Of a DNA stretch of 46,492 nucleotides, positions 1 through 46,492 are shown one piece after another (within the stretch, counting starts at the first letter, position 1; each line of letters begins with the position of its first letter). The stretch is from Chloroflexota bacterium (GTDB lineage: Bacteria; Chloroflexota; Dehalococcoidia; Lucifugimonadales; JADFKI01). The stretch spans positions 1 to 46,492 of the forward strand of contig VXNZ01000013.1 in NCBI GenBank assembly GCA_009840355.1, read 5' to 3'. The notes below the pieces were generated by a model that saw only the letters and a list, made by a program, of their open reading frames with translations, was not told where the DNA came from and searched no databases. The translations under genes were made by a program, and so were the position numbers.

Positions 1-2
1 AC

Positions 3-182
3 GCAATGGCATTCGCCACCTGTGGCCCCAACGACCCCGACCCCGAAGACGAGCAAGACAAACTCGACGGCAATCTGACCCGCTACAACCTCGTAGGGGC
101 GACCGGCCGGTCGTCCCACACCGCAGCAGCCCAAGTCCCCACTCCCAGGCTAACCGTCCCCATCAACAACCGCAGCCCCTAA
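3..182 (+). CDS. Partial C-terminal end of an unknown protein
   Basis: An open frame enters from the left edge and ends at TAA 180-182. The reading is rich in Asp, Pro and Asn and closes with NNRSP. No domain is recognisable and the start lies outside the window. It may be the tail of a real gene or only an open frame; GC-rich DNA readily gives frames of this length. Confidence 0.3.
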   Translation, partial: AMAFATCGPNDPDPEDEQDKLDGNLTRYNLVGATGRSSHTAAAQVPTPRLTVPINNRSP

Positions 183-233
183 AAGCCCGGTATTCTCACT
201 ATGCAGTGGTTTTCAGTTCGTCATTCCTGAGAA

Positions 234-256
234 GCATGTCCCTGCGAAGGCAGGGA
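234..256. repeat. 23-bp hairpin repeat, copy 1
   Basis: The core is a small hairpin, TCCCTG-N6-CAGGGA. The same 23 bases occur inverted and without mismatch at 40290-40312. The surroundings (about 209-270) resemble the common GTCATTCC...GGAATCCAG type of intergenic element. The rest of 183-438 holds no convincing gene. Confidence 0.75.
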
Positions 257-438
257 GCAGGAATCCAGTGGCGCAATATCGCAAAACCACCTGAACGGAA
301 ACGCCATCTACCGCAACCGCACGCACGCCACACGCCATGCCCACCCGCGCGCGCAACTCCGCACGCAGTCTCATATCCTCGCCGATTCCATGCTAATATA
401 CGCACGCGATATATCAGTAACATGGAGGGTAACTAGAT

Positions 439-1524
439 ATGAGCAATAAGGTTAAGGCTGTCATAGCTGGGGCGAAGGGCGAAGCGGTTTCGCTGCAGAC
501 GATCATTGTGCCGGACCCCGGACCGGGCGAGGTGCTGGTTCGCGTGCTGGCGTGCGGGGTGTGCCATACGGACTTACACTATCGCGAAGGCGCGATTACG
601 GACGAGTTCCCATTCATGCTGGGGCACGAAGCGGCGGGCATAGTGCAGAAGGTGGGTGATAGCGTAACGAATGTGGAAGCCGGCGATTTCGTGATAATCG
701 CGTGGCGCGCGCCGTGCGGCAACTGCCGCTCATGTCTGCGCGGTCGCCCGTGGTACTGCTTCGACAGCGCCAACGCACGGCAGCCGATGACGCTGGAAGA
801 CGGCACCGTTTTGTCGCCCGCGCTCGGCATCGGCGCGTTCGCAGAGCTGACGCTGGTCGCCGCGGGACAGGCGGTCAAGGTGAACTCCGACGCGTCGGCG
901 GCTGCGGCAGGGCTGGTTGGCTGCGGCATAATGGCGGGGCTTGGTGCGGCGGTGAACACGGGCGGCGTGTCACGCGGCGATTCGGTCGCGGTGTTCGGCT
1001 GCGGCGGCGTCGGCGATGCGGCTATCGCAGGCGCGCAGCTGGCTGGAGCACACACCATCATCGGTGTGGACATAGACGACCGCAAGCTGGAATGGGCAAA
1101 GGAATTCGGCGCCACGCACACCGTCAACGCGGCGCAGACGGACGCAGTCGAAGCAATTCGGAACATGACGGGCGGCAACGGCGTGGATGTGGCGATCGAA
1201 GCGGTAGGCAATCCGCTAACCTACGAGCAGGCATTCTACGCGCGCGACCACGCGGGAACCGTGGTGATGGTCGGCGTTCCTGATCCGCAGATGAAGATTG
1301 AGCTGCCGATGATTGAGATATTCGGCAGGGGCGGCTCACTCAAGTCGTCGTGGTACGGCGATTGTCTGCCCACGCGCGACTTTCCGATGTTCATCGACCT
1401 GTATATGCAGGGGCGGCTCGACCTAGACATGTTCGTGTCCGAGACCATCGCGCTCGACGATGTGGAAGAGGCGTTCCACAAGATGGAGCGCGGCGAAGTG
1501 CTGCGCTCGGTGGTCGTCCTGTAA
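439..1524 (+). CDS. S-(hydroxymethyl)mycothiol dehydrogenase-like zinc alcohol dehydrogenase
   Basis: 361-residue medium-chain zinc dehydrogenase. Catalytic zinc ligands are visible at Cys42 (GVCHTD) and His63 (LGHEAAG). The structural zinc lobe has Cys93, Cys96, Cys99 and Cys107. A GCGGVG Rossmann turn follows near residue 190. As I recall it, actinobacterial MscR, the NAD/mycothiol-dependent formaldehyde dehydrogenase, shares most of its sequence with this protein, including NEFP-like and SSWYGDC stretches. The family oxidises the formaldehyde-thiol adduct in the cytosol. Mycothiol is not generally expected in Chloroflexota, so the true thiol cofactor is open; a general alcohol dehydrogenase is the alternative. 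Start: ATG preceded by GGAGG at about 423-427, with a somewhat long spacing. Confidence 0.85.
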
Positions 1525-1534
1525 TCACGGAGTT

Positions 1535-1828
1535 ATGCTAGACTTTGAAGAGGTCATCAACGCGGATTTCGAGTGCAGCGAAGAGAAGAACGATTGGCTG
1601 AAGCGCACGCGCAGGCTTTCGTTTGAGGGTGCGGTGCGCCATATCCGGCAGCGTGAGATTCTGGATGCCGACGACCATCCGAATCAAGAGCGGTATCCCG
1701 GGCAAGTCATGATAGTAGTGAATATCGAGAATTACGCTCATTTGGTTCCGGCGGTAAAGACAGGCTCAGGCTACTTTCTGAAAACAGTTATTCCCAGTCG
1801 AAAGGCTACACGCGACTACCTCAGGTAG
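1535..1828 (+). CDS. Small toxin-like protein (BrnT/DUF4258-like), first gene of a TA-like pair
   Basis: 97 residues beginning MLDFEEV. A longer frame exists upstream, but the ATG at 1535, 10 bases after the dehydrogenase stop and preceded by GGAG, is the sensible start. The central HPNQERYPGQ and the tail LKTVIPSRKATRDYL are typical of small proteins annotated as toxins next to a short acidic antitoxin. They resemble BrnT/DUF4258 ribonuclease-like toxins, but I cannot confirm the family from sequence alone. The partner starts 13 bases downstream. The close spacing to the dehydrogenase may be a chance insertion site. Confidence 0.6.
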   Translation: MLDFEEVINADFECSEEKNDWLKRTRRLSFEGAVRHIRQREILDADDHPNQERYPGQVMIVVNIENYAHLVPAVKTGSGYFLKTVIPSRKATRDYLR

Positions 1829-1841
1829 CGAAGGGGGAACA

Positions 1842-2069
1842 ATGGACAAGATAGAGCGAAAAGAGATTCTCTTTCCGGGAGATCCCGGTTTTGAGTATTT
1901 CGACGACGAAGAGCGTGAGTTGATAGAGTCATACGAGCGCGGCGAGTGGCAGCACATTGAAAATCAGGAAGCGGCGAAAGCATACTTCCAGAAAATCGCA
2001 GAGCGCACTTTGGAACGCCTAGAGCGCGAGAAAAATGCGGAAAAACCCGCGCAGGACGCCGCCGACTAA
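1842..2069 (+). CDS. Putative antitoxin partner of the preceding gene
   Basis: 75 residues, strongly charged. It has a 'DEERELIESYERGEW' type motif near residues 24-38, as found in antitoxins paired with BrnT/DUF4258-like toxins, and a basic/acidic helical tail. The start is supported by an AAGGGGG Shine-Dalgarno sequence just upstream. The final four bases overlap the end of the convergent aldo/keto reductase gene. No DNA-binding fold is obvious within its length, so autoregulation cannot be claimed. Confidence 0.6.
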   Translation: MDKIERKEILFPGDPGFEYFDDEERELIESYERGEWQHIENQEAAKAYFQKIAERTLERLEREKNAEKPAQDAAD

Positions 2070-3010
2070 GCATACTCCGCAATGTCGCCGAACAGGGTTT
2101 TGAGCCGCGTACTGTCTTCTTTAGGCAGGCGCGGCTCTTGTAGCGCCGCGATGTTCGCGTCCAAGTGCGCCATGCTGGATGTGCCGGTGATTACGCTGGC
2201 GATCGCCGGATGCTCTGCGGCGAACTTGTACGCGGCGCTGACCACGGAATCGACATCGCCGCGAACCAGCCAGCCTAGCGGGTCGCTCGCGGGCACGCTG
2301 TCATGCGCGATGTATCCCACAATCTTCCACTCTGCAATTAGCTGCTCAAGCAGCGCGGGCACGGGCAGTTTGATGCGCACGGACGCCATGTTTAGCACGC
2401 CAATGTCATGTTCCATCGCCAAGGGCAGTGCTTCCTTCGCGGCAATCTGGTTCAGGATGCCGTACTTGAGCATCACAACATCCCAGAAGTAAGGATCGGT
2501 CCGCATTGCCACGGGCAGGACTTCCTGCGCCGGATCGACGATGTAACGCGTGCTGAATCCCTTGAAGCGCACCTTGCCTTGCTCGCAAAGGCGTTCCAGA
2601 GTTTGCGCGAACCGCTCCATCACGCTGTCGTACTCGGCGGCGAGTATGCCGTGAATCATCATCACATCCACATAATCGGTGTTGAGCCGTGTCAGGCTGC
2701 GCTCGACCGATTCGGCGAACGCGGCGGCATCCCTGCCCACGCCTCCACCGCTGTGGTACGACCACTTCGTAACGAGATGATACGAGTCGCGTGGCACGCC
2801 TTGCAGCGCCTCGCCGAGAATAATCTCGCTTTCGCCATAGCCCTCGTGCGTGTCGAACAGATTGACGACAAGTTCAAGGCAGCGTCGCACAAGCGCGGTC
2901 TGCTGCCGCTGCTCCAAGCCCTTACGCTGCCCAAACTGGCTTGGCCCGCCCGTGCCAAAGCTCGCCAACGACACTTTCAACCCAGTCTTGCCTAATGTTC
3001 GGTACTTCAT
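2066..3010 (-). CDS. Aldo/keto reductase
   Basis: 314 residues, the usual size for a TIM-barrel aldo/keto reductase. The catalytic tetrad can be read as Asp53, Tyr58 (FDTHEGYGESE), Lys82 (TKW) and His120 (VDVMMIH). The start MKYRTLGKTGLKVS is the classical N-terminal beta-hairpin of the family. AAGGAGAG sits four bases before the ATG. NADPH-dependent carbonyl or alcohol oxidoreduction in the cytosol is expected; the substrate is unknown. It converges on the antitoxin-like gene with a 4-base overlap, so the two transcripts must interfere at their ends. Confidence 0.9.
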   Translation of the reverse strand: MKYRTLGKTGLKVSLASFGTGGPSQFGQRKGLEQRQQTALVRRCLELVVNLFDTHEGYGESEIILGEALQGVPRDSYHLVTKWSYHSGGGVGRDAAAFAESVERSLTRLNTDYVDVMMIHGILAAEYDSVMERFAQTLERLCEQGKVRFKGFSTRYIVDPAQEVLPVAMRTDPYFWDVVMLKYGILNQIAAKEALPLAMEHDIGVLNMASVRIKLPVPALLEQLIAEWKIVGYIAHDSVPASDPLGWLVRGDVDSVVSAAYKFAAEHPAIASVITGTSSMAHLDANIAALQEPRLPKEDSTRLKTLFGDIAEYA

Positions 3011-3116
3011 ACGGCTCTCCTTGAAATATACCCTCGCGGAAGGTTCTCAAAGCCCCTTCCTCATTGACGAAGAATGCTAGGTATGATGGGGACTTAACCC
3101 TACATCAACACCATCA

Positions 3117-4427
3117 TCACGCATCCAATTCCCGTATCTGCTTGGCGAATATGTAGAATGCAGCGGCTAGAATTGTCGCGATGATGCCCATTGCCAAGAG
3201 CGCCATGGACACCGATGTGAGTCTGGCGAACCAGCCTATGGCGAAGCTGGATATAATGACGCCACCCATGCTGTAGCGCTGTAGGCTGGTTACGCGACTC
3301 CTCATATCATCCGACACCAGCAGCTGCATCAGAGTGCCGTTGGTCGTGCGAAATGCGGTCTGCGTGCTGGCGAAGAGCATTATCAACAGGAATGCCAGAG
3401 GCAAGATTATGGCATACGAGAATAGCAGTATGAATATGGAGCTGCCCAGTGCGCACCACAGCACGATATTGCCTTTCTTGAAGACGAAGCCGAACGATGC
3501 GATGAAAAGCGCCATCAGCAGCCCTCCCAGGCCGTTGATAGCGAGGAAGTAGCCGCCGACATCCGCGCCGCGCCGCAGAATTTCGTCCGTGAAGACGGGC
3601 AGCAAGAACATCACCGGCTGTAGTATCGTGTTCGGGATGAAGCCCAGCATCGTCAGGTAGAGCAGCACGCGCTTGTCTTTCCAGACATAGGTGAACCCGC
3701 CAATCAGGTCCGACAGGAACGATGTGTTCGTCCTTGCCCGCCTTGCCTGCGCGTATGGTGTCTTGATGGGCAGGAAGACAAGTATCGTGCCGAGGTACAG
3801 CAGCGATTCGAGCGTGAAATTCCAGAAGAAACCAAGCGTGGTGATGAGTATGCCACCGATGAACGGTCCTATCATGCGCGTGCCGGGTATTGTCAGCACA
3901 TTCGTGGCGAAGGCGTGCGCCATAGCGTGTCGCGGCACGGTGTTCGCAACCAGCGCCATGCGGCTGTTCTGGCTGATGGATACGCATACACCGCTCACGA
4001 ATACATAAATATACGCGTGCCAGACCGTTACGAGCTGCTGCCCGACCATAACGGCGAACAGGAACGAGAACGCCGCCATGAACGCCTGTATGCCGATGAC
4101 CAGCTTGCGCCTGTCCATGCGGTCGCCCAGCGTACCGGCTATTGGCGCCATTATTAGGCCGGGCAGCAGGCTCATTCCGCCCACCGTTACCACGAACAGC
4201 GTTGACGTCGATGAACCGGATGTCAGCCCGCGCACCAGCCAGCCGACGGTCAGCAGCTGCAGCCACTGCGCATTGTTCGCGAAGAAGTTGCCAATCCACA
4301 GGTAGCGGTAGTCCGTGTATGCGAACGAGTCGAATGTCCGCATGCGCGGAATCCGCACGCTGAATCGTGGTTTCGGGCGCGCTCTGAGCGTGGACGGCTG
4401 CTCTGTTGTGGTATCCTGCGTGCTCAT
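3117..4427 (-). CDS. MFS transporter (MFS_3 / EntS-like), second of a tandem pair
   Basis: 436 residues with about twelve membrane segments. It carries the conserved opening DYRYLWIGNFFANNAQW, GDRMDRR in loop 2-3 and TIPGTRMIGPFIGG in the middle, as in the PF05977 group of drug/siderophore exporters. A longer frame to 4484 exists, but ATG 4427 lies four bases after the stop of the upstream paralog and is preferred. It is highly similar along its length to the gene at 4432-5739, so this is a tandem duplication. Being last in a unit headed by an MR/MLE enzyme, it may carry a sugar acid or its product; the direction of transport cannot be inferred. Confidence 0.85.
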   Translation of the reverse strand: MSTQDTTTEQPSTLRARPKPRFSVRIPRMRTFDSFAYTDYRYLWIGNFFANNAQWLQLLTVGWLVRGLTSGSSTSTLFVVTVGGMSLLPGLIMAPIAGTLGDRMDRRKLVIGIQAFMAAFSFLFAVMVGQQLVTVWHAYIYVFVSGVCVSISQNSRMALVANTVPRHAMAHAFATNVLTIPGTRMIGPFIGGILITTLGFFWNFTLESLLYLGTILVFLPIKTPYAQARRARTNTSFLSDLIGGFTYVWKDKRVLLYLTMLGFIPNTILQPVMFLLPVFTDEILRRGADVGGYFLAINGLGGLLMALFIASFGFVFKKGNIVLWCALGSSIFILLFSYAIILPLAFLLIMLFASTQTAFRTTNGTLMQLLVSDDMRSRVTSLQRYSMGGVIISSFAIGWFARLTSVSMALLAMGIIATILAAAFYIFAKQIRELDA

Positions 4428-4431
4428 GCGA

Positions 4432-5739
4432 CTATGCGTCCAGCTCGCGAATCTGGTCGCCGAAGACCCAGAATAGCAGCCCAACGACCAAGCCGATGAT
4501 GCCCATCGCCGTGAGCGCGATCGATACCGATGTTATCTCCGCGAACCAGCCGACGACCAGGCTGAATATGACCACACCTCCCATGCTGTAGCGTTGCAGG
4601 CTCATTACGCGGCTTCGCATTTCGTCGGGCGCAATCAGCGTTTGGAGGGTTACGGTCGCGGTTCTGAACGCAGTCTGGCTTGGCGCGAACAGCATTATCA
4701 GCAGCATCGCAAGCGGCAGCAGTGCAGCATACGCGAACAGCAAGATGAACACCGAACTGACCATGGCAGCAACGAGAATTATCTTGCCCTTGGGGAATAT
4801 GAATCCGAACGATGCGATGAAGAACGCCATCAGCAGCCCGCCCAAGCCGTTGATGGCGACAAGGTATCCGCCAACATCCGCGCCGCTGCGCAGCACCTCG
4901 CTGGTGAACACTGGCAGTAGGAACATTACCGGCTCTAGTATCGTGTTCGGCACGAATCCGATTATCGTGATGTACAGCAACACGCGCTTGTCCCGCCAGA
5001 CATAGACGAAGCCCGCGACCAAGTCCGCGATGAATGAGACATCTTTCGGCGCGGTTCTGCGCTCGACATACGGCGTTTTCATCGGCATATACGCAATCAC
5101 CGTACCAAGATATAGCAGCGATTCGAGCGTGAAGTTCCAGAAGAAACCCAGCGTTGTGATGAGTATGCCGCCGATGAATGGTCCTATCATGCGCGTGCCG
5201 GGTATCGTCAGCACATTCGTGGCGAAAGCGTTGGCCATAGATGCGCGCGGCACCGTGTTGGCGATGAGCGCCATGCGGTTCGTCTGCGTTATGGACAGAC
5301 AAATGCCGCCGAGGAACACGTACATATACACATGGTAGTGCGATACTAGCTGCTGCCCGACGAGCACCGCGAACAGGAATGAGAACATCGCCATGAAGCT
5401 CTGAATGCCGATAATCAGCTTGCGCCTGTCCATACGGTCGCCGAGGGTGCCGGCGATGGGCGCCATTATCAAGCCGGGCAGCATAGCCATGCCGCCGACC
5501 GTTACGACCAAGAATGTCGAATACGGCGAGTTCTCTGTGAGACTGCGGACAAGCCAGCCAGCCGTGAGCATTTGCAGCCACAGCGCGTTGTTAGAGCAGA
5601 AGTCTCCAACCCATAGCAAGCGGAAGTTCGGATACGCCCGCAGCGAGTCGAGCGTCTGCATTCTGGGTATGCGTATCCGCCGAGACGACCTGCCATCGGG
5701 CGATCCGCGAGCAACGGACGCGGATCCGGATGATCTCAT
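4432..5739 (-). CDS. MFS transporter (MFS_3 / EntS-like), first of a tandem pair
   Basis: 435 residues and twelve predicted membrane segments, a close paralog of the next gene. ATG 5739 overlaps the TGA of the upstream MR/MLE gene (ATGA, 5736-5739), a classical coupling arrangement, and is chosen over an in-frame GTG at 5748. Motifs shared with its twin include GDRMDRRKL and FFWNFTLESLLYLGT. The cytosolic N-terminus is Arg/Ser-rich and differs from that of the twin. Co-translation with the enolase-superfamily enzyme points to a linked metabolic role rather than stand-alone drug efflux. Confidence 0.85.
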   Translation of the reverse strand: MRSSGSASVARGSPDGRSSRRIRIPRMQTLDSLRAYPNFRLLWVGDFCSNNALWLQMLTAGWLVRSLTENSPYSTFLVVTVGGMAMLPGLIMAPIAGTLGDRMDRRKLIIGIQSFMAMFSFLFAVLVGQQLVSHYHVYMYVFLGGICLSITQTNRMALIANTVPRASMANAFATNVLTIPGTRMIGPFIGGILITTLGFFWNFTLESLLYLGTVIAYMPMKTPYVERRTAPKDVSFIADLVAGFVYVWRDKRVLLYITIIGFVPNTILEPVMFLLPVFTSEVLRSGADVGGYLVAINGLGGLLMAFFIASFGFIFPKGKIILVAAMVSSVFILLFAYAALLPLAMLLIMLFAPSQTAFRTATVTLQTLIAPDEMRSRVMSLQRYSMGGVVIFSLVVGWFAEITSVSIALTAMGIIGLVVGLLFWVFGDQIRELDA

Positions 5740-6839
5740 ACTGCCCACTGCTTGATGGCTGCCGGGTCGAGCTCAAGCCCCAAGCCCGGCTTGTCCGGAT
5801 AAGGCGCCCACATGCCGTCTTTCTGCTGCGGAAACTCGGTGTACCACACACGGTCGCCTTCTAGTCCGGTGTTCATATACTCGACGACCTTGAGGTTCGG
5901 CGTGGCGCAGGCGAGATGCAGGTGAACCAGCTGCACTGCATGCGGCGCGACCGGCAGGTTGAACGCGTGCGCGACATGCGCGACCTTCATCCACTCAGTA
6001 ACGCCACCAACCCTGCCGACATCCGGCTGCACAATGTCCGCGCCACCCGACGCGATAAGTTCGCGGAAGCCGTGCTTCGTGTACTCGTGCTCGCCGGTTG
6101 CTACCGGAATGTTGATCGCGTGGCTGACTTCCGCAAGCCCTTGCACATCGTCCGCAATCAGCGGTTCTTCAAACCAGCCGACCTGATACTGTTCGAACTC
6201 GCGCGCCATGTAAATCGCCTGCTTGGGGTAGTAGCCGTTATTGGCGTCGATATATATGGCGACATCGTCACCGAGCGCCCCGCGAACCGCCGCAAGCCGC
6301 TGAATGTCCTCGCGCTCGGACTGCCCGAAGTCCTTGCCAACCTTCATCTTCACGCGCGGAATGCCCTGTTCGGCGTAGCCCACCATCTCCGCTATCAGTT
6401 CCTGCTCGCTGAAGTTCGTCCAGCCGCCGCTGCCGTATATCGGCACGGACTCGCGATACGGTCCCAGCAGCTTGAACAGCGGCACGCCTAGCGCCTTCGC
6501 CTTCAAGTCCCACAAGCCAATGTCGATGGCGGATATAGCGCAGAACGCGACGCCCTTGCGCCCGTATCCGCGCACCTGCCAGAACATCTCGTTCCATAGC
6601 TGCTCGATGTTGAATGGGTCCTTGCCAAGCAGCAGATTGCGCAAAGCCAGTACAACCTGCCGCACGCCCGGCGACGACTGCCCGATGCCCAGTCCCTCTA
6701 CGCCTTCGTCCGTGCGAATGTGTACGAAGAGCTGCCCGCGACCACCTGCGCCCGGCGGTGGCATGGGAATTGTGGCATCCTGGATCGGATTAGTGTGCGG
6801 ATAATTGAGCTGCGTGGTGGTAATGTCAACGATCTGCAT
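5736..6839 (-). CDS. Mandelate racemase / muconate lactonizing enzyme family protein (enolase superfamily)
   Basis: 367 residues: capping domain (about 1-120) and modified TIM barrel. Active-site elements are the KMK pair Lys164/Lys166, metal ligands Asp198 (DANNG), Glu224 (FEEP) and Glu250 (TGE), and the barrel-end Asp273 and His300 (APHAVQ). Lys plus His bases are typical of acid-sugar dehydratases and racemases; the exact substrate cannot be read. ATG 6839 (MQIVDI) is preferred over TTG 6863; GGAG lies 11 bases before it. It heads a three-gene unit with two MFS transporters and is divergent from a GarR-like reductase, which supports sugar-acid catabolism. Confidence 0.85.
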   Translation of the reverse strand: MQIVDITTTQLNYPHTNPIQDATIPMPPPGAGGRGQLFVHIRTDEGVEGLGIGQSSPGVRQVVLALRNLLLGKDPFNIEQLWNEMFWQVRGYGRKGVAFCAISAIDIGLWDLKAKALGVPLFKLLGPYRESVPIYGSGGWTNFSEQELIAEMVGYAEQGIPRVKMKVGKDFGQSEREDIQRLAAVRGALGDDVAIYIDANNGYYPKQAIYMAREFEQYQVGWFEEPLIADDVQGLAEVSHAINIPVATGEHEYTKHGFRELIASGGADIVQPDVGRVGGVTEWMKVAHVAHAFNLPVAPHAVQLVHLHLACATPNLKVVEYMNTGLEGDRVWYTEFPQQKDGMWAPYPDKPGLGLELDPAAIKQWAV

Positions 6840-6995
6840 CTGCGGCAATGCTCCAGCGTGCAAGGAAGTACGAACAACATCACAGAGTATATCACCATTG
6901 ACCGCAGGCTATCAGCACGCCTACCTTGTCGACCTGTCGCCTGCCAAATGGGATGGTTGCCGGAAGGTATTCCCATCTGCCGCGCTATGCCGCAC

Positions 6996-7025
6996 TTGAC
7001 CATACACGCCCCGTAGTCTGATAAT
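6996..7025 (+). promoter_or_regulatory. Putative sigma70-type promoter for garR
   Basis: TTGACC at 6996-7001 and GATAAT at 7020-7025, separated by 18 bases. It lies in the spacer between the divergent MR/MLE gene and garR, about 70 bases before the garR start. Confidence 0.5.
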
Positions 7026-7097
7026 GGCAAGGACACTTTGCATAAGATAATGGCGTCAATGGGCAGACCGAAAGGCGCCGTTCGAAAGGAGCGAACA

Positions 7098-7982
7098 ATG
7101 GCAGATATAGGATTCATCGGACTGGGGATTATGGGCAGGCCGATGGTGCGAAACCTGATGAAAGCGGGTAACACCGTAACGGTGTACGACATCGTCGGCA
7201 CTGCCATCGAAGAGATGGCAACCGAGGGCGCTATTCCTGCGTCGTCTTCGAGTGAAGTTGCGGAGAAGAACTCGCTAATTATCACGATGGTCCCCGACTC
7301 GGCGGACTCCGAAGCGGCGATACTCGGCGCGAACGGCGTGCTAGAGGGAGCGGCGTCCGGCTCGGTCGTCATCGACATGAGCTCGATCGCGCCTGCATCC
7401 TCGCAGAAGATAGCGGCGGGCTGCGAGGCGCAGGGCGTGGATTTCCTTGATGCGCCGGTCAGCGGCGGCGAACCGGGTGCAATTTCCGGCACGCTCGCCA
7501 TTATGGTCGGCGGCAAGAAGGATGTGTATGACAAGTATGTGGATGTGTTCGCGCCGATGGGCAACGCCACATTCTGCGGCGACTACGGTGCGGGCAACAC
7601 GACAAAGCTGGCGAACCAGATTATCGTCGCCATCAACATCGCTGCCGTCGGCGAGGCGCTGGTGCTGTCGAAGAAGGCGGGCCTTGACCCGAATGTCGTA
7701 TTTGAGGCAATCAGGGGCGGACTCGCGGGCAGCACGGTGCTGAACGCCAAAGCGCCGATGATGATCGAGGGCAACTTCACGCCCGGATTCCGCATCAACC
7801 TGCACCAGAAAGACCTGAACAACGCCCTGCAGACGGCGCGCGAGCTTAGCGTGCCGCTGCCCTTCACCGCGCTGGCGCAGCAGATTATCGGCTCGCTGAT
7901 GAACGAAGGCAAGGGCGCATCCGACCACTCCGCAATCGCCAACTTCATCGAAGACATGGCGCAGACAAAGATTAGCGGCTAG
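7098..7982 (+). CDS. garR: 2-hydroxy-3-oxopropionate (tartronate semialdehyde) reductase
   Basis: 294 residues of the beta-hydroxyacid dehydrogenase family. The N-terminal dinucleotide motif is GFIGLGIMGRP (residues 5-15). The substrate motif is DAPVSGGEPGA (118-128) and the catalytic Lys170 sits in GNTTKLANQ. The AIRGGLAGSTVLNAKAP stretch and the C-terminus closely match Escherichia coli GarR as I know it, so the specific name is reasonable; 3-hydroxyisobutyrate dehydrogenase is the alternative. It makes D-glycerate from tartronate semialdehyde in glucarate/galactarate and glyoxylate pathways. The start is fixed by AAAGGAG seven bases before ATG 7098; an upstream in-frame ATG at 7038 lacks this. 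Confidence 0.85.
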   Translation: MADIGFIGLGIMGRPMVRNLMKAGNTVTVYDIVGTAIEEMATEGAIPASSSSEVAEKNSLIITMVPDSADSEAAILGANGVLEGAASGSVVIDMSSIAPASSQKIAAGCEAQGVDFLDAPVSGGEPGAISGTLAIMVGGKKDVYDKYVDVFAPMGNATFCGDYGAGNTTKLANQIIVAINIAAVGEALVLSKKAGLDPNVVFEAIRGGLAGSTVLNAKAPMMIEGNFTPGFRINLHQKDLNNALQTARELSVPLPFTALAQQIIGSLMNEGKGASDHSAIANFIEDMAQTKISG

Positions 7983-8016
7983 CGACCCGCACACTTCCGG
8001 CAGACGATTTCAACAT

Positions 8017-8060
8017 CCCTTCCCCCGAAGGCTAAGGGGGAAGGGAAGGATGGGGGTGAA
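8017..8060. repeat. G/C-run palindromic intergenic repeat (CCTTCCCCC family)
   Basis: CCCTTCCCCC, a short loop, then GGGGGAAGGG, followed by AGGATGGGGGTGAAAG. Further copies or fragments lie at 23717-23742, 34372-34392, 35864-35902, 39885-39908, 40396-40423 and 43774-43814. This copy supplies an in-frame ATG (8050) upstream of the next gene. Confidence 0.75.
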
Positions 8061-8067
8061 AGAGGCA

Positions 8068-8610
8068 ATGGTCACCACTACCCGCCTGATGACATACGAA
8101 GACTACGCCAAGATGCCCGACGACGAGCGCTGGGAGCTGATTAACGGGGAGTTGATTGTGGTTCCAGGGGCTAATTTCGACCATCAAAGGAATCAGGCGA
8201 AGCTAGGGAGGTGGATGTTGCCGTTCGTGGATGAGCGCAATCTTGGCGTCGTCTTGTTCTCCCCGTTTGATGTGAAGCTGTCAGACACCGATGTAGTGCA
8301 GCCCGATGTGATGTTCATATCAAAGGAACGGGAGCATATCATCACCGGAGCATATCTGGAAGGAGCTCCCGACCTAGTGGTCGAAATCCTATCTCCGTCA
8401 ACATCGCGCCGCGACTGGAACGAAAAACGCGAACTCTACGCTCTGCACGGTGTCAAAGAATATTTGGTAATGGACCCGTCCAACAAGATTGTGTGGCGTT
8501 TGACACTGAAGGACGGTGCATTGGAAATCGAACAGACTTACTACGAAGGCGACACCGTAACATCGACCGTGCTTGAAGGATTCAGCATCGCGGTGGACGA
8601 CATATTCTAG
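8068..8610 (+). CDS. Uma2 family (DUF820) restriction-endonuclease-fold protein
   Basis: 180 residues. It has the typical Uma2 order: YEDYAKMPDDERWELINGE at the N-terminus, then VQPDVMFI, APDLVVEILSPST and YLVMDP. These carry the PD-(D/E)xK-like acidic and Lys residues (Asp in QPDV, Glu in VEIL, Lys in EKRELY). The family is common as solitary genes in Cyanobacteria and Chloroflexota; its cellular role is not established. ATG 8068 is preferred because the ATG at 8050 lies inside a dispersed repeat. The stop is followed after one base by aroQ, so the two are probably co-transcribed. Confidence 0.8.
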   Translation: MVTTTRLMTYEDYAKMPDDERWELINGELIVVPGANFDHQRNQAKLGRWMLPFVDERNLGVVLFSPFDVKLSDTDVVQPDVMFISKEREHIITGAYLEGAPDLVVEILSPSTSRRDWNEKRELYALHGVKEYLVMDPSNKIVWRLTLKDGALEIEQTYYEGDTVTSTVLEGFSIAVDDIF

Positions 8611-8611
8611 T

Positions 8612-9049
8612 ATGAAAATCGTCATTCTTAACGGACCAAACCTGAACATGCTCGGCAGACGCGAGCAGGCGTATTATGGCGCCAAGACGCTGGCGGACAT
8701 TGAAGAGCTGATTGCCGAGAAGGGACGCGCGCTTGAGGTAGATACGGAGTTCTACCAATCGAATCACGAAGGCGCGCTCGTGGACTATCTGCAGGCGCTG
8801 ACGCCCGATGTCGAGGGCATTGTGGTCAACGCAGGCGCAATCACGCACTACGGGTTGTCGCTTCGGGACGCGCTGATAGACTCGCGTCTGCCGGTTGTCG
8901 AAGTGCATCTGTCCAACATCCACGCGCGCGAAGAGTTCCGCCGGCACTCGGTCATCGCCGACATCGCGCAGGGGCAAATCGCCGGGCTTGGCTGGCAGGG
9001 TTATATCTTCGCGCTCGAATTTCTCGCCGATAAACTTAAGCAATCCTGA
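8612..9049 (+). CDS. aroQ: Type II 3-dehydroquinate dehydratase
   Basis: 145 residues, the normal size of the dodecameric type II enzyme that converts 3-dehydroquinate to 3-dehydroshikimate. The N-terminal GPNLNMLGRRE holds the anion-binding Asn and the mobile-loop Arg17. The catalytic Tyr is 21 or 22 and QSNHEG follows at 49-54. NAGAITHYGLSLRDAL, then VEVHLSNIHAREEFRRHS, contain His99 and the substrate-binding Arg residues. It starts one base after the Uma2 gene. No other shikimate-pathway gene is in the window. Confidence 0.95.
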   Translation: MKIVILNGPNLNMLGRREQAYYGAKTLADIEELIAEKGRALEVDTEFYQSNHEGALVDYLQALTPDVEGIVVNAGAITHYGLSLRDALIDSRLPVVEVHLSNIHAREEFRRHSVIADIAQGQIAGLGWQGYIFALEFLADKLKQS

Positions 9050-9207
9050 CAGGCGACATTCGCTTGACTTGTCCGGCTAAGGCGGCGTTCGTAGCGAAGA
9101 CAGCGTGGTGACGGAGGGCGGCAAGTGTCGCGTCACCAGCCGCTCGCACAAACTCTAGCAATCCGGATACTGAATACAACTCGACCTCAACCCAAGGAGT
9201 CCGCACA

Positions 9208-9771
9208 ATGACCGTCAACTACGGGGAACTGCGAAAGGGCATGGCAATCGAAATGGACGACGCGCCCTTCATCGTTCTCGAATACGAACAGCGCAAGATG
9301 CAGCAGCGCGCGCCGACCATGCGCATCAAGTTCCGCGAACTCACCACGGGCAGGCAGGTCGAGCGCTCCTTCTCCGGCTACGATGTCGCCTTCACCCTCG
9401 CCGATGTCGAGCGCCGCTCAGCGCAGTACATCTACGAAGACGACAATCTGTACTACTTCATGGACACAGACACATACGACCAATTCCCGCTCAGTTCGGA
9501 GCAGATAGCGGACGGATTGCAGTTTTTGGTGGAGCAAATCGAGGTCGATCTCGTGCTTTACCGTGACAATCCGGTCGCAATCGAACTGCCCATTACGGTC
9601 AATTTGGAAGTCGCCGAGACTGTGCCCGGAGTGCGTGGCGACACGGCGCAAGGCGGCACTAAGCCGGCGACGCTCCAGACGGGGCTTGTTGTGAATGTGC
9701 CGCTGTTCATCAACCAAGGCGAGCTAATCAGGGTGGACACTCGCACCGGACAATATCTGTCCCGCGCATAG
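9208..9771 (+). CDS. efp: Translation elongation factor P
   Basis: 187 residues, with three beta-barrel domains by length. The C-terminal signature GDTAQGGTKPATLQTG and PLFINQGELIRVDTRTGQYLSR is unmistakable. It binds between the P and E sites and relieves ribosome stalling at polyproline. At the domain I loop tip the Escherichia coli Lys34 position aligns, without gaps, with Gln33, next to Arg34 (KMQQRAP), so the EpmA/YjeK lysylation target is not evident. Start supported by AAGGAG eight bases upstream. xseA begins four bases after its stop. Confidence 0.95.
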   Translation: MTVNYGELRKGMAIEMDDAPFIVLEYEQRKMQQRAPTMRIKFRELTTGRQVERSFSGYDVAFTLADVERRSAQYIYEDDNLYYFMDTDTYDQFPLSSEQIADGLQFLVEQIEVDLVLYRDNPVAIELPITVNLEVAETVPGVRGDTAQGGTKPATLQTGLVVNVPLFINQGELIRVDTRTGQYLSRA

Positions 9772-9775
9772 TGAA

Positions 9776-10981
9776 ATGGCAACCATATACACCGTCTCCC
9801 AAATATCGACGTACACCAAGCAGACGCTTGAGCGCGACTCCGTGCTTAGGGACTTATGGGTAAGCGGCGAGGTCACCAACCTTGCGCGCCCCGGTTCAGG
9901 CCATGCGTACTTCAGCGTGCGCGACGGAAACGCGACGATGGGATGTGTGATGTTCCGCAACTCACGCGGTATGCAACATTTGAAGAACGGCGCGGAAATC
10001 ATAGTGCATGGGCGCGTTTCCATCTATGAGCAGCGCGGCGACCTGCAAATCATCGTGGACATCGCGCAGCCCGAAGGCGTGGGCGAACTTCAGCTGCAAT
10101 TGGAGCAATTAAGACTGCAGTTGGAAGAGCAAGGATTGTTCGACGAGTCCCGTAAACGCGAATTGCCGCGCTTTCCTAAGAAGATAGCGGTCGTAACATC
10201 GCCCAGCGGAGCTGTGTGGCATGATATTCAGGATGTCGTTCGGCGGCGCTATCCGCTAGTCGAACTTGCGATTGCGCCGGCCCCGGTTCAAGGCACGGAC
10301 GCGGCGCCGGCGATTGCGGAGGCAATTGAGGCAGCGGGCAGCGAACCGGGCGTCGATGTAATCATCGTGGCGCGCGGTGGTGGTTCACTCGAAGACCTGT
10401 GGGCGTTCAACGAAGAGGCGGTAGCGCGGGCGATATACGCCTGTCCCGTGCCGGTCGTCAGCTCGATTGGGCACGAAACCGACCATACAATCGCCGATGA
10501 TGTGGCGGACTTGAGCGCGCCTACGCCGTCCTCGGCTGCCGAGCGTGTTGTCCCCGACAGAGCGGAGCTGATTGCTTTCGCAGTGGGCGCGGCACAGAGC
10601 ATAGACGCAGCAATATCGCGCCAACTCGCGGCGGGGATAGACCGCACGCAACAACTCGACCGGCGCCTGCAAAACGCCATGCCGGACTTGGACACGATGC
10701 GAATGAGGATAGACGACCGCCTGTCTGCCGCGCATCGCATACTTACGCACACAATCACGTTAAACGCTGAGCGCACAAGTGGGCTGAAACTCCGATTGGA
10801 CACGCTGAACCCCTATGACACGCTGCGGCGCGGTTACGCCATCGTGCAGCGGCGCGACGACGGCAGCGTAGTTAGCGCGGGGGCACAGGTCAAAGCGGGC
10901 GACGCTCTGGATATTACGCTTGACGACGGCAAAATAGAAGCCGAAGTAACGACCGCCAGGAGCGATAATGAGCGAAGTTAA
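9776..10981 (+). CDS. xseA: Exodeoxyribonuclease VII large subunit
   Basis: 401 residues. The N-terminal OB fold (about 1-100) contains LWVSGEVTNL and HAYFSVRD. The nuclease domain has VTSPSGAVWHDI, VARGGGSLEDLWAFNEE and SSIGHETDHTIADDVADLSAPTPSSAAE, then a helical segment and a short C-terminal barrel (NPYDTLRRGYAIV). With XseB it degrades single-stranded DNA to oligonucleotides in the cytosol. The end overlaps the xseB start by 14 bases, consistent with coupled synthesis. Confidence 0.95.
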   Translation: MATIYTVSQISTYTKQTLERDSVLRDLWVSGEVTNLARPGSGHAYFSVRDGNATMGCVMFRNSRGMQHLKNGAEIIVHGRVSIYEQRGDLQIIVDIAQPEGVGELQLQLEQLRLQLEEQGLFDESRKRELPRFPKKIAVVTSPSGAVWHDIQDVVRRRYPLVELAIAPAPVQGTDAAPAIAEAIEAAGSEPGVDVIIVARGGGSLEDLWAFNEEAVARAIYACPVPVVSSIGHETDHTIADDVADLSAPTPSSAAERVVPDRAELIAFAVGAAQSIDAAISRQLAAGIDRTQQLDRRLQNAMPDLDTMRMRIDDRLSAAHRILTHTITLNAERTSGLKLRLDTLNPYDTLRRGYAIVQRRDDGSVVSAGAQVKAGDALDITLDDGKIEAEVTTARSDNERS

Positions 10982-11249
10982 CGCCAACGAACAGGATAAG
11001 CGGGACCAATCACTTGGCGAACTGACCTTCGAGCAGGCGCAGAAACGCCTAGACGAGACGGTGCAGAAGCTGGAGTCCGGCGGGCTGCCCTTAGAAGAAG
11101 CCACGCGCCTGTACGAAGAGGGCATCACGCTCGCGAAGACTTGCAACGAAGCGCTGACTTCCGCGGAACTGCGCATCTCACGCATTCGTACCGAACACGG
11201 TGAGCAGATGCGTTTCATCGGCGAAGAGTCGGCGACATACGAGGCGTAG
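10968..11249 (+). CDS. xseB: Exodeoxyribonuclease VII small subunit
   Basis: 93 residues. The conserved helical hairpin LTFEQAQKRLDETVQKLESG and LPLEEATRLYEEG is diagnostic of XseB. It wraps the coiled-coil arms of XseA. It overlaps xseA by 14 bases and is followed within three bases by a phosphatase gene, giving a likely efp-xseA-xseB-phosphatase transcript. Confidence 0.93.
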   Translation: MSEVNANEQDKRDQSLGELTFEQAQKRLDETVQKLESGGLPLEEATRLYEEGITLAKTCNEALTSAELRISRIRTEHGEQMRFIGEESATYEA

Positions 11250-11251
11250 TT

Positions 11252-11848
11252 TTGCTGAGAATGCTAGGGAAGGGCGCGCGCACCGTGCGAGACCGCCTAA
11301 AGTCGCAGGGCGTGCGCACGACCGCGCTCTGGGCATACGCGCGCGGCATTCCGAAGGTCACCGGCGTGCCGATGCTCGAATACAGCCGCGTTACCGAATC
11401 GCTGTATGTCGGACCACAGCACCGCGAGAACGGAAAGCACGCCCTGGAGCAGGCGGGGATCACGCACATCGTCAACATGCGCGCGGAGTTCGATGATGCA
11501 GAGCATGGCTTGACGCTAGGCGTCAACGGCGCGACGCGATACTGCCATCTGCCGACCATCGACGACGACCCGATTTCGGCAGCGCACATTCGCGAGGGCA
11601 TCGCATTCATCGAACGCGCATTAGCGGAAGGCGGCAAAGTCTATATTCACTGCACGGCAGGCGTCGGGCGCGCGCCAAGCATGGCGGCGGCGTGCCTGAT
11701 TTCCAAAGGATGCAGCGTGGACGAAGCACTAGGCCGCATTCGCGCCGTGCGCCCGTTCATTAAGCCAACGCCCGCGCAAATACGCGCACTGGCAGAGTTC
11801 GAGCACGAGACGAATGGCAACGGCAGCATGAACCGCCGCCGCCAGTAG
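11252..11848 (+). CDS. Dual-specificity protein phosphatase family protein
   Basis: 198 residues from TTG 11252 (or 195 from ATG 11261). The catalytic P-loop HCTAGVGRAPS places the nucleophile at Cys134 and the phosphate-binding Arg at 140; Asp106 in IDDDP is the probable general acid. LYVGPQ and ITHIVNMRAE are typical of the DUSP fold. The first 40 residues are basic and outside the domain. The substrate may be phosphoprotein, phosphoinositide or RNA; nothing local decides. Its position directly behind xseB suggests co-transcription, not necessarily shared function. Confidence 0.85.
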   Translation: MLRMLGKGARTVRDRLKSQGVRTTALWAYARGIPKVTGVPMLEYSRVTESLYVGPQHRENGKHALEQAGITHIVNMRAEFDDAEHGLTLGVNGATRYCHLPTIDDDPISAAHIREGIAFIERALAEGGKVYIHCTAGVGRAPSMAAACLISKGCSVDEALGRIRAVRPFIKPTPAQIRALAEFEHETNGNGSMNRRRQ

Positions 11849-11880
11849 GGGCACAGGGGAGCAAATCCCTGCCGTGCCTG

Positions 11881-12624
11881 TTACTCGTCGTCCGAGCGCA
11901 CCCAGATAAACTGACCGACTTGGTAGCCCACTACCACATCCTCGTCCATGCATTCGAACGCGATTATGCCAGTGGATGTGTTGATTTCCCTGACCACGAT
12001 TTGGTTGCCCGGGATCACCTGATTTTGAACCAGATGCTTCAGCAGAACTTCGTCGTCCACCGGGATTTTGTCAATCTGCAATCTGTTGCCGAGTGGCGCT
12101 TCATTCAAGCGGAAAGACGGGCCGGGCTGCACATAGTCGGTGCCGGGGATCGGGTATCCGAACGGTGAGGTCGTAGGATTGCCGAGCTTTTCCATTATTC
12201 GCTCTTCGAGATACTCGGAGATGGCGTGCTCCAGCAGGTGCGCCTCGACGTGCGCCCGGTGCAACTCGACGTCCAGCATATCCACGACCATGCGCTCAGC
12301 CAGGCGGTGCCGCCGCACAATCTCCTCGGCGCTGCGCTGACCTTTCTTCGTAAGCGACAACTGCTTCTTACCATCAACCGCGAGCAATCCTTCCCTCTCT
12401 AGGCGACGAATCATGCCGCCGACGGTTGGCAATGATGTGCCTAGCCCTTCGCCTTCTGGCAGCATTTTCAGGTGCTCGGCAAGCTGCGTTAAAGTAACAA
12501 CTGTGTCCTCTTCATTCAGCCGATATATGGACAGCAAGTAGTTCTCCGCCGTCATAGATAGGCGCTGCCGAGATGGTGATACCGTATCGATTTTAGAGTT
12601 GGTTTTAGTATTAGTTCTAGCCAT
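11881..12624 (-). CDS. DtxR/MntR family metal-dependent transcriptional regulator
   Basis: 247 residues. A polar N-terminal extension (1-22) precedes the winged helix (about 23-90: MTAENYLLSIYRLNEED, TLTQLAEHL, TVGGMIRRLEREGL). The metal-binding dimerisation domain has RRHRLAERMVVDMLDVELHRAHVEA with the expected His/Glu ligands. The C-terminal FeoA/SH3-like domain ends in VGQFIWV. The family senses Fe(II) or Mn(II) and represses uptake genes. A ferritin gene follows on the same strand about 450 bases upstream in transcription order, and an iron role would fit. An 'EGEGLGTSLP' insertion lies in the recognition region. Confidence 0.88.
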   Translation of the reverse strand: MARTNTKTNSKIDTVSPSRQRLSMTAENYLLSIYRLNEEDTVVTLTQLAEHLKMLPEGEGLGTSLPTVGGMIRRLEREGLLAVDGKKQLSLTKKGQRSAEEIVRRHRLAERMVVDMLDVELHRAHVEAHLLEHAISEYLEERIMEKLGNPTTSPFGYPIPGTDYVQPGPSFRLNEAPLGNRLQIDKIPVDDEVLLKHLVQNQVIPGNQIVVREINTSTGIIAFECMDEDVVVGYQVGQFIWVRSDDE

Positions 12625-12658
12625 AGTACTAAGTCAATCTCCACACTAATCTATCGTC

Positions 12659-12688
12659 AGTCTATCATCTAGCAATTAGACAAGTCAA
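12659..12688 (-). promoter_or_regulatory. Putative promoter of the DtxR-type regulator
   Basis: On the minus strand TTGACT (12688-12683) and TAGACT (12664-12659) are 18 bases apart, leaving a short leader before the ATG at 12624. Inverted CTAAT/ATTAG arms and a direct repeat of TCTATC surround the -10 element (12646-12679), so self-binding by the regulator is possible. Confidence 0.45.
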
Positions 12689-12946
12689 CGATGGCAAAGG
12701 TATCATCCCTTGCAGAGTTATCATCAAAGTAATAGCCATGCAACATTCACATCCATCGTTGTACATGCTCATTAATCGTGCTTTAAGTACGCTGTTGCTA
12801 TGTACATACATGGTCAATAGCTACTCATAGGAATGTGGCCTAATACTATCTTTATTGTCTTGCTATACTTATACATATTGTATGTCTATACAAAATTATG
12901 GCAACCGACTCTGACAGATTCCCGACATCAGCGTCTGCCAAAAGAA
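12689..12946. other. AT-rich intergenic region without a gene
   Basis: Between the regulator promoter and the ferritin terminator. It contains TATGTACATACATG-like palindromic motifs near 12799 and an unconvincing hydrophobic 64-codon frame. No RNA gene was recognised. Confidence 0.4.
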
Positions 12947-12985
12947 GAGAGCCACGCCGCCTTAGATACCGGCGGCATGGCTCTC
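12947..12985 (-). terminator. Rho-independent terminator of the ferritin gene
   Basis: An 8-bp outer stem (GAGAGCCA/TGGCTCTC), one mismatch, and a 6-bp inner GCCGCC/GGCGGC stem around a 9-base loop. In the minus direction it is followed by a T-rich stretch (TTCTTTT). It lies about 90 bases after the ferritin stop. Confidence 0.7.
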
Positions 12986-13076
12986 GTGATATTGTTGCGT
13001 GCGCGGGCTTATGGCGGTGCGCACTAAATTGTTGATCGTTTGCGGTTTGTGGCGGCACGGACCGCCTGCTTTTCGG

Positions 13077-13577
13077 CTATGCGGCGTCGCTTCTAGAGCC
13101 CATCCGGCCGTCCAGAATCAGCAGACCGCTGCCGTCGCCGTCGATAATCTTGAGATGATCGACAATCTCTTCCGCCGTCTTTTCCTCTTCCACCTGCTCG
13201 TTGATGAGCTCATGCAGCATTACCTGCGCCGCGTAGTCGCTCTCCTCAATGGCGATCTGATACATGCGGTTGATGAGCGCGGTAACTTTGCGCTCATGAT
13301 TAAGCGTGCGCTGCATCACATCCAGCGGGCTCTCAAAGTCTGTCGGTGGCTGCGCGATAGCCTGCAGCGTGGCGCGTCCGCCCCTGTCGTGCACATAGTC
13401 GAAGAACCGCATCGCATGCGAATTCTCCTCCTCGTTCTGCAGACGCATCCAGTGCGCGAAGCCCGGCAGGTTCTCGTCCTCAAAGTACGCCGCCATAGAC
13501 AGGTACAGATACGCCGACTCCAATTCCGCGTTAATCTGGTCGTTGAAAGAATCTTCTAGAGTTGTACTCAGCTTCAA
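13077..13577 (-). CDS. Non-haem ferritin
   Basis: 166 residues from a TTG start. The start is chosen because a perfect AGGAGG (13584-13589) lies six bases upstream and MKLSTTLEDSFNDQINAE is the normal ferritin beginning; the frame upstream is non-coding in look. Ferroxidase ligands are Glu18, Glu51, His54 (EEENSHAMRFF), Glu95 and Gln128. It stores iron as a 24-mer in the cytosol. The tail after residue 146 is Gly/Asp-rich. It is transcribed towards the DtxR-type regulator and has its own terminator. Three 15-bp direct repeats lie upstream (13743-13803). Confidence 0.92.
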   Translation of the reverse strand: MKLSTTLEDSFNDQINAELESAYLYLSMAAYFEDENLPGFAHWMRLQNEEENSHAMRFFDYVHDRGGRATLQAIAQPPTDFESPLDVMQRTLNHERKVTALINRMYQIAIEESDYAAQVMLHELINEQVEEEKTAEEIVDHLKIIDGDGSGLLILDGRMGSRSDAA

Positions 13578-13742
13578 TTTAGTCCTCCTATATGGGCATT
13601 CTTGCCATGCTATTTTGGCGCTTACAAGCACCATTTCTGTCAGCCGTGCATCAATAATTACATCATTTGTGAGGCTAGTCCAGATTGAATATCAAAATAA
13701 TTTCGCCTACAGCATCGGGCAACTGCATGCATGACATGTAGC

Positions 13743-13803
13743 ATTGGCTTGGACATACACACGCTATTGGCTTGTGCATATTCATACCATTGGTTTGAAC
13801 ATA
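13743..13803. repeat. Three 15-bp direct repeats with a 23-bp period upstream of ferritin
   Basis: ATTGGCTTGGACATA at 13743, ATTGGCTTGTGCATA at 13766 and ATTGGTTTGAACATA at 13789; the starts are exactly 23 bases apart. A much weaker fourth copy may begin near 13812. The repeats lie between the divergent ferritin and nitroreductase genes. Arrays of this kind are usually protein-binding sites, but no regulator can be assigned. Confidence 0.7.
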
Positions 13804-14084
13804 ATCTACTGTTCGGTTATATGGTTCGCTTTGCTCCTAATGGACATACTACTTACTTAATATAGATTAATCACTCGAAGTACTACAGATTACGAACATA
13901 AGACGGCTGCACACAAACTGGGTATGATGGAATAGGGAGGTCAAGCGGTAGTACAATAAATACACGCAGATTTTGTGCTGCGTGCGCAATACCTATATGA
14001 TATGAAGCGGCAGGCATCAAATGGCGCGGTTGACGCGACGAAGTCAGCACACGATAAGGACTTCTTAGGAAGGAGAGAAGCTAC
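13804..14084. other. AT-rich spacer upstream of the nitroreductase gene
   Basis: No gene is visible. The region is rich in TA-containing words and ends with the AGGAAGGAGAG Shine-Dalgarno sequence of the next gene (about 14068-14078). Confidence 0.4.
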
Positions 14085-14705
14085 ATGACTACAGACATGA
14101 TTGACAGCAGCGATGTGGCGGTACCGGACACACCAACTTCGGTGTACGACGCCATCTACAGCAGGCGGACGACCCACGATATGACCGACAAGGAAGTGCC
14201 GCGCGAGGTGCTGGAGCGCCTGCTGGACACGGCTATCTGGGCTCCGAACCATCGGCTGACAAATCCATGGCGCTTCTTCGTGCTGGGAAAAGGCAGCGCC
14301 GCGCGCGAAAGAGTCGCCGAGCTGGCGTGGCAGGTTGCGTACAATAAGGTCACCAACCCGAATCCGGAGCAGAAGCAGCGGTCGGCGGACGACAGCAAGC
14401 GCCGCGTGCTGGACGCGCCCGCGCTGATTTACGCGTACAGCGTGCCCGGCGGGGACGACGAGACTACGCAGGAAAACTATGCCTCCGTGTGCTGCGCCGT
14501 GCAAAACATGGCGCTCGCCGCGGTCGCCGAAGGTCTGGTGGTTGATTGGAGCACAGGGTCGGTCACGAAGCACCCGCAACTCGCCGAAGCATTCGGCGCA
14601 GGCGACGACTGGGAGATGGTTGGCGCGCTGTTCATCGGCGAGCCGGCGAACGAGCCGGCATCAAGACGCAGCGCAACGCAAAGTATCACATCGTGGCTGG
14701 ACTAG
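14085..14705 (+). CDS. Nitroreductase family protein
   Basis: 206 residues. The FMN-binding opening is AIYSRRTTHDMTD (about 24-36), then WAPNHRLTNPWRFFVL. The dimer/FMN helix NYASVCCAVQNMALAAVAEGL and the GEPANE loop near the end follow. The family uses FMN and NAD(P)H to reduce nitro-aromatics, quinones or enoates, or in cofactor pathways. AGGAAGGAGAG precedes the ATG at a suitable distance. It diverges from ferritin across a repeat-bearing intergenic region, so a stress or iron link is conceivable but unproven. Confidence 0.85.
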   Translation: MTTDMIDSSDVAVPDTPTSVYDAIYSRRTTHDMTDKEVPREVLERLLDTAIWAPNHRLTNPWRFFVLGKGSAARERVAELAWQVAYNKVTNPNPEQKQRSADDSKRRVLDAPALIYAYSVPGGDDETTQENYASVCCAVQNMALAAVAEGLVVDWSTGSVTKHPQLAEAFGAGDDWEMVGALFIGEPANEPASRRSATQSITSWLD

Positions 14706-14729
14706 CGGCAGACGCGAACTTGAATGAGG

Positions 14730-14805
14730 TGGTACCCCTGCCCGGACTCGAACCGGGGCACACGGTTTAGGAAACCGTTGCTCTATCCTCCTGAGCTACA
14801 GGGGC
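14730..14805 (-). tRNA. tRNA-Arg (anticodon CCT)
   Basis: 76 bases including an encoded CCA. Anticodon arm ACGGT-TTCCTAA-ACCGT gives CCT, reading AGG. D-arm GCTC...GAGC and T-loop TTCGAGT are normal. The acceptor stem closes with a G1-U72 wobble, as does the tRNA-Arg at 27684. Confidence 0.95.
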
Positions 14806-14946
14806 ACATACACAATTGTACACCCGCCGGCGCCCGCTTGTCAGGCATTGGCGGGGAAATTACACCATTTGACTGATGTGGTAACCTTGTCTGCGTTATT
14901 CTCACAGGTCATAGTCCCATAAGTCATTGCATCGAGGTGCGCATAT

Positions 14947-16047
14947 ATGAAAATTACCAATGTCAAGGTAGAGATGTTCAACTGGAAGTCCGAGCCTTGG
15001 AAGACCAACGCGCGGACTCACTTCGGCGATACGCGGCAGCTGGGGATCGTAACCGTTGAGACGGACGAAGGCATCAGCGGCAACGCATTCCTAGGCTCGT
15101 CCAGCGTCGGCGCAAACCACTATGCTCCCGCACTTATCGAGTTCCTGAAGCCGATGCTCTTGGGACGCAATCCGCAGGACATTGGCGCAATATGGTGGGA
15201 CATGTGGAAGCGCAACCGCTCCGTGTCCACGAACGCTATCGGCGCTATCGATATCTGCCTGTGGGACATCAACGGCAAGATTGCCGGTCAGCCTATCCAT
15301 AGGATGCTTGGCACTTGCAAAGAGTCCGTGCCCGTGTATTCATCCACCGCTTGGTGGGAGACGACCGACGAGTATGTCGAAGAGGCGCTGCGATTCAAAG
15401 CGGACGGCTGGACCGCGCACAAGATTCACCCGCACGGCAACCCACAGTTCGACATCGAAATCTGCAAGGAAGTTCGCAAAGCGGTCGGCGACGAGATGAA
15501 GTTGATGCTCGACTCCATGTGGATGTACCAATATGAGGACGCGATGCGCGTCGGCCGCGCCATCGAAGACCTGAACTTCTACTGGTACGAAGACCCGCTG
15601 GTGGAAGAGGACATTTACAACTATGTCAAGCTGCACCAGAAACTGGACATCCCCATCATGTCCACCGAGTACGCGCCGGGTAGGTACTACGGCATGACGC
15701 AGTGGATTACGCAGTACGCGACGGACATACTGCGCGGCGATGTCGCGGTTACCGGCGGCATCACTCCGATGATTCGCCTGTGCCACCTCGCCGAAGGCTT
15801 CAATATGAAATGCGAAGTGCACCACGGCGGCAACTCGCTGAACAATGTGGCGAACCTACACATCACAATGGCCGTGCCAAACTGTGAGTTCTTCGAGTTC
15901 TTCCCCTGCACAGGTGCGAACATGTACGGCTTGGTCGAAGACATCGACATGTCCGGCGGCGTGGTGCACGCGCCAAACGAGCCGGGTCTGGGCTACCAGA
16001 TTGACTGGGATCTGGTCAAGCGCGAATACACCGCGACACTCGACTAG
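14947..16047 (+). CDS. Mandelate racemase / muconate lactonizing enzyme family protein, second paralog
   Basis: 366 residues of the enolase superfamily. It differs clearly from the paralog at 5736: the second-strand base motif is Lys159-x-His161 (KIHPHG) instead of KxK. Metal ligands are Asp189 (LDSMW), Glu215 (YEDP) and Glu241 (STEY). His292/His293 (EVHHGGNS) replaces the usual lone His. KxH motifs occur among acid-sugar dehydratases such as the rhamnonate type, but I would not name the substrate. GAGGTG lies eight bases before the ATG. The ABC importer downstream has its own promoter. Confidence 0.83.
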   Translation: MKITNVKVEMFNWKSEPWKTNARTHFGDTRQLGIVTVETDEGISGNAFLGSSSVGANHYAPALIEFLKPMLLGRNPQDIGAIWWDMWKRNRSVSTNAIGAIDICLWDINGKIAGQPIHRMLGTCKESVPVYSSTAWWETTDEYVEEALRFKADGWTAHKIHPHGNPQFDIEICKEVRKAVGDEMKLMLDSMWMYQYEDAMRVGRAIEDLNFYWYEDPLVEEDIYNYVKLHQKLDIPIMSTEYAPGRYYGMTQWITQYATDILRGDVAVTGGITPMIRLCHLAEGFNMKCEVHHGGNSLNNVANLHITMAVPNCEFFEFFPCTGANMYGLVEDIDMSGGVVHAPNEPGLGYQIDWDLVKREYTATLD

Positions 16048-16072
16048 CGACACCCTACTTTACATCAATCGA

Positions 16073-16114
16073 TGGACAGGATTAGCAGGATTATTATCCT
16101 GTTTGTCCTGTCCA
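16073..16114. terminator. 19-bp-arm palindrome, possible terminator and dispersed repeat
   Basis: TGGACAGGATTAGCAGGAT, loop TATT, then its near-complement: 15 of 19 positions pair. It lies 25 bases after the MR/MLE stop. No clear T-run follows. Its CAGGATTAGCAGGAT core recurs as AACAGGATTTACAGGAT at 23685-23705 and as a shorter form at 41480-41497. Confidence 0.55.
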
Positions 16115-16146
16115 TTGTGCTTGTACCCACTATATTCAAGTTGGAA

Positions 16147-16177
16147 TTGACATTTACTATACAATAAGTGGTATAGT
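16147..16177 (+). promoter_or_regulatory. Putative promoter with overlapping palindromic operator for the peptide ABC operon
   Basis: Consensus TTGACA at 16147-16152 and TATAGT at 16172-16177, spacer 19. A perfect inverted repeat ACTATAC-N8-GTATAGT (16156-16177) fills the spacer and covers the -10, as expected for a repressor site of GntR size. The transporter gene starts 43 bases downstream. Confidence 0.55.
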
Positions 16178-16219
16178 GCATCTATCGGAATGACTATCCA
16201 CTCGTGAGGATGTTGACTA

Positions 16220-18328
16220 ATGCTGTCATTTGCCAATTGGGCGCGCTTTGCTCTCCCCCTAACGCTGCTTCTCGTCGTGGCGGCTGTCGCCTGCTCGAAC
16301 GAGCCGGTCGAGGTCGTCAAGACTGTCGAAGTCATCAAAGAAGTAGAAGTGCCAGTCGAAGTGGAGAAGATCGTCGAGAAGGAAGTGGAAGTGCCCAAGG
16401 AGGTCGAGGTAGAGAAGATAATCGAAGTGGAGAAGATTGTCGAAGTCATGACGGAGCCGGAACCATCCGACGACGATGATTCTACCGCAGGACCACCCAT
16501 CTACCAGATGGGCTTGTTCTCCGAGCCGATTACCAGAAATTACTGGAACTTCTACGGCGGACCGGGTGGTTCGGTGTGGACGGGTTATGTGCTGGCAGGC
16601 AATACTGCATCGCTCTACGGCTACTCCGACCAGCGCTTTGACTGGGTGCCGGTCGTCGCATCCGACTTCCCGACCGAGCTTACCAAAGAAACGGTGAACG
16701 GCACTGAACTTTGGACTGCCGAAGTGCCGCTGAAAGAAGGCATCCAGTGGAGCGACGGCGAGCCGATGACGGCGGACGATTTCGTCTTCACAGTGAACAC
16801 CGTGCTCGACATGCAGCTCGGCGCGGACTGGGGAAGCGCCGTTGATCGCGCATTTGTCGAAGGCGTGGAGAAGATCGACGACCATCGCGTCAAGGTATTG
16901 TTCAAGGCGATGGACGACGAAGGCAATCCACAGACACCAGGCTTGAGCGTATGGCAGTTCGGGCTGGGCTTTATGCCGATAATGCCGGAACATTACTGGA
17001 GTCCGGTTATTGAAGATGTGAAGGCACTGGACAATGTGCAGCAGAGCATCGAAGCGCTGTTCGCCTATGTGCCGGACGGCGAGCCTACTGCCGGCGGATT
17101 CGTATTTAGCAAGTGGGAACCAGGCGCATTCTTCGAGAACGATGCCGACGTCAACTATAGCTGGAAAGGGGCTGTAGTCACCGAGTATGCCAACGGCGCG
17201 TACTCCGAGACTATCCCGAATATCGGCTACGAAGCGTCATTCTACGGCGAGCCTGGAGGAGATAAGACACTTGAATACGAAATCGGTCCGCATGTGGACA
17301 CCGCTCTGTTCAGCATATACGGCAACCAGGACGCGGCGATTCTCGCGCTGACCAACGGCGACATTGACTACCTGTTCAACCCGCTCGGCGTGGAAAAGGG
17401 CTTTCAGGATCGCATCCGCGCGGCTGATGACCTGTCTATCGTCACCAACGCGGACAATGGCATGTTCTACATGGGCTTCAACACGCGCAAGGAGCCGATG
17501 AGCTACAAGGGCTTCCGTCAGGCGATAGCGACCATCATCGACAAGGAGTTCGTATCACAGACCGTGCTGCAAGACTCCACCATTCCGATGTACTCAGTCG
17601 TGCCGGAGGGCAACGCGTTCTGGCACAACGCCGATGTGCCGCAGTTGGGCAAGGGAATGACCCGCACCGAGCGCTTGGAAAAGGCAGTCGCGCTGCTGAA
17701 AGAAGCCGGATTCACCTACGAACAAGAGCCACAGATGAGCGAAGACGGCAATTTCGTCGAAGTGCAGGCGCAAGGGCTGCGAATGCCGGACGGTTCGGAA
17801 ATGCAGCCAATCGAAATTATTGCGCCAAGCCCGGGCTATGACCCGCTGCGCGCGACATTCGCGATATGGATAGAGCGCTGGCTGAACGACCTCGGCATAC
17901 CGGCGCGCGCCAATCTCGTCGGCTTCAATGTGCTGGTGGCTGAGCTATTCAGCGACACCGTGCAGGAAGACTTGGACATCTGGATTCTGGGCTGGGGTCT
18001 GTCGCTGTTCCCAGACTATGTGGAGAGCTTCTTTCACTCTCGCCACGCACCGGAGAACGAAGAGGGCGGCCACAACTGGGGCGGTTATGCCAATCCGGAA
18101 TTCGACGACTTGTCGTTCTCGCTGCTGTCCGAGACTAGCGTCGATGAGGCACGCGACAAGATGTTCCGCATTCAGGAAATGCTCGCGGACGACCTGCCGT
18201 ACATACCGCTGTTCACGATACCCAAGCTGGACACATACCGTCCATCTAGGGTCGAGTATCCGTACACAACGGTGTTTGGTGGGCTGACCGGCTTGGGCGG
18301 ATTGCAGACGGCGGCGCTGATAAAGTAA
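16220..18328 (+). CDS. Peptide/opine-type ABC transporter substrate-binding lipoprotein (SBP_bac_5 family)
   Basis: 702 residues. The N-terminal signal has a lipobox-like AVAC with Cys25. A roughly 50-residue Val/Glu/Lys linker of VEV and VEKI units (about 29-78) and an acidic segment (DDDD) precede the family 5 solute-binding fold (about 95-690). The fold contains LKEGIQWSDGEPMTADDFVFT and a later FNTRKEPMSYKGFRQAIA. It is probably lipid-anchored at the outer membrane face, with the linker lifting the binding domain off the membrane. It is the first gene of a five-gene importer; the ligand may be a peptide, opine or oligosaccharide. Confidence 0.9.
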   Translation: MLSFANWARFALPLTLLLVVAAVACSNEPVEVVKTVEVIKEVEVPVEVEKIVEKEVEVPKEVEVEKIIEVEKIVEVMTEPEPSDDDDSTAGPPIYQMGLFSEPITRNYWNFYGGPGGSVWTGYVLAGNTASLYGYSDQRFDWVPVVASDFPTELTKETVNGTELWTAEVPLKEGIQWSDGEPMTADDFVFTVNTVLDMQLGADWGSAVDRAFVEGVEKIDDHRVKVLFKAMDDEGNPQTPGLSVWQFGLGFMPIMPEHYWSPVIEDVKALDNVQQSIEALFAYVPDGEPTAGGFVFSKWEPGAFFENDADVNYSWKGAVVTEYANGAYSETIPNIGYEASFYGEPGGDKTLEYEIGPHVDTALFSIYGNQDAAILALTNGDIDYLFNPLGVEKGFQDRIRAADDLSIVTNADNGMFYMGFNTRKEPMSYKGFRQAIATIIDKEFVSQTVLQDSTIPMYSVVPEGNAFWHNADVPQLGKGMTRTERLEKAVALLKEAGFTYEQEPQMSEDGNFVEVQAQGLRMPDGSEMQPIEIIAPSPGYDPLRATFAIWIERWLNDLGIPARANLVGFNVLVAELFSDTVQEDLDIWILGWGLSLFPDYVESFFHSRHAPENEEGGHNWGGYANPEFDDLSFSLLSETSVDEARDKMFRIQEMLADDLPYIPLFTIPKLDTYRPSRVEYPYTTVFGGLTGLGGLQTAALIK

Positions 18329-18340
18329 AGCAGCCAACAC

Positions 18341-19489
18341 ATGGCAAAGTACATACTGAAAAGGCTGGCGCAGATACTGCTGACGCTATTCGTCTTCCTG
18401 TCCATCGTGTTCTTCATCGTGAATGCGCAGCCGGGCGATGTGAGCAACACATACGCGCTCAACCCTGACCTGCCGCCCGAGACACGCGAGGAATTGCGAG
18501 AACTGTTCGGTGTCAACGAACCGCTATGGAAGCAGTATCTGCGGCATGTGAGCAACACGCTGACCGGCAACTTCGGCGTGTCGTTCAGCCACTACCCGCG
18601 CAGCGTGTCCGATGTCATCGCTGAACGGCTGCCGCGCACACTGGTGCTGTTCATCACCGCATCCGTGATTTCGTTCTATTTGGGCTTCGGGCTAGGCAAG
18701 ATAATCGCTTGGCGTAGGGGAACATGGACAGAGTACGCGTCCACGATAAGCGGCGTTACGCTTTACACCGTGTTTACGCCGTGGTTCGGGCTTATGATGA
18801 TATGGCTGTTCGCATTCAAGGCGGGCTGGTTCCCCATAGGCAAGTTTCTCGATCCCGTCTTATGGCGGGACTCGCCGATTGACGCGAACACGGTGTTCAA
18901 CCGCATGATAATCACCGCCATCGTGCTGTCCATCGTGGTGTTTCTGGCCTTCCTGTTCACCACGCAGCGACGCGTGCGAAATGCGCGGCTGATACAGGTT
19001 GGCGCAATCGCCGTCGCGACAGCCGCCATCGCGGGCGTGTGGATGGCGAGCGGCGTGAGCCACCTCGCGTTCGACATCGTGAAGCACATGGCGCTGCCCG
19101 TAATCACGCTGACGCTCATCAGCTTCGCCGGCACGATGCTGCTGACGCGCAATAGCATGCTTGAGACGATGCGCGAAGACTATGTGCTGGCGGCGCGCGC
19201 CAAGGGCTTGCCAGAAAATCAGGTGCGAGACAAGCATGTGGCACGGAATGCGCTGCTGCCGGTCGTTACCAGCTTCGTATTCAGCCTTGCGTTCGCCATA
19301 GACGGCGGCGTCATCATCGAATCTATATTTTCCTGGCCCGGCATGGGACAGACGCTGGTCGCCGCCGCCGTGTCCGAAGATTTGCCGCTTGCCGTTGGCG
19401 CGTTCGTGTTCGTGGGCATATTCGTGCTGGTGGCGCATCTCGCCGCGGACATTCTATATGTATATCTCGACCCCAGAATCAGGTATTAG
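18341..19489 (+). CDS. ABC transporter permease (DppB/OppB type)
   Basis: 382 residues, longer than the usual 310-340. MAKYILKRLAQILLTLFVFL is the classical first membrane helix. The N-terminal periplasmic part holds LFGVNEPLWKQYL. The cytosolic EAA loop reads ARAKGLPENQVRDKHVARNALLP. An extra segment of about 45 residues with two hydrophobic stretches (roughly 190-240) sits between the conserved core helices and explains the length. It starts 12 bases after the binding-protein stop. Confidence 0.9.
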   Translation: MAKYILKRLAQILLTLFVFLSIVFFIVNAQPGDVSNTYALNPDLPPETREELRELFGVNEPLWKQYLRHVSNTLTGNFGVSFSHYPRSVSDVIAERLPRTLVLFITASVISFYLGFGLGKIIAWRRGTWTEYASTISGVTLYTVFTPWFGLMMIWLFAFKAGWFPIGKFLDPVLWRDSPIDANTVFNRMIITAIVLSIVVFLAFLFTTQRRVRNARLIQVGAIAVATAAIAGVWMASGVSHLAFDIVKHMALPVITLTLISFAGTMLLTRNSMLETMREDYVLAARAKGLPENQVRDKHVARNALLPVVTSFVFSLAFAIDGGVIIESIFSWPGMGQTLVAAAVSEDLPLAVGAFVFVGIFVLVAHLAADILYVYLDPRIRY

Positions 19490-19494
19490 CAGCC

Positions 19495-20454
19495 GTGCAG
19501 AACACACCGCACACCAGTGACGCCCCGGCATACACGGACTCTGTGTGGAAGGCGCGCGTCATCTTGGCAACGCGCACCGTCCGGCAAAATTGGTCTATCT
19601 TCATTGGGACGCGGGTCGGCTTGATAGGCATTGTCATCATCGCATTCTACGCACTGCTCGCGCTGTCCCACCCACTTCTGATGAACACCGTCTGGGAGCC
19701 GAGCGTGTACGACCCGGTTGTCGGCTATTCGTTCGACGAAGTGCGACAACCCGCGCCGCCTAGCCGGACGCACCTGCTCGGCACGGATCCTCTCGGCAGG
19801 GACATACTGAGCCAGCTGATGTTCAGCGCGCGCGCGGAGTTTCTGCTCGGCTTGCTCGCCGCCATAGTTACCGTGACCATAGGCACGACCGTGGGCGCGG
19901 TGGCGGCGTACTTTGGCGGCGTCGTGGATATGCTGCTGATGCGGCTCGCGGACATAATGATAATGATGCCCGGCATCAGTGTGCTTATCGTGCTGAGCGC
20001 GCTGATTGGCGTTGAACACTTCGAGCTTGCGCTGATTATCGGCATACTTTCCGGCTTCGGCGGCACGGGCGTTGTGCTGAAATCGCAGGCGCTGTCCATC
20101 GTCGTCAAGCCGTACATCGACGCGGCGCGAATCGCGGGCGGGGGGCCATTCCACATTATCTTCGTGCATATTGTGCCGAACCTGCTGCCGCTGTCGTTCC
20201 TGTACATGATGTTCACCGTAACCGGCGCGATATTTTCCGAGGCGATACTCAGTTTCCTAGGCTTGCTGGATGTGCGAATGAGCTGGGGCTTGATGATTCA
20301 CACGACCGAATCGGCGGGCTACCTGCTGCAAGTAACCGAATACTGGTGGCTGATATTCCCCGCGAGCCTTTCGATTACGCTGCTATGCTCGTCGTTCTAT
20401 CTCGTCGGGCGCTCGCTTGACGAAGTGGTCAACCCAAGGTTAAGGCGCACATGA
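19495..20454 (+). CDS. ABC transporter permease (DppC/OppC type)
   Basis: 319 residues from GTG 19495. It has the hallmark HLLGTDPLGRDILSQL before the permease core and an EAA loop AARIAGGGPFHIIFVHIVPN. Six membrane segments are expected. It forms the heterodimeric channel with the preceding permease. Its stop overlaps the ATG of the following ATPase gene (ATGA, 20451-20454), which implies coupled translation. Confidence 0.92.
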   Translation: MQNTPHTSDAPAYTDSVWKARVILATRTVRQNWSIFIGTRVGLIGIVIIAFYALLALSHPLLMNTVWEPSVYDPVVGYSFDEVRQPAPPSRTHLLGTDPLGRDILSQLMFSARAEFLLGLLAAIVTVTIGTTVGAVAAYFGGVVDMLLMRLADIMIMMPGISVLIVLSALIGVEHFELALIIGILSGFGGTGVVLKSQALSIVVKPYIDAARIAGGGPFHIIFVHIVPNLLPLSFLYMMFTVTGAIFSEAILSFLGLLDVRMSWGLMIHTTESAGYLLQVTEYWWLIFPASLSITLLCSSFYLVGRSLDEVVNPRLRRT

Positions 20455-21467
20455 CGCAGACAGCGAATCAGCCGCACAACGACAATAGCGACGACCGCAA
20501 CACCGGCAGCCGCGCGCTCTTGCAAGTGGAAGACTTGACCATGAGCTACTACACGCGGCAGGGAGAAGTGCGAGCTGTGGACGGCGTGTCGTTCTCGGTA
20601 GAACGCGGGCAGGGGTTCGGGCTCGTCGGAGAATCGGGCTGCGGCAAGTCGTCCATCGCGCTCAGCCTGCTGAAGATACTGCCGGAGAGCGCCCGAATAT
20701 CGGCAGGCAGCATAGTGCTAGACGGACTTGACCTTGTGCCGCTGTCCGAAGACGAAATGCGCGAATACCGATGGGCGCGCGTGTCGATGGTCTTTCAGGC
20801 GGCGATGAACTCACTCGATCCCGTGTACCGCGTCGGCGAACAGATAATCGAGGCGCTGGAGTATCATGTCGAATCCGCGCCTGCCGCGTCCGTAGAGCGC
20901 GTGCGCGAACTGTACGACCTAGTAAACCTCGACACGGCATTCATCCCGCGATACCCGCACGAATACAGCGGCGGCATGAAGCAGCGCGCGATAATCGCGA
21001 TGGCGCTCGCCTGCGAACCGGACTTAATCATCGCCGATGAGCCGACGACGGCGCTCGATGTCATCGTGCAAGACCGTATCCTGCGCGAGATGAAGAACGT
21101 GCAGCGCGAGTTGGATATGGGGATGATTTACATATCGCACGACATGGCGGTGATCGCCGAAGTGAGTGATGTGGTCGGGGTGATGTACGCGGGCAAGATA
21201 GTGGAGTTCGGCAGCGTATCCGAAATCTTCAACACGCCTATCCACCCATACACGCGCGCGCTGATGTCGGCATTCCCCAGCGTAACCGGCGAAAAGCGCG
21301 AACTGGCAACGCTCAGCGGCGAGCCGCCAAACCTGCTCGATCCGCCGTCCGGCTGCCGCTTTCACCCGCGCTGCCTATACGCAACCGAAGAGTGTGCAAC
21401 GACTGCGCCGCCGCTAGTGCAAGTGGACGAGCACTGGGCATACTGCTGGAATCCGCCGGGAGATTAG
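20451..21467 (+). CDS. ABC transporter ATP-binding protein (DppD/OppD type)
   Basis: 338 residues. Walker A GESGCGKSS (60-68), signature YSGGMKQRA, Walker B LIIADEPTTALD and switch His in ISHDMA are all intact. The C-terminal oligopeptide-transporter extension has PPSGCRFHPRCLYATEEC and a later Cys in AYCW, the four-Cys cluster typical of this subfamily. It energises the importer together with the next gene. Confidence 0.93.
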   Translation: MTQTANQPHNDNSDDRNTGSRALLQVEDLTMSYYTRQGEVRAVDGVSFSVERGQGFGLVGESGCGKSSIALSLLKILPESARISAGSIVLDGLDLVPLSEDEMREYRWARVSMVFQAAMNSLDPVYRVGEQIIEALEYHVESAPAASVERVRELYDLVNLDTAFIPRYPHEYSGGMKQRAIIAMALACEPDLIIADEPTTALDVIVQDRILREMKNVQRELDMGMIYISHDMAVIAEVSDVVGVMYAGKIVEFGSVSEIFNTPIHPYTRALMSAFPSVTGEKRELATLSGEPPNLLDPPSGCRFHPRCLYATEECATTAPPLVQVDEHWAYCWNPPGD

Positions 21468-21561
21468 CGACCTGCAAGCAAACGCAGACAGTCCATTACG
21501 GCGACAAGCATTGCATCAGTCTCAAGGCATACACTATCCGGCAAAAGACGGCAAGCGAAAT

Positions 21562-22584
21562 ATGACAACGCTCCCCCGGAAATCACACAGCAACGACGAC
21601 AGCGCTCTGTTGAAAGCAGAAGGGCTGACTAAGCTTTTCCCCGTCGAAAGCGGGAACTGGCTCAAGCGCAGCCACAGCTTCGTGCATGCCGTTGACGGGC
21701 TGAACTTCGAGCTGGGTAGGGGCGACAGCCTAGGGCTTGTCGGCGAATCCGGCTGCGGCAAGACAACGACCGGCAGACTGTTAGTGCGCCTGACCGACCC
21801 GACGGACGGACATATCATCTTCGACGACGGCGCGGGCGAACCAACGGACATCGCCACGCTGTCGGGTAAGGCGCTCAAGGCATTCCGCAGACGAGCGCAG
21901 ATGATATTCCAAGACCCATACGAGTCCATGAACCCGCGCCGCACAATCTTCGACACAGTAGCGGAGCCGCTCCGGACGCAGGGAATGGGCAATCACATCG
22001 ATCGCATGGACGCGGTGTCGCATATGCTCGAAATGGTCGGGCTGACGCCTGCGCACGCCTTCCTGTTCCGCCATCCTCATGAACTATCCGGCGGTCAGCG
22101 GCAGCGCGTCGCAATCGCGAGGGCGCTCGTCGTAGAGCCTGCGTTCGTCGTCGCGGACGAGCCTACATCAATGCTCGATGTGTCTGTCAGAACGGGCGTC
22201 ATGCGGCTGATGGAAGACCTCGCAGGCAGGCTCGGCATCAGCTACTTGTACATCACGCACGACTTGGCGGTCGCGCGCTACATGTGCGATCGGATAGCGG
22301 TGATGTATCTTGGCAAGATAGTGGAGATTGGAGAGACCGAGAGCGTGCTGCAAAGTCCGCGCCATCCGTACACGCGCGCGCTACTGTCCGCCGTGCCGGT
22401 GCCGCAGCCGGGCGTATCGCGCGCTCCGGTGAGCATTAAGAGCGGCGTTTCCGTGCCCATCGACCCACCGCCCCGCTGCCGCTTCTATGACCGCTGCCCA
22501 ATAGCCGACGACTTCTGCCGCGACAATGTGCACCCGCCGTTGGAAGGCGAAGATGCGCATTTGGCGGCTTGCTATAAGGCGTAA
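21562..22584 (+). CDS. ABC transporter ATP-binding protein (DppF/OppF type)
   Basis: 340 residues from ATG 21562; a TTG at 21511 would add 17 residues, and neither has a clear Shine-Dalgarno sequence. Walker A GESGCGKTTTG, Q-loop FQDPYESMNPR, signature LSGGQRQRV, Walker B FVVADEPTSMLD and ITHDLA are complete. The C-terminal Cys cluster is CRFYDRCPIADDFC. With the DppD-like subunit it forms the two-ATPase motor usual in peptide and nickel importers. About 95 bases separate it from the previous gene. Confidence 0.92.
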   Translation: MTTLPRKSHSNDDSALLKAEGLTKLFPVESGNWLKRSHSFVHAVDGLNFELGRGDSLGLVGESGCGKTTTGRLLVRLTDPTDGHIIFDDGAGEPTDIATLSGKALKAFRRRAQMIFQDPYESMNPRRTIFDTVAEPLRTQGMGNHIDRMDAVSHMLEMVGLTPAHAFLFRHPHELSGGQRQRVAIARALVVEPAFVVADEPTSMLDVSVRTGVMRLMEDLAGRLGISYLYITHDLAVARYMCDRIAVMYLGKIVEIGETESVLQSPRHPYTRALLSAVPVPQPGVSRAPVSIKSGVSVPIDPPPRCRFYDRCPIADDFCRDNVHPPLEGEDAHLAACYKA

Positions 22585-22632
22585 CGACTCGTAGCAATTG
22601 CCCGAAATTGCCCTTGATGGGATGCCAGAGAA

Positions 22633-23652
22633 TCACGCGGGCAGGCTGAAGTACTTAGCCGCTACCTTGTCCGCGAAGTTCTGCCCCATGATCTTGTAGC
22701 CTTTGGCGTTCGGATGCAGGTCGTCGGGAAGCAGGTGCGCTAAATCTGCGTTGAATAGCTCTAGTCCGCTGACATAGTGAAGGTTGCGGTCTCCCCTGCC
22801 CTGCATGGCAGAGACTGCTGCTGCGGCTTCCTCTCGCATGTCGTCTAGCGTGAAACCGACGCCGTTTAGCGTATCCTCTCGGCCCGGCGAGTAGATTGAC
22901 GATATGACCACGAACGGCGTGTCCGGGTGCTTTTCGCGCACGATTTGCACGAAGCCGATGATTGCCGATTGGAATGTGCGCGGGCTAAGGCTGTCCGAGC
23001 CGTAGATGTTGATGCCGACCTTCATCGACAGGAAGTCCGCTGGCAAGTCGCGCATCATACGGGCGACCATCGGCTCTAAGTGACAGTTGCCTCCGTAGCC
23101 CAAGCAGGTCAGGTTCAGCCCGCGCTCTCGCGCCGCAAATGCGGGCCAAGTGTTGCTGGGGCTGCCCGCCGCGCGACAGTGCGTGATGGAGCTGCCGTAT
23201 GTTACCCACTTCGGTCGCGTATCATCGTATGGGCGGATACTCGCGCCGTCGGATATTGTGAGTGAGCGCAGCTTAAACTCAGCGTGCTGCGGCAACCAAA
23301 GTTCGAGAAGCTTGTCGCCTACCGTCAAACCATCGAAGCGGAACTCCGCTTGCTCCACCATCTCGCGGCTGCCAACGAACTTGCCGTCGCAGTACAGATC
23401 GATGCCGATGTACTCGCCTTCAGGATCGGCAGGCTGTGGCACGACATTCCCCGCGACGATTTCCGTATCGCTGTGGAACGCGAGCCGTACGCCCGCGGGC
23501 ATCGCCGCACGCTCTCGCAGCGCGTCCGCCGGGAACAGCGCAAGCTCGTCATACGGCAAGCGCCACGGCATACGCCAGTCGTCCGTGTCATCAAAGGATA
23601 TTGCGCCGTGCCAACCCAGCCGAGCGTCGTTCGGGCGAAGTTGCTGCGTCAT
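22633..23652 (-). CDS. SGNH/GDSL-type hydrolase with GxDLY N-terminal domain
   Basis: 339 residues in two parts. The N-terminal beta domain (about 1-140) carries the name-giving GIDLY at 83-87. The SGNH domain (about 145-339) shows block I GSSIT with nucleophile Ser155, block II GYGGNCH, block III GINIYG and block V DDLH with Asp310/His313. This combination matches the GxDLY plus Lipase_GDSL_3 pair, presumed carbohydrate or acyl esterases. No signal peptide is seen, so it acts inside the cell unless exported otherwise. It is a monocistronic gene, convergent with the ABC operon. Confidence 0.88.
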   Translation of the reverse strand: MTQQLRPNDARLGWHGAISFDDTDDWRMPWRLPYDELALFPADALRERAAMPAGVRLAFHSDTEIVAGNVVPQPADPEGEYIGIDLYCDGKFVGSREMVEQAEFRFDGLTVGDKLLELWLPQHAEFKLRSLTISDGASIRPYDDTRPKWVTYGSSITHCRAAGSPSNTWPAFAARERGLNLTCLGYGGNCHLEPMVARMMRDLPADFLSMKVGINIYGSDSLSPRTFQSAIIGFVQIVREKHPDTPFVVISSIYSPGREDTLNGVGFTLDDMREEAAAAVSAMQGRGDRNLHYVSGLELFNADLAHLLPDDLHPNAKGYKIMGQNFADKVAAKYFSLPA

Positions 23653-23684
23653 CTGCGTGTCCTCCTGTCGTTACTTCAAGTACC

Positions 23685-23705
23685 AATTAACAGGATTTAC
23701 AGGAT
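23685..23705. repeat. CAGGAT-type dispersed repeat, short copy
   Basis: AACAGGATTTACAGGAT core, related to the palindrome at 16073-16114 and to 41480-41497. It is a single arm only, in the leader of the SGNH hydrolase gene. Confidence 0.5.
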
Positions 23706-23716
23706 AGGTAGGTGAA

Positions 23717-23742
23717 TTCCCTCCCCCTTGATTGGGGGAAGG
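23717..23742. repeat. CCTTCCCCC-family repeat
   Basis: A C-run/G-run hairpin with the loop TTGATT. It is a truncated copy lacking the AGGATGGGGGTG tail found at 8017 and 43774. Confidence 0.65.
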
Positions 23743-23763
23743 CATGATTCAGTATGGTTGCGC

Positions 23764-24507
23764 TTACGGCTGATTGCGGTTCAGGAAGGCGCGAACCTGC
23801 GCTATCGCTTGCGTTTTCGAGGCTTCGTCTTCCTTCCATGGGTAGGCGGTGCATTCGGCGTTTGGCGCGAGCGCGACCATCGCCATCGCGGGTTCAAGAG
23901 CGTGCGATGGCGTGTCGTCAGGCATCACCAGCAGCGGCGTCTCGCAGGTAGTCGCGAACTCGCGCGATACGGTGTACATAAAGTCCGGCTGGATGCGATA
24001 CAGGTTGTGCAGGTACTGATGGACAATTTCCATCGTTACGTCATCGCGGTTGGCGCACAACTCGGGCCCCCAGACGTCGTGCCCGGAGTCGTACATGGCA
24101 TCGGGCGTTTCAGTGGAATGCCCGACCGGCTGGCATAGCACAGCGGCGGCGATGCGTTCCGGCGCGCGCTCGATGAGCTTCATCGCGAACGGCCCGCCAA
24201 TGCAAAAGCCCATGAAGGCGAACTTGTCTATGCCGAGATGGTCCATCAGTCCGAACTGGTCGTCCGCGAAGGCGCCCCAGGGGTCTTCGATCTGCACCGG
24301 CCCGGTGGATTCGCCGCCGTTCGCGTTGCGCTGATCCATCGTGATGCAGCGGAAGTCGTCCTTGAACTCGTCCATCGCGTTGAACACCTGCCCTGGCCAG
24401 CCCGCGATTGTGGAGTTCAGTCCTCCGCCCGGTGTAACCAGCAGTGGGAATCCCGAACCGGCCTCTTCATAGTGGATAGTAACGTCGCCCTTAGTATAAA
24501 ACGGCAT
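23764..24507 (-). CDS. Alpha/beta hydrolase with a Cys nucleophile elbow
   Basis: 247 residues from ATG 24507, chosen over TTG 24531 because GGGAG lies eight bases before it. The oxyanion region TPGGGLN and the strand FRCITMDQRNANGGES are typical of the fold. The nucleophile elbow is GFCIGG, placing Cys102 where most members have Ser, as in dienelactone hydrolase. The acid is probably Asp in VMPDD. No His follows in the last 45 residues, where the catalytic His normally lies; a His sits directly after the Asp (DDTPSH). A hydrolytic function is likely but not assured. Confidence 0.75.
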   Translation of the reverse strand: MPFYTKGDVTIHYEEAGSGFPLLVTPGGGLNSTIAGWPGQVFNAMDEFKDDFRCITMDQRNANGGESTGPVQIEDPWGAFADDQFGLMDHLGIDKFAFMGFCIGGPFAMKLIERAPERIAAAVLCQPVGHSTETPDAMYDSGHDVWGPELCANRDDVTMEIVHQYLHNLYRIQPDFMYTVSREFATTCETPLLVMPDDTPSHALEPAMAMVALAPNAECTAYPWKEDEASKTQAIAQVRAFLNRNQP

Positions 24508-24632
24508 TTGCTCGCTCCCTATTGCTTTCAATTGCTTTCAGTATCGAAACCATTGGCAATTGTATCTTGACAACAGGGCGTGTCAAGTTAAAGCGCGACA
24601 AGTGAGACTGTAAGGACAACGGAAGTGGAAAA

Positions 24633-24709
24633 TGGTGGGCGATAGAGGACTCGAACCTCTGACCTCTTGCGTGTAAAGCAAGCGCTCTAACCATCTGAGC
24701 TAATCGCCC
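24633..24709 (-). tRNA. tRNA-Val (anticodon TAC)
   Basis: 77 bases with encoded CCA. Acceptor GGGCGAT pairs with ATCGCCC. The anticodon arm CTTGC-TTTACAC-GCAAG gives TAC, and the T-loop is TTCGAGT. It is first in a cluster of four minus-strand tRNAs and differs from the tRNA-Val at 25018 at only a few positions. Confidence 0.97.
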
Positions 24710-24774
24710 GTGCGGTGCGCGCCATCGAGATGTGGCGGCCTGTGTGCGGGCGGAATTGCGGTTAAAGAAGGGAG

Positions 24775-24851
24775 TGGCGCGCTTGGCGGGACTCGAACCC
24801 ACGACCTCAGCCTCCGCAGGGCTGCGCTCTATCCAACTGAGCTACAAGCGC
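24775..24851 (-). tRNA. tRNA-Arg (anticodon GCG)
   Basis: 77 bases with encoded CCA. The GCGCTTG/CAAGCGC acceptor stem is fully paired. The anticodon arm CAGCC-CTGCGGA-GGCTG places GCG at 34-36, reading CGC/CGU. Bacteria usually read this box with ACG (inosine), so this isoacceptor is unusual. Confidence 0.95.
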
Positions 24852-24892
24852 TTGAAGTAGGGACTCCTGCTGGCGAATACGGAACTTGGTTC

Positions 24893-24978
24893 TGGTGCCG
24901 AAGGAGGGATTCGAACCCACACATCCGTAAGGATACTACGTCCTGAACGTAGCGCGTCTTCCGTTCCGCCACTTCGGC
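24893..24978 (-). tRNA. tRNA-Leu (anticodon CAG)
   Basis: 86 bases with encoded CCA and a long variable arm, as expected for Leu. The anticodon arm CTACG-TTCAGGA-CGTAG gives CAG, reading CUG. Acceptor GCCGAAG pairs with CTTCGGC. Confidence 0.97.
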
Positions 24979-25017
24979 ACGCTGCTGACACTTCGCCATC
25001 CGGTCATCTGCGTCAGA

Positions 25018-25094
25018 TGGTGGGCGATGGAGGACTCGAACCTCCGACCTCTTGCGTGTGAAGCAAGCGCTCTAACCATCTGAGCTAACCGCCC
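25018..25094 (-). tRNA. tRNA-Val (anticodon CAC)
   Basis: 77 bases with encoded CCA. The anticodon arm CTTGC-TTCACAC-GCAAG gives CAC, reading GUG. Near-identical to the tRNA-Val(TAC) in the same cluster, evidently a duplicate with a changed anticodon. The acceptor has one G-U pair. Confidence 0.97.
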
Positions 25095-25218
25095 TGGAAA
25101 TACGCCGCGCGTCATCACCAGTCAAGCGAACTACTGAATTATAGCAGATTATCGACTTAGTGAGAATAGTGCCGTCAATTCGGATAGCGTTTCCATTCAG
25201 GTGGTTTGAATAAGAACC

Positions 25219-25311
25219 CCGTTCGTCCTGAGCCTGTCGAAGGACGAGAACTCGGGGCGCGTGGTTCGACAGAGCCTATGCTGAACTTGCTGAAGCGCTC
25301 ACCACGAACGG
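25219..25311. repeat. MITE-like element with CCGTTCGT/ACGAACGG ends
   Basis: A 93-bp element bounded by perfect 8-bp inverted ends, with internal CCTGAGCCTGTCGAAGGAC and GGTTCGACAG...CTCACCACG segments. This resembles a repeat found very widely in environmental bacterial genomes. It fills the gap between the tRNA cluster and the LLM gene. Confidence 0.75.
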
Positions 25312-25448
25312 TAGCAAAACACTCTTGAACACCTAGAAGGAAACGCCATCGTTTCAAGTTGAGATGTTGATTCGCCGTATGTTGTATGATACGCAATACT
25401 AGAATCATAAGAATTGCAACCACACAGCGGCAACAGGAGGAATCTCAC

Positions 25449-26657
25449 TTGGCTAACTTGCGATTCGGCGCTTTTTTGGCGCCACACCATCCCATCGGCG
25501 AAAACCCTACGCTTCAGTTTCAGAGCAACCTTGAGCTGGTCGATCTGCTTGACCATCTTGGCTACGATGAGTTCTGGTGCGGCGAGCATCACTCTACGGG
25601 CTGGGAGATAATCGCATCCCCTGAGCTGTTCCTCGCTGCGGCGGCGGAACGCACGCAGCGCATCAAGCTCGGCACGGGCGTTGTCTCGCTGCCGTATCAT
25701 CATCCCTTCATGGTGGCGCAGCGCATGGTGCAACTTGACCACCAGTCTCGCGGTCGCGTGATATTCGGATCAGGCCCCGGCGCACTTCCATCAGACGCCC
25801 ACACGCTCGGCATAGACCCCATGCTGCTGCGCGACAGGCAGGACGAAGCAATGGGCATCATCCGCCGCCTCTTCGAGTCGCACGAGCGTTTCAGCTACGA
25901 ATCCGAGTGGTTCAAGCTGCGAGATGCCAAGCTCCAACTCAAGCCACTGCAAAAGGACATGGAGTTCGCCGTTGCGTCAATCGTGAGCCCGTCCGGTATG
26001 ACGCTTGCGGGCAAGCACCGCGCCGGAGTGCTCTCCATCGGTTCGCTGACACAGGACGGCATCAGAGCGCTGCCCCTGCAGTGGAGCTTTGCCGAAGAGT
26101 CCGCCGCCAAGCACGGCAACACGGTTGACCGCAAGAACTGGCGTATCGTGCTGAACTGGCACATCGCTGAGACGAGAAAGGAAGCGCGTGAACAGGCGAA
26201 GCACGGCTTGATGCGGCACAATAACGAATACACCATCGGCACGCTTGCCGGCGGCGTCGGCACCATCTACGATACTCCCGATGAAGCCGTGGACGGCGTC
26301 GCCTTCTCCGAGCTTAGCACCGCAGTCATTGGCACACCCGACGACCTCGTCGCCAGAATACGCGAAATGATGGAGATTACGGGCGGCTTCGGCTGCGTCA
26401 TCGGGTTCGTCCATGACTGGGCGAATCGCGAGAACACGCGCAGAAGCTGGGACATGGTTGCCCGCTATGTCATCCCGCAGGTCAACGGCTTGCTGGACGA
26501 CTACTTCGAGTCTCACAGGTTCGTAACCGATAACCGCGAGTATTGGGACAGGGCAGGCCAAGCCATCAGGACCAAGATTGACGAGAACACGCGCGCCGCA
26601 GAAGCGTTAGCCGTAGATGAAGCCGCAGGCAGAGAGGAAAGACTAACGGCGCGTTAG
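25449..26657 (+). CDS. LLM class flavin-dependent oxidoreductase (luciferase-like monooxygenase)
   Basis: 402 residues from a TTG start with AGGAGG eight bases upstream (25435-25440); the longer frame from ATG 25386 has no comparable signal. Motifs: FWCGEHHSTGWEIIASPELF, RIKLGTGVVSLPYHHPFMVA and RVIFGSGPGALPSDA with a following RD..EAM helix. These place it among alkanal-monooxygenase-like F420/FMN enzymes. They oxygenate organic substrates with reduced flavin; such paralogs are abundant in marine SAR202. The substrate is unknown. The C-terminal 40 residues are helical and charged. Confidence 0.88.
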   Translation: MANLRFGAFLAPHHPIGENPTLQFQSNLELVDLLDHLGYDEFWCGEHHSTGWEIIASPELFLAAAAERTQRIKLGTGVVSLPYHHPFMVAQRMVQLDHQSRGRVIFGSGPGALPSDAHTLGIDPMLLRDRQDEAMGIIRRLFESHERFSYESEWFKLRDAKLQLKPLQKDMEFAVASIVSPSGMTLAGKHRAGVLSIGSLTQDGIRALPLQWSFAEESAAKHGNTVDRKNWRIVLNWHIAETRKEAREQAKHGLMRHNNEYTIGTLAGGVGTIYDTPDEAVDGVAFSELSTAVIGTPDDLVARIREMMEITGGFGCVIGFVHDWANRENTRRSWDMVARYVIPQVNGLLDDYFESHRFVTDNREYWDRAGQAIRTKIDENTRAAEALAVDEAAGREERLTAR

Positions 26658-26777
26658 CGGTGAACCTCGATGCGGTAGGGAGCATCACGCGCCATTGCGA
26701 TAGGATGGGTGCAAAATAATCCCAAGTCCCATACATCACACCCAATCAATCCCGATACACAACACACGACATATCCC

Positions 26778-27668
26778 ATGAAAATCCACCTAATCGACGG
26801 CACCTACGAACTCTTCCGCGCCTATTTCGCCATGCCCAAGTCAACCGGTCCCGCCGATCAGCCGACCGGCGCGGCGCGTGGTCTATTGCAGACGCTGCTA
26901 TCATTGCTGCGCCAAGACGATGTTACGCATATCGCCTGCGCCTTCGACAGTGAGATTTTATCGTTCAGGAACGACCTGTTCGCCGGCTACAAGACGGGCG
27001 AAGACACGCCGAAGGACTTGAGGGCGCAGTTCGAGCTGGCGGAGCGCGTGGCGAGTACGCTGGGGCTGGTCGTCTGGCGAATGATGGAGTTTGAGGCGGA
27101 CGACGCCATAGCAACAGCGGCGTGCCGGTGGGCGGACGACCCCGCCGTGGAGCAGGTGGTGATGTGCTCGCCGGACAAAGACTTGGCGCAGGTCGTGCGC
27201 GGAAGCAATGTCGTGAGCCTAGACAGGCGGCGTGACCAAGTGATAGACGAAGCGGGTGTCATCGATAAGTTCGGCGTGTCGCCCGCGTCGATACCTGACT
27301 ATCTCGCGCTAGTCGGAGACTCCGCGGACGGCATACCCGGCGTACCACGTTGGGGCGCCAAATCCACCGCGCAGGTGTTGCAACGCTACAAGCACATCGA
27401 AGAAATCCCCAACGATGCTAGCGAGTGGGACATCAAGGTGCGCGGCGGCAACACATTGGCGCGCAATCTGTCCGAGAAGCGGGAATTAGCGGCGCTGTAC
27501 AAGCAACTCGCCACGCTGCGCCTTGATGTGCCAATCAGCGAATCGTTGCAATGCTTGGAGTGGCAAGGCGCAAGAAAGTCAGACTATCAAGCGCTATGCG
27601 TAGAATGCGGCTTCGACAGGTTCATAGACTCGCCGCACAAGTGGCAGGAAGACGGCGCGACATCATAA
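26778..27668 (+). CDS. 5'-3' exonuclease (DNA polymerase I N-terminal domain type), stand-alone
   Basis: 296 residues from ATG 26778; the upstream part of the frame is low-complexity and non-coding in look. LIDGTYELFRAYFA at the N-terminus, ACAFDSEILSFRNDLFAGYKTG, EFEADDAIATAA, SPDKDLAQVV and LVGDSADGIPGVPRWGAKSTAQVL show the metal-binding acids and the helix-hairpin-helix of the FEN/PIN-type nuclease. The polymerase domain is absent, so it resembles ExoIX-like or free flap endonucleases acting in primer removal and repair. A tRNA-Arg follows on the opposite strand 15 bases later. Confidence 0.88.
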   Translation: MKIHLIDGTYELFRAYFAMPKSTGPADQPTGAARGLLQTLLSLLRQDDVTHIACAFDSEILSFRNDLFAGYKTGEDTPKDLRAQFELAERVASTLGLVVWRMMEFEADDAIATAACRWADDPAVEQVVMCSPDKDLAQVVRGSNVVSLDRRRDQVIDEAGVIDKFGVSPASIPDYLALVGDSADGIPGVPRWGAKSTAQVLQRYKHIEEIPNDASEWDIKVRGGNTLARNLSEKRELAALYKQLATLRLDVPISESLQCLEWQGARKSDYQALCVECGFDRFIDSPHKWQEDGATS

Positions 27669-27683
27669 GGGCAGTGTGGGCGG

Positions 27684-27758
27684 TGGTACCCCCGGAGGGA
27701 CTCGAACCCACGCACCTGGCTCCGGAGGCCAGTGCTCTATCCGCTGAGCTACGGGGGC
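27684..27758 (-). tRNA. tRNA-Arg (anticodon CCG)
   Basis: 75 bases with encoded CCA. The anticodon arm CTGGC-CTCCGGA-GCCAG gives CCG, reading CGG. The acceptor closes with a G1-U72 wobble. It is convergent with the exonuclease gene. Confidence 0.96.
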
Positions 27759-28239
27759 ATACCCCAAATATAGCAGTTGCCGGCTGGCATAACAAGGAAG
27801 TGCGGCAATTTAAGATTCCTCGCTCTGCTCGGAACGACAGTTTGCGATGGCTCATCATGACAATGATGGCGCGGTGAGTGGTGAAGTCGTTCAGAACCGT
27901 CCATTCACGAACCCGCCTACGATTCTACTTTGGAACGCCCGCAACTGGTTCGATCACCGACGCAGTTATGGCACACGGCGAGTCGAAACGCGGTTTCGGG
28001 GGTGTCCAAATTGAACAATCTTCAAATATCAGTTCATGAAAATGCTTGAACTTTTCGCCGAGTATGGATAGCATTGTCGTCAGTGTTAAGGGCGCAGGCA
28101 TATTCACACAGCGCGAGTTACCGATGAATGCCCGCGCACCGGCTGGAGATTGACAAAGGGTCGTCAAGGTATTGACAAGGCTACACGGCGGGACTATCAT
28201 TGCTATCGCTGTTGAGCATCGCAAAAGACGCTCGTGATG
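27759..28239. other. Intergenic region with repeat fragment, no confident gene
   Basis: A half-copy of the GTCATT...GAGCGAAG element lies at 27813-27838 (AGATTCCTCGCTCTGCTCGG). Short open frames on both strands (for example 27925-28224 minus, and a plus frame from about 27878 ending in a TGA near 28037) look partly protein-like, but I cannot assign them. Decayed coding sequence is possible. Confidence 0.4.
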
Positions 28240-28316
28240 TTGGACAGAATTGACGATAAATCTGATATACTTCGATAAATATCAAGCGTAGGACTTTTAT
28301 AAGAAGAGGGGGTCAA

Positions 28317-29237
28317 ATGACGTACCGTTTCCCTTCGCAGGGTAAAATACTTACTCTGCTGCTTTCCATCTCAGTGGTTCTTCTATTAGCGTGCACAGCA
28401 GGTCCGCAGGGTCCGCAGGGTCCCGCGGGACTTCCTGGCATTTCCGGCGCTCCCGGCTTGCCCGGTCTGCAGGGCGTTCCCGGTCTTCCGGGCATCTCCG
28501 GCCTACCCGGTAATCCTGGCAACCCCGGCAATCCTGGTCCTCCAGGTCCTGCCGGTCCTCCAGGCCCTCCGGGTCCCGCCGGTGTGGACGGCGTTTCGCC
28601 TCAGGCGGCGCTCGCTCTTGACTCCGACCTCGTATCCGTGAACGGATCGCTGACCGTAGATGGCTCCGGCTTCCAGCCGAATGAGCCGGTCGCACTGCTC
28701 CTGATAGTTGACGGGAACTTGCAGCCATTCCTAGGCGGCGGCACTCGGGCGCAGACTCAGGCGAACCCGGGAGGCAACTTCACCTTCACGGTTGATGACC
28801 TCGGCGCGGCGTTCCGTGGCAACACTGGTGCCCGTGTGATGGAAGCCTCCAACGGCGGCTCCAATAGCCTCGCAATCTACGCGAGCGGCGCAGACGGCAG
28901 CAGGGCAAGCGTGCCCATCAGGGTTGTAGGCTCCGGCGGCATTGCCTCCGCACCTAGCATTGCGCTCAGCAGTAACATCGTGGAGATTGACGGCACGGTT
29001 ACGGTTATGGTCGCAGGCTTCATGCCTGGCGAGTTCGTAACAGTCGTAGCGTCCGGTGCGTCCGGCGGCGATGACAGGGTGCTAGTTGGCGGCCCAGCCA
29101 ATAGCTTCGGCGCACTCTCACTCGACGCAGCGATAGGGCTGGATCCGGATGTGTACACCATAGAAGCGATGGGTCAGCCCGTCGGCGGTATGCAAGCATC
29201 CGTAACCGCGCCTCTGTCCGTGGTAGAAGAGAAGTAA
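28317..29237 (+). CDS. Collagen-like lipoprotein
   Basis: 306 residues. The signal peptide ends in a proper lipobox LLAC (Cys26). Then follow about 22 uninterrupted Gly-X-Y triplets (residues 29-94), many with Pro in X or Y, able to form a short triple helix. The remainder has two beta-sandwich-like halves (about 97-205 and 210-306), each opening with SD/SN-L/I-V plus a [10 protein letters not shown] or [10 protein letters not shown] type motif, as in Ig/IPT-like domains. It is probably a trimeric, lipid-anchored surface stalk with adhesive heads. Extended -10 TGATATACT lies at 28263-28271, and AGAGGGGG precedes the ATG. It carries its own terminator. Confidence 0.85.
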
Positions 29238-29272
29238 TTCCTTCCCCGCCACAACAGGCATAACGTAAAAGA

Positions 29273-29309
29273 GAAAGCCCTCCGTCAACAGAACTGACAG
29301 AGGGCTTTC
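29273..29309. terminator. Bidirectional terminator hairpin
   Basis: A 10-bp stem GAAAGCCCTC/GAGGGCTTTC plus an inner 4-bp stem GTCA/TGAC after one mismatch, loop 7. It lies between the collagen-like gene and a convergent broken gene. In the minus direction the stem runs into TCTTTT, so termination is stronger for the minus-strand gene. Confidence 0.65.
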
Positions 29310-29317
29310 AGTCGTTA

Positions 29318-29521
29318 CTACTCCGATTGCTTATATTTCGGCTTGAAGCGCGTAACTGCTCCGAGGAAATTGTCAATTGAGTTGACGATGGCATATGCCC
29401 CTTCCAAGCGCGCGTCAAAGTTCCCTCAAAGCATTCAAGGCAAGCTTTTGCCACGAGCAAGGCACCTTCTCTTATATGCCTCAATAGCGTCCGCTGGCGT
29501 CTGTGGAGTCTTGTCGGTCAT
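29318..29521 (-). pseudogene. Broken small gene (about 67 codons) with two in-frame TGA codons
   Basis: Minus-strand reading begins MTDKTPQTPADAIEAYKRR and ends YAIVNSIDNFLGAVTRFKP plus KYKQSE, then TAG. The two parts share a frame but are separated by TGA ATG CTT TGA. In the neighbouring frame the short middle piece reads LNALREL, which would join both ends smoothly. So a one-base loss followed by a one-base gain (or sequencing errors) fits better than stop-codon readthrough. The function of the intact protein is unknown. The terminator at 29273-29309 sits directly behind it. Confidence 0.5.
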
Positions 29522-29734
29522 AGGCTAGACGACGGCTTGAATTCCAGCCCCCTTGATACGCTATAGGGATATGCATTTGCTTTTGTACCCGATATGGGAA
29601 GGCTAGGCTGCTGGTGAAGAGCCTCTGAACTCCCGCCAAAGCTGCATCAGACCAAGCCGTCGCCACAGTCAAAGCGCTCGCGCATTGCTCCTGCTGTCAG
29701 ACACTATCACCGCAAATTTACATCTACCGCGTAA
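29522..29734. other. Intergenic, nothing recognised
   Basis: No convincing gene, RNA or repeat between the broken gene and the end of glmU. Confidence 0.4.
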
Positions 29735-31099
29735 TCACCGCTCCCGCGCCGGTACACCAACCACCAGCGCATTGTCCGGCACATCCTTAGTAACGACTGA
29801 CCCCGCGCCCGTTGACGCGCCATCCCCTACGTTTACCGGCGCGACTAGCATCGTGTCGCTGCCGATGAATGCGTTCCTGCCGATGACGGTCTCGTGCTTG
29901 GATTTGCCGTCGAAGTTGCAGGTCACCGCGCCGGCGCCGATGTTTACATATTCGCCTAGCGTGGCGTCGCCCACGTAGCTGAAATGCCCCATCTTCGTGC
30001 CGCGACCGATGCGGCTGTTCTTCACCTCAGCCGATGTGCCGATATGTACGCCGCTCTCGATGCGCGCGCCGCCACGTATGTGGCTAAACGGCCCGACATC
30101 TACGCCGGCCGCCAGCGTTGAATCGCGCACCACAGACGACAATATCTCGCAGTTGTCACCGATGGTCGCGTTCTCGATTATGGCGCTTGGCCCGATAGTG
30201 CAACCGCTGCCGATGACCGTCTCGCCCTTGATATGCGTGTTGGGCAGCACGATCGTGTCCTGCCCGATCGATACGCCGCAGTCGATGTACACGCTCGCCG
30301 CATCCGGCATAGTTACACCATCTAGCATCATACACTCGTTGATGCGGCGGCGCATTACGGCTTCAGCCTGCGCGAGCTGTGTGCGGTCGTTCACGCCCAT
30401 CGTCTCGTGCGGATCGTTCGATGCGCCGTCCGATGCGATTGATGCCACAAGCAAGCCTTGCGCCGTTGCCGCTCCGATGATGTCCGTCAGCAGAAGTTCA
30501 CCGTTCGGCGCGGGCGTCAGATTCGCAAGATTGTCCCACAGCCAGTCCGTGCGGAAGCAGTAAAACCCGCTGTTCACCTCGCTTATTGCGCGTGTCTCTT
30601 TGTCCGCATCTCGCTCCTCGACGATTGCGCGAATGCTGCCGTTATCGTCGCGCACGATGCGCCCCATGCCCTTCGGGTTTGCGACCTGCGATGTGATGAG
30701 GGTAACGACCGCGTCACTGTCGATGTGCCGTTGTATCAGAGCGGCAAGGGTCGATGCGCGAATCAGGGGAACATCGCCATAGAGCGCCAGTACATTGTCT
30801 GCGCCGCGCATCGCGTCTTGCGCCTGTAGCAGCGCGTGTCCTGTGCCAAGCGGCTCGGACTGCTTGGAAAATCGTGTCGTATTGCCCAGCGCATCGCGGA
30901 AAGGTTTATCGTCCGGCGGCACGACAAGCGTGATGTCGTCGATGCCTGCATTCCTGACGGCGCCCATTACGAGCAGCAACATCGGCCTGCCGCAGACTTG
31001 ATGCAGTGGCTTTGGCGTGCGCGATTTCATGCGCGTGCCCGTCCCCGCGGCTAAGACTACCGCGCCAAAGTTTCTTGAACGCTTGCGTGAATCAGCCAA
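29735..31099 (-). CDS. glmU: Bifunctional N-acetylglucosamine-1-phosphate uridylyltransferase / glucosamine-1-phosphate acetyltransferase
   Basis: 454 residues. The N-terminal nucleotidyltransferase (about 10-235) has VVLAAGTGTRMKS, EPLGTGHAL, LYGDVPLI and GELLLTDI. The C-terminal left-handed beta helix (about 255-454) has many hexapeptide turns, with the catalytic His in GHFSYVGD and AGAVTCNFDG. It makes UDP-GlcNAc for cell-envelope glycans. The only reasonable start is TTG 31099, because the nucleotide-binding loop follows at once. The C-terminus is slightly shorter than in Escherichia coli. Confidence 0.93.
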   Translation of the reverse strand: MADSRKRSRNFGAVVLAAGTGTRMKSRTPKPLHQVCGRPMLLLVMGAVRNAGIDDITLVVPPDDKPFRDALGNTTRFSKQSEPLGTGHALLQAQDAMRGADNVLALYGDVPLIRASTLAALIQRHIDSDAVVTLITSQVANPKGMGRIVRDDNGSIRAIVEERDADKETRAISEVNSGFYCFRTDWLWDNLANLTPAPNGELLLTDIIGAATAQGLLVASIASDGASNDPHETMGVNDRTQLAQAEAVMRRRINECMMLDGVTMPDAASVYIDCGVSIGQDTIVLPNTHIKGETVIGSGCTIGPSAIIENATIGDNCEILSSVVRDSTLAAGVDVGPFSHIRGGARIESGVHIGTSAEVKNSRIGRGTKMGHFSYVGDATLGEYVNIGAGAVTCNFDGKSKHETVIGRNAFIGSDTMLVAPVNVGDGASTGAGSVVTKDVPDNALVVGVPARER

Positions 31100-31144
31100 G
31101 TTCTAACTCACATCGATGGGCATATTGATGGGATGAATAAGTCG

Positions 31145-32449
31145 CTAGTCTGTCGCCTTGCGGCGTGGTGGCGTGGCGAACAGCGAGATTATAGCGGTTA
31201 CGATGCCGATGCAGCCCGCCGCGATGAAGAACGGCATGTAACTTTCGTCGCTGATGTAGTCGAAGACCAGCCCCGGAATCATCACGCCGACCGCCTGGCC
31301 GAATGTGGTGAACGGCTCCGTTATGCCACGAATCGTGCCAAGCGAGCGCCTGCCGTAATAATCCGCGTAGGCGACCGGTGGCACGGTAAGCATGCCGCCC
31401 AACCCGAAGCCGAACAGCGCGGAGTACGCCAGGGCTTCGACCGCCGTGTTCGTCGTGGTAAACAGGAATGACGCCGCCGACATCACTAGCGCGACTGCCA
31501 TCATCACGAACCGTACCGGCGCCTTCTCCACAATCCAGCCCCAAACACCACTTCCCACGCCGAGGAAAATCGCGTTGAAGCTGATGCCAAAGCCGGCGGT
31601 TACCGTGCCAAGCCCCTGATCTTGGAAGAACGCTGCGCTGTGCGTGTTCGTGCCCGCTTGCATCAAGAACAGCAAGCCCGTCGCGAACGCGAACAGCCAC
31701 AGCGTTGCCGTGCGCCGCGCCTCTGCGGAAGTCCAATCCGGCTCTTCCGAGGCGTCAACCTGCGGCGCGCCTTCTGTGTTGTCGTTCGCAGGTTCCTCTT
31801 CGTCGCCGTCGGGACGCAATCCCAACGACTCCGGGCTATCGGAGATTAGCAGCGCAACGGGCAGAAGCGCGACTACGAACACTAAGACGCTGAGCACAAA
31901 CCATGCATCCCGCCAACCGCTCTGCGCGATGACGAACGACGCAATCAGCGGGAACAGCGTCATGCCGACCGAGTGTGTTATGTTCAGGATGCCGTTCGTC
32001 CTGCCGCGCAGCCGGATGAACCAGCGCGACACCACAACGGCGGCGCCAATCTGTACGGGGCTGGAAAATATGACGCGGCCGGTGCCGTAGCCGATGTAGA
32101 ATAGCCAAGGTATAGTAAAGCCGAGCAGCGTCAGCGTTATATCCGACCAGCGCAGCAGCATCGTCGATATGCACAGCACGATGACGCTCGTGGTGAGCAC
32201 CGCACGCGCGCCGTATCGGTCTATCAGCCAGCCAACGAGGGGAGATGCAAATGTCGCAGCGAGTCCGCCTGCCGCCGCCGCGCCGGAAATCAGCGTGCGA
32301 CTCCAGCCGAGTTCCTCAGACAGCGGATAGACGAATACGGCGATTGTGAGGCTCGCTGCGGCGTTGCGCACGAATATCGCGCTGCCGGCGGCGGCGAGAA
32401 TCACCCAGCCGTAGTAAAAGGGAGTGCGGTTTGCCAGTCGCTGCTGCAT
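31145..32449 (-). CDS. MFS transporter (monocarboxylate / oxalate-formate antiporter-like)
   Basis: 434 residues and twelve membrane segments in two halves. They are separated by an acidic loop (about 198-235, rich in Glu/Asp). YGWVILAAAG at the N-terminus, GWLIDRYGAR in loop 2-3, SRWFIRLRGRTNGI and the second-half YYGRRSLGTIRG fit the MCT/OFA branch of MFS. The substrate is probably an organic anion. A formyl-CoA/oxalate-type CoA transferase lies nearby (33123), so an oxalate or formate link is attractive, but the genes are divergent. Confidence 0.83.
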   Translation of the reverse strand: MQQRLANRTPFYYGWVILAAAGSAIFVRNAAASLTIAVFVYPLSEELGWSRTLISGAAAAGGLAATFASPLVGWLIDRYGARAVLTTSVIVLCISTMLLRWSDITLTLLGFTIPWLFYIGYGTGRVIFSSPVQIGAAVVVSRWFIRLRGRTNGILNITHSVGMTLFPLIASFVIAQSGWRDAWFVLSVLVFVVALLPVALLISDSPESLGLRPDGDEEEPANDNTEGAPQVDASEEPDWTSAEARRTATLWLFAFATGLLFLMQAGTNTHSAAFFQDQGLGTVTAGFGISFNAIFLGVGSGVWGWIVEKAPVRFVMMAVALVMSAASFLFTTTNTAVEALAYSALFGFGLGGMLTVPPVAYADYYGRRSLGTIRGITEPFTTFGQAVGVMIPGLVFDYISDESYMPFFIAAGCIGIVTAIISLFATPPRRKATD

Positions 32450-32586
32450 ACGCCGCCTGTAGCATCGGAGGTCTATCTGAACGATGGGATGCTACCACTT
32501 TGCGAATGCAAGCGTCAATGTTACCTTAATCGAGAAGGCCTTATTCAGGAAGGCCCGAGTCGGGAAGAATTGAAAGGGCAGGGTGA

Positions 32587-33045
32587 ATGATGGACAGAGA
32601 AACTATAGAGACGCTGATTACCGACATACTGGGCTGCGAAGGGATGCTGTTGGTGATAGACTCCGGAGGCGCGGTGAGCGAGATGCACGCGCCGCCGACA
32701 ATTACTGCTGAATTTGCGGGCAGGTGGGCGAACATCGAAGCAGGCGAATGGCACATCCATCTCGACATGGACAGCATCGCCGGCGCGCAGTTCGTGGAAA
32801 ATTCCAACCACGGGCACGAATCTATGATGGCGAAGTTGTACTACCTGCGTTTCTCGGACGCGGACGAATCCACTCTGCTGCGATTCTACTTCCCCAACCC
32901 ATGGTTGGACGAAGACGAGCGCCCGACCGAATTCCAGCCCGAGCGCCTGCGCGTGTTCGAAGACTTCCGAAGCCGCTACACCGGCAAAGATGGTATAGTC
33001 TTCGTCCAACGCACCGCCGACGGCGACATATATCACAATGATTAG
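32587..33045 (+). CDS. Conserved-looking protein of unknown function
   Basis: 152 residues, acidic, with no signal or membrane segment. It looks like a compact alpha/beta fold: an N-terminal helix (DRETIETLITDILG), beta-rich middle (AGEWHIHLDMDSI, AKLYYLRFS, LLRFYFPNPWLDEDE) and C-terminal helix. The 'EWHIHLDM' strand with two His might bind metal or haem, but this is only a guess. It starts at ATG 32587 (or 32590) and diverges from the MFS gene. The CoA transferase follows after 77 bases. Confidence 0.6.
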   Translation: MMDRETIETLITDILGCEGMLLVIDSGGAVSEMHAPPTITAEFAGRWANIEAGEWHIHLDMDSIAGAQFVENSNHGHESMMAKLYYLRFSDADESTLLRFYFPNPWLDEDERPTEFQPERLRVFEDFRSRYTGKDGIVFVQRTADGDIYHND

Positions 33046-33122
33046 ACGTGGCAGACGGAGAAATCACTCACAGTCGGTTGGCTTAACGGACGACTAGGAC
33101 TAACACCCAATAGGTACGGACA

Positions 33123-34346
33123 ATGAACGGCGAAATCAGCGGCAACGAACACACCTCCAGCCCTCTAAACGGCATACGCATACTCGACCTAACGCAGGTG
33201 CAAGCCGGTCCGTCGTGCACACAGCTGCTCGCGTGGCTTGGCGCGGATGTGATAAAGGTCGAACAGCCGGGCGTCGGCGACCGCACGCGCCGCGAGAGGG
33301 CGACTGCTCCCGATATTGACAGCTTCTACTACTTGGTGTTCAACGCGAACAAGCGCAGCCTCACGCTGAACCTGAAGTCTGACGAAGGCTGCGACATATT
33401 CAAGCGGTTGGTGGGCATGTCCGATGTCGTCGTAGAAAACTACGGACCCGGTCGAATGGAGCAATTCGGCTTGGACTATGACACGCTGCGACAGGCGAAT
33501 CCTCGCATTGTCTATGCCACGATCAAGGGCTTCGGGACATACGGACCGTTCGCGCACATCAAGAGCTTCGAGCACATTGCGCAAGCGATGGGCGGCGCGA
33601 TGAGTGCAAACGGCGATACCGGCGGCGAGCCGATATTCGTCGCGCCGGGTGTGGGCGATTCCGGCACCGGGCTGCACTGCGCCATCGGCATACTCGCCGC
33701 ACTGCGACAGCGAGACAACAGCGGCGAAAGTCAGCGCGTAGAGGTGTCCATGCAAGACGCGGTGGTCAACCTGATGCGCATTCGTATGCTAGACACGCTC
33801 GCGGATGGCAATCCGCTCGTGCGTAGCGGCAACCGTATCTGGGGCGCGCCGTCGATGATATTTCCCTGCCATCCGGAAGGACCGGACGACTACATCGCGC
33901 TAGTATTGAGCGGCGATTCGTGGGACACGATTCTCGCCGTCGCCGGACGCGCCGAGCTAATCGGCGATGAACGCTACACCACCGACGCCGCGCGCCGAAA
34001 GCATGCTGCCGAAGTCGAGCAGATAATATCAGGCTGGACACGCACGATAACGAAGCGCGAAGCTATGGACATCCTCGTGCCGCTTGGCGTGGCGTGCGGT
34101 ATGGTGCAAGACACGCGCGAAGTGCTGAACGACAAGCATCTGCAAGTGCGCGAGATGGTGCTGCAAATGCAAGACGCCCAGCGCGGTGAATACACAGCGT
34201 TAGGCAACCCAATCAAGCTCGCATCCAACAACACTGCCATCAACCCGCCGCCACTTCTGGGCGAACACTCCGCCGAGCTGCTGAACTCGCTGCTGGGCAT
34301 TGAAGATACTGAACTGGCAGGATTACGCGATAGAGGTGTGGTGTAA
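33123..34346 (+). CDS. CaiB/BaiF family III CoA-transferase (formyl-CoA transferase-like)
   Basis: 407 residues. LNGIRILDLTQVQAGPSCTQ at the N-terminus, GADVIKVEQPG and the 'NANKRSLTLNLKS' strand are family hallmarks. The catalytic Asp is in GVGDSGTGLH (about residue 182), the position used by formyl-CoA:oxalate CoA-transferase. C-terminal GNPIKLASN and PPLLGEHS are also typical. It moves CoA between carboxylic acids in the cytosol; the acid pair is not determined. It is probably co-transcribed with the unknown gene upstream. Confidence 0.9.
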   Translation: MNGEISGNEHTSSPLNGIRILDLTQVQAGPSCTQLLAWLGADVIKVEQPGVGDRTRRERATAPDIDSFYYLVFNANKRSLTLNLKSDEGCDIFKRLVGMSDVVVENYGPGRMEQFGLDYDTLRQANPRIVYATIKGFGTYGPFAHIKSFEHIAQAMGGAMSANGDTGGEPIFVAPGVGDSGTGLHCAIGILAALRQRDNSGESQRVEVSMQDAVVNLMRIRMLDTLADGNPLVRSGNRIWGAPSMIFPCHPEGPDDYIALVLSGDSWDTILAVAGRAELIGDERYTTDAARRKHAAEVEQIISGWTRTITKREAMDILVPLGVACGMVQDTREVLNDKHLQVREMVLQMQDAQRGEYTALGNPIKLASNNTAINPPPLLGEHSAELLNSLLGIEDTELAGLRDRGVV

Positions 34347-34371
34347 TGGTGAAAGTGGGCTTTGTATGTGA

Positions 34372-34392
34372 GCCCCCCATCCTGGCCTTCCT
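34372..34392. repeat. CCTTCCCCC-family fragment (inverted)
   Basis: CCCCCCATCCTGGCCTTCC is the reverse complement of the AGGATGGGGG half of the repeat at 43774-43814; the hairpin half is missing. Confidence 0.5.
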
Positions 34393-34474
34393 CTAAAGAT
34401 TGAAATCGCAGACCTTTCTTCCAATTCCGATAAAGGGCTTATTCAACAACCGTCCCGCCCAAGATCTTTCTGTT

Positions 34475-34570
34475 GTCACTCAGAACGAAGTGAAGAGTCT
34501 AAAATCGCTGTGTAAAGAAAAGGCAGTCCATAGACAGCGATTTTAGATTTCTCGCTTCCCGCGAAATGAC
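34475..34570. repeat. MITE-like palindromic element (GTCA...TGAC), copy 1
   Basis: 96 bp. The inner arms are a perfect 14-bp inverted repeat, TCTAAAATCGCTGT at 34498-34511 and its complement at 34534-34547. The outer arms GTCA..GAA.GAAG and CGCTTCCCGCGAAATGAC pair imperfectly. It is related to 40234-40341 and to the half-copy at 27813. It fills most of the gap before ino1. Confidence 0.75.
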
Positions 34571-34708
34571 ATGGCAGAGCAACGCAATAACCGAAAGCCC
34601 CTGCGTCCCGCCCGCCTTTACTTGTCAGGGGATTAGTGCAAGTGCTACTATTGGGCAATGCATGTCGCGTCTGCGCGGCTGTTAAGGTTCGCTCTCATTT
34701 AAGGAGTT

Positions 34709-35803
34709 GTGCACGAATTGGGAAGCATTAATGTCGCTATTATCGGCGTGGGTAACTGCGCCTCCTCGCTGGTGCAGGGCGTCTCCAAGTACGCTGGTGC
34801 ATCCAATAACGAAGAGATTCCGGGGCTGATGCATCCGGTGCTCGGTGAATATGGCGTGGGGGACATTAACTTTGTCGCCGCGTTTGATGTGGACTCGAGC
34901 AAGGTCGGGCTGGACCTGTCCGAGGCTATATTCGCCAAGCCCAACAACACCGTCAAGTTCCAGGATGTGGAGCATACCGGCATCACCGTGCAGCGCGGTA
35001 TGACGCACGACGGCGTTGGCAAGTATATGTCGGACATCATCCGCAAGGCGCCGGCGCCGACGGATGACATCGCGGGCATTTTGAAGGAGCGCGAGGTCGA
35101 TGTGGTCATCAACTACCTGCCCGTCGGCTCCGAGCAGGCAACGAAGTGGTATGTGGAACAGGTGCTCGCGGCTGGCTGCGGCTTCATCAACTGCATCCCT
35201 GTGTTCATTGCCGCCGGCGAGGGCGACTACTGGCAGCGCAGATTCCGCGAGGCCGGCGCGCCGCTAATCGGCGACGACATCAAGTCGCAGGTAGGCGCGA
35301 CCATCATTCACCGCGTTCTTGCGCGGCTCTTTATGGACAGAGGCGTTCAGCTCGACAACACATACCAGCTAAACTTCGGCGGCAACTCCGACTTCTTCAA
35401 CATGCTCGAACGCGAGCGGCTGTACAGCAAGAAGGTCTCCAAGACCAACGCGGTTACCTCGCAGGTTGACTATGACCTGCCGGACGACAATGTGCATGTG
35501 GGTCCCAGCGACTATGTTCCGTGGCTCAGCGACCGTAAGTGGGCGTACATCCGACTGGAAGGCACCAGCTTCGGAGATGTGCCGCTGAATGTCGAATTGA
35601 AGCTCGAAGTGCACGACAGCCCGAACTCCGCCGGTGTCGTGATAGATGCGATTCGCTGCGCCAAGATTGCTAAGGACAGGGGACTCGGCGGTCCGATACT
35701 GGCGCCATCGTCGTATTTCATGAAGTCGCCGCCGGTGCAGTACACCGATGACGAAGCGCGCCAAATGCTTGAAGACTTCATCGTCGGCAAAGACGACAGC
35801 TAG
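34709..35803 (+). CDS. ino1: Inositol-3-phosphate synthase
   Basis: 364 residues from GTG 34709; a TTG at 34718 is possible because AAGGAG (34701-34706) is only two bases from the GTG but eleven from the TTG. The NAD-binding opening is [57 protein letters not shown] and LNFGGNSDF form the active site, with the Lys pair in KSQVG and the later [16 protein letters not shown]. It converts glucose 6-phosphate to inositol 3-phosphate, the head-group precursor for the two genes that follow. Confidence 0.93.
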
Positions 35804-35863
35804 CGAGATGATTTTCCATCAATTGGGTATAGGTAGCAACAGGTAAAATTACAGTTCCTCTTG

Positions 35864-35902
35864 CCCTTCCCCTTGATGGGGAAAGGTCAGGATGGGGTGA
35901 AG
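35864..35902. repeat. CCTTCCCCC-family repeat
   Basis: CCCTTCCCC-TTGAT-GGGGAAAGG followed by TCAGGATGGGGTGAAG. It sits between ino1 and the glycosyltransferase gene, inside a likely transcript. Confidence 0.7.
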
Positions 35903-35937
35903 ACACAACGCGAACGAAGGGAAGGGCTTTGCGGCAA

Positions 35938-37110
35938 ATGGAAGCTCATCGCAAAATAGCGCTTGTGTCGCCTTACGACCATGCCTTTCACGGCGGTGTC
36001 GCCGACCACATCAACAGCCTTGCCGCGCAATTCCGCGAGTGGGGGCATACGGTCAAGATTGTCGCTCCGTGCAAATCCCCTGATGCGATCGACGACGACG
36101 ACTTCATCCCGATGGGCAGGGCGGTTCCTATTCCGAGTGGTGGGTCTATCGCGCGCGTGTCGTTCTCCGTCTGGCTTAAGCCGCAGATAAAGCAGATGCT
36201 CGAACGCGAGGCGTTCGATGTTGTGCACTTCCACGAGCCGTTCGCCGGTCTAATCAGCAAAGACATGCTCAGCCTGATAGACCCGGCGGAATCCACGGCA
36301 GTCGGCACATTCCACACATACGAAGGCACGCATCTGTACAAGATTGGCGCGAAGCATCTCGCAATGCCGTATTTTCGTATGCTGCAAGGACGCATCGCAG
36401 TGTCGCGCCCGGCGTACGACTTCATCAGCCGCCACTTCCCCGGCGACTACGACATCATCCCCAACGGCATTCAGGTAGACGACTTCGCGGACGCGCAGCC
36501 GTTCGATCACCTGAAAAACGACGGCATGCTGAACCTGCTGTTCCTCGGCCGGCTGGAAAAGCGCAAGGGCCTGAAGTACCTACTCGGCGCGTACAGCAAG
36601 CTCAAGTGGGACTGGCCCAACCTGCGGCTATTGGTCGTGGGCGGCGGCAAACCAGACGCCGATTCGTTGCGGATTATCAGCGAACGCAACCTCAAAGACG
36701 TGGTGTTTCTTGGGCGCGTGTCGGACGAGGACAAGTTCCGCTATTACAAGACCGCCGACATCTACTGCGCGCCTGCGACGGGCAGGGAGAGCTTCGGCAT
36801 AGTGCTGCTCGAAGCGATGGCGGCGGGCGCACCGATAGTCGCAAGCGGCATCGAGGGTTATTCGAGCGTCATCAAGCACGGCAGCGAAGGGCTGCTCGTT
36901 CCGCCCAAGGACGAAGGCGCGCTGGCTAACGCGATTGCATCGCTGCTGCAATACCCTGAACTGCGGCGCAAGCTTTCCACGGCCGGCACAATGAATGTGC
37001 AGGACTATCGCTGGGAGCGTGTGGCGCGGCGCGTGATGGACTGCTACGACGCATCCCGCGAGGCATGGCTGGAATCCGAGTCGCGGTGTGCCGTAGGTAT
37101 GCGCGGGTAA
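35938..37110 (+). CDS. GT4 glycosyltransferase, phosphatidylinositol mannosyltransferase (PimA)-like
   Basis: 390 residues from ATG 35938 (TTG 35929 adds three). The two Rossmann-type domains of GT-B enzymes are present. N-terminal: ALVSPYDHAFHGGVADHI, GRAVPIPSGGSIARV and VVHFHEPFAG. C-terminal: LFLGRLEKRKGLKYLL, VGGGKPDAD, IYCAPATGRESFGIVLLEAMAAG with the EX7E pair. GRAVPIP, HFHEP and FHTYEGTH resemble mycobacterial PimA rather than MshA. It lies between ino1 and a PI-phosphate synthase, so adding a sugar to an inositol phospholipid at the membrane is the best inference. The sugar donor is not readable. Confidence 0.8.
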   Translation: MEAHRKIALVSPYDHAFHGGVADHINSLAAQFREWGHTVKIVAPCKSPDAIDDDDFIPMGRAVPIPSGGSIARVSFSVWLKPQIKQMLEREAFDVVHFHEPFAGLISKDMLSLIDPAESTAVGTFHTYEGTHLYKIGAKHLAMPYFRMLQGRIAVSRPAYDFISRHFPGDYDIIPNGIQVDDFADAQPFDHLKNDGMLNLLFLGRLEKRKGLKYLLGAYSKLKWDWPNLRLLVVGGGKPDADSLRIISERNLKDVVFLGRVSDEDKFRYYKTADIYCAPATGRESFGIVLLEAMAAGAPIVASGIEGYSSVIKHGSEGLLVPPKDEGALANAIASLLQYPELRRKLSTAGTMNVQDYRWERVARRVMDCYDASREAWLESESRCAVGMRG

Positions 37111-37148
37111 GCGGATTGCGGATAAGCAGACGGGAGATAGGCAAGCGA

Positions 37149-37751
37149 ATGAACAGAGCCGCGGCGCGTGAGATGCTATCGACTTACTTAGAACGCCCGG
37201 TAACGGGTGTGCTCGCCAAGATGGGCGTATCCCCGAACATGGTTACCTTCGCAGGGCTGCTTGGAGCCGGCGTGAGCGCGTGGCTGATAAGCGAAGGGAT
37301 GCTGTGGGCAGGCGGCGTGGTAATGCTGCTCGCCGGAGTGCTAGACCTGTTCGACGGCTCACTAGCTCGAAGCACGGGCAAAGAATCGCCGTTCGGCGCG
37401 CTGCTAGACTCCGTGGTTGACCGCGTATCCGAGATTGTTGTACTGCTGGGCTTGCTAATCCACTACGCCCGCAACGACTCGTTAGAAGGCACGGTGCTGG
37501 TGTATCTAGCAGTAGGTGGCTCGGTGATGGTCAGCTACCTGCGCGCGCGTTCCGAAGGTCTGGGCATAGACTGCAAAGTCGGTATAATGACCCGCCCCGA
37601 ACGTGTAGCGGCACTAGGCGCAGGCATGATAATCTCGCACTGGTTCCCCGCCGTGATGCTAGTAGTGCTAGGCATAATCGCCGCCCTGACCACGCTGACA
37701 ACGGCGCAGCGCCTAATCCACACCGGTCGCTCGCTGAGCGCAGGGGATTAG
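37149..37751 (+). CDS. CDP-alcohol phosphatidyltransferase, phosphatidylinositol-phosphate synthase-like
   Basis: 200 residues with about six membrane helices. The complete CDP-alcohol motif is present: Asp66, Asp69-Gly70, Ala73-Arg74, Gly83, Asp87, Asp91. The later RPERVAALG and TAQRLIHT resemble the inositol-binding and C-terminal parts of actinobacterial PI-phosphate synthases. It would join CDP-diacylglycerol with the inositol 3-phosphate made by Ino1. ATG 37149 gives the normal N-terminus; the frame continues further up without a good start signal. It follows the glycosyltransferase by 38 bases. Confidence 0.85.
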   Translation: MNRAAAREMLSTYLERPVTGVLAKMGVSPNMVTFAGLLGAGVSAWLISEGMLWAGGVVMLLAGVLDLFDGSLARSTGKESPFGALLDSVVDRVSEIVVLLGLLIHYARNDSLEGTVLVYLAVGGSVMVSYLRARSEGLGIDCKVGIMTRPERVAALGAGMIISHWFPAVMLVVLGIIAALTTLTTAQRLIHTGRSLSAGD

Positions 37752-37833
37752 ACTCAGACGGCGCTAATCGCTCTCTGAATGCTAAATGGCGTAAGTAGGT
37801 TGATAGGCGTGAGAACGGACCTCCGTCGCAGAC

Positions 37834-39594
37834 CTACCGCCAGCGCGTATTCCTCGCAAACGATATCGGCCGCATTTCGCCGGAGACTCTTGTCAGCGTT
37901 GCGCCATAGAGGAATATCATTCCGCCGACATAGGTCCACATCAGCAGCACAACGAATGACGCGATGGGCCCATAGACCACATTGCGCTGCGTTGCCACGC
38001 CTGTGAACCAGAAGAACATGTGCTTGCCTATCTCGAAAATCACTATCGCTACCAGCGCGCCGAATGTCGCGTCTCGCCACGACACGGTTGCGTTCGGAAG
38101 ATGGTGATACACGACCGTGAAGATGAATGCGTTCAGCAGCACAGGAATGAGCGTGGACAGCACGCTCAGGATTATCGCTATCAAGTTCGTGATACTCCAA
38201 GGCGTTACCGACAAGGCCAGGCTGATGTTGATGGCGGTGTGGAAGAACGCCGTCAGGAATATGGACAGCAGGAAGAGCAGCCCAAGCACCGTTGCGACGG
38301 CCATTTCGATGAATGTAGATTCCAGTACATTCTGGTTTTCGATGCCGAATATCCTGTTCACCGAGCGGTGCGCCGCCCGGAACATTCCGTTCGCGCCGAC
38401 CATTATGCCGATGACCGCGATTATACCGAACGCTACGGAGCCGGTGAGCAGGTTCGTCAGCGCGAACTGTATGACCTCTTCGATAATCTCGGATGATGCG
38501 GGGAAGTAGTGAATCGCGGTGGTCTCAATCCAGACGCGGATGACTTCCGGGTTGATGAGCAACGCCGCGCCGACTATCAGCAGGGCGATGAGCGGGAACA
38601 TTGCCAGGATGGTGAAGAACGACAGCGACGCCGCGAGGTCAGTTCCGCCCGCCCTATACAGAATTGGCACGGACTTCATCATCGCCTTGATTCGCCATGC
38701 GCCTTCGGTCGGCGTCAGTTCGCTGGCGAGCAGCGTTTCGATGTGCGGCATGCGGCGCTGAACGCGCGGCGGCAGATCGACGTTTGGGTTGGTCGCCGTG
38801 CGTATGACGGCTTCGCGCACTTTCTCGCCGCAAGGTCTGCTTATGCGATATGCGGCGTCCACGCCTCCGGTCGCCGCCGCGATGACCACCTCGTCGCCGA
38901 TGTCAAGGTTACGGCATGCCTCAATGAACACGGCGTCCACAGAGTTCGATGCCACTTGGGCAATCTTCGGAATATCCGGATCGGCGCCGGCTGCGCGCGC
39001 GATGAGCAAGCTGGTAGCGTCTCGCGTGGCGGTCACGACGTCACCATCCGTCGCCGCAACGCCCGATATGACGCCGCGGATGGTCGAACGTGTCGCCGCG
39101 CCGACCTCGCTGCCTGCTTCTGCAAAACCTTCGACCGCGCCTTCGACTGCGGCGGTTATCGCCTCCGCATCGTTGAATCCGACCGAGTCCGCGCCGACGA
39201 TAGCGCCCGCCACGACATCCCTGCCGGCGTCCGCCACTGCTGACTCCGCGCCATTCTCACGGCTGCCGCTGATGCCGCCCGCCACGATGTCGCGCATGGC
39301 GGGTCCGGTAACGGTCATGACCTGTCCGGCGCCTTCGACCACGCCCACGACGGCATCGCGGACGAACGCGCGAGTTTCGCCGCCCATAGCGCCGAGCGCC
39401 TGCATCGCGCCCTCGACAGCATCACGCGTGCCTGCACTCGCCCTACGCCCGACATTGCGCGTCCCGTTGACCGCCATTATGGCTGCAAAGCGCATCACCG
39501 ACCGCGTGGTCTCACGCCGGCGCGCGCTGCCGTTCCGGCTCAGCGGCTCCTGCGCGCGGTCAACCACGCGTTCTATGGGCTGTTCGGTGTTCAA
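37834..39594 (-). CDS. YihY/virulence-factor-BrkB family membrane protein with N-terminal repeat domain
   Basis: 586 residues. The C-terminal half (about 306-586) is a complete YihY domain with six membrane segments: LAASLSFFTILAMFPLIALL, GANGMFRAAHRSVNRIFGIE, YHHLPNATVSWRDATFGA and VVYGPIASFVVLLMWTYVGG. The N-terminal half is a series of roughly 22-residue Ala/Gly/Val-rich units such as VEGAVEGFAEAGSE and IRGVISGVAATDGD, reading as amphipathic helices without signal or Cys. Ordinary YihY proteins are about 280-320 residues, so this is a fusion. The function of the family is not settled. TTG 39594 is the apparent start; its Shine-Dalgarno sequence is weak. Confidence 0.8.
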   Translation of the reverse strand: MNTEQPIERVVDRAQEPLSRNGSARRRETTRSVMRFAAIMAVNGTRNVGRRASAGTRDAVEGAMQALGAMGGETRAFVRDAVVGVVEGAGQVMTVTGPAMRDIVAGGISGSRENGAESAVADAGRDVVAGAIVGADSVGFNDAEAITAAVEGAVEGFAEAGSEVGAATRSTIRGVISGVAATDGDVVTATRDATSLLIARAAGADPDIPKIAQVASNSVDAVFIEACRNLDIGDEVVIAAATGGVDAAYRISRPCGEKVREAVIRTATNPNVDLPPRVQRRMPHIETLLASELTPTEGAWRIKAMMKSVPILYRAGGTDLAASLSFFTILAMFPLIALLIVGAALLINPEVIRVWIETTAIHYFPASSEIIEEVIQFALTNLLTGSVAFGIIAVIGIMVGANGMFRAAHRSVNRIFGIENQNVLESTFIEMAVATVLGLLFLLSIFLTAFFHTAINISLALSVTPWSITNLIAIILSVLSTLIPVLLNAFIFTVVYHHLPNATVSWRDATFGALVAIVIFEIGKHMFFWFTGVATQRNVVYGPIASFVVLLMWTYVGGMIFLYGATLTRVSGEMRPISFARNTRWR

Positions 39595-39884
39595 TTCGTT
39601 GCCCGTCCGTTTATGTCAGCCATATGAGTCGTGCCTGCAGCAGCAGCCCGAAATGCAGTCCTTCTTCCAGTCAATGCGCAGCATCAAGCGCGCGCATACC
39701 CTCATATCAAAGAATGTATCCGTGCGGCTAGCGTTATCATACCAGATTTATGCCAACTTAAACCCAAATTTGCATGCCTTACATTTCCCAATTTGCAGCA
39801 CGCCAAATAATGCAAGCGCACCTTATACGTATGATGCGTCCAAGCTGTCGCCCGTTGCGAAGCAGCATCACTTGCGAATCCAAG

Positions 39885-39908
39885 AGCCCCTTCCCCAATC
39901 AAGGGGCT
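39885..39908. repeat. Perfect 8-bp hairpin of the C-run/G-run family
   Basis: AGCCCCTT, loop CCCCAATC, AAGGGGCT. Probably a reduced member of the CCTTCCCCC repeat family. Confidence 0.55.
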
Positions 39909-40233
39909 GACAGAGGTATGTATCCGGGTATCCCAGGGATCAGGATGGCAGATTATCTTCAAGCAGGGCGCTGGCTGTGGACAGTATTCGGGAAACAACC
40001 ATGTCCGTTTTCGGATCCTGCCATTGCGCAGCAGGCGGCGTAACTGGGAAGGTCTAATGTGTGGCAGAAAGCACTCTATCATCCGCATTATCTGGTAACA
40101 TTTGGTCGGGAGGAGCATGGCTTCTGGCTACCTTTTTATGTGCTAACAAAGTGATGCCACAATGCCATGCGTTATCCAAGTTCTAACAATTGTTTTGTAC
40201 TTTAAGACGATTTCACATATCCAATTTATACCT

Positions 40234-40341
40234 GTCATTTTGAGCGAAGTGAGAAATCTAAAAATCGAAAACAGGTTTGCATGCAACGATCCCTGCCTTC
40301 GCAGGGACATGCTTCAGATTCCTCACTGCGTTCGGAATAAC
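40234..40341. repeat. MITE-like palindromic element, copy 2, with internal hairpin
   Basis: The left arm GTCATTTTGAGCGAAGTGAG and the right arm ending in TTCGGAATAAC are imperfect complements. The 23-bp hairpin repeat (40290-40312, identical to 234-256 inverted) lies in the centre. It looks like one mobile repeat nested in another. Confidence 0.7.
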
Positions 40342-40395
40342 CACAACATTAGTGTCTTGTGAAATTGTCTCTTGTACTTTACATACCCCTGTCAT

Positions 40396-40423
40396 CCCTT
40401 GACGGGGTAAGGTTAGGACGGGG
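40396..40423. repeat. Degenerate CCTTCCCCC-family repeat
   Basis: CCCTTGACGGGG followed by TAAGGTTAGGACGGGG, preserving the order hairpin plus AGGANGGGG tail. Confidence 0.5.
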
Positions 40424-40536
40424 CGCCGCCATCCCGCCATTCATTTTGTATTCACCATCATCGAAAGTCAGTTAGAATATGATGGAGCCGCCACAGTAGC
40501 GCGCAAAGCCAAGTTGGAGACTGAATCGACAATCAA

Positions 40537-41478
40537 ATGCTGAAATTCTTCCGCCGATCAACGCAAGAGACCAAGACAAAGACCGCGCAAGCCGTCAAGC
40601 GATCCCGGCAGACATTCTTCGGGCAGATGACCGGGCTGTTCCGGCGCGGGCAGATTGACGACAGCCTTTGGGACGAACTCGAAGAGCTGCTCATCTCCGC
40701 CGATTTGGGCGTGGCGACGACTTTCAAGGTTATCGAACGACTGCGCGACCAGGTTCGAGATCGCCGCATCTCCGACCCGCAGGACGCGCTCGTGCTGCTT
40801 CGCGAAGAGTTGCTGTATCTCGTAGATTTCGATGATACCGACCAAGCACTCGAAGTTGAAGAAAAGCCGCTCGTCATCCTTATGGTCGGCGTCAACGGCG
40901 TGGGCAAGACGACCAGTATCGCCAAGCTGACCAAGCTCTACCAGGACGAAGGCAAGAGCGTGCTCATCGGCGCAGCGGACACATTCCGCGCCGCCGCCAT
41001 CGACCAGATTCAGGTTTGGGGTACGCGCCTCGATGTCGATGTCGTCGCGCACCAGCAGGGCGCAGACCCGGGCGCCGTCGCGTTCGACACGCTGCAAGCA
41101 GCCCGCGCTCGCGATGTGGATGTGGTCATCATCGACACCGCCGGTCGCTTGCACACCAAATTCAACCTGATGGAAGAGCTGAAAAAGATGCAGCGCGTGC
41201 TGTCGAGGCAAGGCGCGGATTCGCAGCGGGTATTGCTTACCATCGACGCCACCACCGGGCAGAACGGCTTGATACAGGCGCGCGCCTTCACGGATGCGGT
41301 CGATTGCGAGGGGGTGCTGCTCGCCAAGGTGGACAGCTCGTCCAAGGGCGGCGTAGTCTTCGCCATCGGCGACGAACTAGACTTGCCTGTGCTCTTCATC
41401 GGCACCGGCGAGCAGCCCGACGACCTAGCCCCCTTCGACTCGGAATCATTCGTGGAGAGTTTGTTCGCGGACGACTGA
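40537..41478 (+). CDS. ftsY: Signal recognition particle receptor FtsY
   Basis: 313 residues; a short basic N-terminus replaces the acidic A domain. The helical N domain (about 20-100) holds DDSLWDELEELLISADLGV. The G domain has GVNGVGKTTSIAKL (G1), AADTFRAAA, IIDTAGRLHTK and GTGEQPDDLAPFD. The G4 element reads AKVDSSSKGG, where Escherichia coli FtsY has TKLDGTAKGG, so the usual Thr is Ala. It docks SRP-ribosome complexes at the membrane. Monocistronic as far as seen. Confidence 0.94.
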   Translation: MLKFFRRSTQETKTKTAQAVKRSRQTFFGQMTGLFRRGQIDDSLWDELEELLISADLGVATTFKVIERLRDQVRDRRISDPQDALVLLREELLYLVDFDDTDQALEVEEKPLVILMVGVNGVGKTTSIAKLTKLYQDEGKSVLIGAADTFRAAAIDQIQVWGTRLDVDVVAHQQGADPGAVAFDTLQAARARDVDVVIIDTAGRLHTKFNLMEELKKMQRVLSRQGADSQRVLLTIDATTGQNGLIQARAFTDAVDCEGVLLAKVDSSSKGGVVFAIGDELDLPVLFIGTGEQPDDLAPFDSESFVESLFADD

Positions 41479-41479
41479 C

Positions 41480-41497
41480 GGGATCTAACAGGATATA
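41480..41497. repeat. CAGGAT-type repeat fragment
   Basis: GGGATCTAACAGGATAT directly behind the ftsY stop; related to 16073-16114 and 23685-23705. Confidence 0.4.
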
Positions 41498-41541
41498 CAA
41501 TGTTTTTTGACACTGCCATTGCGTAGCATTATTATCGTGCA

Positions 41542-41819
41542 GTGAGCAGATTCAGAAACAGAGACACCGAACGGCTTTTCAACGGTGAGCTCAGTCGACG
41601 CTTGCCGCCTGACATCCAGAAACGGGCGCGAATAAGGGTTCAGCGGGTAGCTGCGGTGCGAAGCTTAGTATCTCTTGCCAACCCGCGCTCCAACAGACTT
41701 GAAGCCTTGCAGGAAATCGTAGAGGCCAGTACAGCATACGAATCATCGACCAATGGCGCGTATACTTTCGGTGGACACAATCCGGCGCCACAGAAATTGA
41801 AGTAACAGACTACCACTAG
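41542..41819 (+). pseudogene. higB: HigB/RelE-type toxin gene with a one-base frameshift
   Basis: From GTG 41542 the frame reads FRNRDTERLFNGELSRRLPP and on to SNRLEALQ, a typical HigB start. It then leaves the family. In the next frame the expected C-terminus continues as NRRGQYSIRIIDQWRVYFRW, then EIEVTDYH and TAG 41817-41819. The switch is at the GG of 41712-41713, so one missing G explains it. The uncorrected frame ends at 41805 with 87 codons. The restored toxin would have 92 residues and the ribosome-dependent mRNase fold. A sequencing error or a slippage site is the alternative to true decay. Confidence 0.8.
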
Positions 41820-41831
41820 GGAGAATTACAA

Positions 41832-42209
41832 ATGTGCGACATTAAGTTCATTCACCCCGGTGATCATCTGGAAGAGTTCCTTGAAGACCTGAACATCACC
41901 CAGTCCCAGTTCGCCTGTGTCCTAGGCGTCACGCCATATCGCGTCAGCCAAATCATGAACCGCCACGCCCCAATCACAGCGGACATCGCGCTGCGAATTG
42001 CGAAGGCGTTCAGCACGGACGCCGAAATGTGGCTGAACCTCCAGCAAATGTACGACCTGGAAGTCGCGCGCGCAACCGTTGACGTCAGCAACATCGAGCC
42101 ACTGTACGAGCCGCTGCCCGACAACTGGACGCCGCCGCTCGAACCTGAAAGACCGGAACATGCCGAACAATGCCAAGAACTGGCAAGCACGGCCGCGACA
42201 AGAACCTAG
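41832..42209 (+). CDS. higA: HigA-type antitoxin, XRE helix-turn-helix
   Basis: 125 residues. HPGDHLEEFLEDLNITQSQFA starts the helix-turn-helix, VTPYRVSQIMNRHAPITADIALRIAKAF completes it, and MWLNLQQMYDLEVAR is the usual HigA ending. A 35-residue Pro/Glu-rich tail follows (about 90-125), longer than in most HigA proteins. The start is backed by GGGAG eight bases upstream. It follows the broken toxin by 12 bases, the normal toxin-first order. It would bind the operon promoter and, if the toxin is dead, persist as an orphan regulator. Confidence 0.88.
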   Translation: MCDIKFIHPGDHLEEFLEDLNITQSQFACVLGVTPYRVSQIMNRHAPITADIALRIAKAFSTDAEMWLNLQQMYDLEVARATVDVSNIEPLYEPLPDNWTPPLEPERPEHAEQCQELASTAATRT

Positions 42210-42281
42210 CGCCATATCGACACACCGAACCCGCACACTGATAAACTTACCGACTGAAACACTAAAATAGGAGGCACACCC

Positions 42282-43724
42282 ATGACCGCTACAGCCACTA
42301 TCCGAGACCGGTATGGACTCGAACTGACCACGACATCGCCTGCCGCTGCAGAGCACTATGTCGAAGGCGTTGACCTGCTGCTGGAGCAGTGCTACGGGCC
42401 GGAGCAGCGCTTTCAGCAGGCTGTCGAGACGGACGAAGGCTTTGCGCTCGCACACGCCGCGCTCGCCATGACGCAGCTGTTTAAGGGCGCCGCCGCAGAC
42501 GCCAAGACAAGCGTCGCCGAGGCGAAGCGCCTAGTCAAAGGCGCGACCCGCCGCGAGCAGCAGCATGTGGAAGCGATGTCGCTTTTCATCAACGGGCACG
42601 GCCCACAGTCGCTCGCCGTCATCCTTGAAATGCTCGACGAGTTCCCGCGAGACGCCCTGATGATGCGCGTATCCAACCGCTTGTATATGCTCGGATGCAG
42701 CGGCGCCGGCGTGAAGAACTTCCCCAACGAACTCTACGCGATGCTGAGCAAGCTCGAGCCGAGCTACGGCGACGACTGGGCATTCCTAGGGCAGTACGCC
42801 TTCGCGCACCACGAAGTCGGACGCCTCGACGAATCGCTATCCCTGGCGGAACGATCACTCGCGGCGCGCCCGACCAGCGGGCACGCATCCCACTCGGTCG
42901 CGCATGTCTATTTCGAGCGCGGCAACGCGGTGGACGGCGGCGACTTCCTCGGCAACTGGCTGAAGGGATACGACAGCCGCGCGCCGTTCCACATCCACCT
43001 GTCGTGGCATCAGGCGCTGTTCGAGCTGGCGCAGGGCAAGTACTCCGACGCCGTCAGCCTGTACCAGAATGTCATCCGCCCTACGGTCGTGGAGAAAAGC
43101 GCGTCGTCGCTGCAAGACAGCACGTCTCTGATGTGGCGACTGCGGATGTACGGCGGCGTCAACCCACCCTACCCTATCGAGGAAATCAGCGAGCAGGCGT
43201 CCATGGCTGCGGTTACGCCCGGACCTGCATTCCGAGATGCTCATGCTGCGCTGGCGTTCGCCGCAAGCGGAGACGAAGAGCGGCTTTCCAGCGTGAAGAG
43301 CCGCCTGCGCGAACTCGCATCCAACGGAGACGCGCTCGCCAAGGAGATAACGCTTCCGCTTGTCAAGGGCATCAGCGCGTTCGCGCAAGACCGCTACGAA
43401 GACGCCGCGCGCCATCTGGAGCCGGTGTTCCCGCAGCTCGCGCGAATTGGTGGCAGCCACGCACAGCGCGAAGTCTTCGAGGACACACTGCTAGAGGCGT
43501 ACATCCGCGCCGAGCAGTATGACAAGGCGGAAGACATGCTGCGAGAGCGTCTCAATCGCCGCTCCTCCGTGCGCGACAGCTACTGGCTCGCCCGCGCAAA
43601 GAGCAACAACGGCGCGGAGACAGAAGCGCAGAACACGCTGAAGATGGCGGCGCAAGAGTGGCAGAACGCGGATGCGGAGTCGCCGGAGATTAGGGCGCTG
43701 AATAGCTTGGTGAGTGGGGAGTAG
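42282..43724 (+). CDS. TTC38-like tetratricopeptide repeat protein
   Basis: 480 residues, all helical repeats with no signal peptide. RRYE-like REQQHVEAMSLFINGHG, DEFPRDALMM, DDWAFLGQYAFAHHEVGRLDESL, SGHASHSVAHVYFERGNAVDGG and FHIHLSWHQALFELAQGKY follow the pattern of TTC38-family proteins, whose role in bacteria is unknown. AGGAGG lies seven bases before the ATG. Downstream of the HigA gene but separately initiated. Protein-protein scaffolding is the general expectation. Confidence 0.8.
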   Translation: MTATATIRDRYGLELTTTSPAAAEHYVEGVDLLLEQCYGPEQRFQQAVETDEGFALAHAALAMTQLFKGAAADAKTSVAEAKRLVKGATRREQQHVEAMSLFINGHGPQSLAVILEMLDEFPRDALMMRVSNRLYMLGCSGAGVKNFPNELYAMLSKLEPSYGDDWAFLGQYAFAHHEVGRLDESLSLAERSLAARPTSGHASHSVAHVYFERGNAVDGGDFLGNWLKGYDSRAPFHIHLSWHQALFELAQGKYSDAVSLYQNVIRPTVVEKSASSLQDSTSLMWRLRMYGGVNPPYPIEEISEQASMAAVTPGPAFRDAHAALAFAASGDEERLSSVKSRLRELASNGDALAKEITLPLVKGISAFAQDRYEDAARHLEPVFPQLARIGGSHAQREVFEDTLLEAYIRAEQYDKAEDMLRERLNRRSSVRDSYWLARAKSNNGAETEAQNTLKMAAQEWQNADAESPEIRALNSLVSGE

Positions 43725-43737
43725 GACGAACAAAAAT

Positions 43738-43814
43738 CCCTTCCCCTTCGTGGGTGATGAGAGCAACCAAAAGTTCCTTCCCCCTTGATGGGGGAAGGGC
43801 TAGGATGGGGGTGA
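43738..43814. repeat. Two CCTTCCCCC-family repeats in tandem
   Basis: A partial copy (CCCTTCCCCTTCGTGGG, 43738-43756) precedes the best full copy in the window at 43774-43814: CCTTCCCCC-TTGAT-GGGGGAAGG plus GCTAGGATGGGGGTG. The pair lies immediately before the promoter of the AAA ATPase gene. Confidence 0.7.
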
Positions 43815-43865
43815 AATATGTGCCTACCACCACTTCTTGCAAATGTCTTCAACGTAAATTAACCC

Positions 43866-43899
43866 TTGTAACCCACCCAGCCTTTGCTAGAATGGGTGG
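43866..43899 (+). promoter_or_regulatory. Putative promoter with inverted repeat upstream of the ATPase cassette
   Basis: TTGTAA at 43866-43871 and TAGAAT at 43888-43893, spacer 16. CCACCCA (43873-43879) and TGGGTGG (43893-43899) form 7-bp inverted arms that flank the -10, so either an operator or a leader hairpin is possible. Confidence 0.45.
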
Positions 43900-43941
43900 C
43901 TGACCAAAAACGAACACGCCTTCACACAGGACGATACGCGC

Positions 43942-45453
43942 ATGCTCACAGGTATAGGACTGCGAAACTTCAAGGCATTCGGCGACGAAATGCAGGAAGC
44001 GCCGCTGTCCAAAATCACGCTGATTTATGGGCCGAACTCCGGCGGTAAGAGTTCAATTATTCAGGCGTTGCTGCTGCTGAAGCAGTCGCACGAAGGACAC
44101 TACAACCAAGGGGCGATGGAGTTAATTCCTCGTGGAAGGTACGCGGACCTAGGGAGTTTCCCTTCTCTGATACACAAGCACGATATAGACTTGGAACTTG
44201 GCATAAAGGTTGAATTTGATGCGGAGGAACGGGCACTCACACGCTCGTTACCAATTCCGACTCGTCGAAACCGTTCTTTCCGTTTCCGGAAACGCTTTAC
44301 GGAAGGCTTATCTGGTTGCGTTGACCTGATTTTTGTTGCGGAACCGTCCGACGATTCCGATAGCAAAGATTCATCAGAATTGTCGTCAGTTGGGTATAGA
44401 TTGACTCATGACTACAATGAAGGAATGGCACTCGACATTCAGTTGGAGTTGGAACGGAATTTTGCCGAGCCTTCGGACAATGGTGATTCGCTTGAAACGC
44501 CAAAATTCAACTGGCAAAATTCCGATTCTATAGATTCTTTTGCTAAGTTCGCCGCTGAAAATCTCACGTCTCTAATTCGCCATGACAGAGATGATGTGGC
44601 ACAAAATTCTATGACCCGAGCTGAATGGTCCAGTCTACTGGAAAATTCATCTGTTGAAACGGCTCTCTACGCATACGGATTACCATATACAATAAGGCCT
44701 TTCATTGAAACGGGTACATTTACACCACGTTCGAATCGACTGACAATACCTCTTATGGCAGACTATCGGTATAATATGGATAGAATCACGTACTTAGGGC
44801 CATTGCGTAGCTATCCTGAAAGGCTTTATACAGTCTCTGGTGGAGGAAGAGAATCTACAGGTATTCGTGGTGAATTCACTCCTCACATTCTTCACTATAA
44901 TCCTAGCAATGTTGTAGGAAGTGTGAATGAGTGGTTTAAGAAGTTCCGAATCTCATACGAGCTTGACACCTCACCATTGGGATCCCCCGAACTAGCGGGA
45001 GAACATATCACTATCGCACTTAAGGATGAACACACGAAAACACGTGTTACTCTTGCCGATGTAGGGTTTGGAATAAATCAACTCCTGCCTGTGATAATCG
45101 AAGGCATCGCTTCGCCGGAGGATTCGATTATCTGTGTCGAACAACCTGAGATACACATTCACCCTAGGTTGCAGGCGCATCTAGCCGATCTTATGATTGA
45201 CACCATTGCGGACGAACCCGTCAAACGCAAGCAATGGATTGTGGAGACGCACAGCGAACTGCTCATTCTGCGTCTACAGCGCCGCATCCGAGAAGGGGAA
45301 ATCAACTCCGAAGATGTTTCCGTGCTGTATGTCAATCCAGGGCAGAACGGTAGCACTATCGAAGTTCTCCGTCTTGATGAAGAAGGCGACTTTATAGATG
45401 CGTGGCCTCATGGCTTCTTTGATGAAGGTTTCAACGAACTTATGGATGCATAG
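43942..45453 (+). CDS. AAA/ABC-type ATPase of the DUF3696 group
   Basis: 503 residues. The Walker A loop YGPNSGGKSS (29-38) follows an SMC/RecF-like start (LRNFKAFGDE). A long insertion (about 55-330) holds acidic Ser/Asp-rich segments. The second half has the signature-like DVGFGINQLLPVI, Walker B ICVEQPEIHIHP and the switch His in ETHSELL. The DUF3696-type ending is EVLRLDEEGDFIDAWPHGFFDEGFNEL. Such ATPases are often the sensor/motor partner of a nuclease in defence cassettes. From about 44150 the DNA is clearly more AT-rich than its neighbours. The next gene begins nine bases after the stop. Confidence 0.85.
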   Translation: MLTGIGLRNFKAFGDEMQEAPLSKITLIYGPNSGGKSSIIQALLLLKQSHEGHYNQGAMELIPRGRYADLGSFPSLIHKHDIDLELGIKVEFDAEERALTRSLPIPTRRNRSFRFRKRFTEGLSGCVDLIFVAEPSDDSDSKDSSELSSVGYRLTHDYNEGMALDIQLELERNFAEPSDNGDSLETPKFNWQNSDSIDSFAKFAAENLTSLIRHDRDDVAQNSMTRAEWSSLLENSSVETALYAYGLPYTIRPFIETGTFTPRSNRLTIPLMADYRYNMDRITYLGPLRSYPERLYTVSGGGRESTGIRGEFTPHILHYNPSNVVGSVNEWFKKFRISYELDTSPLGSPELAGEHITIALKDEHTKTRVTLADVGFGINQLLPVIIEGIASPEDSIICVEQPEIHIHPRLQAHLADLMIDTIADEPVKRKQWIVETHSELLILRLQRRIREGEINSEDVSVLYVNPGQNGSTIEVLRLDEEGDFIDAWPHGFFDEGFNELMDA

Positions 45454-45462
45454 GTGACGAAC

Positions 45463-46482
45463 ATGCTGGTAAAGTTCGCCATTGAGCCTGATGCAATAGA
45501 CGATTCTGGTAAGGCATCTGCTCACATTAAACGCTTGGAAAAGCAGTGGGCGTACTGCGGCATTCTAGCGTTCCCTCCATTTGAGGACAGATCATCCATC
45601 CATACAAAGGTTGCAAGTTTGCAACAAGGCCCAAGCAAATCGTGGACAACATTGTGGGAGCAAGTGATCAAAAGCCGCAAAAATACGAATGCCTACCGCT
45701 GGCTTTCTATGAATGAGAAAGCCAATTTCTCTTGGGAAAAGATTCTAACGTGCGATGATTTAGGAAGGCATAGCGATAAATTCGAGGTCGCAATCGTGAA
45801 GGAATCTCGCGCGGAATTACTAGGAATACCTGACGGCGAAGGCAAGTACTGTGGCGATGTGGAAGGAATTAGATTGTCTGAAATCGACATGTCTGAAAAA
45901 TTCAAACGAGCCGAAGTCTTGGGTAAAGGACATATCGAAATCGATACATCTGTAGATGCCCTATGGAAAGAACGATTTCAGAGTCTCGCACAACATTCGA
46001 AAGATGTTGTGATTGTAGATCAACATGCTTTAGTACACGATGATAACATTGCTGGGTTGTGTCGATTCCTTAAATATCTTGATAGAGACTCTAATGGCTG
46101 CAATGTTACGATATATTCAGCCCCTAGAAAACTGCGCCAAGATAGAAAAGAAACAGTGTCTGACAGGCGAGAGAACATCAAGAAAGAACTGAAAGATATG
46201 GTTGCTTATCTCAATGCCAGCGGAATCAACAACATTGATGTACGCCTGCGTGGTCAGAAGGGTTTCAGTGTGTATGCACACGACAGACACATACGGTTCG
46301 ATAACAATATTTTCAAAATAGGGAGAGGAATGGACGTCTTCAATTTTGGAGTGGTAAAGAGACGTACAGATTTCACACACATATTGGACCACGCGGTAAG
46401 TGATAGTAAGGAATATGACTTGGGCAAAAAAGCTCACAAAATCGCCGACTTCGCCATCTCCATCGGCATGCCCACTCCCTAA
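45463..46482 (+). CDS. Unknown effector-like protein with MIT_C / PLD-like C-terminal motif
   Basis: 339 residues from ATG 45463, chosen because AGGTGA (45452-45457) lies five bases before it and overlaps the ATPase stop; GTG 45454 is the alternative. No signal peptide or membrane segment. The middle has VVIVDQHALVHDDNIAGLCR followed by VTIYSAP. The C-terminal HDRHIRFDNNIFKIGRGMDV (about 273-292) strongly recalls the HDREIRFDNG...IGRGLD motif of the MIT_C phospholipase-D-like domain of MITD1. The N-terminal 150 residues are unrecognised. Co-expression with the ATPase is implied by spacing, and the gene is AT-rich like its partner. Confidence 0.7.
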   Translation: MLVKFAIEPDAIDDSGKASAHIKRLEKQWAYCGILAFPPFEDRSSIHTKVASLQQGPSKSWTTLWEQVIKSRKNTNAYRWLSMNEKANFSWEKILTCDDLGRHSDKFEVAIVKESRAELLGIPDGEGKYCGDVEGIRLSEIDMSEKFKRAEVLGKGHIEIDTSVDALWKERFQSLAQHSKDVVIVDQHALVHDDNIAGLCRFLKYLDRDSNGCNVTIYSAPRKLRQDRKETVSDRRENIKKELKDMVAYLNASGINNIDVRLRGQKGFSVYAHDRHIRFDNNIFKIGRGMDVFNFGVVKRRTDFTHILDHAVSDSKEYDLGKKAHKIADFAISIGMPTP

Positions 46483-46492
46483 CCCCCTACAC

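Follow-up and report, generated by a model that had tools for sequence, protein, structure and literature searches.

The window, a stretch of 46,492 nucleotides, belongs to a SAR202-type member of the Chloroflexota and encodes what is probably a surface lipoprotein, in which a lipid anchor is followed by a short collagen-like rod bearing two folded heads. The gene occupies positions 28317–29237 of the plus strand, begins with ATG, and codes for 306 residues plus a stop codon. It represents a family of collagen-stalk lipoproteins that numerous genomes within one order of ocean bacteria have kept; in the NCBI taxonomy, the SAR202 cluster sits within the Dehalococcoidia. The explanation that we prefer, tentatively and while judging it short of probable, is that a trimeric stalk holds Ig-like heads off the membrane as a spacer or anchor of a surface coat.

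Domain organization

From the N terminus, the chain consists of a lipoprotein signal peptide (residues 1–26; positions 28317–28394), a collagen stalk (residues 29–94; 28401–28598), and two predicted β-sandwich heads at residues ~98–204 (28608–28928) and ~214–303 (28956–29225), all encoded on the plus strand. The signal peptide ends in the lipobox LLAC, whose cysteine is Cys26 (codon at 28392–28394). This cysteine is invariant across 24 aligned proteins, and the LspA and Lgt genes are both found in the window's own genome. Signal peptide, lipobox cysteine, and Lgt/LspA together point to a lipoprotein, lipidation itself being predicted. The original prediction had read the protein as a compact stalk-and-head design with a lipobox, 22 Gly-X-Y triplets, and two β-type domains, and all of these elements are supported.

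Collagen stalk

The Gly-X-Y run is unbroken over its 22 triplets, an extent on which the run count, the Pfam match, and the alignment of congeners all bear. Shuffling the whole protein 20,000 times gave no run beyond 8 triplets, and shuffling only the tract 20,000 times gave at most 9, against 22 observed. The Pfam Collagen family (PF01391) matches residues 29–87 with 38.4 bits, over its cut-off of 27.2, and is the sole Pfam family in the whole protein at E values up to 1. Proline occupies 8 X and 12 Y places, and the stalk contains one charged residue. By its long, unbroken, and Pro-rich Gly-X-Y run, the protein is a bacterial collagen-like protein. The stalk has a pLDDT below 50 over most of its length in a full-length monomer model, as expected of a single collagen chain.

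The repeat is maintained by selection. Across five congeners, glycine is fixed at 22/22 positions, 20 of which vary synonymously only, while amino-acid changes occur at 8/22 X and 9/22 Y positions; one congener (L036) lacks one triplet. Fixed glycines with synonymous turnover indicate that the repeat register is under selection. The dN/dS ratio of the stalk is 0.065–0.123 over six pairs, with dS above 1 in several, and the stalk is under purifying selection.

Stalk length is 17–23 triplets, with a mean of 19.9 and a standard deviation of 1.8, among 18 proteins (the window protein and 17 named loci). One of these runs, counted as 19 in L050, takes in the lipobox cysteine and has a true value of 18. 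L046, with a stalk of 18 triplets, was excluded from this count and from alignments A6 and A7 owing to an X in its translation. Loss of the run in orthologs had been named as part of what would refute the original prediction; the run is kept in the window protein and in 18 named relatives. The length is less constant in wider relatives, where runs of 10, 15, 16, and 50 triplets occur, and one-headed paralogs have stalks of 15–24 triplets.

Two other readings of the tract were set aside. An artefact of a GC-rich repeat was considered, as the antisense frame too gives a Gly/Pro-rich match; it was rejected because the sense frame has the lipobox, the promoter, and the ribosome site, matches more strongly, and is under selection at the codon level. 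The proline content of the stalk was dropped as a temperature signal because it is confounded by the GC content of the locus (r 0.55 over 19 loci).

Head domains

An AlphaFold2 model of the head region, computed from 18 aligned rows, has a mean pLDDT of 77.5 and a pTM of 0.49. Strands are predicted in both halves, at head-region residues 8–114 and 124–213, and the model suggests two tandem β-sandwiches. The halves match each other in hhalign with a probability of 98.1 and an E value of 1.1e-13 (for a single comparison), which identifies the two heads, at the level of sequence, as copies of one domain with a common origin.

In the structure comparison, the top VIA row is 6xi3, an extending-region repeat from a large adhesion protein (Z 11.3, rmsd 5.0, 187 aligned). 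Other rows include 7dm0, the C region of a biofilm protein (Z 9.6, rmsd 4.9, 159 aligned), 5n40, the adhesin InvE (Z 9.4, rmsd 5.3, 179 aligned), complement C5, and PECAM-1, and the Vibrio cholerae biofilm scaffold RbmA takes second rank in Foldseek. Many of these Ig-like neighbors are extracellular. A Z of 5 is reached by 977 of the 995 compared chains, so the match names an Ig-like fold and not a function.

The heads of the window protein match no Pfam family at E values up to 1. The best match among 18 family members has an E value of 0.0098, and Big_6 and TIG/IPT appear as weak Pfam matches in some members. A head profile compared with solved chains gives one match, titin, at E 0.87. Enzyme and carbohydrate-binding families all stay below their cut-offs in this region. 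The heads are under purifying selection, with a dN/dS of 0.026–0.210 over six congener pairs.

Relatives and distribution

A search with the head profile returned 19 loci from named genomes. Eighteen keep the lipobox, the collagen run, and two heads, and their records are assigned to the SAR202 cluster, Dehalococcoidia, or Chloroflexi. The remaining one, a Kaiserbacteria protein (L052), showed neither a lipobox nor a collagen run and was dropped from later counts to leave 18 named loci. The closest relatives of the window protein are L034–L037. The loci are related, some of them closely (L039–L043 and L046), so the counts given below do not represent independent events.

At E 1e-10, the head family is present in 71/197 genomes sampled within the order, in 39/92 genera, and in 27/93 of the better genomes; a match spanning both heads was counted by eye in 56/197. 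Across the class, the head profile matches 11/294 genomes at E 1e-12, six of which lie in the same order. With the whole protein as query, 54/60 relatives match at E 1e-3, many via the collagen part. Genes over the PF01391 cut-off of any kind are found in 132/147 genomes of the order, with 15/147 lacking one, in 51/148 genomes sampled from the class (7 of these belonging to the order itself), in 36/151 of the phylum sample, and in 3/14 control genomes; the class and phylum samples list only part of their match-free genomes. Collagen genes are thus near-universal in the order, and the two-headed family is widespread. In another family of the class (f54), one of the genomes listed has a collagen match and seven have none.

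A survey of paralogs, which had been proposed as a check, shows that no second gene of the window genome exceeds the PF01391 cut-off; one additional match, at 12.6 bits (E 0.39), falls well short of it. Other genomes carry two or three collagen genes in tandem, for example G013, G023, G024, G030, and G058. Elsewhere in the order, tandem genes for one- or two-headed collagen-stalk lipoproteins are seen at L060 (5878–8227), L024 (146–2283), L029 (641–2274), L030 (1453–3091), and L061 (2–1940).

Promoter, leader, and terminator

A consensus promoter, TTGACA-17-TATCAT, lies at 28172–28200 on the plus strand and recurs across related loci. The pattern TTGACA-17/18-TANNNT is found 115–160 bases before the start codon in 16/18 loci, against 0.008 expected from shuffles, although the position range was chosen post hoc with the hits already seen and the loci are related. 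Among the 18 loci with enough upstream sequence, the promoter is missing at L047 and L051; L041, with 58 bases upstream, was excluded from these counts. A second promoter-like element farther upstream, TTGAAC-17-TAGCAT (28046–28074, plus strand), is kept in the upstream alignment of five congeners, at the scope of the genus, and differs in L037 by one base per hexamer.

The transcript would begin with a leader of ~85–120 bases that often opens with a hairpin. A stem-loop is predicted near its 5′ end in the window (28209–28247, plus strand; z -2.17). Over 16 leaders the mean folding z is -1.69, with a range of -3.51 to +0.38 and 7/16 below -2. The leader at 28207–28316 and those of 15 related loci have similar lengths, and each has a hairpin close to where the mRNA is predicted to start; the bases of this hairpin differ between genera. 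The folding energy is moderately unusual, which is only suggestive of a structured regulatory leader, and no Rfam family matched; the hairpin may stabilize the mRNA. The ribosome-binding element AGGGGGTCA at 28307–28315 on the plus strand is identical in 16/19 loci.

The original prediction had assigned the gene its own terminator. The hairpin at 29273–29309 is real (folding z -5.39), but it is common to two converging genes. The T-rich tail accepted by the scan is on the minus strand, and with the better T-run there the hairpin serves the opposite-strand glmU gene at least as well. Strong hairpins stand at the same place in 5/5 congeners (z between -4.6 and -7.9), and those of L035, L036, and L037 are built from different bases.

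Gene neighborhood

The downstream neighbor is a glmU-like gene (29735–31099, minus strand) carrying Pfam NTP_transferase and Hexapep matches. In 17/18 testable loci, a glmU homolog is found downstream in the opposite orientation, either directly adjacent or separated by one or two genes; the exception is L047, and L038, with 738 bases downstream, was excluded from the count. Upstream lies a 5′–3′ exonuclease gene (26709–27668, plus strand), which has a homolog upstream in 12/16 loci. This count covers loci with more than 900 bases upstream and excludes L034, L041, and L042 (361, 58, and 335 bases, respectively). Promoter and gene order suggest vertical inheritance, and recent transfer or a sponge-only acquisition is not favored because both are common to distant relatives.

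A phage or prophage origin is not supported. No relative is encoded in any of 245 pattern-matched viral stretches, and the identified neighbors of the gene are cellular. The whole protein lists 25 PHROG families, including tail fibers down to E 3.2e-11, via the collagen tract. One stretch, in phrog_8745, extends to residue 207, and the heads alone give a single PHROG match at E 0.18.

Several other features of the window were noted. A tRNA-Arg gene (27684–27758, minus strand) lies between the exonuclease and collagen genes, and four consecutive tRNA genes are found on the minus strand at 24633–25094. The region 43942–46482 has a low GC content (0.46–0.47) and encodes an AAA_15/AAA_21-DUF3696 ATPase; the next gene has a phospholipase-D-like match that stays below cut-off. 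The DUF3696 ATPase matches the candidate defense models HEC-03B, NsnB, and PDC-M55A (E 2e-58 to 1e-52), and the pair looks like a two-gene anti-phage defense candidate.

Envelope context and proposed role

The PBP transpeptidase family is missing from 39/40 genomes, the window genome included (control, 10/14). The window genome has no PBP transpeptidase genes and is in this respect that of a cell with a peptidoglycan-less envelope. The lone match among the 40 genomes, G015:C25:1839-2612, is either contamination or a real exception. MurA exceeds its cut-off in 0/40 genomes, but below-cut-off relatives are present in 38/40, which makes the MurA test less clear than the PBP test. A report on cultured SAR202 states that peptidoglycan biosynthesis is not encoded and describes, for strain JH545, an S-layer-like layer seen by TEM outside the membrane (PMC10444878).

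These observations suggest the following mechanism. The conserved consensus promoter would drive the gene from its kept chromosomal place, and both the promoter and the gene order suggest steady high expression. Once cleaved and lipidated at Cys26, the protein would sit on the outward-facing side of the membrane. Three chains, each contributing 22 Gly-X-Y triplets, would then wind into a collagen rod. With a collagen rise of 0.286 nm per residue, the rod would be ~19 nm long (18.9 nm for 22 triplets), or 14.6–19.7 nm for 17–23 triplets, and would hold three pairs of Ig-like β-sandwich heads at a set height. An anchored rod of guarded length with Ig-like heads, in cells that appear to have no cross-linked wall, fits a structural job in which it spaces or anchors the surface coat.

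Lipobox with LspA and Lgt, guarded stalk, promoter, gene order, broad distribution within the order, the absence of PBP transpeptidases, the S-layer-like layer of cultured SAR202, and the often extracellular fold neighbors favor this role. Against it stand the restriction of the head family to 71/197 genomes of the order and the 15/147 genomes without collagen genes. If the collagen-free f54 genomes have S-layers, collagen is unnecessary for an S-layer. Further points against it are the tandem, partly one-headed paralogs, which resemble diversifying binders, the inconstant stalk length of wider relatives (10–50 triplets), and the MurA relatives. On balance, the gene behaves more as a conserved envelope gene than as a facultative host factor, and may encode a basic envelope part of SAR202 and not a special tool for host life. 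A bolder version concerns SAR202 as a whole, a group found throughout the dark ocean: its peptidoglycan-free envelope would be built on collagen, with an abundant lipid-anchored triple-helix rod of 15–20 nm acting as a "collagen pillar" that fixes the distance from membrane to S-layer. This version is considered improbable. Protein stalks do the same spacing job under some archaeal S-layers.

The main rival of the structural reading is adhesion, which is a possibility but not a likely one. As an adhesin, the protein would use its collagen stalk to lift Ig-like heads, which would bind particles, neighboring cells, or the matrix of a host (sponge). The stalk-and-head design and the tandem paralogs of some relatives fit such a function, as do the fold neighbors 6xi3, 7dm0, InvE, and the second-ranked RbmA, although with 977/995 compared chains at Z 5 the fold match shows no function. 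The nearest NCBIfam models are likewise those of collagen-like adhesins (SclB, Lcl, and SclA), matched in the collagen part only and far under cut-off. Purifying selection on the heads argues against an adhesin. So does the fact that relatives with a putative water-column origin, judged by the titles of their records, share this architecture (L049, "505m"; L051, "K_Offshore_120m"). The original prediction of an adhesin or host-interaction factor therefore survives in part: adhesion stays in contention, while a special host role is unsupported, given the putative water-column relatives and the kept place and promoter. Binding of a coat and binding of a host are mutually compatible.

It is unlikely that the tract is a mere extended linker, with Gly-X-Y repeats that are not triple-helical and a monomeric two-domain lipoprotein holding a ligand near the membrane. 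Stabilized bacterial collagens often use charged pairs, and the run contains just 0–2 charged residues across the five congeners. A plain linker would not need, however, a strict glycine at every third position with synonymous turnover, and the proline content at X and Y places also speaks for a collagen. Least probable is a substrate-capture carrier serving peptide-type importers, for although importer-like genes lie upstream in the window (16220–22584) and permease-like homologs occur in 9/19 loci, window included (both named by reading sequences), the gene has its own promoter, the importer is not adjacent in the window, and the heads match no enzyme or carbohydrate-binding family at cut-off.

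If true, the preferred coat-spacing role would show how cells without peptidoglycan hold their envelope together.

Comparison with known collagen-like proteins

Most descriptions of bacterial collagens concern pathogens and phages, and the tract often varies in length. The original prediction had held that they are known mainly from Firmicutes and phages; they are known elsewhere too, as the Burkholderia lipoproteins illustrate (PMC10224339, PMC4565658). These Bcc-CLPs, such as Bucl3 and Bucl8, are described there as predicted lipoproteins that combine a collagen-like tract with folded domains, so the kind of protein found in the window is already known (PMC10224339, PMC4565658). They have different partner domains (Collagen Middle, Talin-1, and OEP) and a strain-variable tract length (PMC10224339, PMC4565658). 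The window protein has instead two Ig-like heads and no Pfam family besides PF01391; the Pfam Collagen Middle region was not found in it at E values up to 1.

Streptococcal Scl1/Scl2 and Legionella Lcl also join a collagen-like tract to a globular part and supply the nearest NCBIfam models. The window protein reaches only 22.4–31 bits against the Scl/SclB/Lcl cut-offs of 325–500, in the collagen part and not as a whole protein. Scl proteins are LPXTG-anchored by the names of their NCBIfam models, and the Scl head is at the opposite end from the heads of the window protein. PF01391, though over its cut-off at residues 29–87, denotes a repeat and not a family, and is silent on function. Bacterial Ig-like modules (Big_6, TIG/IPT, and extender repeats such as 6xi3) share the predicted β-sandwich fold, but the window heads match none of their families at E values up to 1. 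Phage tail-fiber collagens resemble the protein in PHROG via the tract, whereas the window gene has a cellular setting and its heads alone give no PHROG match beyond the one at E 0.18. No description of a collagen-stalk lipoprotein from SAR202, Chloroflexi, or Dehalococcoidia was found in searches of open-licence papers. What is new in comparison with the known systems is the taxon, a head family outside the Pfam and NCBIfam families, and, in a lineage with near-universal collagen genes, the fixed chromosomal place, the conserved promoter, and the guarded stalk.
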